In this document: positions 1-57,046 of the stretch, in pieces
Numbering within the stretch: position 1 is the first letter of the stretch
Layout: each line of letters begins with the position of its first letter
Assembly (NCBI GenBank): GCA_945896675.1
Contig: CAMDEM010000014.1
Span: 1-57,046, forward strand
Origin: Cyanobium sp. NIES-981
GTDB taxonomy: Bacteria > Cyanobacteriota > Cyanobacteriia > PCC-6307 > Cyanobiaceae
Direction of reading: 5' to 3'
Length of the DNA: 57,046 bases
Position numbers and translations under genes: made by a program
The notes under the pieces: model-generated
The model's database searches: none
What the model saw: the letters and a program-made list of their open reading frames with translations, nothing else
What the model was told of the DNA's origin: nothing

Positions 1-1335
1 GCCACCGCCGCTGGTGGCCCAAAGGCCACCAGCGGACGCCGTAACCACAGCGGGTGAGCCGGCGATGCTCCAACTGCGTGTCGCGCCAGTGTCGACATCG
101 GAGGCAGCCAGGGTGCCGCTGACGCTCGTGGTACCGGCGCTAGCGGTGCCATTGTCGAGAAAGCCGGCTTCTATGACTGAACCCGTCAGTGCGCCTGCGC
201 TGTTGGTGGCGATTGGCAGGTCGTTGGTGCCATTAATGGTGACGGTGATCGTCTGATCGACGTAGGCGCCGAAGTCGTCGGTGACCCGGGCGGTGTAGCT
301 CTGGGTGACTGATTGACCTTCCTTGAGCGCTTGGGTTGCTGCCTTGGTGTTGTCGAGGCTGTAGGTCCACACTCCGGTGGAGGCATCGATCGCGATCGCG
401 CCATAGGTGGTGGATGGGGTTCCCGTGATACTCCAGGTGCGCGTCGCACTCCCATCTCCGTCAGTAGCACTCAGGGTGCCTGAGATGGAACTGGTGCCAG
501 CAAAGGTGGTGCCGTTATCGAGATTGCCAGCCTCTATAACCGAACCGGTTAGGGCTGCAGCGTTGTTGGTAACCGTTGGAACATCATTGGTGCCATTAAT
601 GGAGACGGTGATCGTCTGATCGACGTAGGCGCCGAAGTCGTCGGTGACCCGAGCCGTGAAGGTTTCACTAGCCGATTGGCCTTCCTTAAGGGCCTGGGTT
701 GCGGCTTTAGTGTTATCGAGGCTGTAGGTCCACACCCCGGTGCTGGCGTTGATCGCAATGGCGCCATAGGTAGTTGACGGGGTGCCGGCAATGCTCCAGG
801 TGCGCGTTGCACCAGCATCCACATCGGAGGCACTCAAGGTGCCGGTAACAGAGTTGGTGCCGGCAACCGCGGTGCCGGTGTCGAGATGGCCAGCTTCTGT
901 AAGCGAGCCAATTAATGCTGCTGCGTTGTTGGTGACCTCTGGAACGTCATTGGTGCCGTTGATGGTGACGCTGATCGTCTGATCGACGTAGACACCGAAG
1001 TTGTCGGTGACCCGGGCAGTGAACGCTTCGTTGACGGATTGACCTTCCTTGAGCGCCTGTGTAGCCGTCTTGGTGTTATCGAGGCTGTAGGTCCACACCC
1101 CGGTGGAAGGATCGATCGCGATCGCGCCATAAGTGGTGGATAGGTTGCCAGTGATACTCCAGGTGCGTGTCGCGCCATTGTCAACATCAGAGGCAGCCAA
1201 GGTGCCACCTACGGTCGTGGTGCCCGAACTATCGGTGCCATTGTCGAGATGGCCAGCTTCTGTGATTACACCAACCAAAGCCGTTGTGGCATTGGTTACA
1301 ACTGGACTATCATTCGTGCCCCTAATCGTGATTGT
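1..1335 (-). repeat. Tandem 363-bp VCBS-encoding repeats
   Basis: The sequence gatcgtctgatcgacgta recurs at 247, 610 and 973, exactly 363 bp (121 codons) apart, and the DNA between the anchors is very similar. Each unit encodes one VCBS-type repeat, with 'YGAIAIDASTGVWTYSLDN' and then 'KAATQALKEGQS'. The fourth unit, cut by the left edge, diverges after 'WSIAGSP'. Such similarity suggests recent amplification or gene conversion. Confidence 0.85.
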
Positions 1336-4300
1336 GACATCTTGCGAACTGCCAGCCAAATCAGCGGAGCTGTCAGTGAGTGTGATGCGGTAAGAAGCCG
1401 TGACTGAATCTCCATCACCCAGGTATTGGATGATGTTGTTATTTAGTGCAAAGCTCCAGTTGAGGGTGCCATTTGATGCTGGACCAGAAACCCCTGGTCC
1501 GCTGAGGGCAAAAGTATTTGTCAGATCAGCAAGGGCGGCTTGCAAATCGCTGGAAACATTGCTTCCCGACGAGGCGGTAGCTTGAAGCAGCACTGCACTG
1601 GCTTGCACAACTTCAGTGCTGTCTACCTCCTGGAAATTTAGGGTGCCGCTGGTGCTTATAAGCTGATACCCACTGCTGGCTGAAGCAAGCTGGATGGAGC
1701 TCAGTGCCTGGGTGTTATCGAGACCTACACTTACAAGGCTATCGTCAGTGTAGGGATTAGCTAGACTGAGTACCCGGAGGTTATTCGAACTGCCATCGAA
1801 GTCCACACCAGTGCTATTGCCACCTAAGCTGGCATTCCCCCATGTAATGACGGAACCGTCTGCTTTTAGGGCGGCAAAGCCTGAGGAATTGGAGAAGATC
1901 TGGGTAACACCTGAACTGAGGCTGCTGGCAACAGTGCTGCTATTACCGCCGTAGGCAGGGTCTCCCCATGTGACGACAGAGCCATCGCTCTTTAGAGCTG
2001 CAAACGCAGCTTCATTGCCAAAAATCTGAGTAACATTTGAAATGATACTACTGGCAACGGAGCTACTGTTGCCACCCCACTGGTTGTAACCCCAGGTAAC
2101 GACGGAGCCGTCGTCCTTCAAGGCTGCAAAGGCATGGCTTGTTGAAGAAAGCTGCTTGACGCCCGAACCAAGACGGGTAGCAACCGAACTGTAATTACCG
2201 CCAAAGCTGCCGTCCCCCCATGCGATGACAGAGCCGTCGCTCTTTAAGGCTGCGAAGGCACGTTCTGTAGTTAGAATATGTTTTACACCTGAACTGATGC
2301 TGTTAAGAACGGCACTGCTATCTCCGCCTGAATTCGGAGCTCCCCAAGTGATGACAGACCCGTCGGCCTTCAGGGCGGCAAACGCAGAAGGACCTGAGAA
2401 GATTTTGGTGACGCCCGAACTGAGATTGCTAGAAACGGTACTGCTGTTGCCGCCAAAAGAGGCATCTCCCCAGGTGACAACTGAGCCATCGTCCTTTAGT
2501 GCTGCAAAGGCACGTTCAGTAGAAATAATTTGGGTGACACCTGAACCAATGCTATTTGCAACCGAGCTGCTGTTGCCACCATTAGAAGGATTACCCCACG
2601 TGATGACGGCACCATTCTGCTTCAAAGCAGCAAAACCGTAGGGCCCAGAGAAAACCTTGACGACGCCTGAGGTGAGACTGTTAGCAACAGCACTACTATT
2701 TCCACCGTTATTGGAGTCGCCCCAGGTGATGACAGATCCATCACTCTTTAAGGCTGCAAAAGAAAAGACATTGGAGAAAATCTTGGCAACGCCTGAAACG
2801 AGGCTGCTTGCTACAGCGCTACTGTTGCCGCCACGAGCAGGGTTACCCCACGTAACGACAGAGCCGTCGGCCTTTAAGGCTGCAAAAGCATAGGTGGCCG
2901 TAAAGATTTGGATGACACCTGAGCTGAGGCTACTAGCAACAGCACTACTATCTCCCCCGTTGCTGGAATCTCCCCAAGTAACGACAGAACCATCGCTGCG
3001 CAGTGCAGCAAAAGCATTAATGTTCGCAAATTCCTGATCGGTACGCCCTGAAAGCCTAAGGGCATTATACGTATAAGAGCCGGTGCTTTGTATAGCAGTG
3101 CTAGTCATAAGCACTCCAGAGGCATTAACAGCTGCTGCTGTAACCGTAAAGCTGTTGTAGCTACGTCCAGTCAGCTCGAGTTGAGCACCATTAACACTTG
3201 CACTAACCAAAGCATTCGTCGTGGCATTAGTTGCCACTGCAGCAGCCAAGCGGGTGGCGATCGTACTGAGAGGGGCGGAGGTCCCACTCAGATCAGATGC
3301 AATCACTGTGTGCTGGACAGTGATGCCATTGAGCGTGAGGCTTACCGAATCACCGAGTTGGTAGCTACCGCTCAGCGTCAAACTCTCGCGCTGAGTCCGT
3401 TGACCTAATGTCACCGAGCCGGAATCTTCTTTGACCTCGCGGCTGCTGACAGCAGCTGTGATTTGGGGCAGGTCGTTGCTACCGGTGATCGAGAAGATCA
3501 GCTCGCTGCTTAACCCCGTGGAACTGCCATCGGTGACCTGAATCGTGCCAAAGCTGTCAATGACATTCTGGCCGGCGGATAGACCTTGGGTGACAGTGGA
3601 GCTGTCGCTGAGGCTGTAGCTCACCACACCAGTACTTAGGGAGAAACTGGCGGTGCCGTAGGTACCACTCTTGGTGTAGGTGCTGCCGTTGTCTCCGGTG
3701 CTCCAACCGTTGCTAATCAGATAACCCGTGTCGTAGCTGGCGGTGCCATCAATATCACCTTTACTCAGGCTGATTGAGGCACTGGCAACACCAGCGCTGC
3801 CGTTACTGATACCGCCGGCTTCCACCAGAGTGGCCGTGGGGCTGGTGGCTGAGACGGTGGGTGCGTCGTTGCTGCCGGTGATGGAGAAAACCAGCTCGCT
3901 GCTCAGCGTTGTGGCACTGCCATCGGTGACCTGAATGCTGCCGAAACTGTCGCTGGCGCTCTGGCCGGAAGTAAGACCTTGGGTGGCAGTAGAGCTATTA
4001 TCAAGCGTATAGGTGACGACTCCGCTATTGAGCGAGAAGGTTGCATTACCGTAGCTGCCTGATTTGGTGTAATCACCACTGCCACTGCTGCTCCAACCCT
4101 GACTTGTCAGATAACCAGTGTCGTAATAGGTAGTGCTCAAGACCTCCAGGGCCACGTTCATGGCCCAATTGTCGTGATTTAAGACAAGCCCGTCATAAAG
4201 ACGGAGACTTGCGTAGTCGCTGGTTGACGGCCAGGGCGTTGCTGACACATAAGTGTCATTGACCCAAGTTAAGGGAGCTCCGCTGGTGACATTGCCTGAA

Positions 4301-7300
4301 CCCCTGTTGCCTCCATGAAGCCCCTGACCAACATACGAACCACTCAGATTGCCATTATAGGAATCCCAGATAGCACTTAAATCGTCATAGCTGCTGTTGG
4401 CCTGGCTCGGGTTGGCGATAGCCGTACCGTCCATCAGACGGTACGTAGGGCTGGTTCCGAGGGTCGGCAGCGCCAGCTTCACGCCGTTGAGAGTGGCATA
4501 GCGGTAGATGTCGTTTGTCGATACTCCAGTATTGCCATCGATGTCTTTCTTGAAGAGGTTGTAGATCTCACTGAGACGAAAAGTTCCTTGATCTCGTTTG
4601 TAAGCATCTCCGGCTATGGTCCCGTCACTGTTTCGATCCCAGTGGTAATACTTCTTTCCTTCGACTTGCACTGGGGCGATCAATTTGCCCAAGCTGCCCA
4701 GATCTATGATGGGAGCGATCGCAGCGCTGCCATCAACATCGCCTTTACTCAGTGTGATCGAGGCGCTAAAAACACCAGCGCTTCCGTTATTGATACCGCC
4801 GGCTTCCACCAGGATGGCCGTTGGGCTGCCAGCCGACACTGTGGGCGCGTCGTCGCTGCCGGTGATCGAGAAGACCAGCGCATTGCTTAGGGCCGTAGCG
4901 CGGCCATCGGTGACCTGAATGCTGCCAAAACTGTCGGTGACACTTTGGCCGGCAGTGAGTGATTGGGTGGCATTGGCGACGTTGTTGAGGCTGTAGGTGA
5001 CGACACCAGTTGTCAAAGAGAAGCTGGCAGTGCCATAGCTGCCGGTTTTGGTGTAGGTGCTGTTGCCGCTATCGCTCCAGCCGTTGATGATCAGATATCC
5101 CGTGTCGTAGCTGGCGGTGCCCTCAACATCGGCCTTACTCAGGCTGATTGAGGCACTGGCAACACCAGAAGTACCGTTATTGATACCACCAGCTTCCACC
5201 AGGGTGGCTGTGGGGTTGGCTGCCGTAACGGTGGGCGCGTCGTTGAGGGCATTGACCAAAATGCCCAGACTCACGGTGCTAGCGCTGTAGGCCGTGGTGC
5301 CACCATTAGTTCTTACATCAACGGTGCTGCCGTTAGCCGGGGCCGAGCTTCCAGCTGCTGTGATGCTCGAATCAACCAGACGGGCGGTCAGCCCACCCGG
5401 AGTACCGTTGTAGTTGGCGGCAGGAACAAACCGCAGCTGGGTTGCGGCAGAAAGAAAGACGCCGTTGCTGTCACTCAGTCCAGCGGAGATATCGGTCCAG
5501 TTGCCGTTGCTTTTCCATTGCCAGGTGCCCTGGGCGGAGGTTGCAGCATTGGCCGTAACAACAACGCCATAAAAACCGGCGGGAGTACCAGGGCTTGGAT
5601 TTACTGCCGAACCAGAATCCAGAATGACTTGATAAAGAAGCGAATCAAAGATCGAATCTTCATCACCAATCGACATGACATAGTCCAGTACTACGTCATC
5701 TGCCAGGCTGTTGATATAGGCATCATTGGGATCAAATTGGTAAGATCCGTTCGAAAGATTGAGAGAGAAAGCTCCATAGTCATCAACAATCTGCGCGCTA
5801 GTGCCATTGACCAATCCACCATCCAGGCGCAACTTCAACGGTGAGGGAGTTGTCGGCAGTGGAAAGCTCCCGTAGCTAACGGGGAAATCCTCATCATCAT
5901 CGTCAGGATCATTAACGTAGAGATCCCAGTCCAGCTGGGCATCAAAGCGCAGCACGACAACTCCAGATCCGCCGGCGCCAGTTAGATAGTTATTGGCTCC
6001 CGCACCACCACCACCGCCGGTGTTTTGGACGCCACCTGTTGCAGCATTCGTAGCAGAAGCGGCATTGCCAGCGTTGGTTCCGCCAGTTCCACTGGAGCCA
6101 GATCCGGCTCCACCACCCCCTGAGCCATAGACAATGGGGACTCCGGTGGTTCTGAAAATTATTCCTTCTCCACCATTTCCGCCAGTCGCCCCGACGGCAT
6201 TTGACCCTGCAGACAGGGCACCACCACCACCACCGCCAGCAGGACTTTCGCCCCAGCCCACCCGGTTGCTTTGACCACCTCGATTACCGTAAAAGGTGAC
6301 GTCAGCAATATTGGTAACGGAACCAGAAACAGCAGCCCCCCCGGAACCAACGCTCCAATGGCCACCACCACCGGAACCGCCTTGGGAGCCCAGGTCGCCA
6401 CTATTTCCGCCACCAACACCGCCACCAACAACGGCTAGGGATTGCCCTGTGGCTGACGAAGAAATCGTTGTTGTGCCGCCATTATACGACGTATTACCAG
6501 TTGAATAAGTGCCGCCAGAAGATGCACTACCTCCAGATCCAACAGAGATCAAATAGACGGCAGGCAGGATATTGAAGTTTGCGGTGTAGGCCACACCGCC
6601 GCCGCCGCCGCCACCTGCGGCAAGGTTGTACGCCCAAGCACCGGAAGCACCGCCCCCAACTGCCAGTAGCTCAGCAACAGTTGAGCGCAAACTCACAAAC
6701 TCTGAACTTGCCTGCTTAAACGTGAGGACTAGATCTCCGTCGAGGAGCTTGGCATCTTGTACTGGATTCGTCAGCAACAATTTGGCTGTGTCGCTTGAAT
6801 CGCTAAAGTTCAACCCGAATAAGCCAGCAACTGTGCCACTGCTGATGGCAAGGCTGGATGGGTCCTCATTGACAGGCGCAAGGGAAGCCGCACCCGATGC
6901 CACAGGAGCAGCATCATTAATCGCCAATACAGCCGTTCCCAAGCTCACGGCATCCTCGGAGTAGGCCGTGGTGCCACCATTCGTACTTACATTGAGAATG
7001 CTGCCGTTAGCCGGGGCCGAGCTTCCAGCTGCTGTGATGCTCGAATCAACCAGACGAGCGGTCAGCCCACCCGGAGTACCGTTGTAGTTGGCGGCAGGAA
7101 CAAACCGCAGCTGGGTTGCGGCAGAAAGAAAGACGCCGTTGCTGTCACTCAGTCCAGCGGAGATGTCGGTCCAGTTGCCGTTGCTTTCCCATTGCCAGGT
7201 GCCCTGGGCGGAGGTTGCAGCATTGGCCGTAACAACTACGCCGGCAAAGTTATGATTATCGATTGCGTCGAAGAAGGTGTCAGCAAAGATCGATGAAACT

Positions 7301-7926
7301 ATCTCGCCGCTGATTGCGGAGCTGGGGGTGTCCTCATCAATGGGTGCAAGGGATGCATAACCATTGGCGATGGGGGCATGGTTTTCCACAGAAGCCTCCA
7401 CTGCCACCTGTTGGCCATCGATCATCAAGGTGTAGTGGTCTGTGTCCTTGAAAGCCTCCGCCACAACCAATATGGGATCAGCAGCCGTGACCAGCTGGGC
7501 AAAAAAGGCACCTTCGTCGCCACTGCTATCAATCTTTACCCCATTGAGTAGCCAATCCAGGGCATGGCCGATCTCCTGGAGCAACAACTGCCGCTGTTCT
7601 TCAGGACTGGCCGCAGCAAACCACTCTTCATTCACCAGAATCGTTGGCCTTCCCGTGGGGTAGCCCCCCGCAAAGACGCCCTGAAAGCCCTTCAGCGTCT
7701 GTCCATCAACCAGCTCGAAATCCAGATCTGGCAGACCCGTGCCGCTTTGCAGGGCGCCCAGAACGCCCTTCAGGCCTTGGTTCCAGGTATCACTCGTCGT
7801 TGCACGAGCAAAAACCCGAGTTACCAGGCCCTTGAAATCGGCCTGGGCAGAACGCGCCTGAAGCCAATGCCAGACATCTGCAATGGATTCATTCAGCGGC
7901 AGATTTGCCGCTTTTGCGCCGTCCAC
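1..7926 (-). CDS. Giant repeat-built surface/secreted protein (VCBS, RCC1-like and Gly-rich blocks), 3' end outside window
   Basis: An uninterrupted minus-strand frame runs off the left edge, giving at least 2,642 residues. In order from the N-terminus: a protease-like region with QEIGH (residues 117-121) in a helix such as cyanobacterial giant proteins carry; a repeated ~94-residue block (6961-7243 and 5287-5569) flanking a Gly-rich domain (about 5950-6690); VCBS-type repeats ending in 'TGSND' (about 3470-5240), one split by an inserted domain (4129-4722); ten RCC1-like repeats (about 1845-3040); then 121-residue VCBS repeats with 'VTDDFGAYVDQTI' and 'INGTND'. No classical signal peptide is seen, so non-classical (type I) export and a surface or adhesin role are inferred. 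The start is uncertain: an in-frame stop lies at about 8002-8004 and no ATG follows, so GTG 7926 is proposed. GC is lower than in neighbouring genes. Confidence 0.8.
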   Translation of the reverse strand, partial: MDGAKAANLPLNESIADVWHWLQARSAQADFKGLVTRVFARATTSDTWNQGLKGVLGALQSGTGLPDLDFELVDGQTLKGFQGVFAGGYPTGRPTILVNEEWFAAASPEEQRQLLLQEIGHALDWLLNGVKIDSSGDEGAFFAQLVTAADPILVVAEAFKDTDHYTLMIDGQQVAVEASVENHAPIANGYASLAPIDEDTPSSAISGEIVSSIFADTFFDAIDNHNFAGVVVTANAATSAQGTWQWESNGNWTDISAGLSDSNGVFLSAATQLRFVPAANYNGTPGGLTARLVDSSITAAGSSAPANGSILNVSTNGGTTAYSEDAVSLGTAVLAINDAAPVASGAASLAPVNEDPSSLAISSGTVAGLFGLNFSDSSDTAKLLLTNPVQDAKLLDGDLVLTFKQASSEFVSLRSTVAELLAVGGGASGAWAYNLAAGGGGGGGVAYTANFNILPAVYLISVGSGGSASSGGTYSTGNTSYNGGTTTISSSATGQSLAVVGGGVGGGNSGDLGSQGGSGGGGHWSVGSGGAAVSGSVTNIADVTFYGNRGGQSNRVGWGESPAGGGGGGALSAGSNAVGATGGNGGEGIIFRTTGVPIVYGSGGGGAGSGSSGTGGTNAGNAASATNAATGGVQNTGGGGGAGANNYLTGAGGSGVVVLRFDAQLDWDLYVNDPDDDDEDFPVSYGSFPLPTTPSPLKLRLDGGLVNGTSAQIVDDYGAFSLNLSNGSYQFDPNDAYINSLADDVVLDYVMSIGDEDSIFDSLLYQVILDSGSAVNPSPGTPAGFYGVVVTANAATSAQGTWQWKSNGNWTDISAGLSDSNGVFLSAATQLRFVPAANYNGTPGGLTARLVDSSITAAGSSAPANGSTVDVRTNGGTTAYSASTVSLGILVNALNDAPTVTAANPTATLVEAGGINNGTSGVASASISLSKADVEGTASYDTGYLIINGWSDSGNSTYTKTGSYGTASFSLTTGVVTYSLNNVANATQSLTAGQSVTDSFGSIQVTDGRATALSNALVFSITGSDDAPTVSAGSPTAILVEAGGINNGSAGVFSASITLSKGDVDGSAAIAPIIDLGSLGKLIAPVQVEGKKYYHWDRNSDGTIAGDAYKRDQGTFRLSEIYNLFKKDIDGNTGVSTNDIYRYATLNGVKLALPTLGTSPTYRLMDGTAIANPSQANSSYDDLSAIWDSYNGNLSGSYVGQGLHGGNRGSGNVTSGAPLTWVNDTYVSATPWPSTSDYASLRLYDGLVLNHDNWAMNVALEVLSTTYYDTGYLTSQGWSSSGSGDYTKSGSYGNATFSLNSGVVTYTLDNSSTATQGLTSGQSASDSFGSIQVTDGSATTLSSELVFSITGSNDAPTVSATSPTATLVEAGGISNGSAGVASASISLSKGDIDGTASYDTGYLISNGWSTGDNGSTYTKSGTYGTASFSLSTGVVSYSLSDSSTVTQGLSAGQNVIDSFGTIQVTDGSSTGLSSELIFSITGSNDLPQITAAVSSREVKEDSGSVTLGQRTQRESLTLSGSYQLGDSVSLTLNGITVQHTVIASDLSGTSAPLSTIATRLAAAVATNATTNALVSASVNGAQLELTGRSYNSFTVTAAAVNASGVLMTSTAIQSTGSYTYNALRLSGRTDQEFANINAFAALRSDGSVVTWGDSSNGGDSSAVASSLSSGVIQIFTATYAFAALKADGSVVTWGNPARGGNSSAVASSLVSGVAKIFSNVFSFAALKSDGSVITWGDSNNGGNSSAVANSLTSGVVKVFSGPYGFAALKQNGAVITWGNPSNGGNSSSVANSIGSGVTQIISTERAFAALKDDGSVVTWGDASFGGNSSTVSSNLSSGVTKIFSGPSAFAALKADGSVITWGAPNSGGDSSAVLNSISSGVKHILTTERAFAALKSDGSVIAWGDGSFGGNYSSVATRLGSGVKQLSSTSHAFAALKDDGSVVTWGYNQWGGNSSSVASSIISNVTQIFGNEAAFAALKSDGSVVTWGDPAYGGNSSTVASSLSSGVTQIFSNSSGFAALKADGSVITWGNASLGGNSTGVDFDGSSNNLRVLSLANPYTDDSLVSVGLDNTQALSSIQLASASSGYQLISTSGTLNFQEVDSTEVVQASAVLLQATASSGSNVSSDLQAALADLTNTFALSGPGVSGPASNGTLNWSFALNNNIIQYLGDGDSVTASYRITLTDSSADLAGSSQDVTITIRGTNDSPVVTNATTALVGVITEAGHLDNGTDSSGTTTVGGTLAASDVDNGATRTWSITGNLSTTYGAIAIDPSTGVWTYSLDNTKTATQALKEGQSVNEAFTARVTDNFGVYVDQTISVTINGTNDVPEVTNNAAALIGSLTEAGHLDTGTAVAGTNSVTGTLSASDVDAGATRTWSIAGTPSTTYGAIAINASTGVWTYSLDNTKAATQALKEGQSASETFTARVTDDFGAYVDQTITVSINGTNDVPTVTNNAAALTGSVIEAGNLDNGTTFAGTSSISGTLSATDGDGSATRTWSITGTPSTTYGAIAIDASTGVWTYSLDNTKAATQALKEGQSVTQSYTARVTDDFGAYVDQTITVTINGTNDLPIATNSAGALTGSVIEAGFLDNGTASAGTTSVSGTLAASDVDTGATRSWSIAGSPAVVTASAGGLWATSGGG
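8..35. repeat. Perfect 12-bp inverted repeat at the window edge
   Basis: ccgctggtggcc (8-19) is followed by caaa and the exact reverse complement ggccaccagcgg (24-35). It lies within the giant reading frame, at the point where the last VCBS unit stops resembling its neighbours. It may be a real coding hairpin or an assembly fold-back artefact. Confidence 0.75.
1845..3040 (-). repeat. Ten RCC1-like tandem repeats inside the giant gene
   Basis: About every 126 bp (42 codons) the minus strand encodes a variant of 'FAALKADGSVVTWG' followed by '(G)GNSSAVASSLSSGV(T)QIF'. Ten copies can be counted by the recurring plus-strand anchor cccca-gtgatgaca. This pattern resembles the RCC1/beta-propeller repeats of bacterial surface proteins. 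Copies differ more at DNA level than the 363-bp VCBS units, so this block looks older. Confidence 0.8.
4129..4722 (-). other. ~198-residue domain inserted inside one VCBS repeat
   Basis: Neighbouring repeats read '...GDIDGTASYDTGYL...'. Here the same unit reads 'GDVDGSA', then about 198 other residues, then 'YYDTGYL', after which the repeat resumes. The inserted part contains 'GKLIAPVQVEGKKYYHWDR', 'DIYRYATLNGVKLALPT' and 'YVSATPWPS', resembling the DUF1566/Lcl-like carbohydrate-binding type modules of other cyanobacterial giant proteins. Boundaries are approximate; the family assignment is tentative. Confidence 0.6.
5287..5569 (-). repeat. Long direct repeat, copy A (283 bp)
   Basis: This block matches 6961-7243 at a constant offset of 1,674 bp (558 codons). 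Differences are concentrated in the first ~50 bp, and the rest is almost identical. It encodes 'QGTWQWKSNGNWTDISAGLS' and 'LRFVPAANYNGTPGGLTARL', a module found repeatedly in this type of giant protein. Confidence 0.85.
6961..7243 (-). repeat. Long direct repeat, copy B (283 bp)
   Basis: Partner of 5287-5569; see that entry. The two copies flank the Gly-rich domain, so recombination between them would remove exactly 558 codons in frame. Confidence 0.85.
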
Positions 7927-8038
7927 GTAGCTATTGCACCTTAGACCAATCTTAGTATGGACTTCATGGGATAGGGCTCGGACACAGTCGCAGTCAAAGC
8001 CCTAATAGGCCCGGACCCCGAGCAACCTGCAAAGCCCT

Positions 8039-8055
8039 GGTCTCACTCTGAGACC
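8039..8055. repeat. Short inverted repeat (7-bp arms)
   Basis: ggtctca (8039-8045) and tgagacc (8049-8055) are perfect reverse complements separated by 3 bp. Its place between divergent genes makes an operator or RNA hairpin possible. Confidence 0.55.
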
Positions 8056-8093
8056 GGGCGGACCTTTAAGCTCCACGGGCCAAACATGGCCAA

Positions 8094-8131
8094 GCAAACG
8101 TTGAATCCGTCAACATGGATTCAACGTTTGC
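8094..8131. repeat. Perfect 15-bp inverted repeat
   Basis: gcaaacgttgaatcc (8094-8108), an 8-bp loop and ggattcaacgtttgc (8117-8131) form a perfect stem. No clear T-run follows on either side, so a standard terminator is not well supported. It lies upstream of both flanking genes. Confidence 0.7.
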
Positions 8132-8148
8132 CGCTATTCATCCCTTTT

Positions 8149-8178
8149 ACAAGCAACGACCATTAAGTCGTTACTTGT
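8149..8178. repeat. Near-perfect 12-bp inverted repeat before cobQ
   Basis: acaagcaacgac (8149-8160) pairs with gtcgttacttgt (8167-8178) at 11 of 12 positions with a 6-bp loop. An AT-rich stretch and the cobQ start follow about 45 bp later. Confidence 0.6.
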
Positions 8179-8224
8179 CAATTTTATTGCAATCTTTTCA
8201 ACACGCAAAGCCTCACCAAGCTTG

Positions 8225-9826
8225 ATGGCATCCGATCAACAGAGGGCCATGCGACCGCCATCTCTCATGGTGCTGGGCACCTCCAGCGGTGCGGGCAAAA
8301 CCCTGATGACCGCGGCCCTCTGCCGGGTGTTGAAGCGCCGCGGCGAGCAACCGCTGCCCTTTAAGGGCCAAAACATGAGTCTCAATGCCTGGGTGGATCA
8401 GGCCGGGGGCGAGATGGCCTACTCCCAAGCCCTGCAGGCCTGGGCGGCGGGCCTGGAGCCCCAGGTGGCCATGAATCCAGTCCTGCTCAAACCCCAGGGC
8501 GACAGCACCAGTGAGTTGATTCACCTGGGCCAAGCGGTGGGCACCGCCCGCGCCGAGCACTACTACCGCGATTGGTTCAAGCCGGGCTGGGCAGCGATTC
8601 GCAGCGGCCTCGGCTCCCTGAAAAACCAGTATCCAGAAGGGCGGCTGGTACTCGAGGGGGCGGGCAGCCCGGTGGAAGTGAATCTGCAGGCCCGGGATCT
8701 CACCAACCTGCGCCTGGCCCAATACCTGCGGGCCCATTGCCTGCTGGTGGCCGATATCGAGCGCGGGGGAGTGTTTGCCCAGATCGTGGGCACCTTGGCC
8801 CTGCTCAGCCCGGTGCAACGACCGCTGATCAAAGGGATCCTGATCAACCGCTTCCGGGGCCGGCGGGAACTCTTTGATCAAGGCCGCAGCTGGCTGGAGC
8901 AGGAAACCGGCATTCCGGTGCTGGGGGTGATGCCCTGGCTCAACGAGCTCTTTCCGCCAGAAGATTCCCTGGATCTGTTGGAGCGCCGCGGCCGCAAAGG
9001 CACCGCCGAACTGGAGATCGCCGTACTGCGGCTGCCCTCGCTGAGCAACTTCTCCGACCTCGACCCCCTGGAAACGGAAGCCAGCGTGCAGCTGCGCTGG
9101 ATCCAGCCCGGCGAACCCTTGGGCCAGCCCGACGCCGTGATCGTGCCGGGCAGCAAACAAACCCTGCGGGATCTGGCCGCCCTCCAGGCCAGGGGCCTCG
9201 GGCAGGAGCTGAAGCGTTATGTGGCGTCAGGAGGCCAGGTCTTTGGCATCTGCGGCGGCATGCAAATGCTCGGTGTGGAGCTCCTGGATCCCGAAGACCG
9301 CGAAGGGGGAGCCGCTTCCGCCAGCCCCGCCGGCTTGGGATTGCTACCGCTGCGCACCGTGTTTGAAAGTGCCAAGGCCCTCCGCCAACGGCGCAGCCAG
9401 GCCCTCTGGCCCCTGCCCAGCGAAGGCAGCAGCCAAGGTCAAGACGACGGGGTCGAGGCAGCCTTGGAGCTGGAGGGTTTTGAGCTCCACCGCGGCGTCA
9501 CCAACCTCCATCACGCCACCAATCTCGACCCTCTCACCCATGGCGGACCAATGGCCAATGGCGGCCCCTTGGCTGACGACCCCAGCCTGGGCTGGTGGCA
9601 ATCCTGGGGGGACCAGGGGGGGCTGGTGGCCGGCACCTACCTCCATGGCGTGTTTGAAAGCGGCCCCTGGCGGCGGCGCTGGCTCAATCAACTGCGCCAG
9701 CGCAAAGGGTTGCCATTGCTCAGTGAACGCCAACTCCACCACAGCCAACACCGGGATCAGTTGCTCGATCGCCTCGCCGATGCCTTTGAAGAGCACGTCG
9801 ATCTTGGTCCGCTTCTTGTGACCTAA
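8225..9826 (+). CDS. cobQ: Cobyric acid synthase CobQ
   Basis: Amidates the b, d, e and g carboxylates of adenosylcobyrinic acid a,c-diamide with glutamine and ATP, in cytosolic B12/pseudo-B12 synthesis. The N-terminal half has the dethiobiotin-synthetase-like P-loop 'GTSSGAGKT'. The C-terminal half is a class I glutaminase with the nucleophile Cys in '[12 protein letters not shown]' (about residue 343) and the partner His in '[10 protein letters not shown]'. The length, ~533 residues, is usual for the family. ATG 8225 is taken as start; ATG 8249 ('[10 protein letters not shown]') fits the usual N-terminus equally well. The stop is 4 bp before the downstream ferredoxin-like gene, so the two are probably co-transcribed. 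A second corrin gene, cbiET, lies at 35194-36558. Confidence 0.95.
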
Positions 9827-9830
9827 CCCC

Positions 9831-10076
9831 ATGCCAGCAACCCCGATCACGGTCCATTGGCCCCATGGCAGCAGCAGCACGGTCCGACCAGGCACCGATT
9901 GGCTCGTGGCGGCCCAGGCGGCGGGATTCCCCATTCCCACGGGCTGCCTGGGGGGCAGTTGTGGCGCCTGTGAAATCGAAGTGAATGGCCAAATGGTGCG
10001 GGCCTGCATCGCCACGGTGCCAGCGGCATCCAGCGGGGAACTCACGGTGGAGCTGGCCAGCGATCCCTACTGGTGA
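9831..10076 (+). CDS. Small [2Fe-2S] ferredoxin-like protein
   Basis: An 81-residue protein with the plant-type [2Fe-2S] signature 'GCLGGSCGACEIEVNG' and the fourth cysteine in 'VRACIA'. It is shorter than photosynthetic PetF and has a Gly/Pro-rich approach to the cluster loop, like the small ferredoxin-like proteins common in cyanobacteria. A cytosolic electron-transfer role is likely; the partner is unknown. It starts 4 bp after cobQ, but cobQ itself does not need reducing power, so a functional link is speculative. No transmembrane segment or signal peptide is seen. Confidence 0.85.
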   Translation: MPATPITVHWPHGSSSTVRPGTDWLVAAQAAGFPIPTGCLGGSCGACEIEVNGQMVRACIATVPAASSGELTVELASDPYW

Positions 10077-10101
10077 CCGTGCTGGATCAGTCGCACTGGA
10101 A

Positions 10102-11289
10102 TCAGTCGCGCTGGATCAGCCCACCCCCCAGGAGCACCTCACCGTCGTAGAAGACGGCCGCCTGGCCTGGGGTGATCGAAAACTGCTCATCGGCAAACAC
10201 CAGCTGGCAGCGATGGGGCCGTCCGCCGGCGGTATCGACGGCTGTGGCCGGAAGGGGAGTCAGCAGCGCAGGCTCGGGGGCACTGCGGTAACGCACCTGC
10301 ACCGCCACCTCCAGGGGCCGATCCGGAGGAGGAATGGATACCCAATTCACCGCCCCCACGCAGCACTGCGAGCGTGCCGCATCGGTGCGGGGGGCCACCA
10401 CCACCCGGTTCATGGCCGCATCCAACCGAACCACATGCAAGGGCTCACTCCAGGCCACCCCGAGCCCCTTGCGCTGGCCAATCGTGAAGTGCTCGATGCC
10501 ATCGTGCTGGCCGACCACCGTGCCGTCGCCGAGCACAATCTCCCCCTGGCGCGGCGGCAAATAGGCATCCAGAAACGCCTTCATCGAGCCGTGGTGGTCG
10601 GCCAGGCAGAGATCCTGGCTTTCAGGTTTCTCGGCCGTACGCAGTCCATGGCGGGCGGCCTCCAGGCGGGTGTCGGCCTTGGTGAGTTCGCCCAAGGGGA
10701 ACACCAACCGGCCCAGCACCTCCTGGGGTAGGTCGTAGAGGAAATAGCTCTGGTCCTTGCGGGAATCGAGCCCCCGCAGCAACTGATGGCGGCCATTGGG
10801 GCTCTGATCGCCATGGCGCACGCGGGCGTAGTGGCCCGTGGCGATGCGTTGCAGGCCCCGCTCTTTGGCCGCCCAGGCGAGCATCGGCGCAAATTTCACC
10901 TCCCGGTTGCAGCGGGAGCAGGGAAGGGGCGTCACGCCTTCGCCATAGCCCTGCACCAAGAAATCAACAATTTGCTCTTGGAAATGCTGCCGAAAATCCA
11001 CCACGTGGTGGGTCACGCCCAGCTGCTCACAGATTCCGGCGGCATCCACCAGCCCTTCCGCGCAGCAGGCGCCCTTGCCACTCATCAGCCACAGGGTGAG
11101 GCCCTCCACCTCCCAGCCGGCCTCCACCAGCAGGGCTGCGGTGAGTGAGCTATCCACCCCGCCCGAGAGTCCGACGGCGAGGCGATGCTCCCCTGGCCAG
11201 GCCCGCAGGCGCTCCAATGCCGCAGCCCCAGCGGGGGTTGCGGCCACAGAAGCCGCTGCACTGGCGGAAGAAGCAAACAAAGGGGCCAC
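10102..11289 (-). CDS. mnmA: tRNA-specific 2-thiouridylase MnmA
   Basis: Makes 2-thiouridine at wobble position 34 of Lys, Glu and Gln tRNAs, using ATP and a persulfide relay. The PP-loop 'GLSGGVDSS' is at about residues 40-48. A conserved cysteine lies in 'CNREVKF' (Cys127) and the second in 'ESQDLCLA', the two positions expected for the thiol relay. The C-terminal beta-barrel contains 'GQRKGLG'. The 395 residues include an Ala-rich N-terminal extension of about 25 residues, so a later start is possible. It converges with the ferredoxin gene and diverges from nnrD/E with a 46-bp gap. Confidence 0.95.
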
Positions 11290-11335
11290 AGGGGGCGAAG
11301 GTCTCCCATCATGAAACCGTGCTGTCCGTGATTGC

Positions 11336-12937
11336 GTGCCCGTGCCAGACCCCGTGCCCGTGCCCCGTGATGCCGATCACCTGCTCGTCAGCGGCGAGCA
11401 GATGGCCCAGCTCGAGCAGCAGCTGTTCGCCAGTGGGCTTCCGGTCGAGGCCTTGATGGAAAAGGCGGCCCTGCTCGTGACCCGCCATCTGCTGGAGCAC
11501 GAACCCCTCCAGGCCGGGGCGCTTGTGCTGGTTGGGCCAGGTCACAACGGCGGCGATGCCCTGGTGGTGGCCCGGGAATTGCACCTGGCCGGAGTGGCGG
11601 TGCGGATCTGGAGCCCGTTCGAGCGCCACAAACCACTCACGGCCGCCCACCTGGACCATGGCCGCTGGCTTGGGATTCCGCTCCTCCAAGAAGCACCCGA
11701 TCCGGCCGATGGGGCCCTCTGGATTGATGGCCTCTTTGGCATCGGCCAGCGCCAAGGCCCGGGGGATGCCATCGAAAACCTGCTGCTGGCGCGTCAACAG
11801 CAACGGCCCCACCACCTTTTGGCCGTGGATGTACCCACCGGCCTCTGCGCCGACCAGGGGATCTGCCTGGGGGCCGGGGCGGCGGTTGCCCACTGCACCA
11901 CCACGATCGGCCTGGTCAAAACCGGCCTGGTGCAGGATCCCGCCCTCGCCTACGTGGGACAGCTGGTACGCCTTGACCTGGGCCTGCCCCCAGCCCTATT
12001 GGCTGGATTACCCGCCAACCAACCCCTGGCCCTCGGCCCCAAAGACCACCAAGCCGGTCCCCCACAACAAGCCGGCCACCTGAACCAATGGGCCACCAGC
12101 ACCCCAGCGGCCAGCAAATACCAACGGGGGCGGCTGTTGGTGATTGCCGGGAGCAGCCCCTACCGGGGAGCCGCGGCCCTGGCCTTGGCCGGTGCCAGCA
12201 GCTCGGGCTGCGGCAGCCTGCGCGCCGTCCTGCCCGCTCCCATGGGGCAAAGCCTGTGGCAGCAGTTTCCCCATGTGGTGGTGAACCAGGAGCTGGACTG
12301 CAGCCCCGCAGGCGATCTCCTGCTGGAAGACTTAGCCAGCGCAACCCTGGAGCGCCTGGATGCGGTGCTGATCGGCCCGGGTATCGGCGCTGGGAGTGGC
12401 GCTAGCAGTGGCTCTGGGATTGGCGCTGGAGGCCTCGAGAGCTGGCAGCCCCTGCAAACGTTCGAGGGGCTGCTGGTGATCGATGCCGATGGGCTCAACC
12501 GGCTGTCCCAGATGGAAGGCGGTGGCCTGGCCTGGCTGCAGCAGCGCCGGGGGGCCACCTGGCTCACCCCCCACCCCGGCGAATTCGCCCGCCTGTTTCC
12601 CCAGTGGGTGGGCCTCCCTCCCCTGGAAGCAGCCCAGCAGGCTGCCCAGGCCAGTGGGGCCAGCGTGCTGCTCAAGGGTGCCCGCAGCATCGTGGCTGCC
12701 GCCGATGGCCGCCGCTGGCAACTGCTCAAGGCCAACCCCCGCGCCGCCAGAGCCGGGCTCGGTGATGTGCTCGCTGGCTATGCCGCCGGCCGGGGATCTA
12801 GCGCTGGGGGCGATGGCCAGATCCTGGCCGCAGCCGCGCTGGACCACGCCCTAGCGGGCTGCCAGCTCTACCAACCCAGCCCACCGGAGGTGGCCACGAT
12901 CCTCGCCGCCGGCCCCGCTGGCCCGGTGTCCAATTGA
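11336..12937 (+). CDS. nnrD: Bifunctional NAD(P)H-hydrate epimerase / ADP-dependent dehydratase
   Basis: Repairs hydrated NADH and NADPH. The N-terminal YjeF_N-type epimerase domain (about residues 15-215) has '[20 protein letters not shown]'. The C-terminal dehydratase domain (about 250-520) has '[12 protein letters not shown]' and the nucleotide-binding loop '[12 protein letters not shown]' with the catalytic Asp. The position after 'AG', often Ser or Thr in homologues, is Leu here. There is no ATG near the 5' end; several in-frame GTGs (11336, 11342 and later) lie in a low-complexity '[10 protein letters not shown]' run, so the start is uncertain. It diverges from mnmA, and the 130 bp downstream carry the sigma-factor promoter region. 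Confidence 0.92.
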
Positions 12938-13069
12938 AGACAAAAGGGCCCTCAGGGAGGCTGAAGTGCTGCTTTTGTGATGATTTGCGTTTGAAAGCTG
13001 AAGCGTTGCTGACAACCCACGCCAGCCCGCAGGAAAGCTCCCATAGTTGTGGGCTGGATTCCACTAGCC

Positions 13070-14011
13070 ATGACCTTTTCATCCCCAAGGGCTAGCGAGA
13101 GCAGTCGTAGGCGAAGTAGCGATCCAATCACCTGGTATCTGGCCACCATTGGCCGCGAACCCCTCCTAACCCCTGCAGAAGAAATCGAGCTTGGCAATCA
13201 AGTCCAAGCCATGATGCGTCTCCTCGAAGCTGGAGAACCTGACGCTGGGGCAGATCAACTCAGCGACCAGGACAAGCGCACCATCAAGATTGGCAAGCGC
13301 TCCAAGGCGCGGATGATGAAGGCCAATCTCAGGCTGGTGGTCAGTGTTGCCAAGAAATACCAAAACAGGGGCCTTGAACTACTCGATCTGATCCAAGAAG
13401 GCTCCCTTGGCCTAGAGCGGGCAGTGGAGAAATTTGATCCCACCCGTGGTTACAAGTTCTCCACCTATGCCTTCTGGTGGATCCGGCAGAGCATGACCCG
13501 GGCCATTGCCTGCCAATCCCGCACCATTCGCCTTCCGGTTCACCTCAGCGAGCGCCTGAGCGCCATTCGCAAGGTGAGCCTGGAGCTGGCCCACAAACTC
13601 GGGGCCATGCCCAACCGGAGGGAAATCTCCGAAGCCCTCGACATGCCGCTCGAGGAACTCGACAGCGTGCTGAGCCAGGCACTCACCACCTCCAGCCTGG
13701 ATGCTCCCATCAATGGCGATGAAAGCCGGAGCTTCCTCGGTGATCTCATTGCCGACTCCAATGACGAGGAGCCCCTCGACCGGGTTGAACGGGGCATGCA
13801 TCAGGAAGAATTGGGGCGCTGGATGAGCCACTTGAGCGAGCAAGAGAGGCAAGTGCTGCACTTGCGTTTTGGCCTCGAGGGCGTCGAACAACACACCTTG
13901 GCCGACATCGGCCGTCAACTCGACGTCTCCCGGGAACGGGTCCGTCAAGTGGAGATCAAAGCCCTGCGCAAACTGCGCAGCCTCACCAACCGCCTACCAA
14001 GCAGCCCCTAA
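13070..14011 (+). CDS. Group 2 RpoD-like sigma factor
   Basis: A 313-residue sigma-70 family protein. Region 1.2 reads 'DPITWYLATIGR', region 2 'NLRLVVSVAKKYQNRGLELL' and 'GYKFSTYAFWWIRQSMTRAI' (core and -10 recognition), and region 4 ends in the helix-turn-helix 'LDVSRERVRQVEIKALRKLR'. It lacks the long region 1.1 of the principal sigma factor, and cyanobacteria carry several such non-essential stress or circadian sigmas, so group 2 is the best call. ATG 13070 is chosen over an upstream GTG at 13049. It converges with pdhA with only 12 bp between stops. The exact paralogue (SigB/C/D/E) cannot be read from sequence alone. Confidence 0.93.
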   Translation: MTFSSPRASESSRRRSSDPITWYLATIGREPLLTPAEEIELGNQVQAMMRLLEAGEPDAGADQLSDQDKRTIKIGKRSKARMMKANLRLVVSVAKKYQNRGLELLDLIQEGSLGLERAVEKFDPTRGYKFSTYAFWWIRQSMTRAIACQSRTIRLPVHLSERLSAIRKVSLELAHKLGAMPNRREISEALDMPLEELDSVLSQALTTSSLDAPINGDESRSFLGDLIADSNDEEPLDRVERGMHQEELGRWMSHLSEQERQVLHLRFGLEGVEQHTLADIGRQLDVSRERVRQVEIKALRKLRSLTNRLPSSP

Positions 14012-14023
14012 AAACGCTGAAGA

Positions 14024-15139
14024 TCAGTCTTCTGCCCAGATGTAGCGGGTGAGCTCTTCCGGCTTGGGTTCGGGGGCCGCGAGGGCAAAGTCCACACAAT
14101 CGGCGATCTCAGCGTCGATCTCCTTCTCGATCGCCTTGAGCTCCTCGGGGGTGGCCAGCTGTTGGCTCACCAGGTGGGTGGCAAGTTGCTTGATGGGATC
14201 ACGCTTGGCCCAAAACTCCTTCTCCTCCGCAGCCCGCAGCTCATCGGGGTCGGCCAGGGAGTGGCCACGGAAGCGGTAGGTGAGGCATTCGAGCACCGTG
14301 GGGCCTTCCCCAGCCCGGGCCCGTTCAACGGCGCGCTGGGCGGCGGCCCGAACGGCCAGCACATCCATGCCATCCACCTCTTCACCGGCCATGCCGAAGG
14401 CCGCAGCCTTGCGCCAAATCTCGGGGTCACTGGTGGCGCGGTTGTGGTCCATGCCAATGGCCCACTTGTTGTTCTCCACCACAAACAGGATCGGCAGCTT
14501 CCAGAGGGCCGCCATGTTGAGGCACTCGTAGAACTGGCCGATGTTGCAGGTGCCATCGCCAAAGAAGGCCGCGGTCACCGCATCACTGCCCGCATCACCC
14601 AGGGCATCCCGCTTGTAGCGGCTGGTGAAAGCGGCACCGAGGGCCACGGGAATGCCTTCACCAATGAAGGCATAACCGCCGAGCAGGTGGTGTTCCTTGG
14701 AGAACAGGTGCATCGAACCACCGCGGCCCTTGCTGCAACCGGTCTCCTTGCCGAACAGCTCACTCATCACTTCCCGGGCCGGCACCCCGCAGCTGAGGGC
14801 ATGGACGTGGTCCCGGTAGGTGCTGCAGAACCAGTCGTGCTGCATCTTCATCGCTTTGATGACGCCCGTGCTGACGGCCTCCTGGCCGTTGTAGAGGTGC
14901 ACGAAGCCAAACATCTTGCCCCGGTAATACATCTCGGCGCACTTGTCTTCGAAGCGCCGACCCAGGGTCATGTCGCGATAGAGCAGCAGGCCCTCATCAC
15001 GGGTCACCGTGGCGGGAGTCGCGGGATACAAGTTCTCAAGACGCTCAGCATGGGGACCGGCCACGTGGGTGGAGTCGGCCGAACAGGAGGGGACCCCAGA
15101 GGCGGCCGCCATGTCCTGACCCATATCTGCCTGTGTCAT
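14024..15139 (-). CDS. pdhA: Pyruvate dehydrogenase E1 alpha subunit
   Basis: Thiamine-diphosphate-dependent E1 alpha subunit, which decarboxylates pyruvate for acetyl-CoA synthesis together with E1 beta (not in the window). The TPP-binding motif begins at '[12 protein letters not shown]' and ends at '[10 protein letters not shown]'. The phosphorylation-loop-type segment '[14 protein letters not shown]' is also present. The 371 residues are slightly longer than bacterial homologues through a 35-residue N-terminal extension, as in cyanobacteria. ATG 15139 is 139 bp from the divergent ARC6-like gene; that interval should hold both promoters. Confidence 0.96.
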
Positions 15140-15278
15140 GCCGGGTGGGAAATCGGGTGCTGAATCGGGCGCCTGTCAGAGACGGCTGATGCGACAGGGA
15201 CTGTACGGGGTCCAGCACCAGCCAGCACGGCAATGGCTGTCAAAACCGCTGACCCTGCCTAAAGTTCGGCCCTGCCTA

Positions 15279-17372
15279 ATGTCACCAGCCAAAGGACGGT
15301 CCAGGTTGGAACTACCGATTGATCACTTCCGGCTGCTTGGCGTGGGGCCAACCACCGATGCCCAATCGGTCCTGCGCACCCTGCAGCAACGGCTGGACCG
15401 CGCCCCAGACCAGGGGTTCACTGAAGAAACACTCCAGTCCCGCGAGGAACTGCTGCGCGCCAGCGCCGACCTGCTCAGCGATGCCGACCGTCGCCTCGTC
15501 TACGAAACCGACCTCACCGCCATCTCCAGCGGCAGCGGCGCCAGCATCGCCGCCCTCGATGTGCCCAGCTCCAACGAGGTGGGCGGATTGCTGCTCCTTT
15601 TAGAGGCTGGGCAGCCCCTCGAATGCTTCGAACTGGCCAGCCGGGCCCTCCAACCGCCCCAGGCGCCAGCCCTGGGCAGCAGCCGCGAAGCGGATTTGAC
15701 CTTGCTCGCCGGGCTCTCCTGCCTGGCCGCGGCCGCCGATCAACACCAACGGCGCCGCTACGAAAGTTCCGCCCAAACCCTCAAGCAGGGTCTGCAGCTT
15801 TTGCAACGCATGGGCCAACTCCCCACCCTGCGCCATCAAATCAACCAGGAGCTCGAGGGCCTGACCCCCTTCCGCGTGCTCGATCTGCTCAGCCGCAATC
15901 TCACCGCCGTGAGCGAGCGCGCCGAGGGCTTGGCGCTGCTCGAGCAGCTGGTCCAACGCCGGGGCGGCCTGGAGGGGCACAACGACCCGAGCCTGTCGGT
16001 CGAAGAATTCCAAGCCTTTTTTAAACAAATCCGCGCCTTCCTCACCGTGCAGGAGCAGGTGGACCTGTTCAGCCGCTGGGCCGATGACTCCCGGGATGCG
16101 GGCGCCCCTAGGGCAGGCTCGAAGGCTGCTGATTTCCTGGCCACCACAGCGCTCACCGCGTCGGGCTTTGGCCAGCGCAAACCCGAGCGGATTGCCGCCG
16201 CCAAGGCGCGGCTGCAAGCCAGTGGCACGGAAGGAACCCAACCGCTGCTGGCCTGCTTGCACCTGCTGCTGGGGGAGGTGGATCAGGCCCACCAAGCCTT
16301 CGCAGAGGGCGCCTCCGGTGAATTGAAGCAGTGGGCCGCCAAGCAAAGCACCGACCCCCTGGCCCAGCTCTGCGCATATTGCAGCGACTGGCTCTCGAGA
16401 GATGTGCTTCCGGGCTACCGCGATCTGGAGGCCGATGCCGACCTCGAGGCCTACTTCGCCGACCGGGACGTGCAGGCCTATGTGGAAGGCCAGGAACCCC
16501 TATCGGCCCCAGCCAGCGCCAACCCCCAGCCCTCGGTTTTCGGAGCGGCCTCCGACTTCCTCAGTGGCTTCACCAATCCCTTCGCCAGCGACCCCGCCCA
16601 GGGCCCGGGCGGCAGCCCACCAGCGGATTTGCCAGCAGGTGTCTCAACGGCTGGTGGCCCAGACGAGCAACTGGAAGAGGGCGATCTCGATGATCCCCAA
16701 GAACCCTGGCTAGACGCTTGGCTACCCCAATGGCATTGGCCGGAGAATTTGCACTGGCCAGAGCGGTGGCACTGGCCAACCCTCCCCGCAATCCAACTGC
16801 CCAGCAAGCGTCAGCTTGGCTTTGGTGGCGCTGGTGTGGTGGTACTGGCCCTCGCTGCCACCGCCCTGGTGCGCAGCCGCTCCCATGGGCCCAAACCGCA
16901 GCCGCCCCAGCCCCCGGTGGCCCTGCAGCCCGTTCCGGCCACCAAACCAGTCCCCAAAGCCGCTCCGGCAGCGCCCTTGAGCGCACCGGAACCCAGCGAC
17001 GCCCAAATCCAGGCCCTGCTTGAGGCATGGCTCAATGCCAAGGCTGCGCTGCTTGCTGGCAAAACCAGCACGATCCCGCTAGCGGCCATGGCCCGCCCCA
17101 GCCAGATCGAGCGCCTCGAGGCCACCGTGGCCGCCGATCAAAACCGCGGTGAAACCGAAGCGATCACCACCAAAATCCAATCCTTTGCAGTGGATGAGCG
17201 CAACCCCAGCCGCATAGCTGCCACCGTGGGCCTCGACTACAGCGAAACCCGCCTGGATCGCAGCGGCTCACCAACCGGACCAGCAACCACCCTGCAACTG
17301 CGCAATCGCTACGTCTTTGCCCGTGACAACGGCACCTGGCGCCTGGTGAGCTTCCGGCGCGCTGCCGGCTAG
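15279..17372 (+). CDS. ARC6/Ftn2 (ZipN)-like cell division protein with IMS domain
   Basis: A ~697-residue protein with the layout of cyanobacterial Ftn2/ZipN and plastid ARC6, which anchor FtsZ at the membrane. It has a degenerate DnaJ-like N-terminus ('LPIDHFRLLGVGPTTDAQSV'), a long helical cytosolic region, one transmembrane segment (about residues 512-530, 'GAGVVVLALAATALV') and a C-terminal IMS-type domain ending 'YVFARDNGTWRLVSFRRA'. Between the helical part and the membrane helix is a Trp-rich run, 'WHWPENLHWPERWHWP', that looks like a small internal repeat. ATG 15279 is chosen because homology begins at 'LELPIDHFRLLG'; TTG 15306 is an alternative. It diverges from pdhA and is followed by ffh. 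Confidence 0.85.
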   Translation: MSPAKGRSRLELPIDHFRLLGVGPTTDAQSVLRTLQQRLDRAPDQGFTEETLQSREELLRASADLLSDADRRLVYETDLTAISSGSGASIAALDVPSSNEVGGLLLLLEAGQPLECFELASRALQPPQAPALGSSREADLTLLAGLSCLAAAADQHQRRRYESSAQTLKQGLQLLQRMGQLPTLRHQINQELEGLTPFRVLDLLSRNLTAVSERAEGLALLEQLVQRRGGLEGHNDPSLSVEEFQAFFKQIRAFLTVQEQVDLFSRWADDSRDAGAPRAGSKAADFLATTALTASGFGQRKPERIAAAKARLQASGTEGTQPLLACLHLLLGEVDQAHQAFAEGASGELKQWAAKQSTDPLAQLCAYCSDWLSRDVLPGYRDLEADADLEAYFADRDVQAYVEGQEPLSAPASANPQPSVFGAASDFLSGFTNPFASDPAQGPGGSPPADLPAGVSTAGGPDEQLEEGDLDDPQEPWLDAWLPQWHWPENLHWPERWHWPTLPAIQLPSKRQLGFGGAGVVVLALAATALVRSRSHGPKPQPPQPPVALQPVPATKPVPKAAPAAPLSAPEPSDAQIQALLEAWLNAKAALLAGKTSTIPLAAMARPSQIERLEATVAADQNRGETEAITTKIQSFAVDERNPSRIAATVGLDYSETRLDRSGSPTGPATTLQLRNRYVFARDNGTWRLVSFRRAAG

Positions 17373-17458
17373 CCAAGTTTTTACGATCCTTTGATCTCTG
17401 GGCCCTATTCCCTGGGCCCTGTCCCCGGGGCTCCGGTCCCACCCTTCGCTACCTACTG

Positions 17459-18943
17459 ATGTTTGACGAGCTTTCCCAGCGGTTTGAAGACGCTGTCAAA
17501 AGCCTGAGGGGCCAAGCCACCATCAGCGAGACCAACGTTGAAGGGGCCCTCAAGGAAGTCCGCCGGGCCCTGCTAGAGGCCGACGTCAGCCTGCCGGTGG
17601 TTCAGGAGTTTGTCGAAGAGGTGCGCCGCAAGGCCGTGGGCGCCGAAGTGGTGCGGGGCGTCAGCCCCGACCAGAAATTCATCCAGTTGGTGCATGGCCA
17701 ACTGGTGGAGACCATGGGCGGCGAAAACGCCCCCCTCGCCAAGTCCAAAGGGGAAGGCGAAGGCCCCACGGTGGTGCTGATGGCGGGCCTGCAGGGAGCA
17801 GGCAAAACCACGGCCACCGCCAAACTTGGCCTGCACCTCAAGGAGCAGGGCCGGCGGGCGCTGCTGGTCGCCGCCGACGTCTACCGCCCCGCGGCCATCG
17901 ACCAGTTGACCACCTTGGGGCGCCAAATCGGGGTGGAGGTGTTCAGCCTCGGGGCCGATGCCAAACCCGAAGCCATCGCTGCCGCAGGCCTTGCCAAGGC
18001 CAAGGCGGAAGGCTTCGACACCGTGCTAGTGGACACCGCCGGCCGGCTCCAAATCGATCAATCGATGATGGAGGAGATGGTGCGGATCCGCGAAGCCACA
18101 GCCCCCGACGAGGTGCTGCTGGTGGTGGATTCCATGATTGGCCAGGAGGCCGCCAATCTCACCCGGGCCTTCCACGAGCAGGTGGGCATCACCGGTGCCG
18201 TGCTCACCAAGCTCGATGGCGATTCCAGGGGTGGCGCCGCCCTCTCGATCCGCAAGGTGAGCGGGGCGCCGATCAAGTTCATCGGCACCGGCGAAAAGGT
18301 GGAGGCGCTGCAACCCTTCCATCCCGAGCGGATGGCCAGCCGCATCCTCGGCATGGGCGACGTGCTCACCCTGGTGGAGAAGGCCCAGAAGGAGGTGGAA
18401 CTGGCCGATGTGGAGCGGATGCAGCAGAAGCTGCAGGAAGCCTCCTTCGACTTCTCGGATTTCCTGCAACAGATGCGCCTGATCAAGCGCATGGGCTCCC
18501 TGGGGGGGCTGATGAAAATGATCCCGGGCATGAACAAGATCGACGACGGCATGCTCAAACAAGGGGAGCAGCAGCTCAAAAAAATTGAGGCCATGATCGG
18601 CTCCATGACCGCATCCGAGCGCAACCAGCCCGAGCTGCTCGCATCCCAACCCTCCCGCCGGCGCCGGATTGCCTCGGGCAGCGGCCATACCCCCGCCGAT
18701 GTGGACAAGGTGCTGGCCGACTTCCAAAAAATGCGGGGCTTCATGAAGCAAATGACCCGGGGTGGCATGCCTGGTATGCCCGGCATGGGGGGGATGCCAG
18801 GGATGGGTGGCATGCCCGGAATGCCAGGGATGGGTGGAATGCCTGGTATGGGTGGCATGCCTGGTATGGGTGGCATGGGGGGTGGTGGCTCCGCCAAATC
18901 CCACAAGCCCCCGAAGAAACGCAAGGGCTTCGGGCATCTCTGA
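17459..18943 (+). CDS. ffh: Signal recognition particle GTPase Ffh
   Basis: SRP54 homologue that binds SRP RNA and the signal sequences of nascent membrane proteins. The N domain ('MFDELSQRFEDAVKSLRG') is followed by the G domain with G1 'GLQGAGKTTATAKLG', 'DVYRPAAIDQL', 'DTAGRLQID' and 'TKLDGDSRGGAAL'. The M domain starts at about residue 300 and contains 'MKMIPGMNKID'. The C-terminus has an unusually regular Met-Gly-Pro tract, roughly a dozen 'GMPGM'/'GMGGM' units (about 18762-18885), ending in a Lys-rich tail 'KPPKKRKGFGHL'. The 494 residues are normal to slightly long. It lies just upstream of rpsP, a classic neighbour. Confidence 0.97.
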   Translation: MFDELSQRFEDAVKSLRGQATISETNVEGALKEVRRALLEADVSLPVVQEFVEEVRRKAVGAEVVRGVSPDQKFIQLVHGQLVETMGGENAPLAKSKGEGEGPTVVLMAGLQGAGKTTATAKLGLHLKEQGRRALLVAADVYRPAAIDQLTTLGRQIGVEVFSLGADAKPEAIAAAGLAKAKAEGFDTVLVDTAGRLQIDQSMMEEMVRIREATAPDEVLLVVDSMIGQEAANLTRAFHEQVGITGAVLTKLDGDSRGGAALSIRKVSGAPIKFIGTGEKVEALQPFHPERMASRILGMGDVLTLVEKAQKEVELADVERMQQKLQEASFDFSDFLQQMRLIKRMGSLGGLMKMIPGMNKIDDGMLKQGEQQLKKIEAMIGSMTASERNQPELLASQPSRRRRIASGSGHTPADVDKVLADFQKMRGFMKQMTRGGMPGMPGMGGMPGMGGMPGMPGMGGMPGMGGMPGMGGMGGGGSAKSHKPPKKRKGFGHL

Positions 18944-18994
18944 ACACCCGAAGAGGTACATTGGTTTTCTGGAACACCTAGCGATTAGGCCTCG

Positions 18995-19429
18995 ATGATC
19001 AAGCTTCGCCTGAAGCGGTTTGGCAAGAAGCGGGAAGCGAGCTTCCGCCTCGTTGCAACCAACAGCACCTCCCGCCGGGATGGCCGTCCGCTCGAAGAGC
19101 TCGGCTTCTACAACCCCCGCACCAAAGAAGCGCGCCTCGACACCGAGGCCATCCGGGTCCGCCTGAGCCAGGGCGCCCAGCCCACCGACACTGTTCTTTC
19201 CCTGCTTGAGAAAGGCGGTCTGATCGAAAAAACAGTCCGTCCTGCTGAAACCGTCGGCAAGCAAAAGCAAGCTGACGCCCGCGACGCTGCCGCCAAGCAG
19301 GCCAAGAAGGACGCCGAGGCCGCCGCTGCTGCCGCCAAGGCAGAAGCTGAAGCCGCTGCTGAAGCTGCCAAGGCCGCTGCCGCTGCTGCCGCAGAAGCAC
19401 CTGCCGAAGACGCCCCGGCTGAAGCCTGA
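18995..19429 (+). CDS. rpsP: 30S ribosomal protein S16
   Basis: The first ~82 residues are canonical S16, beginning '[20 protein letters not shown]' and containing '[15 protein letters not shown]'. S16 binds 16S rRNA early in small-subunit assembly. The remaining ~60 residues form an Ala/Lys/Glu-rich charged tail ('[20 protein letters not shown]') with strong helix propensity, making the protein 144 residues against about 80-90 in E. coli. The reading frame and codon use continue smoothly through the tail, so it is not a frameshift. It lies between ffh and phoH, all on the same strand. Confidence 0.96.
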
Positions 19430-19440
19430 GATCGGCTCCC

Positions 19441-20424
19441 ATGGCTGAGCCCGAAGGGCTGATCAGCTTTCCCATCACCTTGCCCAATCCCGCGGCGGCC
19501 CTGTCCATCGCGGGTGACGAGCAGTCATCGGCCCTGCATCGCCTCGAAGCCCTCACCGGCGCTTCGATCGTGTTGCGGGGTTTGGATTTGGTCATTCGCG
19601 CCCGCCCCAGCCAGCTGGAGCGGGCAGCAGCCTTGGTCGAGTTGCTCCGCCCCCTGTGGGAAGAAGGCCAGGCCATCGGCCAAGTGGACATTCAAATCGC
19701 CCTTCAGGCCTTAGATACCGGCCGGGGCCAAGAACACCAGCAGATGGGGCGCCAGGTGCTGGCCAAAAGCCAACACGGCAAAGCACTGCGGCCCCGCACC
19801 CTGAAGCAAAAGGCCTACGTCGAGGCCATGGAAGGCCACGACCTCACCCTGGCCCTGGGCCCTGCCGGCACAGGCAAAACCTTTTTGGCCACGGTGCTGG
19901 CGGTGCGGATGTTGACCGAGCGCAAGGTGGAGCGCCTGGTACTCACCAGGCCAGCGGTGGAGGCCGGCGAACGGCTGGGGTTCCTCCCCGGAGACCTCCA
20001 GCAAAAGGTGGATCCCTACCTGCGCCCCCTCTACGACGCCCTCCACACCCTGCTGGGGGCCGAACGCACCACCGCCTTGCTCGAGAAGGGGGTGATCGAA
20101 GTGGCGCCCTTGGCCTACATGCGCGGCCGCACCCTGGCCGATGCCTTTGTGATCCTCGATGAGGCCCAAAACACCACCACCGGCCAAATGCGCATGCTGC
20201 TCACCCGGTTGGGCGAAAACTCCCGCATGGTGGTGACTGGCGACCCCACCCAGGTGGACCTGCCCCCAGGGGTGATGAGCGGCCTCAGCGAAGCAGCCCA
20301 GGTGCTGGAAGGGGTCGAGGGCGTCGCCATCTGCCGACTCACGGCCGCCGATGTGGTCCGCCATCCCCTGGTGCAACGGCTGGTCCAGGCCTATGCCCAA
20401 CGGGACCATCAACGGCGGCCATAG
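19441..20424 (+). CDS. phoH: PhoH-like ATPase
   Basis: A PhoH family P-loop NTPase of 327 residues. Walker A is 'GPAGTGKTFLA' (about residues 140-150) and Walker B 'VILDEAQNTT'. An N-terminal single-stranded nucleic-acid-binding (KH-like) region and a sensor motif 'VVTGDPTQVDLP' follow family order. PhoH2-type proteins act in RNA metabolism in some bacteria, and the specific role in cyanobacteria is unsettled. The start is 11 bp after the rpsP stop, so co-transcription with ffh-rpsP is likely. Confidence 0.94.
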   Translation: MAEPEGLISFPITLPNPAAALSIAGDEQSSALHRLEALTGASIVLRGLDLVIRARPSQLERAAALVELLRPLWEEGQAIGQVDIQIALQALDTGRGQEHQQMGRQVLAKSQHGKALRPRTLKQKAYVEAMEGHDLTLALGPAGTGKTFLATVLAVRMLTERKVERLVLTRPAVEAGERLGFLPGDLQQKVDPYLRPLYDALHTLLGAERTTALLEKGVIEVAPLAYMRGRTLADAFVILDEAQNTTTGQMRMLLTRLGENSRMVVTGDPTQVDLPPGVMSGLSEAAQVLEGVEGVAICRLTAADVVRHPLVQRLVQAYAQRDHQRRP

Positions 20425-20500
20425 GGAGATCCGCACTCACACCCCAAGCACTGTCAAGGAATCGCTGCCAGGATGGGAGGAGTCCATTCCCTGGTGAGCC

Positions 20501-21238
20501 ATGCCGGCCAGCAGTAATTTCCAACAGGCCATCCGCGAGGCCCAAAGCAGCGCTTTGGTGGGCCCCAATGTGGTCAACAAGGCCCTGCCCTACGTGGGCG
20601 GTGGCATGGTGCTGACCGCCGCCGGTGTCACGGGCGGCTTGGCCCTGATGGCCAGCAACCCACCCCTGTTCATGCCCATCTTTTGGGTGGCCTTGATCGG
20701 CAACTTCATCCTCTTCTTTGTCGCCCAAAACGCGGCCATGAAGGGCAACAACGCCACGGCGCTGCCGATCCTCACCCTCTACAGCTTGCTGACGGGCTTC
20801 ACCCTCAGCGGCATCGTCGCGATGGCGATCGGCACGGCCGGCATCGGCTCCATCGGCACGGCGGCCCTCGCCACCGGCATCACCTTCGTGGCCGCATCGG
20901 TGGTGGGCCGTCGCATGAGCGACAGCATCGGCCAGGCCCTCAGTGGCGTGGTGGGCCTCGGCATCATCGGCCTGCTGATCGCCATGGTGGTGCAGATCGT
21001 GGGCGGGATCTTCGCTCCGGCCACCTTCCATGGCACAGGCCTCGAGCTGCTGATCGCCGGCTTCGGCACCGTGATCTTCGTGGGAGCGGCGTTTGTCGAC
21101 TTCTACACCATGCCCCGCACCTATAGCGACGACCAATACCTGGCCGGCGCCTTGGGGATGTACCTCACCTACATCAACCTGTTCATCTTCATCCTGCGCC
21201 TGATCATTGCCCTCCAAGGTGGTGGTCGCCGCGACTGA
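20501..21238 (+). CDS. Bax inhibitor-1 / YccA-like multispanning membrane protein
   Basis: A 245-residue inner-membrane protein with about seven hydrophobic segments, beginning at 'ALPYVGGGMVLTAAGVTGG'. The C-terminal 'DFYTMPRTYSDDQYLAGALG' and 'YINLFIFILRLI' resemble the conserved end of the BI-1/YccA (TMBIM) family. Family members are linked to Ca2+ leak or to modulation of FtsH. FtsH is encoded 24 kb away (45023), so a YccA-like interaction can be proposed but not shown. It is followed by a tandem repeat and a strong terminator, ending this plus-strand transcription unit. Confidence 0.85.
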   Translation: MPASSNFQQAIREAQSSALVGPNVVNKALPYVGGGMVLTAAGVTGGLALMASNPPLFMPIFWVALIGNFILFFVAQNAAMKGNNATALPILTLYSLLTGFTLSGIVAMAIGTAGIGSIGTAALATGITFVAASVVGRRMSDSIGQALSGVVGLGIIGLLIAMVVQIVGGIFAPATFHGTGLELLIAGFGTVIFVGAAFVDFYTMPRTYSDDQYLAGALGMYLTYINLFIFILRLIIALQGGGRRD

Positions 21239-21254
21239 TAGTCCGGGTTCAAAC

Positions 21255-21298
21255 AATGGTGAGACCAGGTTTAAACATTGGTTAGACCAGGTTTAACC
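21255..21298. repeat. 22-bp tandem repeat downstream of the BI-1-like gene
   Basis: Two adjacent 22-bp units (21255-21276 and 21277-21298) match at 19 of 22 positions and share agaccaggtttaa. A shorter third 'accaggtt' occurs at the base of the following terminator stem. It is non-coding and its function is unknown. Confidence 0.7.
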
Positions 21299-21314
21299 AT
21301 CAAAAACCCGAAAC

Positions 21315-21351
21315 CAGGTTGTGTACTTCCCGTACCCAACCTGTTTTTTTT
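21315..21351 (+). terminator. Strong rho-independent terminator
   Basis: The stem caggttgtgtac / gtacccaacctg (11 of 12 pairs), a ttccc loop and a run of eight T residues follow the BI-1-like gene. On the other strand the stem is followed by a weaker T-rich stretch, so it may also serve the convergent gene at 21392-21940. Confidence 0.9.
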
Positions 21352-21391
21352 GCTTGGAACCCAACGGTTCCGGGATCTCACATCCGGCAGC

Positions 21392-21940
21392 TCAGATCGG
21401 ATCTTCCGCCACCGCCAAGATCGCCTCAGCAATCGCCCGCTTCTGGTCGGCGTCGTAGCCCCAGCGCTCCAGGAAGGCCTGGTCATCGCCAGGGGCACCT
21501 TGGGCTGCAGCCAGCAGCGACTCCAGGCGCAGCTTCACCGCCTCTGGCTCCAGGCAACGAAGCAGTTCCGTGCAGCGCAACTGCACCCGCTCGGACGCCC
21601 CCTGCTGGGCAGGATCACCCGAGCGGCCGTGGTGAAGCGCCATGGCGCTGCTCATCGCCAAATTGCGCACGCTCAAATCCACCACCCCCTCACCGGCAGA
21701 ACGCAACTGGATCACCACCGGATCGGGCAATCGATCCATCAGCGGGCAATCCCCAGCCAGGCTCACCACAAAAAAGCCCCGGGCCCCATCCCGGCTTGCC
21801 ACCAACTCCGTCACCCGGTCGGCCAGCACCTCATCACTGAGCTCGCCCCGCTCCCAAAGGCCTAGCCACTGGGCCGTGATCTCCATGGCCTGTTGGAAAT
21901 TGGGCTGGGAAATGGCTTGAGAAGGAGCTGGATCAACCAT
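21392..21940 (-). CDS. Conserved-looking hypothetical protein, 182 residues
   Basis: Not recognised. It is a soluble-looking, Leu/Ala-rich, mostly helical protein without signal peptide or membrane segment. Visible features are 'WERGELSDEVLADRVTELV', a short beta-like stretch 'GARGFFVVSLAGDCPLMD' and a charged helical C-terminus 'YDADQKRAIAEAILAVAED'. GC and codon use match the neighbours. ATG 21940 lies 30 bp from the divergent era start, so both share a very short promoter region. I believe it is a real picocyanobacterial gene because it fills an otherwise empty gap and has normal codon bias, but no function is inferred. Confidence 0.75.
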   Translation of the reverse strand: MVDPAPSQAISQPNFQQAMEITAQWLGLWERGELSDEVLADRVTELVASRDGARGFFVVSLAGDCPLMDRLPDPVVIQLRSAGEGVVDLSVRNLAMSSAMALHHGRSGDPAQQGASERVQLRCTELLRCLEPEAVKLRLESLLAAAQGAPGDDQAFLERWGYDADQKRAIAEAILAVAEDPI

Positions 21941-21970
21941 GGGGGCCGGTGAACTGGCAGTGTTGAGGTT

Positions 21971-23017
21971 ATGGAGTCAAGCCACGCCAACGACGTCGAG
22001 AGCGGCCAACTGCTGCCGATCCCCGATCCGGCCGAATCGGCCCGCTTGCTGGCGGGCCTGGGGGCCGAGGGCCCAGGGGGCACGCCGGAGGGGTTTCGCT
22101 CCGGGTTTGTCGCCCTGATCGGCCGGCCCAACGTGGGTAAATCCACCCTGCTCAACCAATTGGTGGGCACCAAGGTGGCCATCACCTCCCCCATCGCCCA
22201 AACCACCCGCAACCGGCTGCGGGCGATCCTGACCACCCCCAGCGCCCAGCTGGTGCTTCTGGATACGCCCGGGATCCACAAGCCCCACCATCTCCTCGGC
22301 GAACGGCTGGTGCAAAGCGCCCGCGGCGCCATTGGCGAAGTGGATGTGGTGCTGCTCCTGGTGGATGGCAGCGAACCGGCGGGCCGGGGGGATGGCTTCA
22401 TCGTGGATCTGTTGCGCCATTGCCGGGCCCCGGTGCACGTGGCGCTCAACAAGAATGATCGGGTCGATCCCGAGCGGGCTGAAGAGCTGCTTGTCAGTTA
22501 CCGCAGGATGCTCGCCGGCGAGGGAGACTTCGCCATCCCCGAGCCTCGCCCCAAGCTCAACTGGCCCCTGCACCCCTGCAGCGCCCTCCATGGCGACGGC
22601 ACCGAAGCCCTGGTGCAGGCGTTAGCGGCCGAATTGCCCCTCGGCCCCCAGCTCTATCCCGCCGATGCGGTGAGCGACCAACCCGAGCAGCTGCTCATGG
22701 CCGAATTGATCCGCGAACAGGTGCTGCAGAACACCCGCGAGGAAGTGCCCCATTCAGTGGCCGTCAGCATCGAACGCGTCGTGGACGATGGCCCCCGCAC
22801 AGCCATCCTCGCCACGGTGCTGGTGGAGCGCTCGAGCCAGAAGGGAATCCTGATCGGCAAGGGCGGCCAGATGCTCAAAACCATTGGCCAGGGGGCCCGG
22901 CTGCAGATGGAGAAGGTGTTCTCCGGGCCGGTGTATCTGGAGTTATTTGTGAAGGTGGTGCCCGGCTGGCGGCGCAATCCGGCCCGGCTGGCTGAGCTGG
23001 GCTACCGGGGCGACTGA
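21971..23017 (+). CDS. era: GTPase Era
   Basis: Ribosome-associated GTPase for 16S rRNA maturation. The GTPase domain has G1 'GRPNVGKSTLLNQLVG', the switch region 'PIAQTTRNRL', G3 'DTPGIHKP' and G4 'NKND'. The C-terminal KH domain includes 'ILIGKGGQMLKTIG'. The 348 residues are longer than E. coli Era (~300), mainly through a ~45-residue N-terminal extension ('MESSHANDVESGQLLPIP'); a start closer to 'GFRSGFVALIG' cannot be excluded. It begins a compact plus-strand run through larB. Confidence 0.96.
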   Translation: MESSHANDVESGQLLPIPDPAESARLLAGLGAEGPGGTPEGFRSGFVALIGRPNVGKSTLLNQLVGTKVAITSPIAQTTRNRLRAILTTPSAQLVLLDTPGIHKPHHLLGERLVQSARGAIGEVDVVLLLVDGSEPAGRGDGFIVDLLRHCRAPVHVALNKNDRVDPERAEELLVSYRRMLAGEGDFAIPEPRPKLNWPLHPCSALHGDGTEALVQALAAELPLGPQLYPADAVSDQPEQLLMAELIREQVLQNTREEVPHSVAVSIERVVDDGPRTAILATVLVERSSQKGILIGKGGQMLKTIGQGARLQMEKVFSGPVYLELFVKVVPGWRRNPARLAELGYRGD

Positions 23018-23059
23018 ACCGCCACAGCTGCACCGCCACCAGCTGAGAGAATTGGATCC

Positions 23060-23560
23060 ATGAGCGAGTCCACCAACCCTGCCATCGCCTTCCCGCCCAA
23101 GGAGATCGGTGATTTCCTGCGCTTCTGCGCCGGCGAGTGGATGGGCCTCAACAGCACCTTTGCCCTCGACGAGCCCACGGCCCTAGCCGCAGAAGACGAC
23201 GCCCCAGACGGCGATGAGTGGCACACCAGCGAGCGCGGCGAACTGCTGGTGACCTACCTGGAACCCCAGGCCGATGGCCAACCGGGCGGCCTGAGCCAAG
23301 GCCCCAAGGGCGGCCTGCAACAGCAACTGATCTTCCACAGCGATGGCAGCTACCACTGCGGGGCTGATCAAGGCCGCTGGCAGTTCTGGCCCGATGGCAG
23401 CCTGGAGCTGGTGATTGAGGCCCAAGGCCAACAGGTGCGCGAACGCCTCTGGTTCACCAAGCCCAACCTGCGCCTGCGCTCCAGCGTGGCCAACCAGGGC
23501 GATGGCAACCCTGCCCACGCCCACTTCAGCTCCGAGATCCGGCGGGTGAGCAAGGCCTGA
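23060..23560 (+). CDS. CpcS/CpeS-type phycobiliprotein lyase-like protein
   Basis: A 166-residue lipocalin-like protein. The N-terminal 'IGDFLRFCAGEWMGLNSTFA' and the later 'GRWQFWPDGSLELVIE', 'RERLWFTKPNLRLRSSV' and 'HFSSEIRRV' follow the order and spacing of CpcS/CpeS bilin lyases, which attach phycocyanobilin or related bilins to Cys84-type sites of phycobiliprotein subunits. The middle part differs from the best-studied members, so chromophore and target cannot be deduced. It lies between era and trmD, not in a phycobilisome locus. ATG 23060 is preceded by a purine-rich stretch. Cytosolic or thylakoid-surface action is expected. Confidence 0.7.
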   Translation: MSESTNPAIAFPPKEIGDFLRFCAGEWMGLNSTFALDEPTALAAEDDAPDGDEWHTSERGELLVTYLEPQADGQPGGLSQGPKGGLQQQLIFHSDGSYHCGADQGRWQFWPDGSLELVIEAQGQQVRERLWFTKPNLRLRSSVANQGDGNPAHAHFSSEIRRVSKA

Positions 23561-23582
23561 AACCCATGGGCCCGCTGCTGTC

Positions 23583-24302
23583 ATGAGACTCGATGTGGTC
23601 AGCCTGGCCCCTGAGGCCTTTGCGCCCCTGCTGGGGCTGGGGGTGATCGGCCGGGCCTTTGGCGCTGGCATCGCCGAGCTCCACACCCACAATCCCCGCG
23701 ATTACGCCACCGACAAGTACCGCAAGGTCGACGACGAGCCCTACGGCGGTGGCGCGGGCATGGTGCTCAAACCCGAACCGGTGTATGCCGCCTTCGGGGC
23801 CATCCCCGTGCTGCCGCGGCGGCGGGTGCTGTTGATGAGCCCCCAGGGCCAGCCGCTACTCCAGGCCGACCTGCGCCGATGGGCAACGGACTACGACCAG
23901 CTGGTGTTTCTCTGCGGCCACTACGAGGGCTTCGACGAACGGATTCGCCCCCTGGCCGACGAGGAGGTGTCGATCGGTGATTTCGTGCTCACCGGCGGCG
24001 AATTGCCGGCGGCCACGATCATCAATGGGGTGGTGCGGCTCCTGCCCGGCACGGTGGGCACGGCGGCCTCCTTGGACGAGGAAAGCCACAGCACCCTGCT
24101 GCTGGAGCACCCCCACTACACGAGGCCGGCGGCGTTTCAAGGGATGGAGGTGCCGGCGGTGTTGCGCTCCGGCGACCACGGGGCCATTGCCCGCTGGCGG
24201 GCCGATCAGCAGCAGCAGCGCACCCAAGAACGCCGGCCCGATCTTTACGCTCGCTGGGAGCAAGCCCCAGGCAGCGAACCCCATGCAGCTCAGGATCGGT
24301 AA
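23583..24302 (+). CDS. trmD: tRNA (guanine-N1)-methyltransferase TrmD
   Basis: Methylates G37 at N1 in tRNAs reading CNN and some other codons, preventing +1 frameshifting; SAM binds in a trefoil knot. Characteristic stretches are '[15 protein letters not shown]', '[13 protein letters not shown]' and '[16 protein letters not shown]'. The 239 residues match the family. The 3' end overlaps the ispF start by 20 bp in another frame. In many bacteria trmD is paired with rpsP, but here rpsP is 4 kb away beside ffh. Confidence 0.97.
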
Positions 24303-24768
24303 CGGCTACGACATCCATCGTCTGGTGGCCGGCAGGCCGCTGATCCTGGGCGGTCAACAGCTCGATCATCCCGATGGCCTGGGCCTTGATGGCCACAGCG
24401 ATGCCGACGTGCTGGTGCACGCGATCATGGATGCCCTGCTGGGCGCCTTGAGCCTCGGCGATATCGGCAAGTACTTCCCCCCCGACGATCCGCAGTGGAA
24501 GGGCTCCGACAGCCTGGTGCTGCTTGAGCAGGTGGTGGCCCTGGTGCGGGAGCGGGGCTGGAGCGTGGTCAATGTGGATTCGGTGGTGGTTGCGGAGCGC
24601 CCGAAGCTCAAACCCCACATTGAGGCGATGCGGGCCGCCATCGCCGCCCGCATGGATCTGGATGCCGATCAGGTGGGCGTCAAGGCCACCACCAACGAAA
24701 AACTGGGGGCCGAGGGGCGGGAGGAGGGCATCTCCTGCCACGCCGTGGCCCTGCTCCAAAAGGGATGA
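24283..24768 (+). CDS. ispF: 2-C-methyl-D-erythritol 2,4-cyclodiphosphate synthase IspF
   Basis: Cyclises CDP-ME-2-phosphate in the MEP isoprenoid pathway, which supplies carotenoids, chlorophyll phytyl chains and quinones. It has the zinc-site motif 'GNGYDIHRL' (Asp and His at the start), '[20 protein letters not shown]' and the C-terminal '[11 protein letters not shown]'. The 161 residues are typical for this trimeric enzyme. ATG 24283 lies inside the end of trmD, and the stop overlaps the next start as ATGA, so the genes are translationally coupled. Confidence 0.97.
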
Positions 24769-25244
24769 CTAGGCTCCGCCCCTGGCCCGACGGGCTGCCT
24801 AGGTTGATGGGCCTTGTGCTCAGCCTGGTGATGCTGCTGGCCGGCCATCCCGATGGGGCAATCGCCGCCTTCCAGGATCCCTCGGGCACCTACGACGTGG
24901 CCGTGGTGGAGCACCTGCGGGTGAAGGTGCCGGCGGAGGGCCGCCAGGCGTGGCTGGCGGCGGAGCAGGGCAGCTGGGAACCCTGGCTGGCCCAGCAGGA
25001 CGGCTTCCTGGACCGGCAACTGCTGTGGGATGCCGAACGGGAGGAAGGCACCCTGCTGATCCGTTGGGCCAGCAAGGATCAGTGGAAGGCCATCCCCCCT
25101 GAAGCGGTGGACGCAGTGCAGGCGCGCTTCGAGGAGTTGGCCCGCCAGGCCACCGGCACAACGGCAGGCAATCCCTTCCCCTTGGTGTTTGAAGGGGAAC
25201 TGGAACCCCTCGCCCTCCAACCCCTAGATCTGCAACCCCAGTGA
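24765..25244 (+). CDS. TIGR03792-type conserved cyanobacterial protein
   Basis: A 159-residue protein with a hydrophobic N-terminal segment ('[16 protein letters not shown]') ending near 'AIAAF', most likely a signal peptide or anchor. The mature part reads '[20 protein letters not shown]', '[19 protein letters not shown]' and '[13 protein letters not shown]'. These match my memory of the TIGR03792 family, an uncharacterised, dimeric alpha/beta-barrel-like cyanobacterial group. It starts inside the ispF stop (ATGA) and ends in a GTGA overlap with the methyltransferase, so it is firmly part of this operon. Its function is unknown. Confidence 0.8.
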
Positions 25245-26074
25245 CAGCGCCCGGCGCAAGCTCCAACTACGTGCTGGGTAGCCACGACCGGGAGCGGGAT
25301 CGGCTGCAACGCCAACACGCCATCTGGCGCGATGACTGCCTGGCGGCCTGGCAGCAAGCCGGCTGGGGAGCGGGTCAGCGGCTGCTGGACCTGGGCTGCG
25401 GACCGGGCTTTGCCAGCCTGGATCTGGCCGAGCGGGTGGGCCCCACGGGAAGCGTGCTGGCCATCGACAACGCCAGTGCCTACCTGGAGCACCTCCAAGC
25501 CCAGGCGAGCCAAGGCAACCTCCAGCAACTCCACACCCTGGCCTTGGATCTGAACCAAGCCAGCGGCGTCGAAGCCCTGGGGGAGGGCCAATGGGATGGG
25601 GCCTGGTGCCGTTGGGTGGCCATGTTTCTGAAAGACCTCAATCCCCTGCTGGATCTGATCGCCCGGGCCCTCCGCCCCGGGGGCACGCTGATCCTGCACG
25701 AATACGGGCAGTGGGATACGTTCGCGCTCTATCCCCGGGGTGCTGGGCTGGATCGCTTCGTTTGCCGCTGCATCCAGCACTGGCGCGACCACGGCGGCGA
25801 CCCCCATGTGGCCCAGCGCTTGCCAGCCCTGCTCGAGGCCCGGGGCCTGCGCCTGAAACACTGCCGCAGCTTGATGGCCTGCTCTACCAGCGATGCCCCC
25901 AAGGCCCAGTGGCTACAGGATTTCCTGGGCAGCTACCCGGACCAACTGGCCGCCGCCGGGCTCTGGAGCCCAGGCGATCAGGAGGAGCTGGAGGCCGACC
26001 TCGGCCACGCCATGGGCCATTCCAGTGTCTGGGTGACGCCGGCGCTGATGGAGATGGTGTGGGAAAAGCCATGA
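25241..26074 (+). CDS. Class I SAM-dependent methyltransferase
   Basis: A 277-residue Rossmann methyltransferase. Motif I is 'LLDLGCGPGFASLDLA' (about residues 48-63), the acidic SAM-ribose contact lies in 'VLAIDNASAYLEHL', and the post-motif region is 'ALRPGGTLILHEYGQWDTF'. The substrate cannot be read; the domain resembles small-molecule methyltransferases of the UbiE/Methyltransf_11-25 type. GTG 25241 overlaps the upstream stop, and the stop overlaps the larB ATG (ATGA). Confidence 0.85.
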   Translation: MTAPGASSNYVLGSHDRERDRLQRQHAIWRDDCLAAWQQAGWGAGQRLLDLGCGPGFASLDLAERVGPTGSVLAIDNASAYLEHLQAQASQGNLQQLHTLALDLNQASGVEALGEGQWDGAWCRWVAMFLKDLNPLLDLIARALRPGGTLILHEYGQWDTFALYPRGAGLDRFVCRCIQHWRDHGGDPHVAQRLPALLEARGLRLKHCRSLMACSTSDAPKAQWLQDFLGSYPDQLAAAGLWSPGDQEELEADLGHAMGHSSVWVTPALMEMVWEKP

Positions 26075-26754
26075 GCAATCCCGAGCCCATGGGCAACCCC
26101 GACCATCGGTTGGATCTGCAGCGCCGCCAGCGGCTCGGCATGGTCGAAGCCATCTGGGGCGAGACCAAAAGCGCTGAACAGATCGCCGCGATTGTGGCCG
26201 GTTTCCATGCAGCCTCAGAGCTGGCCCTCGCCACCCGGGTGGAGCCCGCCAAGGCCCGGGCCGTGATCGAGCTGCTGCCGAAGATCGCCATCACGCACCA
26301 CCTGGAGGCCCGTTGCCTCACCGCTGGAGCCATGCCTGCCGCCAATCCCAACCTGGGCACCGTGGCCGTGCTGGGAGGCGGCACCAGCGATCTGACCGTG
26401 GTCGCCGAAGCCCAACTGGCCCTGGCCTGCCATGGCATCGCCAGCGAGTGCATGCTGGACGTGGGCGTGGCTGGGTTGCATCGGCTGCTGGATAGGCTCC
26501 CCGACCTCGCCGCGGCAGCGGTGGTGATCGCCTGTGCCGGCATGGAAGGGGCCCTGCCCACCGTGGTGGCAGGCCTGGTGCCCCAGCCCGTGATCGGCGT
26601 ACCCGTGGCCGTGGGCTATGGGGTGAGCGCGGGAGGCATGGCAGCCCTCAACGGCATGCTCGCCAGCTGCGCCCCTGGCCTCACCGTGGTGAACATCGAC
26701 AACGGCTATGGGGCCGCCATGGCTGCCCTACGGATCCTGGGCCGCGCCACCTGA
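26071..26754 (+). CDS. larB: LarB-type nickel-pincer cofactor synthase (PurE-like)
   Basis: A 227-residue member of the LarB family, related to AIR carboxylase (PurE). In the known pathway LarB carboxylates and hydrolyses nicotinic acid adenine dinucleotide to start the nickel-pincer cofactor used by lactate racemase. Visible features: 'MVEAIWGETKSAEQIAAIV' near the N-terminus, then 'VAVLGGGTSDLTVVAEAQLA', 'ACAGMEGALPTVVAGLV' and 'IGVPVAVGYGVSAGGMAALN', the last two being the PurE-like substrate loops. LarC and LarE are not in the window. It is translationally coupled to the upstream methyltransferase and ends the era operon. Confidence 0.9.
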   Translation: MSNPEPMGNPDHRLDLQRRQRLGMVEAIWGETKSAEQIAAIVAGFHAASELALATRVEPAKARAVIELLPKIAITHHLEARCLTAGAMPAANPNLGTVAVLGGGTSDLTVVAEAQLALACHGIASECMLDVGVAGLHRLLDRLPDLAAAAVVIACAGMEGALPTVVAGLVPQPVIGVPVAVGYGVSAGGMAALNGMLASCAPGLTVVNIDNGYGAAMAALRILGRAT

Positions 26755-26756
26755 GT

Positions 26757-26954
26757 TCAGCTGGAGTGCTTGCGGAGGGGGGCCTTGGATGGGGCTTCAA
26801 TCTCGAGGAGCTGTTTGATCCAGAGCTCCATCGAACGGGGCAAGTTGCCCTGCTCATAGCGCTCAAGGGCCTGCATCAGCACCGGTGTGTTCACCCACTG
26901 GGGGGAGCGCGGCCCCATCGATGCGGTTAGCGGTTCGGCCCAGTGTGCGAACAA
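26757..26954 (-). CDS. Small hypothetical protein, 65 residues
   Basis: A possible small gene in the gap between larB and the DUF1517 gene. Its stop is 2 bp from the convergent larB stop. The sequence is helical and amphipathic ('NTPVLMQALERYEQGNLPRS', 'WIKQLLEIEAP') with a basic end; a shorter start at 'MGPRSPQW' is possible. No family is recognised. Normal codon use supports it moderately, but nothing else does. The interval 26955-27069 shows only a weak 8-bp inverted repeat (27005-27037). Confidence 0.45.
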   Translation of the reverse strand: MFAHWAEPLTASMGPRSPQWVNTPVLMQALERYEQGNLPRSMELWIKQLLEIEAPSKAPLRKHSS

Positions 26955-27069
26955 CTCCCCCTCGGTACAAGGGCGGGGTGAGCAATCTCCGAAGCCCGTT
27001 TGCGACTCCCTTTGAAATGAGGGGACCGGAAGGGAGTTCAGGGCGCTGAAGAAAGCTCTGAAGGGATCC

Positions 27070-28071
27070 CTAGAGGTGTTGCAAATCCGGATAGGCCGTA
27101 ATCAAGGCATCGGTGCTCAGCACTTCGCCCACCCCTTCGGGCTGCCAGATCACTTCCAGGGCGATCAGATCGTCTACGCCCACAGCCCCCAATTGCTGCA
27201 GCGACTGGCGCAACTGGTCCGCCGTGTCGGAGCCCTTGAGCACCAGCTTGTTACGGCTGGCCACCAGCAGGGTGATGGCGATGAAATCGCTACTGGCGTC
27301 GCTGTCACCTGAAACCACATCGCCAGCGTTGAGGCGCTGGCCGGCCACGTTGCTTGTGATCTCGCGATCGAGCTTGCTGCGCTCGGTCATCGACAGGCGA
27401 TTGAAGGTGGATTCGGCGCTCGTAAAGGGAACCTGGCCCACCTCGCTATTGGCGTACACCCAAAGATCGGGATGGCGCAACAGGGCGAGGGTGGTCTCTT
27501 GAAGGGCCTTCTGCAGACCAGCGGCCTGGCTGGTGTCGGCACTGGAGGCGAGCCGGCGCAGATCGGTTTGCAGATCGCGGGCAGTCGCCAACAGGCCCAC
27601 CTGCACCTGGGCAATGGTCACTGGGCCATCGGTGCGGCCGCCGTAGGCCAAATCACCGCCCCGGCCTCGGGCCAGGGCTTGACCACCACCTTGGCCACCA
27701 CCGCCACCGCGAACGGCATTGACCAGCAAGCCCACCACGGCCATCAACACCAAAAAGCCAAACAAGCCGCCGCCGCCAAAGCCAAACATCGGGATCAGGA
27801 AGGGAAAGCCAATCCCACCGCCGCCGTAGCCACCCCGATAGCCCCCTCCATAACCGCCGCCGCGATAGCCGCCCCCACCGCCATAACTGCGGCCCATGGA
27901 GGGAGAGGAGCGAAAGCTGCCGCCCCCAATCCGGCCGCCACTGGCTGCCCAACCGGGTTCAGGCCATGCCACCAAGAGCGCCACGGTGAGCACTGGCAAA
28001 GCCAACCAACTCAGGCAGCGATTCAAAAGCCGGCGGGAGGGGAGCGCCAAGGCGCCTATGCAAGTTGTCAA
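27070..28071 (-). CDS. DUF1517 family membrane protein
   Basis: A 333-residue protein with an N-terminal signal-like hydrophobic stretch ending in 'GWAASGG', a Gly/Tyr/Arg-rich linker ('YGGGGGYRGGGYGGG'), a transmembrane helix ('LFGFLVLMAVVGLLVNAVRG') and a globular C-terminal half beginning 'VTIAQVQVGLLATARDLQTD'. This arrangement is typical of the DUF1517 family of cyanobacteria and chloroplasts, whose function is unknown; thylakoid or plasma membrane location is inferred. It follows thiS on the same strand with only 3 bp between them, so it may be co-transcribed with the thiamine genes. Confidence 0.85.
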   Translation of the reverse strand: MTTCIGALALPSRRLLNRCLSWLALPVLTVALLVAWPEPGWAASGGRIGGGSFRSSPSMGRSYGGGGGYRGGGYGGGYRGGYGGGGIGFPFLIPMFGFGGGGLFGFLVLMAVVGLLVNAVRGGGGGQGGGQALARGRGGDLAYGGRTDGPVTIAQVQVGLLATARDLQTDLRRLASSADTSQAAGLQKALQETTLALLRHPDLWVYANSEVGQVPFTSAESTFNRLSMTERSKLDREITSNVAGQRLNAGDVVSGDSDASSDFIAITLLVASRNKLVLKGSDTADQLRQSLQQLGAVGVDDLIALEVIWQPEGVGEVLSTDALITAYPDLQHL

Positions 28072-28074
28072 AAT

Positions 28075-28287
28075 CTAGGAACCACCCCCCACGATGGTGA
28101 CCACCTCGAGGCAATCGGATTCCACCACTGCCCGATCCCCCCAGCTGCTGCGGGGCAAAATCTCGCCATTGAATTCCACCACCACCAGTTGGGGCCGATA
28201 ACCACAGGCTTCGAGCACCTCGGGCAGGGTCAGCCCCGCGGCACAGTCGCGCGCCTCGCCATTGAGCTGGATCGTGATCGAGGTCAT
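28075..28287 (-). CDS. thiS: Thiamine sulfur-carrier protein ThiS
   Basis: A ubiquitin-fold sulfur carrier of about 70 residues. The sequence starts 'MTSITIQLNGEARDCAAGLT', contains 'VVVEFNGEILPRSSW' and ends 'VTIVGGGS'. A C-terminal Gly-Gly is needed for adenylation and thiocarboxylation, but here one Ser follows the last Gly, so the tail would have to be trimmed or the terminal Ser tolerated; this is sometimes seen in cyanobacterial ThiS. A TTG start at 28317 would add ten residues. It lies 42 bp downstream of thiE and 3 bp upstream of the DUF1517 gene. Confidence 0.88.
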   Translation of the reverse strand: MTSITIQLNGEARDCAAGLTLPEVLEACGYRPQLVVVEFNGEILPRSSWGDRAVVESDCLEVVTIVGGGS

Positions 28288-28329
28288 GGGGTGAACTGCT
28301 CCATCAGGCTTTTTCAATCAGGTTCCCCA

Positions 28330-29418
28330 TCAAGCCTGTTGCCCTAGGGCCTGCAGCAGGGCCGTGGTGGCCGCTGCCGGATCGGCGGCTGCCGTAATCG
28401 CCCGCACCACCGCCACCCGCTGCCCCCCCGCCTGACGCACGGCCTCGATGTTGGCGCACTCCAAACCGCCAATGGCAAAGAAGGGAATCGGGCTTTCGGC
28501 CGCCGCTTGACGCACGTAGTCGAGGCCCACCGGTTCGCGGCCGGGCTTGGTGGGGGTGGCATTCACCGGGCCCACCCCCACGTAGTCGCAGCCATCCGCC
28601 ACCGCTTGGCGCAACTGATCGATGCTTTGGGTGCTGCGGCCAATCAACCGCTCGGGCCCCAGCAACTGGCGGGCCACCGCCGGGGGCAGATCGCCCTGGC
28701 CCAGGTGCACCCCATCGGCCTCCACGGCAAGGGCCAGATCGATCCGGTCATTGACGATGAACAGGGCCCCATGGCTGGCGCAGAGCTGGCGCAGCCGGCG
28801 GCATTGCTGCAGCCGCTGGCTGTCATCGATGGCCGCACCGTTTTGCCCCCCAAGGGACCCGTCTTTTGCCCGGTATTGCACCAGCTGCACCCCGGCCCCC
28901 AGGGCCGCCGCCACCACCGCCTCGAGCCCTGGCACCGGGCTGCTCACCAAATAGAGGTGGCACTGGGCCAGGAGCTGCCGGCGCTGCTGCCCGCCCCTAG
29001 AAGCCTGAAGCAAATCCACCTCCAGGTCGTAGATGCCGTAGCGGAGGGCGGCAGCTTCGCTGGCCAACTCAGGATCGATGCTGCGGCCAAATTCCTCCAA
29101 CACCCGCAGGGCTTCATGCACCCGCCCGGCATTGGCGCCCACAATCTGGGATGGGCTCAAGCGCTCCTGTTGGGCGGGATGGCCCATGCCGGCGGCAGGA
29201 TCGGTGGCGGTGTGGCGCGCCAGCTTGTAGTCATCGCGGTGCAGGCGGCCCAAGCGCTGGCGCATGTCCTTGGTGCGGGCCACCAGATCGGCGCGATCCA
29301 CCCCAAAGCGGGCCCAGTCTTCCAGAACCCGCAGCCCCTCGCGCGCCCGATCGAGGTTGGCGTCAAGCAGCCGGGCCACGGCCAGTTGATCAGGGTTGGA
29401 GGGATCGGCAGGACACAT
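28330..29418 (-). CDS. thiE: Thiamine-phosphate synthase ThiE with N-terminal extension
   Basis: Couples the pyrimidine (HMP-PP) and thiazole (THZ-P) moieties to form thiamine phosphate. The C-terminal ~210 residues form the TIM barrel with 'QYRAKDGSLGG', 'LFIVNDRIDLAL', 'GVHLGQGDLPP', 'IGRSTQS' and 'DYVGVGPVNATPTKPG'. The first ~145 residues ('LLDANLDRAREGLRVLEDWA' and 'NAGRVHEALRVLEEFGR') are the cyanobacterial ThiE N-terminal domain of unclear role, giving 362 residues instead of ~210. It leads thiE-thiS and diverges from the 35-residue membrane peptide gene. Confidence 0.95.
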   Translation of the reverse strand: MCPADPSNPDQLAVARLLDANLDRAREGLRVLEDWARFGVDRADLVARTKDMRQRLGRLHRDDYKLARHTATDPAAGMGHPAQQERLSPSQIVGANAGRVHEALRVLEEFGRSIDPELASEAAALRYGIYDLEVDLLQASRGGQQRRQLLAQCHLYLVSSPVPGLEAVVAAALGAGVQLVQYRAKDGSLGGQNGAAIDDSQRLQQCRRLRQLCASHGALFIVNDRIDLALAVEADGVHLGQGDLPPAVARQLLGPERLIGRSTQSIDQLRQAVADGCDYVGVGPVNATPTKPGREPVGLDYVRQAAAESPIPFFAIGGLECANIEAVRQAGGQRVAVVRAITAAADPAAATTALLQALGQQA

Positions 29419-29471
29419 GGCGTAATGGCTTGGGCTGTTTAGGCTGGGGGCTGTGCGCGAGGCCGGTGGCC

Positions 29472-29579
29472 ATGGACCAGGGCAGCCCGATGCTCGTACT
29501 GATTTCAGGGATTCTGCTGCTGGGGGGTATCGCCACCTTCATCGGCTGGGGCCTCACCCACGCCTACCCGGCCGCGTAG
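29472..29579 (+). CDS. Very small single-span membrane protein, 35 residues
   Basis: ATG 29472 opens a 35-residue frame: a short polar start, one strongly hydrophobic helix ('MLVLISGILLLGGIATFIGW') and a short C-terminus 'GLTHAYPAA'. It lies in the gap between thiE (divergent) and ribF (convergent, overlapping by 16 bp). Size and layout resemble the small subunits of cyanobacterial thylakoid complexes (Pet, Psb, Ndh and Psa small proteins), but it matches none that I can recall. A start at ATG 29490 would leave 29 residues. A specific role cannot be given. Confidence 0.6.
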   Translation: MDQGSPMLVLISGILLLGGIATFIGWGLTHAYPAA

Positions 29580-30544
29580 GCCCCACAGAGCTTGCGGGCA
29601 GCCTCGGCATCGGCCCCAATCTGGGCGCTGAGGGCCTCGACGTTGGCAAAGGCGCACTGGGTGCGCAGCAGCTTGAGCGGCTCAATCCGCAGCTCCTGGC
29701 CCACCAACTCCATGGAACGGTCCAACAGGTGGACTTCCACCGCGGATGGGGCCATGGGATCCACCGTGGGCTGGGGGCCCAGGTTCATCACGGCCGGAAC
29801 TGGCGGTGCGCCTGCCACCGAAGCCATGGCGGCGTACACCCCTTCGAGGGGTAAAAACTTGCGGCCATCCACCTGGAGATTGGCCGTCGGCCAGCCCAAC
29901 TTGCGGCCGAGGCCCCGGCCTTGCACCACCTGCCCCGAGAAGCGATAGGGGCGCTCGAGCAAGCGGCGCGCCTCCTCGAGATCACCCGCCGCCAAGGCGC
30001 GGCGGATCCTGCTGCTGCTTACCCGCTCGGGGCCATCCCACAGCATCGGCAGCACCTCCACCGCCAGGCCATGGCGCTGGCCCAGGGCGATCAGGGCTGC
30101 CGTATCGCCGCTGCGCCCCTTGCCAAAGCGAAAGTTTTCCCCCACAGCCACGATGCCTGCCGCCAGCTGGCCCACCAACACCTGCTCCACAAAGGCCTCT
30201 GGTGTGAGCGCTGCCAGGGCCGGATCAAAGGGCACCAGCACCAGCTGCTCGATGCCCAGGGGTTCGAGCAGTTCGAGCTTTTCAGCTGGTAAATCCAGGC
30301 GCAGCCGGGTGTCCCCATGCAACACCTCCCGGGGATGGGGCCAAAAACTCACCACACTGGGCACCAAACCCGCAGCCCTGACCGCAGCACCGGTGACGGC
30401 GGCAATCACCCGGCGGTGTCCCTGGTGCAGGCCGTCAAAACTGCCCAGAGCAATGGCCGTGGGCCGCTGGGTGTCCTGGGGTGATCGCAGGGGTATCAAC
30501 GCTACGGAACCCACAAGCAAGGGAGGCCAAATCGATCCTCCCAT
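29564..30544 (-). CDS. ribF: Bifunctional riboflavin kinase / FAD synthetase RibF
   Basis: Makes FMN and FAD from riboflavin. The N-terminal nucleotidyltransferase domain has 'ALGSFDGLHQGHRRV' and 'VVSFWPHPREVL', with 'VSSSRIRRAL' near its end. The C-terminal riboflavin-kinase barrel has 'GRKLGWPTANLQ' and 'PLEGVYAA'. The 326 residues are normal. The first ~15 residues ('MGGSIWPPLLVGS') are hydrophobic and may be a mis-start; a GTG before 'ALIPLRSPQD' is an alternative. It complements ribD at 42216-43304 in flavin supply. Confidence 0.95.
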   Translation of the reverse strand: MGGSIWPPLLVGSVALIPLRSPQDTQRPTAIALGSFDGLHQGHRRVIAAVTGAAVRAAGLVPSVVSFWPHPREVLHGDTRLRLDLPAEKLELLEPLGIEQLVLVPFDPALAALTPEAFVEQVLVGQLAAGIVAVGENFRFGKGRSGDTAALIALGQRHGLAVEVLPMLWDGPERVSSSRIRRALAAGDLEEARRLLERPYRFSGQVVQGRGLGRKLGWPTANLQVDGRKFLPLEGVYAAMASVAGAPPVPAVMNLGPQPTVDPMAPSAVEVHLLDRSMELVGQELRIEPLKLLRTQCAFANVEALSAQIGADAEAARKLCGAYAAG

Positions 30545-30574
30545 GGCAACTTTGGGTCACCCGATTCCGCCGCA

Positions 30575-31147
30575 ATGGCCGACCGTCTCGACATCCAGCT
30601 GATTTCAGCTGCCCTCCGGCGCATGGGCTGGGTGCGGTTCTGGGCCCAGGTGGTGCTTGGGGTAGTGGTGATGGGGGTGCTGTTGTTCAGCAACATTGGC
30701 GGCCAAATCGCCGGCGGCACCAACCGGGCCCTTGGCCTAGCCCCGGGCCTGTCGCTCACCTCGCTGGCGTTCTTCGTGTTGCTCTGGTGCCTCTGGCAGA
30801 GCTGGCTGATCATTCGCTGCGGCCGCGCCCTCAACAGCCCCACCCGGCCCAGCAAGGGGGAAACGGCCCGCCTGATCAAGCGGGGCCTGATCGCCGACTT
30901 GGCGGGCCTGACCCTCGGAGCGGTGGGCTATCAATCCCTGGCGGGCAGCCTGTTCTTCCAGGCCTCCATGCAGGCCGGCTTCGCCTTTGGTGGGGCCATG
31001 ACCACCCCCGGCGGCCGCATCACCAATTACCCGATCACCTCGCTCGAGATGCTCTCGGTGCTGAGCAACACCCAGGTGGTGTTTGCCCACCTGATCGGCC
31101 TGTGGTTGAGCATCTGGATGCTGCAACGGATTTACCGCGCGGCTTGA
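30575..31147 (+). CDS. DUF3611 family multispanning membrane protein
   Basis: A 190-residue membrane protein with about four hydrophobic segments, including 'FWAQVVLGVVVMGVLLFSN', 'LTSLAFFVLLWCLWQSWLI' and 'VVFAHLIGLWLSIWMLQRIY'. The conserved stretches 'LISAALRRMGWVRFWAQ' and 'TNYPITSLEMLSVLSNTQV' fit the DUF3611 family found in cyanobacteria and chloroplasts. The function is unknown; it is probably a thylakoid or envelope protein. It diverges from ribF by 30 bp and converges on surE. Confidence 0.85.
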   Translation: MADRLDIQLISAALRRMGWVRFWAQVVLGVVVMGVLLFSNIGGQIAGGTNRALGLAPGLSLTSLAFFVLLWCLWQSWLIIRCGRALNSPTRPSKGETARLIKRGLIADLAGLTLGAVGYQSLAGSLFFQASMQAGFAFGGAMTTPGGRITNYPITSLEMLSVLSNTQVVFAHLIGLWLSIWMLQRIYRAA

Positions 31148-31158
31148 TCTCTCGAGGG

Positions 31159-31944
31159 CTAGAGCTCAGGCAGGTTGCGGGTGGCCCCACGCCAGAAGAT
31201 GTCGGGCTGCAAGGGGGTTAGGGCCACGCCGCCGGCGTGCACGTGGGCCACATCCGTGGGCCACTCAGGGGGGCCAGAAACCTCCGCCTCCAGGTCGTTG
31301 GCCACCTCACCCGCCAACCAGTAATAGGTGCGGCCCCGGGGATCCACCCGCTGGTCGAATTGGTCGGTGTAGCGCCGCACCGCATTGCGGCACCAGCGCA
31401 CCGGGCCCATCGCCTCCAAGGGCCGGGGCGGCACGTTGAGGTTGAGCAGCATGCCCTCCGGCCAGCCCTCGCTGAGCATCCGCTCCGCCACATCGAGGGC
31501 GAGCTTGGCGGCCGGCGCAAACTGACGCCATTGGAAGTCGGCGCTGCTCACCGCAAGAGCCTTGAGACCTTCGATGGTGCCCTCCATCGCCGCCGACACG
31601 GTGCCGGAATAGAGCACATCGGTGCCGAGGTTGGGGCCGTGGTTGATGCCGGAGAGCACCAGATCGGGCCACTCATCGAGCAAGGAAAACAGGGCGAGCT
31701 TGACGCAGTCGCTGGGGGTGCCGCTGCAGGCCCAGGCCCGCACCCCGTCGTCAAACAGTTCATCGGCCCGCTCCGCCCGGATGGGGGCGTGCAGGGTGAG
31801 GCCATGGCCGGTGGCGGAGCGTTCCTGGTCGGGGCAAACCACACTCACCTGGTGCCCCCGGGCTAAGGCCGCATTGGCGAGGGTGCGAATGCCATCGGCA
31901 AAGACGCCGTCGTCGTTACTGATCAGGATCTTGAGCGGTGCCAT
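31159..31944 (-). CDS. surE: 5'/3'-nucleotidase SurE
   Basis: A divalent-metal-dependent nucleoside monophosphate phosphatase of the survival protein family. The metal-binding Asp pair lies in the N-terminal '[14 protein letters not shown]', with '[16 protein letters not shown]', '[13 protein letters not shown]' and '[20 protein letters not shown]' following in family order. The 261 residues are typical. It diverges from pheS; the 60 bp between the starts should contain both promoters. Confidence 0.95.
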
Positions 31945-32004
31945 TGCGAGAAGCCTGGTGAACCGGGTCGCCTCCTTACAGTCTCAGATCTCAAAGCCCC
32001 AACC

Positions 32005-33012
32005 GTGAGCGCCACCGTGTCCCTCCAGCAGCTCACCGACCAGCTCGAGCACCTGGAAGCGGAGGCCGCCCAAGCGATCGCCGCGGCCGCCACCGCCACG
32101 GAATTGGAAGACCTGCGGGTGGGGCTCCTGGGCAAAAAGGGCAAGCTCTCCGGCGTGCTCGGGGCCATGGGCAAGCTTCCTGGCGACGAGCGCCCCCTGG
32201 TGGGCCAGCGCGCCAACGTGCTCAAAGAGCAGGTCCAAACCCTGATGGCGGATCGCCTGGCCGCGGTCAAAGGGGCCGCCATGGCCAAGCGCATCGCCGC
32301 CGAAACCCTGGATGTGACAGCCCCCGCCAGCTTCACGCCGCCGGGCCATCGCCATCCCCTGATCAGCACCACCGAAGAGATCGTCGACATCTTTGCCGGC
32401 CTGGGCTATCGGGTATCCGAGGGGCCCGAGATCGAGACCGACTACTACAACTTCAGCGCCCTCAACATCCCCGAGCACCACCCAGCCCGGGACATGCAAG
32501 ACACCTTTTACCTGGGGGATGGCCGGCTGCTCCGCACCCACACCTCCCCGGTGCAAATTCGCTATCTGGAAACCAACCCCCCGCCCGTGCGGGTGATTGC
32601 CCCGGGCCGGGTCTACCGACGCGATGCGGTGGATGCCACCCACTCACCGGTGTTCCACCAGGTGGAAGTGCTGGCGATCGATGAGGGGCTTGATTTCACC
32701 CACCTGCGCGGCACGGTGACCACCTTCCTGCAACGCTTCTTTGGCGATCTGCCGGTGCGGTTTCGCGCCAGCTATTTCCCCTTCACCGAACCCTCGGCTG
32801 AGGTGGACGTGCAGTGGCGCGGCCGCTGGCTCGAGGTGATGGGTTGCGGCATGGTCGATCCCGCCGTGCTCACCGGCATGGGCCTGGATCCCGAGCGCTG
32901 GAGTGGTTTTGCCGCGGGCCTTGGGGTGGAGCGTTTCTGCATGGTGCGCCACGGCATCGACGACATCCGGCGCCTGTATACCAGCGATCAGCGCTTCCTC
33001 GACCAGTTCTAG
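32005..33012 (+). CDS. pheS: Phenylalanyl-tRNA synthetase alpha subunit
   Basis: Class II aminoacyl-tRNA synthetase alpha chain. An N-terminal coiled-coil ('[17 protein letters not shown]') binds tRNA; motif 2 is within '[20 protein letters not shown]' and motif 3 within '[19 protein letters not shown]'. The usual '[20 protein letters not shown]' follows the coiled-coil. The 335 residues are normal. It starts at GTG 32005 with no nearby ATG. The beta subunit (pheT) is not adjacent, as is common in cyanobacteria. nadK follows 42 bp downstream. Confidence 0.96.
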
Positions 33013-33054
33013 GCGCTAGGCCCCATAAACTCGGGCAGACTCCGCCACCGATCG

Positions 33055-33963
33055 GTGCCCCGCGTCGGACTGATCGTCAATGACGGCAAGGATGTGGCCC
33101 TCGCCACGGCCGACGCCATCGAAGCCCGTTTCAACAAGGCGGGCCATGAGGTGGTGCGCGTCAGCAGTGCCGGCGGGATGGTGGGCTTTGCCAACCCCGA
33201 CCAGCACCTGCGCGCCCACGGCCATGCCGCCTGCGTGCCCACCAGCTTCGGGGCCGACATGTCTTTAGCCGTGGTGCTGGGCGGCGATGGCACGGTGCTC
33301 TCGGCGGCCCGCCAAACCGCGCCGATTGGCGTACCCATTCTCACGATCAATACCGGCCACCTGGGTTTCCTGGCCGAGGCCTACCTCAACGACTTGGACC
33401 AGGCCCTGGATCAAATACTGGCCGGCGACTGGACCGTGGAAGAGCGCACGATGTTGATCGTGAGCGTGATGCGGGGCGATCAACGGCGTTGGGAGGTGCT
33501 GTGCCTCAACGAAATGGCCCTGCACCGGGAACCGCTCACGAGCATGTGCCATTTCGAGATTGCCATCGGTCGCCATGCCCCGGTGGACATTGCCGCCGAC
33601 GGCGTGATTCTCTCGACTCCCACGGGCTCTACCGCCTACGCCCTCAGCGCCGGGGGGCCGGTGATCAGCCCCGATTGCCCGGTGCTCCAACTGACGCCAA
33701 TAGCGCCCCACTCCCTCGCGTCTCGGGCCCTGGTGTTCAGCGACCATGAGCCGGTCACCGTGTTTCCGGCCACGCCAGAGCGGCTGATGATGGTGGTGGA
33801 CGGCAGCGCCGGTTGTTACATCTGGCCGGAAGACCGGATCCTGATCCGCCGCAGCGACAATCCCGTGCGCTTTGTGCGGCTCGTCGACCACGAGTTTTTC
33901 CAGGTGTTGCGCAACAAGTTGGGCTGGGGCCTGCCCCACGTGGCCAAACCTGGCAATGGTTGA
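33055..33963 (+). CDS. nadK: NAD kinase
   Basis: Phosphorylates NAD to NADP. It has the diagnostic '[12 protein letters not shown]', '[12 protein letters not shown]', 'NEMALHRE' and '[17 protein letters not shown]'. The 302 residues are typical. Cyanobacteria generally carry two NAD kinases, and which paralogue this is cannot be decided here. It starts at GTG 33055 and ends inside the start of the downstream response regulator (8-bp overlap), so the two are translationally coupled. Confidence 0.96.
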
Positions 33964-34657
33964 GCCCCCCCTCAAGGCCGAAGCCGGCGTGATGGCCCAA
34001 CCGGTGGTGCTGTTGGTGGGTGCCGATGCCGCAGGCCTGGCTTCCCGCCTGGAGGCTTCGGGCTATCGCCCCACCTTGGAAGCCCATCCCAACCAGGGGC
34101 CGGATGCGGTGCTGATCTCCAGCAGCCACATGGGATCCATCGGCGCGTTGCGGGCCCAGCTGGGCGCCATCCCCCTACTGGTCGATGTCCAAGAGGACAC
34201 CATCGAAGCCCGGGCCAGCTGCCTGAGCAGCGGCGCCGACGACTTTTGGCTCTCCAGCCAGGGGGCCAGTGATCTGTTGATGCGCCTGCGGGTGCACCTC
34301 GACCTAGGGCGCCGGGTCAACGTGCCTGTCCAGCTGTTGCAAGTGGCCGATCTGGTGGTCAATCCCAGCGGCCGCCAGGTGAAGCGGGGCAACCGCAGCG
34401 TGGGCCTGACGGCGCGGGAATACCAATTGCTGATCCTGCTGTTGGAGCGCAAGGGCACGGTGGTGAGCCGCGAGCAAATCCTGCGGCTGGTGTGGGACGA
34501 CCAACAGGGTGCGGCCAGCAACGTGATCGAGGTGTACGTGCGCTACCTGCGCCAAAAGCTGGAAGAGGGCGGCGAAAAGCGGTTAATTCACACGGTGCGC
34601 GGCCATGGCTACTGCCTCAGTGAACGCATGCCCAACCTCGAAGCCCGCAACGTTTGA
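33956..34657 (+). CDS. OmpR/PhoB-type regulator with degenerate receiver domain
   Basis: A 233-residue protein. Residues 16-118 have the length and hydrophobic pattern of a receiver domain, ending '[20 protein letters not shown]', but Ser55 ('[10 protein letters not shown]') replaces the phospho-accepting Asp. The N-terminal acidic pair is reduced to one Asp ('GADAAG') and the conserved Lys near the end is missing. Residues ~127-222 are an intact winged helix: '[20 protein letters not shown]', '[15 protein letters not shown]', '[11 protein letters not shown]'. It should bind DNA, but phosphorylation looks impossible, so control by dimerisation, a ligand or another protein is inferred. ATG 33956 overlaps the nadK stop. 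Confidence 0.88.
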
Positions 34658-34688
34658 TGGATAGCAAGTTTGATGGGCGCAACACCTG

Positions 34689-35246
34689 ATGTCCCGACCT
34701 AGCCGTGATGGCCGTGCCATGAAAACCCTTGTAGCAACCGTAGCAGCGGCAGCTGTAGTCACAACCGCTCTGATCACAACCGAGCTGGCATCACCGGGCT
34801 TGGCAGCCCCCCCCGCCAAACCCCAGCCATCTCCCCCGCCCCAAACCTTGCCGCTGGATGCCCAGTGGTGCCTTGGCGATGCCGGGACTGGGCCCTGCAT
34901 CCTGCTAGAAGTGGCCCGCACCGCCCAGCAGCAGATGTGGGGCCTGCAATTGCGCCCGGCGCTGCCGGCCCTGCGGGGCATGCTCTTTCCCTTCACGCCG
35001 GCCCAGCCGGTGAAGTTCTGGATGCACCGCACCCCAGCCCCCCTGGACATGGTGTTTGTGCGCAGCGGCCAAGTGATTGCCGTGGAGGCCAACGTGCCCC
35101 CCTGCATGCACCTGCCCTGCCGCAGCTACGGCCCCGATGGCGCCGTGGATGGGGTGATCGAGCTGGGAGCTGGCCAAAGCCAGGCCCTCGGCATCAAGGC
35201 AGGCAGGGCGGTGCTGATTCGCCCCGCAACAGCACCACGGGGTTAA
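34689..35246 (+). CDS. DUF192 family secreted protein
   Basis: A 185-residue protein (175 if started at ATG 34719, which gives a cleaner signal peptide: 'MKTLVATVAAAAVVTTALI' then 'GLAAPP'). After a Pro-rich linker comes the DUF192 domain with 'ARTAQQQMWGLQLRPAL', 'GMLFPF', 'KFWMHRTPAPLDMVFV' and 'EANVPPC'. DUF192 proteins are small beta-rich periplasmic or extracellular proteins of unknown function. Its 3' end overlaps the convergent cbiET 3' end by 53 bp. Confidence 0.87.
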   Translation: MSRPSRDGRAMKTLVATVAAAAVVTTALITTELASPGLAAPPAKPQPSPPPQTLPLDAQWCLGDAGTGPCILLEVARTAQQQMWGLQLRPALPALRGMLFPFTPAQPVKFWMHRTPAPLDMVFVRSGQVIAVEANVPPCMHLPCRSYGPDGAVDGVIELGAGQSQALGIKAGRAVLIRPATAPRG

Positions 35247-36558
35247 GGGGCGCCAAGCGGGTGCCATCGGCCAAGGCCGCTCCGCGCCAGGCCTGCAGCT
35301 GGCCCACCCGCACGGCCAAACCGGCCTGCTCCAGCAGGGGCCGCAACTCCGCCAGGGCTTCGATAGTGGCCAAAGGGATCACCACCACTCCAGCCGGCCG
35401 AAGCCGCTGGAGCACCGTCTGAAGGATGGCGGCCCGATCTTTGCCGCCGCCGCCGATCACCACCCGATCCGGATCGGGCAGGGAGGCCAGGGCCTGGGGG
35501 GCGCGGCCCTCGGCGATGGCGGCAGGGTGCACCCCAAGGCGTTCCGCATTGGCAGCAATCAGCCCCGCCGAACCACCGCGGGATTCCAGGGCAAACAACT
35601 GCAAGGCCGGGCGCAGGCGCAGGGCCTCGAGGCCAATGCTGCCCACCCCCGCCCCGATATCCCAGAGCACGCCCCCTGCCGGCAGCGCCAACTCCGCCAG
35701 CACCTGGATGCGCACCTCGCGCTTGGTCATCAGGCCAGGCCGGTCGTCGTGCTGCAGGTAGAGGCCATCGTCGAGGCCAAACAGGGGCAAGCTCTCCGGG
35801 GGGAGGGGCGCAGGCGTTTCGGCCAACAGCACCACCAGATGCAGGGGATCGAGGTCGGCCGGGATGGGGGCCGCGGGATCAAGCAGCTGGACCCGCTCCT
35901 GGGGATGGCCGAGCCGCTCACACAGCCAAAAGCCGTAGGCCGCCTCCAGGCCGGAGGCCCGCAGCATCCGGCGCACCTCCTCGGCACCACCACGCCCGGG
36001 ATCGGTCAACACCGCAAGGGCCGTCGGGCGTTTCTGCAACGCCGCCGCCAGGGGCTCGGGATCGCGGCCATGCAGGCTCACCCAACTGGCGTCCTGCCAG
36101 GGCCGGCCGAGGCGGGCAAAGGCCAGCTGCAGGGAGCTGGGGGCTGGGTAAAAACGCAATTGGCCGGGGGAAAAGTGCTGCAGCAGCAGCCGGCCGATGC
36201 CAAACCAGAGGGGGTCGCCGCTGGCGAGCAGCACCGCGGAGCGCCCCGCCGCCAGGGCCTCCCCCACCGGGCCAACGATCTGATCAGGCCTATCGCTGGC
36301 CAGCAGCTCGGGGCAGGAGTCCTGGGCTGGCAACCGGCCGGCCGCCTGCTCGGCCTGCCACCAGGGGGCCACCTCCGCCAACAGCCGCTTCGGTGCCACC
36401 AGCAGCTGGGCCCCGCGCAGCAGCTCCAATCGGCTGGGAGCCAGGCCTGCCAAGCCACCGGCGTCGGTGCCGATCACCACCAGCACCCCAACCTCGTTTG
36501 CTGTCGCCGTGCTTGGTGCCGCCGTGCTGCCCAGATGGTTCATTAACGCTGGAGCCAT
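35194..36558 (-). CDS. cobL: Precorrin-6Y / cobalt-precorrin C5,C15-methyltransferase (decarboxylating), CbiET fusion
   Basis: A fused corrin-ring enzyme of about 454 residues. The N-terminal half is a CbiE-type tetrapyrrole methylase ('VVIGTDAGGLAGLAP', 'VLLASGDPLWFGIGRLLLQ'), which methylates C5. The C-terminal half is a CbiT-type methyltransferase with SAM motif 'VLWDIGAGVGSIGLEALRL', which methylates C15 and removes the acetate carboxylate. Together with cobQ at 8225-9826 it shows de novo B12/pseudo-B12 synthesis. ATG 36558 is chosen; an upstream in-frame GTG would add 20 unlikely residues. It diverges from the SDR gene. Confidence 0.93.
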   Translation of the reverse strand: MAPALMNHLGSTAAPSTATANEVGVLVVIGTDAGGLAGLAPSRLELLRGAQLLVAPKRLLAEVAPWWQAEQAAGRLPAQDSCPELLASDRPDQIVGPVGEALAAGRSAVLLASGDPLWFGIGRLLLQHFSPGQLRFYPAPSSLQLAFARLGRPWQDASWVSLHGRDPEPLAAALQKRPTALAVLTDPGRGGAEEVRRMLRASGLEAAYGFWLCERLGHPQERVQLLDPAAPIPADLDPLHLVVLLAETPAPLPPESLPLFGLDDGLYLQHDDRPGLMTKREVRIQVLAELALPAGGVLWDIGAGVGSIGLEALRLRPALQLFALESRGGSAGLIAANAERLGVHPAAIAEGRAPQALASLPDPDRVVIGGGGKDRAAILQTVLQRLRPAGVVVIPLATIEALAELRPLLEQAGLAVRVGQLQAWRGAALADGTRLAPLNPVVLLRGESAPPCLP

Positions 36559-36620
36559 GATGCTCAGTCGACCGACCCATCCGCCCGGGCCCGAGCCTGG
36601 CCATCGCGAAGCCTCCACCT

Positions 36621-37286
36621 GTGAAGACGTTTCTGATTACCGGTGCCAACCGGGGCATTGGTCTGGAGTACTGCCGCCAACTGCAGGAGCGGGGGGAACG
36701 GGTCATTGCCGTGTGTCGCACTCCTTCGCCTGAGCTGGAGACTTTGGGCGTGCGGATTGAAGCCGGAGTCGACATGACCAAAGATGCCGCCATGGCCTCC
36801 CTGGTGGAGCGGCTGGACGGCTTACACCTCGATGGGCTGATCCTCAACGCCGGCATCCTGGAAAGCACGGGCCTGGAGGATCCCAAGACCGAGAGCCTGC
36901 GCCGGCAGTTCGAGGTGAATGCCCTGGGCCCGTTGCGACTCACCCATGCCCTCCTACCTCAGCTACGGAACGGCTCCAAGCTGATCCTGATGACCAGCCG
37001 CATGGGTTCAATCGATGACAACAGCTCTGGCGGGTCCTATGGCTACCGCATGTCGAAGGTGGCCCTGAACATGGCCGGCAAATCGCTGGCCATCGACCTG
37101 CAATCCCGCGGCATCGCCGTAGCGATCCTGCACCCCGGATTGGTGCGCACCCGCATGGTCAACTTCAACCCCCAGGGAATCAGCCCCGCCGAGGCGGTGC
37201 TGGGACTGCTGGCTCGCATCGACGCCCTGACCCTGGAGAACTCCGGCAGCTTCTGGCATGCCAACGGCGAGGTCTTGCCCTGGTGA
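36621..37286 (+). CDS. Short-chain dehydrogenase/reductase
   Basis: A 221-residue SDR. The cofactor loop 'TGANRGIGLEYC' is at residues 7-18, 'LILNAGILES' follows (the NAG motif), the catalytic Ser lies in 'LMTSRMGSIDDNSSGG', and Tyr-x-x-x-Lys is 'YRMSK'. 'HPGLVRTRM' follows the active site. The basic residue in the loop suggests NADP(H) preference. It resembles cyanobacterial C-factor-like/sniffer-type SDRs. The start is GTG 36621. It converges on the GH57 gene; the substrate is unknown. Confidence 0.88.
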   Translation: MKTFLITGANRGIGLEYCRQLQERGERVIAVCRTPSPELETLGVRIEAGVDMTKDAAMASLVERLDGLHLDGLILNAGILESTGLEDPKTESLRRQFEVNALGPLRLTHALLPQLRNGSKLILMTSRMGSIDDNSSGGSYGYRMSKVALNMAGKSLAIDLQSRGIAVAILHPGLVRTRMVNFNPQGISPAEAVLGLLARIDALTLENSGSFWHANGEVLPW

Positions 37287-37311
37287 GCCCGAACACGTTG
37301 ATGACTGGGAC

Positions 37312-38799
37312 TCAGCAACCCTCCAGGCAGGCCAGCCCACGCCGGTGGATCTCGGTGGCGTAATCGGTCCAGCTGCCCTGCCCCCAATAGCGGAAGCAGC
37401 TGGTTTCCAACAGCAGCAGGTGCAACAGCGCCCGCTGGTAGGGCTCGCCCTGGGTCACCGTGGGATCGGCCGCCACCAGGGGGTCGAAGCGCTGGTGAAA
37501 GGCGGCGCTCAAGCTGGCCATCGGCTCGAGCACGTTGGCGTAGCCCTCCACCCAGCTGAGGTTGTTGGTCCAGGAGGCCCCGGCCATGGAGAAGGAGGGA
37601 TCGTTGCGCTGGAGCTCAGCGATGGCGGCTTCCACCGATTCCGGGGTGGGTTGGCTACCCACCTGGTGCCACAGCTTGTGTTGCTGCACCGCCTGAATCG
37701 GCGGGAAATCGCCGGGCTCCACGCCAGCGGCCTCCAGCAACTCGAGATATTCGGTGCCGTTAATCGCAACCGTTTTGGGGTTGGCAACCGCGCCCCCTGA
37801 TCCGCCCTGGGCGGCGATGGTCTGGGAGGCGATGCGCTGGTGAGCCTGGATGAAGGCCTGGGGGAATTCATTCATCATCACGCCGCCGTTTTCCCCGTCG
37901 GCAATCTGGGCAACGATCGCCGGAATGGTGCGGCTGCCCAGGGCCACCGGGCCGCGCCCGAGGGCTTCGTAACAGGGCTGCATCTGGCCCACCAGCTTGG
38001 TGTCGGAGCCCTGGGTTTTGATCAGCGCAGTGATGGTGACGCTCTCCCCGCTGGAGTTGCGGGCCACCAGTTGGCAGGGGCCGTACTTCTGGTCGTCCCG
38101 CAGGCTGCTGCCATCGGGATTTTCAACGCTGTGTTCCTGCACCAGAAGCCAGCGGTAGCCGCACTCCTTAAGGGCCTTGACGAAGGCATAGAGCGTGTCG
38201 GGGTGGTTGGGCAGGTGCATCTCCGGTGGGGAGAAGCCCTTCACCCGCTGCAGGGCCTCTGGGCCAAAGAGGGCTGCGAAATGGTGCTGCCAAGCCAGGA
38301 TTTGCAGCTTCAGATCGGGGATCGGCGTGGAGGGTGCCACGGCGTGGCTCCAGAACGTTCCCAACCACTCCACATGGGGTTGCAGGCTGGGATCACAGGC
38401 GAGTTGCTTGAGGGCGTCGAGGATGTCGTGGCGGCCCATCTGCCCAAAGCCCCAGAGCAAATTGCCGGAGTAATCGAGCATGATCCGCGGATTGCAGCCG
38501 CCCTGGATCAGCTCAGGAATGATCTCGGCGAGGCGCTTGTAGCACTGGGCAAAGGGCTCGGCGTTGTGGTTGTCGCCCTCACCCGGGTGTTCAACCATGT
38601 ACTGCAGATGGGAGATCAGTTCTCCCTGGGCGCCGGCTGGAATCGTGGGCTGGTGCATGTGCAGGGCACAGGCAAAGCACGCACTGATTTGCTCCAGCTG
38701 GAGATTGGTGTGGGGCAGAAATACCGGCTGGTCCTGCTGCACCAGGGCCAGGATCTCGGCCTCGCGGCCGGCAATAGGTGGCAGGGTTGGGTGGCTCAT
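37312..38799 (-). CDS. Glycoside hydrolase family 57-like protein
   Basis: About 495 residues. The N-terminal 'ACALHMHQP' matches the first conserved block of GH57 (alpha-amylase / glucanotransferase type), and 'VKGFSPPEMHLPNHPDTLYA' matches the block that carries the catalytic Glu. 'NLLWGFGQMGRHDILDALK' and 'ADGENGGVMMNEFPQAF' are other recognisable parts. GH57 enzymes act on alpha-glucans, but substrate and even activity here are not established. ATG 38799 is chosen because the homologous region starts soon after 'MSHPTLPPIAG'. It diverges from a small gene and a GH116 enzyme, forming a sugar-hydrolase cluster. Confidence 0.85.
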   Translation of the reverse strand: MSHPTLPPIAGREAEILALVQQDQPVFLPHTNLQLEQISACFACALHMHQPTIPAGAQGELISHLQYMVEHPGEGDNHNAEPFAQCYKRLAEIIPELIQGGCNPRIMLDYSGNLLWGFGQMGRHDILDALKQLACDPSLQPHVEWLGTFWSHAVAPSTPIPDLKLQILAWQHHFAALFGPEALQRVKGFSPPEMHLPNHPDTLYAFVKALKECGYRWLLVQEHSVENPDGSSLRDDQKYGPCQLVARNSSGESVTITALIKTQGSDTKLVGQMQPCYEALGRGPVALGSRTIPAIVAQIADGENGGVMMNEFPQAFIQAHQRIASQTIAAQGGSGGAVANPKTVAINGTEYLELLEAAGVEPGDFPPIQAVQQHKLWHQVGSQPTPESVEAAIAELQRNDPSFSMAGASWTNNLSWVEGYANVLEPMASLSAAFHQRFDPLVAADPTVTQGEPYQRALLHLLLLETSCFRYWGQGSWTDYATEIHRRGLACLEGC

Positions 38800-38872
38800 T
38801 ACTGACCTGGGCTTACCCCTGACCTTGGACCATCGGGAGCCCTGCGTGGCACTCCAACGATGATGGTGGTCC

Positions 38873-39136
38873 ATGACCAGCGCCTGCCCCACCATGGTTG
38901 ATCGCCGCCAGCGCATCCATGACTTAGTGCTTGCCCTGCTGGCCAAGCAGAACGACCTCGAACTCCTCGCCGGCGACGGCAGCGGGCTGCCCGGCGGCGA
39001 TGCCAGCAACTGGATCGAGCGCAACCGCCGGGTTGTGCAGCGCTACCAGGCCCTGGTGCGCTCCGCCGTCACCCTGGATGCCCTGGTGGACCAGGAGGTG
39101 AACGGCAGCTTCCAGGCCCATGCCAGCAACCTCTGA
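38873..39136 (+). CDS. Small hypothetical protein, 87 residues
   Basis: Not recognised. A soluble, helical protein with 'RIHDLVLALLAKQNDLELL', a Gly/Asp-rich turn and 'WIERNRRVVQRYQALVRSAV'. A start at ATG 38894 ('MVDRRQRIHDL') would give 80 residues. It lies between GH57 (divergent) and GH116 (28 bp downstream, same strand), so co-transcription with GH116 is likely. A similar opening 'MVDRR' occurs in the unrelated-looking gene at 56697. Codon use is normal for the region. Confidence 0.65.
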   Translation: MTSACPTMVDRRQRIHDLVLALLAKQNDLELLAGDGSGLPGGDASNWIERNRRVVQRYQALVRSAVTLDALVDQEVNGSFQAHASNL

Positions 39137-39163
39137 CAAGCTGGGCAAACCTTTTTGGGCCCT

Positions 39164-41725
39164 ATGGCGCGCTCCGGCCTCTCCGCCTTGAAATCGCAGT
39201 TGCTGGGCAAAGGATCCGGGGGAGCAGGTTCCAGCTCCTGGCAGGCCCCAACCGCCAGTTGGCAGCGCCCCATCGGCTTGGGCTGGGAGAAGCCCTACAC
39301 GGTGCGCTATGCCAGCAACCTGGACGACGGTGCCAACCACGGCATGCCCCTGGGAGGCTTTGGGGCCGGCTGCATCGGCCGGGCGCCGGATGGCAACTTC
39401 AACCTCTGGCACCTCGATGGCGGTGAGCACTGGTTTGGGGTGATCCCCGATTGTCAATTCGCTTTGTTTGAAAGCAACGGCCAAACCAGCCGGGCCCATG
39501 CCCTGGCGGTGAAGCCGCAAGCCGATGCCTCCAGGCCTGGCAGCGGCGAACCCCTCAGCAGCTGGGATTGGTATCCCGCCAGCAGCACCGACAGCGACGG
39601 CAAGCTCCGCAGCACCGGCACCTACGCCGCCCGCTACCCGATCAGCAGCACCAATTACAGCGGCGTGTTCGCTGCCGAGGTGCGCTGTGAGGCCTTCAGC
39701 CCGATCCTGCCTGGGGATTACCGGCGCACCAGCTATCCGGTGGCGGTGTTCCGCTGGACCCTCCACAACCCCACCACCAAGCCCCTCGATCTGTCGCTCT
39801 TGCTGAGCTGGCGCAACACCACGGGCTGGTTCACCAACACCGACCCCGCCGCCGCCGTTCACTTCCGCGACGACGGCAGCCCCGAGCACAACTACGTGCC
39901 GGCGGTGGGAGCAACGGCCGGCCAAAGCAACCGCTGGCTGGACCAGGCCGGCCTCAAGGGCATTCTTTTGGAGGGCCAGCGCTCCGCCCCTGTCGATGAA
40001 GGCCAGGGCCAGTGGTGCATCGCCACCGGCGAAAACCTGGCGGGATCAGCGGGCTGCATCCCCGAGGTGCTGCGCTGCAGCCGCTGGAATCCCAGTGGCG
40101 ATGGCAGCGAAATCTGGGCCCCCTTTGCCCGCGATGGCTCGATCCCCAACAGCAACGACAGCCGCAGCAGTGGCGACGCCGATCCAGCCAGCGCCGCCCT
40201 GGCGGTGCGCTGCCAGCTGGCGCCGGGGGAAAGCCTGGAGATTCCCCTGGTGATCAGCTGGGATTTGCCGGTGACGGCCTTTGCCACCGGCACCCGGGCC
40301 CTGCGCCGCTACACCGATTTCTTTGGGGCCGATGGCAACCAGGCCGGGGCCATCGCCGCCGAAGCCCTCACCGATTGGCGCCCCTGGCGTGATGCGATCG
40401 ACACCTGGCAACAGCCGGTGCTGGAGCGCAACGATTTGGCCGAGCCCCTGCGCATGGCCCTCTTCAATGAGCTCTACGACCTGGCCAGCGGCGGCAGCCT
40501 CTGGACCGCCGCCTCCCACGCCGATCCGGTGGGTCAGTTCGGCGTGCTCGAGTGCCTGGATTACGCCTGGTACGAGAGCCTCGATGTGCGGCTCTATGGC
40601 TCCTTTGCCCTGCTGCAGCTCTGGCCCGAGCTCGATAAGGCGGTGCTGCGCAGCTTTGCCCGGGCCATCCCCGCGGCCGATGCCACACCGCGGCCGATTG
40701 GCTGGTATTTCACCCAGGGCAAGGGCCGGGTGGAGGCCGCCCGCAAGGTCGCCGGTGCCACGCCCCACGATTTGGGCGCCCCCAACGAACGGCCCTTTGA
40801 AGCCACCAATTACACCGCCTATCAAGACTGCAACCTCTGGAAAGACCTGGCCAGCGACTTCGTGTTGCAGGTTTGGCGCACCTTCAAGCTCGCCCCAAAC
40901 GGCGAAGACCTGCGCTTTTTGGCCGACTGCTGGCCGGCCTCGGTGGAAGCCCTGCGCTATTTGAAGCGCTTTGATGCCAACAACGACGGCCTGCCCGATA
41001 ACGGCGGTGCCCCCGACCAAACCTTCGACGACTGGCCGCTGAAGGGGGTGAGTGCCTACTGCGGCGCCCTTTGGATCGCGGCCCTGGAAGCGGCCTTGGC
41101 CATGGCCCAACGGCTGCAACTGGAACTGGGGGTCGACACCTCCGGGGAGCAGCGGGAATTTGGCGGCTGGCTCGAGCAATCCCGGACCAATTTTGATGTC
41201 CTGCTCTGGAACGGTGAGTACTACAAGATCGATGCCGAAAGCGGCACCCCCTTGGTGATGGCCGACCAGCTCTGCGGCGATTTCTATGCCCGCCTGCTGG
41301 GGCTCCCAGCGGTGGTGGCCGACGATCGCGCCCTCTCCTCCCTACAGGCCGTGAAAGAAGCCTGCTTCCTGGGCTTCAAGGGCGGCAGCTTGGGGGTGGC
41401 CAATGGCCTGCGCCGGGACGGCACCCCCCTCGATCCCAACGGCACCCACCCCCTGGAGGTGTGGACCGGAATCAACTTCGGCCTGGCCGCCTACTACCGG
41501 CTGATGGGCGATGCCCCTACGGCCTTCGCGATCACCGGGGCGGTGGTGAACCAGGTGTACGAGGGCGGGTTGCAGTTCCGCACCCCGGAAGCGATCACCG
41601 CCGTGAACACCTTCCGCGCCTGCCATTACCTGCGGGCCATGGCGATTTGGGCCCTCTGGGCCACCCACACCGATTGGCAGCCGATCCCCGGGGCCGAGCG
41701 AAGCGCCCTGGCCAGCCAGCCATGA
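39164..41725 (+). CDS. Glycoside hydrolase family 116 (non-lysosomal glucosylceramidase-type)
   Basis: A ~853-residue protein of the GBA2-like family, beta-glucosidases/glucosylceramidases. The N-terminal beta domain has 'GMPLGGFGAGCIGRAPDGNF' and 'WHLDGGEHW'. The (alpha/alpha)6 catalytic domain has the nucleophile-bearing 'GVLECLDYAWYESLDVRLYG' and the acid/base Asp region 'GAPDQTFDDWPLKGVSAYCG'. No signal peptide is evident. Cyanobacteria lack typical glucosylceramides, so a glucolipid, sterol-like glucoside or compatible-solute glucoside substrate is possible. ATG 39164 is chosen over TTG 39155. The stop overlaps the next start (ATGA). Confidence 0.9.
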   Translation: MARSGLSALKSQLLGKGSGGAGSSSWQAPTASWQRPIGLGWEKPYTVRYASNLDDGANHGMPLGGFGAGCIGRAPDGNFNLWHLDGGEHWFGVIPDCQFALFESNGQTSRAHALAVKPQADASRPGSGEPLSSWDWYPASSTDSDGKLRSTGTYAARYPISSTNYSGVFAAEVRCEAFSPILPGDYRRTSYPVAVFRWTLHNPTTKPLDLSLLLSWRNTTGWFTNTDPAAAVHFRDDGSPEHNYVPAVGATAGQSNRWLDQAGLKGILLEGQRSAPVDEGQGQWCIATGENLAGSAGCIPEVLRCSRWNPSGDGSEIWAPFARDGSIPNSNDSRSSGDADPASAALAVRCQLAPGESLEIPLVISWDLPVTAFATGTRALRRYTDFFGADGNQAGAIAAEALTDWRPWRDAIDTWQQPVLERNDLAEPLRMALFNELYDLASGGSLWTAASHADPVGQFGVLECLDYAWYESLDVRLYGSFALLQLWPELDKAVLRSFARAIPAADATPRPIGWYFTQGKGRVEAARKVAGATPHDLGAPNERPFEATNYTAYQDCNLWKDLASDFVLQVWRTFKLAPNGEDLRFLADCWPASVEALRYLKRFDANNDGLPDNGGAPDQTFDDWPLKGVSAYCGALWIAALEAALAMAQRLQLELGVDTSGEQREFGGWLEQSRTNFDVLLWNGEYYKIDAESGTPLVMADQLCGDFYARLLGLPAVVADDRALSSLQAVKEACFLGFKGGSLGVANGLRRDGTPLDPNGTHPLEVWTGINFGLAAYYRLMGDAPTAFAITGAVVNQVYEGGLQFRTPEAITAVNTFRACHYLRAMAIWALWATHTDWQPIPGAERSALASQP

Positions 41726-42216
41726 ACAGTTTCCTCAAGCCCCTGCTGGGCCTGCTGGTGAGCCTCGTGCTGCTGGTGGCCATGCCCGCCGGGGCCCTGG
41801 CCCAGGTCCATGCCCACACCGAGGAGAACGGCCAAACCGTGGTGCGGAGCCTGGAGAGCCTGCGCGACCTCGACTACCAAAGCTGGCAGTTGGTGGCCTA
41901 CCGGGAAGGCCAACCTGGCGGCCCGCTGAGACTGCGCATCGTGGGATATCCGGGCAAGGTGCGCCTGGATCACCCCACGGCTTTGCAAGTGCAAAGCGGG
42001 CGCGGCCACTGGGATTTGGAAGACATCACCCTGGCCAATCCCCAGCTGGCTGGCGATGGCCGCGCCGCGACTGCCGAATTTGACCTCGCTCCGCTGCTCT
42101 CGGATCTCGAGCAGAACCGCCCCCTGCGCCTGGGCCTGCCTGGGGTGTTCGTGGAATTGCCCGTGCCGCCGTTTGTGGTGGCCGAATGGCGCAGCCTGCC
42201 CACGACAGCTGGCTGA
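41722..42216 (+). CDS. DUF3122 family secreted protein
   Basis: A 164-residue protein with a clear signal peptide ('MNSFLKPLLGLLVSLVLLVA', cleavage near 'GALAQ'). The mature part ('ESLRDLDYQSWQLVAYRE', 'LRLRIVGYPGKVRLDHPTAL') fits DUF3122, a picocyanobacterial/cyanobacterial group of unknown function. It starts in the GH116 stop codon (ATGA) and ends in a TGATG overlap with ribD, so all three are translationally coupled. A periplasmic or lumenal location is inferred. Confidence 0.82.
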   Translation: MNSFLKPLLGLLVSLVLLVAMPAGALAQVHAHTEENGQTVVRSLESLRDLDYQSWQLVAYREGQPGGPLRLRIVGYPGKVRLDHPTALQVQSGRGHWDLEDITLANPQLAGDGRAATAEFDLAPLLSDLEQNRPLRLGLPGVFVELPVPPFVVAEWRSLPTTAG

Positions 42217-43304
42217 TGCTTCCCACCCAAGCGCACCAGCTCTGGCGCCCCTGGATGCGGCGGGCCCTGCAATTGGCGGCCCTGGGTAGGGGGCGCACCA
42301 GCCCCAATCCCATGGTGGGGGCGGTGGTGCTCGATGCCGCCGGCCAGCTGGTGGGGGAAGGCTTCCATGGCCAGGCCGGAGGCCCCCACGCCGAAGTGGG
42401 GGCCCTACGCCAGGCGGGGGATCGGGCCCGGGGCGGCACCTTGGTGGTGACGCTGGAGCCCTGCTGCCACCACGGCCGCACCCCGCCCTGCAGCGAGGCG
42501 GTGATCGCGGCAGGCCTCCAGCAGGTGGTGATCGCCATGGCCGACCCCAACCCCCGGGTGGCAGGGGGCGGCATCGCCCAACTGCAAGCGGTCGGCATCG
42601 CCGTGATCCAAGGGGTGTGCGAAGCCGAAGCCCGCAGCCTCAACCGCGCCTTCCTGCACCGCCTGGCCACGGGGCGGCCCCGGGCCATCCTCAAGTGGGC
42701 CATGGGAGCCGATGGCCGTACGGCCCTCAGCAATGGCGCCAGCCAGTGGATTAGCGGCCCCGAAGCCCGCCGGTGGGTGCACCAGATGCGGAGCCAGTGC
42801 GATGCGGTGATCGTGGGCGGCGGCACGGTCCGCGCCGACAACCCCTTGCTCACCAGCCGCGGCCTGCGCAACCCCGAGCCCCTGCGGGTGGTGCTGAGCC
42901 GCAGCTTGGACCTACCCACCACCGCCCAGCTCTGGGATACGGCCCTGGCGCCAACGCTTGTGGCCCATGGCCCCCAGGCCGACCCCGCGGCCCGCGCCCG
43001 CCTCGGGCAACAGTGCCTTGAACTGCCCAGCTGCACGCCCAAGGCCCTGCTGGAAGCCCTGGCCGATCGCGGTTGCAACCAGGTGCTGTGGGAATGCGGC
43101 CCCGAGCTGGCGGCGAGCGCCCTGAAGGAAGGCTGCGTCCAGGAGATCGCCGCTGTGATCGCCCCCAAGCTGATGGGGGGGCTCCCGGCCCGCACCCCCT
43201 TGGGCGATCTGGGCTTCGAGCACATGGATCAGGTGCCCGGCTGGCAAGCCCTGGCGCCGGTGTCCCTGGGAACCGACCTGCTCTGGCGGTTGGAGCAGCC
43301 CTGA
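42216..43304 (+). CDS. ribD: Bifunctional riboflavin deaminase/reductase RibD
   Basis: Catalyses deamination and side-chain reduction of the pyrimidine intermediate in riboflavin synthesis. The N-terminal deaminase zinc site is formed by 'GGPHAEVGAL' and 'TLEPCCHHGRTPPC'. The C-terminal NADPH-dependent reductase contains 'RPRAILKWAMGADGRTAL' and 'DAVIVGGGTVRADNPLLTSR'. About 362 residues. ATG 42216 overlaps the preceding stop. A short membrane peptide gene follows 48 bp downstream. Confidence 0.95.
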   Translation: MLPTQAHQLWRPWMRRALQLAALGRGRTSPNPMVGAVVLDAAGQLVGEGFHGQAGGPHAEVGALRQAGDRARGGTLVVTLEPCCHHGRTPPCSEAVIAAGLQQVVIAMADPNPRVAGGGIAQLQAVGIAVIQGVCEAEARSLNRAFLHRLATGRPRAILKWAMGADGRTALSNGASQWISGPEARRWVHQMRSQCDAVIVGGGTVRADNPLLTSRGLRNPEPLRVVLSRSLDLPTTAQLWDTALAPTLVAHGPQADPAARARLGQQCLELPSCTPKALLEALADRGCNQVLWECGPELAASALKEGCVQEIAAVIAPKLMGGLPARTPLGDLGFEHMDQVPGWQALAPVSLGTDLLWRLEQP

Positions 43305-43352
43305 GCTGGGTACCCAAAGCCATCAAGATGGGGCCACCCCATTGGTGAAGCC

Positions 43353-43496
43353 GTGAAAGAAGTCAGCGCTATGGAGATCGTGCTGCGATCGGCGGCAAAG
43401 GTGGCGGCGGCCTCAGGAGTGGTCGCCGTACTGATCTGGGTGCTGTGGGTGATGCTCGATGTGAAGGGCCTGCAACCGGGATTCACCCTGCCGTGA
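43353..43496 (+). CDS. Very small single-span membrane protein, 41-47 residues
   Basis: A GTG start at 43353 (47 residues) or ATG 43371 (41 residues) opens a frame with one hydrophobic helix ('AASGVVAVLIWVLWVMLDV') and a short tail 'KGLQPGFTLP'. Its stop overlaps the GTG start of the DUF427 gene (GTGA), which supports a real coupled gene. No family is recognised. It lies in the ribD run and resembles the many unannotated small membrane proteins of cyanobacteria. Confidence 0.6.
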   Translation: MKEVSAMEIVLRSAAKVAAASGVVAVLIWVLWVMLDVKGLQPGFTLP

Positions 43497-43981
43497 CCTC
43501 CCGAAGCCCGGAACAGGTTGCGTCCTATCCCCGCCCCCCACGGCTGGAGCTGATCGCTGGTGAGGTCTCCGTGGACCTGGGCGGAGCGTGCATTGCCAAA
43601 GCCGATCACTACCACCGGGTGTTGGAAACCTTCCACCCGCCCACGGTCTACCTGCCCCCCGAGGCCTTTTTGCCGGGCACGCTCCACGAAGCAACCGGAC
43701 GGCCCAGTTTCTGCGAATGGAAAGGGATTGCCAGCTACTGGGATCTGAGCAGCCCAGACGGCACGAATCGCCCCCAGCGCGTGGCCTGGAGCTACCAGGC
43801 CCCCACCGAGCCATTCGCAGCGATCGCCGGCTGGATCTCCCTCTACCCCGCCGCCGTGGATCGCTGTTGGCTCGAGGGCGAGTCGGTGATCCCCCAGCCG
43901 GGGAGCTTCTACGGCGGCTGGATCACCAGCTGGATTGAAGGGCCCTTCAAGGGCGATCCCCTGCACCCTGAGTTGATCTAG
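43493..43981 (+). CDS. DUF427 family protein
   Basis: A 162-residue protein whose central part 'CIAKADHYHRVLETFHPPTV', 'HEATGRPSFCEWKGIASYWD' and 'AWSYQAPTEPFAAIAGWISL' matches the DUF427 beta-roll family (about 90-120 residues), present in cyanobacteria and other bacteria and of unknown function. GTG 43493 fits the overlap with the preceding small gene. No signal peptide or membrane segment is seen. Confidence 0.87.
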   Translation: MTSRSPEQVASYPRPPRLELIAGEVSVDLGGACIAKADHYHRVLETFHPPTVYLPPEAFLPGTLHEATGRPSFCEWKGIASYWDLSSPDGTNRPQRVAWSYQAPTEPFAAIAGWISLYPAAVDRCWLEGESVIPQPGSFYGGWITSWIEGPFKGDPLHPELI

Positions 43982-44005
43982 GCCCCGCAGGGAGCCTCCC
44001 GGCTT

Positions 44006-44251
44006 TTAGGCGTTGATGAAGTTGCGCAGCTTGCGCGCTTCCACGCCGGCCCGCTCCTGCAGCTCCGTATCGCTGAGGGTGGATTCCTGGCGCACCTGCG
44101 CGGCGATCACATCGTCTTCGGTGAGGGCATACCCCGCGCCGCGGGCCAACTCCAAAAACGCCTCCAAATCCAAGGGCTCCTGGAGGCGCACCTGCAGGTC
44201 GCTGGAGGTGCGGGCAAAAGCCAAAAAGGCATCCAGCTGCTCAAGGCTCAT
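44006..44251 (-). CDS. Nif11-like leader-peptide family protein without an evident core
   Basis: An 81-residue protein. The first ~50 residues ('MSLEQLDAFLAFARTSSDLQ', 'ARGAGYALTEDDVIAAQ') match the Nif11/N11P leader domain that directs post-translational modification in prochlorosin-type lanthipeptides and nitrile-hydratase-like RiPPs. The remaining ~30 residues ('ELQERAGVEARKLRNFINA') are charged and contain no Cys, and there is no Gly-Gly cleavage site, so no modifiable core is visible. No LanM or transporter lies nearby. It may be a stand-alone Nif11 protein with another role. It is 21 bp downstream of the SRAP gene. Confidence 0.85.
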   Translation of the reverse strand: MSLEQLDAFLAFARTSSDLQVRLQEPLDLEAFLELARGAGYALTEDDVIAAQVRQESTLSDTELQERAGVEARKLRNFINA

Positions 44252-44272
44252 GGCAGGGGCGGCGCGCCGCGC

Positions 44273-44914
44273 TTAGGTGCCCCTGTCTAGCTGGGTGACC
44301 TGCCAATCGGCCGGATCCCAGGGGGCCATCAACGGCTCAAGGGCCCGCAGGCCTGGTCCATCCGCCATGGCCAGCCAGGGTTCCTCCAGGCCCATGGGGA
44401 TCACCACCGGCATGCGGCCATGGATGGGCCGCACCAGGCCATTGGGTTCGGTGGTGAGGATGCAGCAGGTGTCGAGTTCGCTGCCATCGGGGCCAATCCA
44501 GCGCTCCCAAATCCCCCCGATCCAAAACGGGGCCCCGTCCCGGCGGGCGAAGCGGTGGGGGCGCTTGGGGGACCCACCCCATTCAAAAAAGGCATCCGCA
44601 GGCAGCAGGCAGCGGCGATGGCGCCAGGCCCCGCGGAAGCTCACCTTCTCATTCACCGTTTCCGAGCGGGCACTCACCGGACGGCGGGCCTCAGCCGGGT
44701 CCTTGGCCCATTCGGGCAGCAGGCCCCACAGGGCCAGGCCCACCTGCAATCGGCCATGTTCCTGGCGCTGCAGCAGCACGGGCTCCCCGGGGCACACCTC
44801 CTGACGCGGGGCGTAATAGGCCTGCAAGCCGGGGGGCCAGGGGCCCTGGAGATGGGGCAACAACTCCCCAAGGCTGGTGGCGAGGGAATACCGGTCGCCC
44901 ATGGGGTTGCACAC
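44273..44914 (-). CDS. SRAP-domain (HMCES/YedK-like) protein, probable abasic-site DNA crosslinker
   Basis: About 213 residues. SRAP proteins form a thiazolidine crosslink to abasic sites through Cys2. GTG 44914 gives the start 'MCNPMGDRYSL', which keeps a Cys at position 2, although the family normally reads 'MCGRF/Y'; starting at the next ATG would lose it. 'LLPADAFFEWGG' supplies the catalytic Glu and 'PIHGRMPVV' the His. The usual Asn of 'NARSET' is Ser here ('SARSETVNEK'). So either a divergent active enzyme or a reduced one. It diverges from ftsH. Confidence 0.85.
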   Translation of the reverse strand: MCNPMGDRYSLATSLGELLPHLQGPWPPGLQAYYAPRQEVCPGEPVLLQRQEHGRLQVGLALWGLLPEWAKDPAEARRPVSARSETVNEKVSFRGAWRHRRCLLPADAFFEWGGSPKRPHRFARRDGAPFWIGGIWERWIGPDGSELDTCCILTTEPNGLVRPIHGRMPVVIPMGLEEPWLAMADGPGLRALEPLMAPWDPADWQVTQLDRGT

Positions 44915-45022
44915 CGAATGACGTTGGGGCTGGCACGGCAGCCGTTCGGTTCTCCCAACCCTGGAGCGATCCGGGATCGGGAAGAGCGGCCTTAGCTTGG
45001 TCGCACCTAGAGCAGCCGCACC

Positions 45023-46894
45023 ATGGCGATCCGCCAGGACGACAACCGCCCCTCGAGGCGGTTTGGCCTGATCAACTTGCTGCTGATCGGCTTCGGCGTG
45101 CTGCTGCTCGTCAGCAACTTCCTGCCCAATCCCGCCACCCAGGTGCCCCGGGTCCCCTACTCGCTCTTCATCGACCAGGTGAACAGCGACAACGTCAAAC
45201 GGGCCTACATCACCCAAGACCAGATCCGCTACGAGCTCAGCACGGTTGAAGAGGGTGCTCCCTCAGTGCTGGCCACCACGCCGATCTTCGACATGGACCT
45301 CCCCCAAAGGCTGGAGCAGCACGGGGTTGAATTTGCCGCGGCCCCGCCGAAACGGCCCAGCTTCATCACCACGGCCCTGAGCTGGGTGGTGCCGCCGTTG
45401 ATCTTCATCGTGGTGCTGCAGTTCTTTGCCCGCCGCAGCGGCATGGGCGGAGCCCAGGGTGCCTTGAGCTTCACCAAGAGCAAGGCCAAGGTGTACGTGC
45501 CCGATGAGGAATCCCGGGTCACCTTTGCCGACGTGGCTGGGGTGGATGAGGCCAAAACCGAGCTGGCCGAGATCGTCGATTTCCTCAAAACGCCTGAGCG
45601 CTATGCCGCCATCGGCGCCCGGATTCCCAAGGGCGTGCTGCTCGTGGGCCCCCCAGGCACCGGTAAAACCCTGCTCTCCAAGGCCGTCGCCGGGGAAGCA
45701 GGGGTGCCCTTCTTCATCATTTCCGGCTCCGAATTTGTGGAGCTGTTTGTGGGCGCCGGTGCGGCCCGGGTGCGGGATCTGTTTGAGGAGGCCAAGAAAA
45801 AGGCTCCTTGCATCATTTTTATCGACGAACTCGATGCCATCGGCAAGAGCCGCGCAGGCTCCATGGGCGTTGTCGGTGGCAACGACGAACGGGAACAAAC
45901 CCTCAACCAGCTGCTCACCGAAATGGATGGCTTTGCCTCCAAGGACAAACCGGTGATCGTGCTGGCGGCCACCAACCAGCCCGAAACCCTCGATGCCGCC
46001 CTGCTGCGCCCAGGCCGCTTCGATCGCCAGGTGCTGGTGGATCGCCCCGACCTCTCCGGTCGCAAGATGATCCTCGACATCTACGCCAAGAAGGTGAAGC
46101 TGGAGCAGGCGGTCGACCTCGACAAGATCGCCCAGGCCACCAGTGGGTTTGCCGGTGCCGATCTGGCCAACCTGGTGAATGAGGCGGCCCTCCTAGCGGC
46201 CCGGGCCTACCGCACCCAGGTGGCCCAGGGCGATCTCAACGAAGCGATTGAACGGGTGGTAGCTGGCCTCGAGAAGAAGAGCCGCGTGCTCCAGGACGAT
46301 GAGAAAAAAGTGGTGGCCTTCCACGAAGTGGGCCACGCGATCGTGGGTCACCTGATGCCTGGCGGCAGCAAGGTGGCCAAGATTTCGATCGTGCCCCGGG
46401 GCATGAGCGCCCTCGGCTACACCCTGCAGCTACCCACCGAAGAGCGCTTCCTCAATTCGAAGGAAGACCTCGAGGGTCAGATCGCCACCCTGCTGGGCGG
46501 CCGCAGCGCTGAGGAAATCGTGTTTGGTGAAGTCACCACCGGAGCCGCCAACGATCTACAGCGGGCCACCGACATCGCCGAGCAGATGGTGGGCACCTAC
46601 GGCATGAGCGAAACCCTCGGCCCCCTCGCCTATGACAAACAGGGCGGCAGCCGCTTCCTGGGGGGCGGCAACAACCCCCGCCGGGTCGTGAGCGATGCCA
46701 CAGCCCAGGCGATCGACAAAGAGGTGCGCGGCCTGGTGGATCAGGCCCACAACAAGGCCCTGACCATCCTTCGCCACAACCGCGAGCTGCTCGAATCGAT
46801 CTCCCAAAAGATCCTCGAAAAAGAGGTGATTGAGGGCGACGATCTCAAGGACTTGCTGGCCTCCTCCACCCTGCCCGAAGGGGTTGCGGCCTAG
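45023..46894 (+). CDS. ftsH: ATP-dependent zinc metalloprotease FtsH
   Basis: A membrane AAA+ protease of 623 residues. Two transmembrane helices (about residues 16-33 '[16 protein letters not shown]' and 120-137 '[17 protein letters not shown]') flank an extracytoplasmic domain. The AAA domain has Walker A '[16 protein letters not shown]', Walker B '[12 protein letters not shown]' and the second region of homology '[20 protein letters not shown]'. The zinc site is 'HEVGH' (about residue 434). Cyanobacteria have four FtsH paralogues, including those that degrade damaged D1 in photosystem II repair; which one this is cannot be fixed from sequence alone. Confidence 0.96.
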
Positions 46895-46927
46895 GCCAGG
46901 CCCCAGCCCCAAAAGGCCGCTACATCC

Positions 46928-47359
46928 TTGGAAACCCCTGCCCCTGACTGGATCCCCGACACAGCCAAGCTCACCTATCCGGGCTGGGTGCAGCGCAAGG
47001 CCGTCTCCCTGTGCAAGCGGGATCAAAAACGCCATGGCCATGGCGACGTGCAGCAGTACCGGCTGGCCATCCATGGGGCCGTGGTGGCATCCAAGGGCCA
47101 TGACCACTGGACCGGTGAGTGGCTCGCCTGGGAGCTGATCGGCACCTATGACACCCGGGAAGTCCCCTCGGGCGGCGGGGAGCACAAGCGCAAGTACGCC
47201 CTGCTGCCGAGCGTGGATCAGCGCTCCACAACCTCAGAGCCTGATGTGGTGATCTGCGCCTGGCGCACCCACGACGCCATGGCCGACATGACCCCCGCCG
47301 AGCTGCTGCACTTTTGCCAGCTGGTGGTGAACCACAGCCAGCTAGGGCACGGCCTGTAG
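46928..47359 (+). CDS. Hypothetical protein, 143 residues
   Basis: Not recognised. It starts at TTG 46928 (no ATG is available before 'WIPDTAKLTYPGWVQRKAVS'). Visible features: a basic, His-rich stretch 'KRDQKRHGHGDVQQYRL', then 'HDHWTGEWLAWELIGTYDTR' and a C-terminal 'MTPAELLHFCQLVVNH' helix. It is soluble-looking, with normal codon use. It follows ftsH by 33 bp and its 3' end overlaps the convergent ArsR gene by 18 bp. Probably a picocyanobacterial conserved protein; no function is inferred. Confidence 0.72.
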   Translation: METPAPDWIPDTAKLTYPGWVQRKAVSLCKRDQKRHGHGDVQQYRLAIHGAVVASKGHDHWTGEWLAWELIGTYDTREVPSGGGEHKRKYALLPSVDQRSTTSEPDVVICAWRTHDAMADMTPAELLHFCQLVVNHSQLGHGL

Positions 47360-47683
47360 CTGCTTGAGCTGCTGCTCCAACCGCTGCATGAAGTGGTTTT
47401 GCACCAGGTTGCAGAGGTCCTCGACCACGTCGTCGTCAGTACGCCAAATCGCGCGCACCCCGTCCCGCTCACAGCACACCAGCCCAGCCCGCTGGAGCTG
47501 GCTGAGCTGGCGGCTGATGTGGGACTGGCTGAAGCCCGTGGCCCCGATCAGGGCCGCCACATCCTGGGGCCCTTGCTTGAGCTCACACAACAGCTGCAGC
47601 CGCGCCGGTTCACTCAGCAAGCGGAAAAACTGACTGAACTCCTCCAGCAACTCGGGGCTCGGTTTGGACCCATCAGAGGCCAT
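47342..47683 (-). CDS. ArsR-family repressor, probable sulfide/persulfide sensor
   Basis: About 113 residues with the ArsR winged-helix pattern 'LLSEPARLQLLCELKQGPQD', 'IGATGFSQSHISRQLSQLQR' and 'GLVCCERDGVRAIWR'. Cys33 in the second helix and Cys91 in the last helix sit where BigR/SqrR-type sulfide sensors carry their dithiol pair; Cys70-Cys71 are extra. ATG 47683 is preferred over an upstream start at 47752. It diverges from a persulfide dioxygenase gene across a 20-bp palindrome (47766-47785), a likely operator. Sensing of persulfide by disulfide or polysulfide bond formation is inferred from family and context. Confidence 0.85.
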   Translation of the reverse strand: MASDGSKPSPELLEEFSQFFRLLSEPARLQLLCELKQGPQDVAALIGATGFSQSHISRQLSQLQRAGLVCCERDGVRAIWRTDDDVVEDLCNLVQNHFMQRLEQQLKQLQAVP

Positions 47684-47765
47684 GCCATTGGGTTCCGCAA
47701 TGGGCGCATTATGCAGCCATTGCCGAGCGGAAGCCCCCGCAAACAGACGCACCAGCCTTAGTCGT

Positions 47766-47785
47766 TTATGCGCTTACAGTCATAA
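47766..47785. promoter_or_regulatory. Candidate operator TTATG-N10-CATAA
   Basis: The 20-bp sequence ttatgcgcttacagtcataa has perfect 5-bp inverted ends and lies between the ArsR-type gene and the persulfide dioxygenase gene. Its size and AT-rich arms fit ArsR-family operators. It ends 2 bp before the GTG at 47788, which makes a downstream translation start (see next entry) more plausible. Confidence 0.6.
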
Positions 47786-47787
47786 GG

Positions 47788-48939
47788 GTGCTGGATGGAT
47801 TGCCCGTGGCTTTTGCTCGTTCCCCTGATCTATCCCTGGCCTCCGCCGCCGGCGGAGGACGGCTGTTGTTTCGCCAACTCTTTGATGCGGGCACCGGCAC
47901 CTTCACCTATCTGCTGGTGGACGTGCCGACCCGCCAGGGGGTGCTGATCGATTCGGTGTTTGAGCAGCACGATCGCGATCTCTCCCTGATCCGAGAGCTG
48001 GGCGTTGAACTGGTGGCCTCGATCGACACCCACGCCCATGCCGACCATGTGACAGGCAGCTGGCTGATGCATCAGGCCACCGGCAGTGCCATTGGCCTGG
48101 CCGCCGCGGCCCGCGCCGAGAACGTCACCAAACCCTTGACCCATGGTGACCACATCGGCTTTGGGGGCCGCCAGTTGGCCGTGCGCAGCACCCCCGGCCA
48201 CACCGATGGCTGCATCAGCTTCGTGCTCGACGACCAGTCGATGGCCTTCACCGGCGATGCCCTCCTGGTGCGCGGTTGCGGGCGCTGTGATTTCCAGCAA
48301 GGCAATGCCCACACCCTGTGGCGCTCGATCACCGAACAGATTTTTTCCTTGCCTGAATCGTGCCTGCTCTACCCAGGCCATGACTACACCGGCCGCAGCG
48401 TCACCTCGGTGGCAGAAGAAAAAGCTTTCAACGCGCGCCTGGGTGGTGACGCCGCCGAGCGCGACTTCGTGGGGCACATGGAGAACATGAAACTGCCCCA
48501 TCCCCACAAGATCGCCGAAGCCTTGCCTGGCAACCTGCGCTCGGGCAAACCGCGGCAGGTTGGGGCAACTGCCAGCTGGGCGCCCCTCTCCCGCAGCTAT
48601 GCGGGGTTACCCGAGCTCGATCCGGCCTGGGTCGCCGAGCATCAAGGCGAGCTCACCCTGGTGGACGTGCGCTCGGCCGATGAATTCAACGGCCCCGATG
48701 GCCGGGTGGCCGGCAGCCTGCTGATCCCCCTACCGGAGATTGAATCCCGGGCTGGGGAGATTCCGGCCGATCGTCCGGTGGTACTGCTCTGCCATTCGGG
48801 CAGCCGCTCGGCCCTGGCCACCCAGCAGCTGCTCAAGGCGGGGCGCCCCCAGGTAGCCAACCTCCAAGGCGGCCTGAGCCGCTGGGGGGCGGCGGGCTAT
48901 CCGCTGGAGGGCATCCCCTCACTGGAGGGCGCCCCCTAG
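47788..48939 (+). CDS. Persulfide dioxygenase-rhodanese fusion protein
   Basis: The metallo-beta-lactamase domain has 'FRQLFDAGTGTFTYLLVD', the iron-site motif 'THAHADH', 'STPGHTDGC', 'FTGDALL' and 'YPGHDY', as in ETHE1/PDO enzymes that oxidise glutathione persulfide to sulfite. The C-terminal rhodanese domain has 'LVDVRSADEFNG' and the catalytic Cys in 'VLLCHSGSRSA', giving sulfur transfer in the same protein. GTG 47788 gives 383 residues. However, GGAGG at 47854-47858 is 7 bp from TTG 47866 and family homology begins at that point, so 47866 may be the true start. Confidence 0.92.
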   Translation: MLDGLPVAFARSPDLSLASAAGGGRLLFRQLFDAGTGTFTYLLVDVPTRQGVLIDSVFEQHDRDLSLIRELGVELVASIDTHAHADHVTGSWLMHQATGSAIGLAAAARAENVTKPLTHGDHIGFGGRQLAVRSTPGHTDGCISFVLDDQSMAFTGDALLVRGCGRCDFQQGNAHTLWRSITEQIFSLPESCLLYPGHDYTGRSVTSVAEEKAFNARLGGDAAERDFVGHMENMKLPHPHKIAEALPGNLRSGKPRQVGATASWAPLSRSYAGLPELDPAWVAEHQGELTLVDVRSADEFNGPDGRVAGSLLIPLPEIESRAGEIPADRPVVLLCHSGSRSALATQQLLKAGRPQVANLQGGLSRWGAAGYPLEGIPSLEGAP

Positions 48940-48987
48940 GCCCGGCACCACCGTTTCAAACCCAGCCCAACCCTGCCGAGAAAAACC

Positions 48988-49542
48988 ATGGGCAACAAAG
49001 TCCCCCCCAGCCCCTCTCACCACATTTCCGCCCACACCCTGGCCACCCAGCTCGGCGCCCGGGAGGTCCAGGTGATCGATGTGCGCGAACCGATGGAATA
49101 CGCCTCCGGCCATATCGCCGGCAGCCTCAACATCCCGCTGGCGCGCATCCGCAAAACCAACCTTCCCCAGGGGCCGCTCGTGCTGGTTTGCCAAAGCGGT
49201 CATCGCGCCACCAAGGCCTTGACGCTCCTCCTCGAGCAGGGGCACCCAGCTCCGCTGGCCAATCTCAAGGGGGGCCTGCCGACCTGGCAGCAGGCGGGCT
49301 TCCCGATCCGCAAGTTCAAGAACGCGCCGTTGCCCTTGATGCGCCAGGTGCAGATCGTGGCCGGCAGCCTGGTGCTGATCGGGGTGATCCTGAGCCAAGC
49401 GGTGGCTCCCGGCTGGATCTGGCTGAGCGGCTTTGTGGGCGCTGGCCTCACCTTTGCTGGGGTAACAGGCTTCTGCGGCATGGCCCGGCTCCTGGCCGCC
49501 ATGCCCTGGAACCAGGTGTCTGTAAAACCTGGGGAATCGTGA
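48988..49542 (+). CDS. Membrane-anchored rhodanese (YgaP-like)
   Basis: A 184-residue protein. The N-terminal rhodanese domain has 'VQVIDVREPMEYASGHIAGS' and the active-site loop 'LVCQSGHRA'. Two C-terminal hydrophobic helices ('IVAGSLVLIGVILSQAVAPG' and 'LSGFVGAGLTFAGVTGFCGM') form a DUF2892-like membrane part as in E. coli YgaP; the Cys in 'GFCGMARLL' is at the family's conserved place. It probably takes persulfide sulfur at the membrane. The stop overlaps the TauE/SafE start (GTGA), so it belongs to the same operon. Confidence 0.92.
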   Translation: MGNKVPPSPSHHISAHTLATQLGAREVQVIDVREPMEYASGHIAGSLNIPLARIRKTNLPQGPLVLVCQSGHRATKALTLLLEQGHPAPLANLKGGLPTWQQAGFPIRKFKNAPLPLMRQVQIVAGSLVLIGVILSQAVAPGWIWLSGFVGAGLTFAGVTGFCGMARLLAAMPWNQVSVKPGES

Positions 49543-50525
49543 TCCCCGCAACCCTGGTGTTGCTCTTTGGCGGTGGCGCCCTGATCGGCTTTCTGCTTGC
49601 CGTTCTCGGCGCCGGCGGATCGATTCTGCTGCTGCCCCTGCTGGTGAGCGGGGCTTCCCTACCAACCAAGGCGGCCGTTCCCCTCTCCCTACTGGTGGTC
49701 ACCGTGCTGGCCCTTGCCAACCTGGGGCCCTATCTCCACCGCCGCCAAATCGCCATCAAGCCAGCCCTGGTGCTGGGGGTACCCGCCCTCGGCGGCAGCT
49801 GGATCGGCGGATCACTGGTCAAGGCCGGGCTGATTCCCGAGGCCATGCAATTGGCCGTCTTCACGGTGGCCGCCCTGGTGGCGTCATGGTTGTTGACCCG
49901 CCACGGTGCCCTGCAAAACGCTTCCAGCCAGCCGCAAGACGCCCCCAGTCGCCCGCGTCCAGCACCCCCCGTGGCCCTTGCCCTCCAAGGGGTAGTCGTG
50001 GGCCTCCTTACGGGGATTGCTGGGGTGGGCGGCGGCTTCGCCATCGTGCCGGCCCTGGTGCTGCTGGCTGGTTTACCCATGGCCATAGCCAGTGGCACCA
50101 GCCTGCTGTTGATCGCCACCAACTCCATGGTGGCCTTGGCTGCCCTCGGCCAGTGGCCCGCTGCCCAACTGCCGTTGATGCTGCCCCTCTTAGCCGGCGG
50201 GGCCCTGGGGGCTATCGGCGGACAACGGCTCGCGCCCCACCTCCCCGAGCTGCGGTTACGCCAGGGGTTCTCCGCGCTCCTGATCGGCTCAGCACTGCTG
50301 ACCGGCATTGAAGCCTTCCTAAGGTGGCAACCCAATCAGCACCGGTTCGATCCTGACCGGTTCGATCACACCTCTGGCGCCCCACGATCAACGCTTGAAC
50401 TGGCATCCCCATCTCTGGCATCCCACCACCCAGGTGAGCAACAGCCCCCCACCGCTGCAGGTGAGCCGGGCCCGGGGCTGCGAGCTGGAACTCGCCGATG
50501 GGCGCTCCTTGATCGACGCCATTAG
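49539..50525 (+). CDS. TauE/SafE family sulfite/sulfur-compound exporter
   Basis: About 328 residues with roughly eight hydrophobic helices in two similar halves ('AVLGAGGSILLLPLLVSGAS' and 'GIAGVGGGFAIVPALVLLAG'), the TauE/SafE pattern. Exporting sulfite or related anions made by the upstream dioxygenase would complete a detoxification operon. GTG 49539 overlaps the rhodanese stop. After the last membrane helix the frame runs ~60 more polar, low-complexity residues and overlaps bioA by 131 bp; this tail looks like non-native read-through, perhaps after loss of the original stop. Confidence 0.88.
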   Translation: MIPATLVLLFGGGALIGFLLAVLGAGGSILLLPLLVSGASLPTKAAVPLSLLVVTVLALANLGPYLHRRQIAIKPALVLGVPALGGSWIGGSLVKAGLIPEAMQLAVFTVAALVASWLLTRHGALQNASSQPQDAPSRPRPAPPVALALQGVVVGLLTGIAGVGGGFAIVPALVLLAGLPMAIASGTSLLLIATNSMVALAALGQWPAAQLPLMLPLLAGGALGAIGGQRLAPHLPELRLRQGFSALLIGSALLTGIEAFLRWQPNQHRFDPDRFDHTSGAPRSTLELASPSLASHHPGEQQPPTAAGEPGPGLRAGTRRWALLDRRH

Positions 50526-51675
50526 TAGTTGGTGGGTCACCCTCCATGGCCACGGGGAACCGGCCATCGCCGCAGCCATCGCCCGCCAGGCCCAGGAGCT
50601 GGAGCAGGTGATTTTCGCCAATTTCAGCCACGCTCCGGCGGAGGAGCTGGCCACCCGCCTCAGCCAGCTCACGGGCCTGGAGCGGCTGTTCTTCTCCGAC
50701 AACGGCTCCACCGCTGTGGAAGTGGCCTTGAAAATGGCCTGGCAGTGGTGGCGCAACCAAGACGGGGGTACAGGCGATGAAAGGCGCCAGCTGATTGCCT
50801 TTGGCGGGGCTTACCACGGCGATACCTTCGGGGCGATGGCGGTCGGCGATCGCTCCCTGTTCACGGCCGCCTATGAACCGTTGCTGTTCAACGTCAGCCG
50901 CGTGGCCTGGCCCCACACCTGGTGGGGGGACGGGGAGGTCGAAGCCAAGGAGGAGCAGGCCCTGCGCGACTTGGAGCAGGCCCTGGCCACCCCCACGGCA
51001 GCAGTCATTCTCGAGCCCCTCATCCAAGGGGCTTCCGGCCTACGCATGGTCAGAGCCGCATTCCTCAGGGCCGTAGCAGCCAGGGTGAAAGCCGCCGGCG
51101 CCCTGCTGATCGCCGACGAAGTGATGACGGGCTTTGGCCGCACGGGAGCCCTGTTTGCCTGCCAAAAAGCCGGCATTCAGCCTGATCTAATGGCTCTCTC
51201 CAAGGGACTCACCGGGGGCTTCCTCCCCATGGGGGTCACCATGGCCAGCGAGCGGATCTACCAGGGGTTCATCAGTGATCGGCCTACGGACACCTTCTTC
51301 CACGGCCACAGCTTCACCGCCAATCCCCTGGGCTGCGCTGCGGCCCTAGCCAGCCTCGATCTTTTGCAACAACAGCCCGAACGCTTCGAGCAGTTCGAAG
51401 GGCGCCATCGGCCGCTGTTGGAGCACCTGAGCCAGCACCCACGCATCCACCATCCGCGCTGCATGGGCACCGTGGCCGCTTTCGAAGTGGATGCCGGCGA
51501 GGCCAGCTACCTCAATCCCATTGGCCTGCAGATCCAACGCCACTGCCTCGAGCAGGGGGTCTACCTCAGGCCCCTCGGCAACGTGGTTTACCTGCTGCCG
51601 CCTCTCAGCATCAGTGATCAGCAGCTCCAGCGCTGCTACGCGGCGATCTCATCGGCCATCACGGCCTTGCTATAA
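50395..51675 (+). CDS. bioA: Adenosylmethionine-8-amino-7-oxononanoate aminotransferase BioA
   Basis: PLP enzyme making 7,8-diaminopelargonate in biotin synthesis with SAM as amino donor. It has the N-terminal 'HLWHPTTQV', 'LIDAISSWWVTLHGHGEPAI', 'FFSDNGSTAVEVALKMAWQW', 'ADEVMTGFGRTGALFAC' and the PLP Lys in 'ALSKGLTGGFLPMGVT'. 426 residues. The only start that keeps 'WHPTTQ' is TTG 50395, which places the first 131 bp inside the tauE-like frame. bioD/bioF are not in the window. Confidence 0.95.
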   Translation: MNWHPHLWHPTTQVSNSPPPLQVSRARGCELELADGRSLIDAISSWWVTLHGHGEPAIAAAIARQAQELEQVIFANFSHAPAEELATRLSQLTGLERLFFSDNGSTAVEVALKMAWQWWRNQDGGTGDERRQLIAFGGAYHGDTFGAMAVGDRSLFTAAYEPLLFNVSRVAWPHTWWGDGEVEAKEEQALRDLEQALATPTAAVILEPLIQGASGLRMVRAAFLRAVAARVKAAGALLIADEVMTGFGRTGALFACQKAGIQPDLMALSKGLTGGFLPMGVTMASERIYQGFISDRPTDTFFHGHSFTANPLGCAAALASLDLLQQQPERFEQFEGRHRPLLEHLSQHPRIHHPRCMGTVAAFEVDAGEASYLNPIGLQIQRHCLEQGVYLRPLGNVVYLLPPLSISDQQLQRCYAAISSAITALL

Positions 51676-51750
51676 CCGCGGCCCGTCTTTCCTTGAGCCA
51701 GTAGACAGCCCTGAGGGTCTTGACCTACAAGGGTTCTTTGAGACGCCCCG

Positions 51751-52722
51751 ATGGCTGGCGCCCACCCAGGCTTGGAATCCCTGATCCCCCTGCGGGGCGG
51801 CGACCTTCTCTCCTCGGCAGATCTGAGCCGGGACCAGACCCTGGCGCTGCTCCAACTGGCAGTGGATCTGAAAAGCGGCCAGCGGCAGATTGACCTGGCC
51901 GGCAAGGTGCTGGGACTGATCTTCACCAAGGCCTCCACCCGCACCCGGGTGAGCTTCTCGGTGGCCATGGCCCGCCTCGGCGGCCAAACCCTGGATCTCA
52001 ATCCCCAGGTGACCCAGGTGGGCAGGGGGGAACCGGTGGCCGATACGGCCCGGGTGCTGAGCCGCTACGTGGATGCCCTCGCCATTCGCACCTTCGCCCA
52101 GGACGAACTGGCCGACTATGCCCACTGGGCCTCGATTCCGGTGGTGAATGCCCTCACCGACCTGGAGCACCCCTGCCAGGCCCTGGCCGACTACCTCACC
52201 CTGGCCGAAGCCTTCGGCGGCAACCCCCACAACCTGGCCGGGCTCACCCTGGCCTATGTGGGTGATGGCAACAACGTGGCCCACTCCCTGATGCTCACAG
52301 GCGCCCTGCTGGGGGTCAATGTGCGGGTGGGCTGCCCCGTGGGCTTTGAACCCAGCCGCGAGGTTTTGGCGCAATCCCAAGCCATTGCCGGCCAAAACGA
52401 CTGCCGTGTAGACCTGGTGCACGAGCCCCTGGCCGCAGCCCGCGGTGCCCATGCCCTCTACACCGATGTGTGGGCGTCGATGGGCCAGGAGGAGGAGCAG
52501 GCCGCCCGGGAACGGGCTTTTTCGGGCTGGTGCCTCGATGAGGCCCTGGTGGCCGAAGCCGACAGCCGGGCCATCGTGTTGCACTGCTTGCCGGCCCACC
52601 GCGGCGAGGAAATCAGCGCCGGCGCCATGGAAGGCCCCAGCAGCCGGATCTTTGACCAGGCCGAGAACCGCTTGCACGCCCAACAGGCCCTGCTGGCTGC
52701 CCTCCTCGGCGGCCTGGGCTAA
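51751..52722 (+). CDS. argF: Ornithine carbamoyltransferase ArgF
   Basis: Forms citrulline from ornithine and carbamoyl phosphate in arginine synthesis. It has the carbamoyl-phosphate loop 'KASTRTRVSFSVAMARLGG', 'LEHPCQALADYLTL', 'YVGDGNNVAHSLM' and the ornithine loop 'LHCLPAHRGEEI'. The 323 residues are normal. bioA ends 75 bp upstream; lexA follows 69 bp downstream. Confidence 0.97.
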   Translation: MAGAHPGLESLIPLRGGDLLSSADLSRDQTLALLQLAVDLKSGQRQIDLAGKVLGLIFTKASTRTRVSFSVAMARLGGQTLDLNPQVTQVGRGEPVADTARVLSRYVDALAIRTFAQDELADYAHWASIPVVNALTDLEHPCQALADYLTLAEAFGGNPHNLAGLTLAYVGDGNNVAHSLMLTGALLGVNVRVGCPVGFEPSREVLAQSQAIAGQNDCRVDLVHEPLAAARGAHALYTDVWASMGQEEEQAARERAFSGWCLDEALVAEADSRAIVLHCLPAHRGEEISAGAMEGPSSRIFDQAENRLHAQQALLAALLGGLG

Positions 52723-52791
52723 AAAAGGAGGGGGCAGGGGGTAGACAAGCGCTTCCGACTCTGTCAAAAAGGGAGGAGTGGTTCATCTGTA

Positions 52792-53427
52792 TTGCCGGTG
52801 GTCAGTTCCCAGCACCTCGCCGATTCCCAACCCCTGACCGGAGCCCAGCAGGAGCTCTACGACTGGCTGGCCGACTACATCGGCAGCCATCGGCACAGCC
52901 CGTCCATCCGTCAGATGATGGAAGCCATGGGGCTGCGTTCCCCGGCTCCCATCCAGAGCCGGCTCCGCCACCTGCAACAAAAGGGCTGGATCACCTGGCA
53001 GGAAGGCCAGGCCCGCACCCTCCAGCTCCTGGGCGGACTCACCAGCGGCATCCCCGTTCTGGGGGCCGTGGCGGCCGGCGGCCTCATCGACACCTATGAC
53101 GACGTACGGGAGCGGCTCGACCTGGCTCCAGTGCTGGACACCCGCGGGCTCTTTGCCCTCACTGTGAATGGCGACTCGATGGTGGATGCCCACATCGCCG
53201 ATGGGGACGTGGTGCTGATGGAGCCGGTGCAGGATCCCAGCCGCCTCAAGCCCGGCACCATCGTGAGCGCCCTGGTGCCAGGCAGCGGCACCACCCTCAA
53301 GCATTTCCACCGCAAGGGAGCCGAGGTGCACCTGGAAGCGGCCAACCCCGCCTACGACCCGATCGTCGTACCCGCCGAACAGGTCACCGTGCAGGGCAAG
53401 TTGGTGGCGGTCTGGCGCCAGGTTTAA
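52792..53427 (+). CDS. lexA: LexA-family repressor
   Basis: A 211-residue protein. The N-terminal winged helix ('LTGAQQELYDWLADYIGSHR', 'SPSIRQMMEAMGL') binds DNA. The S24 domain has the cleavage site 'VAAGGLID' (Ala-Gly), the catalytic Ser in 'NGDSMVDAHI' and the Lys in 'TTLKHFHRK', so RecA-stimulated self-cleavage appears possible. In some cyanobacteria LexA does not control a classic SOS regulon. The start is TTG 52792; a gggaggag stretch is 14-20 bp upstream, farther than ideal. No clear LexA box was found upstream. Confidence 0.93.
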   Translation: MPVVSSQHLADSQPLTGAQQELYDWLADYIGSHRHSPSIRQMMEAMGLRSPAPIQSRLRHLQQKGWITWQEGQARTLQLLGGLTSGIPVLGAVAAGGLIDTYDDVRERLDLAPVLDTRGLFALTVNGDSMVDAHIADGDVVLMEPVQDPSRLKPGTIVSALVPGSGTTLKHFHRKGAEVHLEAANPAYDPIVVPAEQVTVQGKLVAVWRQV

Positions 53428-53470
53428 GGAAGCCCGGGGCCGGGGCCCAGACCCTGGCGTTGTAGGCTAA

Positions 53471-53506
53471 TTCTGCGTCAGGCAAGGCCTCCGGGCCAAA
53501 GCAGAA
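53471..53506. other. Structured stem-loop upstream of tRNA-Ala
   Basis: TTCTGC (53471-53476) pairs with GCAGAA (53501-53506), enclosing an inner GGCC (53486-53489) / GGCC (53494-53497) stem. It lies in the 111-bp gap between lexA and the tRNA. It may be a lexA terminator-like or tRNA leader structure; there is no T-run. Confidence 0.5.
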
Positions 53507-53538
53507 CGACCAGCGTTCCGCTTGTCATGCGTACCTAT

Positions 53539-53611
53539 GGGGCCATAGCTCAGCTGGTAGAGCACCTGCATGGCATGCAGGGGGTCAGCGGTTCGAATCC
53601 GCTTGGCTCCA
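53539..53611 (+). tRNA. tRNA-Ala (anticodon GGC)
   Basis: A 73-nt cloverleaf: 7-bp acceptor stem (GGGGCCA with TGGCTCC, one G-U), a D arm with AGCTCAGCTGGTAGAGC, an anticodon stem CCTGC/GCAGG enclosing ATGGCAT with anticodon GGC at 53572-53574, and a T arm with GTTCGAATC. The discriminator base is A; no CCA is encoded. It reads GCC/GCU Ala codons. Confidence 0.97.
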
Positions 53612-53625
53612 TTGATCCATCATTC

Positions 53626-53646
53626 AGCCCCTCACGGGGCTTTTTT
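53626..53646 (+). terminator. Rho-independent terminator after tRNA-Ala
   Basis: agcccc / ggggct stem with a 4-base loop followed by six T residues, 14 bp downstream of the tRNA. Confidence 0.9.
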
Positions 53647-53717
53647 GCGCATGTGGCCTTGCCGAATCGGCAGCTGGATTGGGGCAACGGTTTGGGACCG
53701 CTCGCTACCCAGACCAC

Positions 53718-54848
53718 TCAGCGGCAATCCCGCTCGGCCAACACGGCCGCCTGGCCCTTGCCATCTTGGGCAATGGGTTGGCGATCAAAATTGTCGTTGG
53801 TCACATCAAAGCTGCGATCTCCGCAATGGAGCACCAGGGTGCGATTGGTGTAGGTGCCATAGGCCCGGCCCTTGCCCTGATCCAGGGCCGCCCCCAGACA
53901 TTGCTGACGGTCGCCCCAGATGCAGCTCGCGGCCCCCAAGACCACACCAAACACATTGCTGCCAATCTGGCCGCTGCGATCAATCTCAAAGCGACGCACG
54001 TCATAGGTGAGGGGCGCCCCCGCGATCGGGCGGCTGAAGCTTTCGCGGGTATCCACGGTCCATTCGCCCATGCGCTGGCCGGGCTTGAGTTGGGAAGCCA
54101 GCCCTTCGGTGAGGGCCGTAAAGCGATCTTTGGGATAGCCGTGGTGCTGGGCACTGATGCGTTCGTAATCGCCAATCTCAAACATCAAGTTGGCGGCGGC
54201 GGTGAAGTCGTCGAGGGCCAACGTTCCCTGGCTGAGCAACCAGCCCATCAGGATTCCGCTGCGCCAATCGGCCGCAAGCTCTTCCTGCTGGACCGTGAGG
54301 CTAAAGCCCGTGCGGTAGGGGCCCCGGCCCAAAGAGCGGTTGACATGGTGGCCCCACTCATGGGCAAGCACCGCCAACTCCATCGGCAACAACTCCTGGT
54401 CACTCTTGCCGCGGGCAGCCTTGGTACCGCGGCGCAGATCGAGGGCCATGGCGATCTGCAGGCTTTCAGGGCAATAGAAGGCCATCGGATGCACAATCCG
54501 ATTCACGCCACAACCCTGGGCCCGAGCACCAGCGAACAACAGCTGGGGATTTTCTAGGGATTTGCCCTGCTTCTGGGCCTCCTGCTGCCAGTAGCGGTAG
54601 AGGAACCCATGGGCAGCAAGCAGATAGCGCTGCCTTAGATCTGGGCCACCGCCTTGCTCGCGAATCTGCTGAAGTTCGGCGCCCGCAGGCACTTTGACTG
54701 CCGGCAGAGCGGACTCCGGGGCAGCAACCTGCGCTGGAACCAGCTTTGCTGGAGCTCGCTGTGCTGGAACGACCTTCGCGCGGGCCCCGCTGCCGACAAA
54801 CAGCAAGGGCAGCAGGAATGGCAGCAGCAAGGGCAGGAGGCGATTCAA
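53718..54848 (-). CDS. Secreted neutral zinc metallopeptidase (YpfJ-like)
   Basis: A 376-residue protein with a long hydrophobic signal peptide (about residues 3-22, 'LLPLLLPFLLPLLFVGSG') and a Val/Pro/Ala-rich linker to residue ~55. The zinc motif 'LAHEWGHHVN' (His163, Glu164, His167) is followed by 'QQEELAADWRSGIL', the usual third-ligand helix of the neutral zinc metallopeptidase/YpfJ family. The C-terminal ~110 residues contain paired cysteines ('AASCIWGDRQQCLG', 'LVLHCGDRSF', 'AERDCR'), suggesting disulfides in an extracytoplasmic domain. The TTG start overlaps the stop of the upstream ligand-gated channel gene (TTGA), so the two are translationally coupled. Confidence 0.88.
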   Translation of the reverse strand: MNRLLPLLLPFLLPLLFVGSGARAKVVPAQRAPAKLVPAQVAAPESALPAVKVPAGAELQQIREQGGGPDLRQRYLLAAHGFLYRYWQQEAQKQGKSLENPQLLFAGARAQGCGVNRIVHPMAFYCPESLQIAMALDLRRGTKAARGKSDQELLPMELAVLAHEWGHHVNRSLGRGPYRTGFSLTVQQEELAADWRSGILMGWLLSQGTLALDDFTAAANLMFEIGDYERISAQHHGYPKDRFTALTEGLASQLKPGQRMGEWTVDTRESFSRPIAGAPLTYDVRRFEIDRSGQIGSNVFGVVLGAASCIWGDRQQCLGAALDQGKGRAYGTYTNRTLVLHCGDRSFDVTNDNFDRQPIAQDGKGQAAVLAERDCR

Positions 54849-56029
54849 AGGTGCGCCTGGGAATAGAAGTAGATATTCACAAGTACGAACAACAGGGGCA
54901 GCACGATCTCACACCCCAGTTCCACACGATTGACAAGCACCTTTGTTTCGCCACCAAATCGATCAACCAAGGAAATCCCATAGGCGATAAATACTTCAGC
55001 AACCATAAAAAAGAAGAGAAAGAGTGTATAGGTGTCGCCAAGGGTGAAGTAGGGCACCCTTGGCACCGAGCTCGCAATGATCAACTGATAGGCAAGGGTT
55101 GTAAAGAGCAGACCGCTCACGAAGCCGATGCGATCACCTATTTCACTAATGGGCACAGCCAGAAAAAAGATGCTGGTGAAGCTCAAGATCCCCAAAGGCA
55201 CAAATATCTTATAAAGGTAATAATCACTCTTACGGGCTACATCAATTTCCAATTTTAGCATCGAAAAAATATCGTTGCCATGGTCGGGATCGTCGTAGGC
55301 TATGACCTTGCTACTAAACCCAACAACGCTCCAATCCGGTATCCCAAAAGCCTTGGAAACCGTGAGATTGCGACCATCATCGATCAGCCTCACGACCCTG
55401 GCATCCCAGGCAAAAGAAGCAATTTCACCCACCAGTCGTTGGCGGTCAAACGGAAAACGGTGTACATCGAAATTTGATTCGAGAGTGACCATAAATCTTC
55501 TCTGGATCTCCGCACGTCCATCATTAAAAATCGTGAGATTCAAGTCATCTCCGACCGTCTCACCAATTTCATTAATGAACGTGATTTGGGGGTTCCAAAT
55601 CCCCTTTAAGTAATCAATAGCCCCTTCATTAGCATACACCCGTTCCTCCACTCCTGCAATCAAATCCACTGCCAGCCTGGGGTCACACCAGGCCACATCT
55701 AAATAACCTTCGAGCTTAAACTGGTCGTCGGTGGATGAAATCAAGGGGATTTCATCCACATGCAATTTCACTTCCACATCCAGCGGCTCACCCCGCTTGA
55801 GGATCGGTGGGGAAAGCCGATCCTTGCTGAGGCGATCCAGGGGGAAGCAATTCAGCGCAGCATTAGCACTGGTATCTGGCTTGCTGCGATCCGCTGCCGC
55901 AGGCAGGTTCAGCTGGGGAGCCGCCTGGCCATTCCATGGGCCCAAACCCAGAATGCAAACCAAGCTGAGGCCAAGCAGAACACAAAAGAAGCGACGAAGA
56001 GACCTGCGCAAACCCTTGGATCCAGTCAT
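54845..56029 (-). CDS. Prokaryotic pentameric ligand-gated ion channel (Cys-loop receptor-type)
   Basis: A 394-residue protein. Signal peptide at residues ~12-36. The extracellular beta-sandwich (about 80-265) has 'EVKLHVDEIPLISSTDDQFK', 'WNPQITFINEIG' and the canonical loop 'VHRFPFDRQRL' (no Cys pair, as in bacterial GLIC/ELIC). Four membrane helices follow: M1 ~272-292, M2 ~299-320 ending 'SSVPRVPYFTLGDTY', M3 ~332-354, M4 ~370-390 at the C-terminus. The ligand is unknown; proton or small-amine gating is possible by analogy. GC is clearly lower than in the flanking genes, suggesting transfer. Confidence 0.9.
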   Translation of the reverse strand: MTGSKGLRRSLRRFFCVLLGLSLVCILGLGPWNGQAAPQLNLPAAADRSKPDTSANAALNCFPLDRLSKDRLSPPILKRGEPLDVEVKLHVDEIPLISSTDDQFKLEGYLDVAWCDPRLAVDLIAGVEERVYANEGAIDYLKGIWNPQITFINEIGETVGDDLNLTIFNDGRAEIQRRFMVTLESNFDVHRFPFDRQRLVGEIASFAWDARVVRLIDDGRNLTVSKAFGIPDWSVVGFSSKVIAYDDPDHGNDIFSMLKLEIDVARKSDYYLYKIFVPLGILSFTSIFFLAVPISEIGDRIGFVSGLLFTTLAYQLIIASSVPRVPYFTLGDTYTLFLFFFMVAEVFIAYGISLVDRFGGETKVLVNRVELGCEIVLPLLFVLVNIYFYSQAHL

Positions 56030-56085
56030 TCACTGCACTCTCCCAGCAGGCCCTTTCTCCCGCAAGCCCTCCAGCCTCCCTCCCC

Positions 56086-56427
56086 CTAGGGAATCAGGGC
56101 ATGGAGCTGGGCCAGGGGCCCTTGCCCCGTAAGCCATTCGGTGGCCACAGCGAGCACAAAACCCAACATGGCCAAACGGCCATTGAGGAGCTCGGCGGGG
56201 TGGTGAAATCCCCAGGCCCGCTCTTGGCCCACCACTTGCACGGCAGGCTCAATGGGCCTGGGGTCGAGCAAGTCAGGCTCATCCGAGCACCAGCCTTGGT
56301 CCTCCGATTCGGAAAAACCACGCCTGGCTAGGGAGGGAGGTCGCCCAGAGGACAATCGACGTCCCAATGACGCCCTATGTCCCGACGAGAGCTTGGAGAG
56401 AGAGGATTGGTCACGCTTAACAGTCAT
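56086..56427 (-). CDS. High-light-inducible (Hli/SCP) chlorophyll-binding protein
   Basis: About 113 residues from ATG 56427 (136 if ATG 56496 is used). The C-terminus carries the Hli signature 'ELLNGRLAMLGFVLAVATEW' in a single membrane helix, preceded by 'WGFHHPAE'. Hli proteins bind chlorophyll and carotenoid and protect photosystems under high light or nutrient stress. The N-terminal ~65 residues are a long polar Ser/Arg-rich extension ('RASLGRRLSSGRPPSLARRG'), unusual for an Hli of ~50-70 residues. It is 56 bp downstream of the channel-gene start region, on the same strand but upstream of it. Confidence 0.87.
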   Translation of the reverse strand: MTVKRDQSSLSKLSSGHRASLGRRLSSGRPPSLARRGFSESEDQGWCSDEPDLLDPRPIEPAVQVVGQERAWGFHHPAELLNGRLAMLGFVLAVATEWLTGQGPLAQLHALIP

Positions 56428-56496
56428 AGGGTTAATTGCGAAATTTATGGCAACGAGTAAGCCACCTTCACCCTGCCCCATGAACACCAGGGGCAA

Positions 56497-56696
56497 TCCT
56501 CAAGCAGCATCTTTTCAGCAAAGTCGATGCAAATAGCCAAAACCAAACACCCACAGCTCAAACAGCCAAAACCAGGGGATCTGCCTCAGTGCTGAAGCAA
56601 TCTGGCCCCTTCACGGAGTCGGCGTCAAAGGAGCACCATCAACCTGGCAAAGACAGCCAAGGGCCCAACCAACCTTGACCTTGTGAACCATGCCCC
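56497..56696. promoter_or_regulatory. AT-rich intergenic region between Hli and the last small gene
   Basis: A ~200-bp divergent gap that should hold both promoters. A short 'cagccaaaacca'-like phrase occurs more than once (about 56524-56574). No clear hairpin or RNA gene was recognised. Confidence 0.4.
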
Positions 56697-56972
56697 ATGG
56701 TTGATCGACGCCGTCGCTGCATCGCTGAACTCAGCCTGCGTGAGTATTCCCTTTACAGAGCAATCTGCAACGAACTGGAAGACCTCGAGCAGGCCATTTT
56801 GTATGCCGGGGTTGCCGGAACAGATTTTGAAGACCTTGCTTCTTCCATGCTGGATCGCCGCCTGCTGGTGGGCTGGCTTCGCGAGCTTGAATTTCCCCCG
56901 TCATCCGACTACGCCGACACTGGCCTGACGGCGGCCGTCGAGGAGCAAATCATTGCGGAGGCCCTCGATTGA
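56697..56972 (+). CDS. Small hypothetical protein, 91 residues
   Basis: Not recognised. An acidic, helical, soluble-looking protein: 'MVDRRRRCIAELSLREYSLY', then 'NELEDLEQAILYAGVAGTDF' and an acidic C-terminus 'AAVEEQIIAEALD'. ATG 56697. Normal codon use and a clear frame support a real gene. The last 74 bp of the window contain only the beginnings of possible open frames (TTG 56968, ATG 56990) that cannot be judged because they are cut by the edge. Confidence 0.7.
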   Translation: MVDRRRRCIAELSLREYSLYRAICNELEDLEQAILYAGVAGTDFEDLASSMLDRRLLVGWLRELEFPPSSDYADTGLTAAVEEQIIAEALD

Positions 56973-57046
56973 CGCCGCCCTATGGCGCCCCTGGCTGCCT
57001 GCTTGGCTTTGTGGACCTACCGCCAGGGCCTTTGTCATGCCTGGGG

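Follow-up and report, generated by a model that had tools for sequence, protein, structure and literature searches.

The window analyzed here, i.e., the whole 57,046-nucleotide stretch of contig CAMDEM010000014.1 from Cyanobium sp. NIES-981 (genome G000), contains a gene for a pentameric ligand-gated ion channel subunit whose stop codon overlaps the start codon of a metallopeptidase gene, downstream of an HLIP-like gene. The features, all read on the minus strand, are as follows:

53718..54848, minus strand: zinc metallopeptidase, probably secreted, a distant PF04228 member (376 aa, TTG start), assigned from PF04228 and the HExGHH motif
54345..54362, minus strand: HEWGHH zinc-binding motif of the peptidase, residues 163–168, read directly
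54845..54848, minus strand: TTGA start/stop overlap of channel and peptidase, read directly, with the same bases in genome G205
54845..56029, minus strand: pentameric ligand-gated (Pro-loop) ion channel subunit (394 aa, ATG start), assigned from PF02931, PDB sequence and fold matches, and dN/dS
55067..55141, minus strand: predicted pore helix M2 of the channel, residues 297–321, a helix of the structural model aligned with ELIC M2
55445..55456, minus strand: FPFD, the beta6–beta7 (Pro-) loop of the channel, residues 192–195, read directly
56086..56496, minus strand: HLIP-like gene, 56 bases upstream of the channel, which adjoins the peptidase in the channel-less genomes G204 and G206

With their profile E-values and frame lengths, channel and peptidase count as real genes. 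The peptidase's TTG, the earliest ATG, GTG, or TTG of its frame, overlaps the channel stop by four bases, exactly as the first-pass annotation of this DNA had described it, and both open reading frames (ORFs) lie where that annotation placed them.

The channel protein matched the ligand-binding-domain profile PF02931 with an E-value of 9.5e-16 (58.3 bits for a cut-off of 26). Compared by sequence with the PDB, its top chain was 3uq4_A (E 2.3e-26), labeled GABA receptor subunit beta-1, as are ELIC entries in the same list; a chain named ELIC (2yn6_A) was matched at E 9.1e-26, and the top chain named proton-gated ion channel, ranked among chains of that name only, at E 4.8e-22. An AlphaFold2 model (mean pLDDT 77.4, pTM 0.66) comprises a beta-sandwich and four membrane helices (residues 268–291, 297–321, 330–358, and 361–393), and all 50 listed PDB fold matches of this model were receptors of the same superfamily, with moderate TM-scores, an insect GABA receptor in first place, and ELIC, sTeLIC, and DeCLIC among them. 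The membrane-region profile PF02932 gave no score on the channel at E 0.01. Judged by eye, the channel likely carries a signal peptide. F192, P193, F194, and D195 are invariant across a 13-row alignment (A2), and PMC4795631 describes the proline at the tip of the beta6–beta7 loop as the most conserved position.

Both the FPFD loop and the four membrane helices had been noted at first pass and are borne out by the translation and the model, respectively. The accompanying label “Cys-loop-type” holds for the pentameric channel (PF02931, PDB) but not for the loop: no cysteines flank FPFD in the translation, so that the animal-type Cys-loop is absent and the name should be Pro-loop. Two cysteines located elsewhere, C61 in an N-terminal extension and C115 in the ligand-binding domain, are common to all five rows of a second alignment (A1; the window's channel and four picocyanobacterial relatives) and perhaps form a disulfide. 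Also invariant in these five rows are D299 and R300, near the cytoplasmic end of the predicted M2. With the ELIC alignment as a frame, we assume both the pore numbering and a rule that ties a residue such as D299 at this end of M2 to cation selectivity, which suggests a cation-selective channel.

Overall, the most likely identity of the protein is an ELIC/GLIC-kind ligand-gated channel of the cytoplasmic membrane that assembles as a homopentamer and is probably cation-selective. It resembles ELIC and GLIC in its ligand-binding domain, four membrane helices, FPFD Pro-loop, and the short M3–M4 linker of the model, but differs from both in the N-terminal extension with the conserved C61/C115 pair, is only 22–24% identical to ELIC chains in the fold alignment, and falls below the cut-off of the NCBI family NF033918 (114.8 bits vs 500). 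Channels in genomes G156, G101, G075, and G081 and at a Cyanobium locus (L105, partial) belong to the same subfamily, with 39–72% identity.

The peptidase passes the PF04228 cut-off narrowly (25.9 bits for 23.2). In a 7-row alignment, H163, E164, G166, H167, and H168 of the HExGHH motif are invariant, as are six cysteines and the downstream acids E189, E190, and D194, among which lies a candidate third zinc ligand. A signal peptide recognized by eye, with which the conserved cysteines fit, makes an extracytoplasmic location likely. The first-pass description as a YpfJ-like secreted metallopeptidase can be kept in so far as this is a secreted-looking PF04228 zinc peptidase, but the resemblance to YpfJ is distant (43.8 bits for a cut-off of 250 on the YpfJ equivalog NF050010). 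PMC3269727 establishes the YpfJ protein KPN_02809 as an active zinc protease; the window's peptidase shares its HExGHH motif and a matching core, and differs in its secreted look, six conserved cysteines, and N- and C-terminal parts beyond the profile match. In some relatives (L050, perhaps L045 and L049), the peptidase is preceded, as judged by eye, by a rhomboid-type membrane-protease-like gene in another frame.

The HLIP-like gene matched the chlorophyll a/b-binding profile PF00504 weakly (22.9 bits for a cut-off of 22.3, over 25 residues). A simple scan returned no terminator-like matches between HLIP-like gene and channel or between channel and peptidase. Given the overlap and the lack of such a match between the genes, coupled expression of channel and peptidase is plausible, with the peptidase probably translated by ribosomes finishing the channel. 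Within the channel gene, promoter-like matches on the peptidase's strand numbered 2 vs 1.1 expected by chance, which might give the peptidase an independent promoter.

Next, we compared this locus across the genus. Among 16 genomes, the channel was matched in four (weakly in G171) and the peptidase in five (in G204 only its first codons, where the contig ends; in G205 with an additional weak match). The pair is found in 2/16, namely the window's genome and G205, both with the order HLIP-like gene, channel, and peptidase. The same site exists without the channel: on contig C147 of G206 the peptidase comes next after the HLIP-like gene, and on contig C181 of G204 so do its opening codons, at which point the contig ends. 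No channel lies between in either case, and the two genomes gave no channel match at E 0.001. G204, G205, and G206 are fragmented drafts, 82–88% complete. Over 94 bases, the spacers of G204 and G206 are alike (74% identity); this shared segment includes the peptidase leader, in which both have a GTG at the corresponding position, and the alignment offers no counterpart for it in G000 and G205. If this GTG is the start, the leader before the common hydrophobic stretch measures ~20 codons in the channel-less relatives vs 3 in G000 and G205. These spacers were rejected as remnants of a channel, since they match channel DNA over short runs only (about 15 bases or less); neither of the longer matches (21 and 14 bases) lies within a channel gene. 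In the phylogeny, G000 and G205 are sisters (support 100/100 and 1.000), and the best tree places G206 closer to them than G204 (74/63 and 0.928), while a tree holding G204 and G206 together was not rejected (p-AU 0.119; 0.176 on fewer columns). As a side observation, LexA was matched on two contigs of G205 (L087, C28, and L088, C36) at 98% and 99% identity, with one match incomplete at the end of its contig. The double match suggests either a redundant assembly or a mixed bin.

The channel gene is AT-richer than the peptidase gene and the rest of the region, in agreement with the first-pass reading. GC and GC3 are 0.493 and 0.549 for the channel vs 0.628 and 0.727 for the peptidase, and GC3 was at or below the channel's value in 1/117 control genes and at or below the peptidase's in 25/117. 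These controls are the members of a set of 647 ORFs with a length of at least 100 codons, a G205 match covering at least 70% of that length at 75% identity or more, and a dN/dS below 0.6, criteria that make them lean to conserved genes. The window's AT-rich first 8 kb, which has no close G205 counterpart, was unusable as a dS control, and other contigs (L137–L176) were sampled. At the G081, G156, G101, and G075 loci, the channel is likewise GC-poorer than its surroundings. As a separate observation, positions 1–7926 of the window (minus strand) hold an ORF of at least 2642 aa that runs off the window start and includes a 363-base tandem repeat and many “AALKSDGSVVTWG”-like units; it looks like a large repeat-rich surface protein.

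Between G000 and G205, the channel is held under purifying selection (dN/dS 0.089; 0.108 before and 0.080 after about codon 140). Its dS of 0.414 is ~3 times the control median of 0.138 and was exceeded by 1/117 controls, and neighbor genes showed a dS of 0.13–0.18 (0.046 for one short ORF). Among controls, low GC3 tracks higher dS (rho −0.30, P 0.001), and the raised dS of the channel may in part be an effect of codon use or composition. In the G205 copy of the channel, codon 148 is read as a stop and no start codon stands at the position of the ATG; the peptidase is intact there. Because dN/dS is low in both halves of the channel, this stop is either recent or an assembly error. Polarized amino acid changes were even (7 vs 7; 19/33 unresolved), and a loss of constraint in G205 was rejected as the whole story on the basis of this balance and of the low dN/dS on both sides of the stop.

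We then evaluated whether channel and peptidase go together elsewhere. Across 201 genomes of the family, the channel search matched 8 (5 strong, 3 weak) and the peptidase search 35, with both in only two, G000 and G156. The two genes lie on separate contigs in G156 and are adjacent in G000 only. This co-occurrence (2 vs 0.87 expected, P 0.21, the expectation being calculated from the 5 strong matches among the 8) is near chance. No channel match at E 1e-5 was obtained in 33 of the 35 peptidase-bearing genomes, nor any peptidase match at the same threshold in G081, G101, and G075, whose channels are close relatives of the window's. In a sample of 388 genomes of the class, PF02931 was found in 33 and PF04228 in 143, the latter an undercount for the peptidase family, as a large part of the picocyanobacterial subfamily escapes this profile (G009 and G010 are matched in the peptidase protein search yet lack a PF04228 match in the class listing). 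Both profiles were found in 16 genomes vs 12.2 expected (P 0.105); G156 would be the 17th. The 15 besides G000 have one peptidase match each, with its position listed, and channel and peptidase lie within 5 kb on one contig in 2/16, G000 and G343.

At the level of loci, a scan of genome contigs, which finds only relatives carrying two peptide patterns, yielded 186 stretches and 23 confirmed channel loci; combined with loci from the genome searches, these make 30 distinct channel places. A peptidase is nearby at two of the 30, the window and its sister G205, and since both belong to one clade, the adjacency does not recur in independent genomes as it would in a conserved system. Some flanks are short (686 bases downstream at L115, 204 bases downstream at L123, and 2,951 at L105), and contig ends may hide neighbors; L006 and L008 are weak channel matches that the tblastn did not list. 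The survey of cyanobacterial genomes proposed in the first-pass annotation thus recovers the pair in G205, and otherwise finds the two genes apart.

Where picocyanobacterial channels of the same subfamily occur at other loci (G156, G101, G075, G081, and L105), they differ by their neighbors, with no peptidase in the stretches examined. In G156, G101, and G075, a Tll0287-like (PF11845) gene is convergent with the channel gene (L040 5250–7303, L041 8369–10458, and L042 8374–10464, respectively; the call is from Pfam for G156 and G101 and from a similar ORF for G075), a fructose-bisphosphate aldolase gene lies beside the channel in G081, and an amino-acid permease gene near it at L105. Five class-sample channel loci were examined as well, and a peptidase was seen only at L127, in G343. 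There, a GAF gene separates a channel of another type from a YpfJ-type peptidase, and upstream of the channel lie a dCache/HAMP sensor gene and a periplasmic-binding-protein-domain gene with a C-terminal part that looks channel-like by eye and on which PF02931 gave no score. The related genome G331 shares 95.7% identity with G343 as far as 72 bases beyond the channel stop, after which the two diverge, and in G306 a GAF gene lies near YpfJ with one ORF between, an arrangement not found in the G372 stretch. Given the other channel type, the intervening GAF gene, the departure of G331, and the GAF gene near YpfJ in G306, we read G343 as a rearrangement and not as a second natural adjacency. The upstream genes form, with the channel, a three-gene group (periplasmic-binding-protein fusion, dCache_3/HAMP sensor, and PF02931 channel) seen in two related cyanobacteria (L127 3166–7986 and L128 370–5198; Pfam on L127).

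Tasneem and colleagues (PMC549065) describe bacterial channels beside PBP-II, Cache, and Na+/H+ symporter genes and attribute the patchy distribution of these channels to transfer and frequent loss. The window's channel is similar in standing beside another gene in a predicted operon, but the partners described there are small-molecule sensors or a symporter, whereas the window's is a peptidase, and no words beginning with peptidase or protease occur in the main text of that paper. A limited literature search found no description of a channel–peptidase pair. Carriage of the channel by phages or plasmids was rejected, as no close relative was found in viral contigs (52 pattern stretches, 0 confirmed channel relatives), in 50,697 phage records (no relative at E 1e-5), or in 72,556 plasmid records, eight of which hold distant matches only (22.0–25.5% identity).

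Taken together, we consider it highly probable that an acquired channel gene was inserted before an older, unrelated peptidase gene and captured its start, the link between the two being a local accident and their functions independent. With a leader common to the channel-less relatives and absent from the two channel-bearing genomes, the channel most likely inserted at this site and replaced the peptidase start. In the common ancestor of G000 and G205, the channel gene would have entered between the HLIP-like gene and the gene for the secreted peptidase, and this insertion would have removed the peptidase's own leader and start. The peptidase would now start at the TTG overlapping the channel stop and be translated by ribosomes finishing the channel, and it most likely still serves a separate proteolytic function outside the cytoplasm, unrelated to the channel. 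We infer a gain because of the channel-less sites, the AT-richness, the patchy presence, and the close channel relatives at other loci; the first-pass suggestion that the channel was acquired and inserted upstream of the peptidase is, on the same channel-less sites, AT-richness, and patchiness, probably right. Against a single shared insertion followed by ordinary evolution stands the channel dS, ~3 times that of controls, which is not explained by that alone.

The reverse course, in which all three genes stood together in the ancestor and a single loss removed the channel from a lineage of G204 and G206, would agree with the loss that PMC549065 considers frequent alongside transfer in patchy bacterial channels, and with the grouping of these two genomes not being rejected (p-AU 0.119, 0.176). 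It is nonetheless unlikely: the best tree puts G206 nearer to G000 and G205 than G204 (74/63; 0.928), and a deletion would also have needed to bring in the shared 94-base leader, which is unlike channel DNA. Somewhat harder still to credit is a channel that arrived by insertion, has no function in this lineage, and is decaying, as the codon 148 stop and the missing start codon in G205, next to an intact peptidase, might indicate. This would fit the insertion but not a kept function, and it conflicts with the low dN/dS overall (0.089) and on either side of about codon 140 (0.108 and 0.080), with the even polarized changes (7 vs 7; 19/33 unresolved), and with the open reading frame of the window's copy; moreover, the G205 stop is possibly recent or an assembly error.

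A functional link was proposed at first pass, with the peptidase acting on the channel by processing it, or on its ligand by producing or removing it; in such a true channel–peptidase unit, the overlap would hold the amounts of the two proteins in proportion. The overlap itself, the shared strand, the predicted location of both proteins outside the cytoplasm, the same arrangement in the sister G205, the purifying selection on the channel, and a class-sample co-occurrence slightly above expectation (16 vs 12.2, P 0.105) all speak for it. We nevertheless regard it as very unlikely and do not uphold a functional system, with the pair in 2/16 genus genomes and an internal channel stop in one of these, a family co-occurrence near chance (2 vs 0.87 expected, P 0.21), and a peptidase near 2/30 channel loci, both in the window's clade; in the class sample the two lie within 5 kb in 2/16, and in one of these, G343, a GAF gene lies between them and the relative G331 lacks the arrangement. 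Barely credible, finally, is that the insertion created a three-gene unit under the control of the HLIP-like gene, with the protease trimming or clearing a stress-linked channel or its peptide ligand; if true, a channel and a periplasmic protease made in fixed proportion would constitute a channel–protease signaling unit born from one insertion.

Rejecting the channel–peptidase system guards against annotation by adjacency alone. The channel and the peptidase are new members of already known kinds, and the channel's subfamily represents picocyanobacterial ligand-gated channels with a conserved extracellular Cys pair, in a group mostly known from ELIC and GLIC. The interest of the locus lies in the newly made gene overlap. 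With an acquired channel gene inserted before an older peptidase gene as the preferred reading, very close relatives offer a natural before/after case, i.e., the same locus with and without the inserted gene, which opens the origin of overlapping and possibly coupled gene pairs to direct testing.
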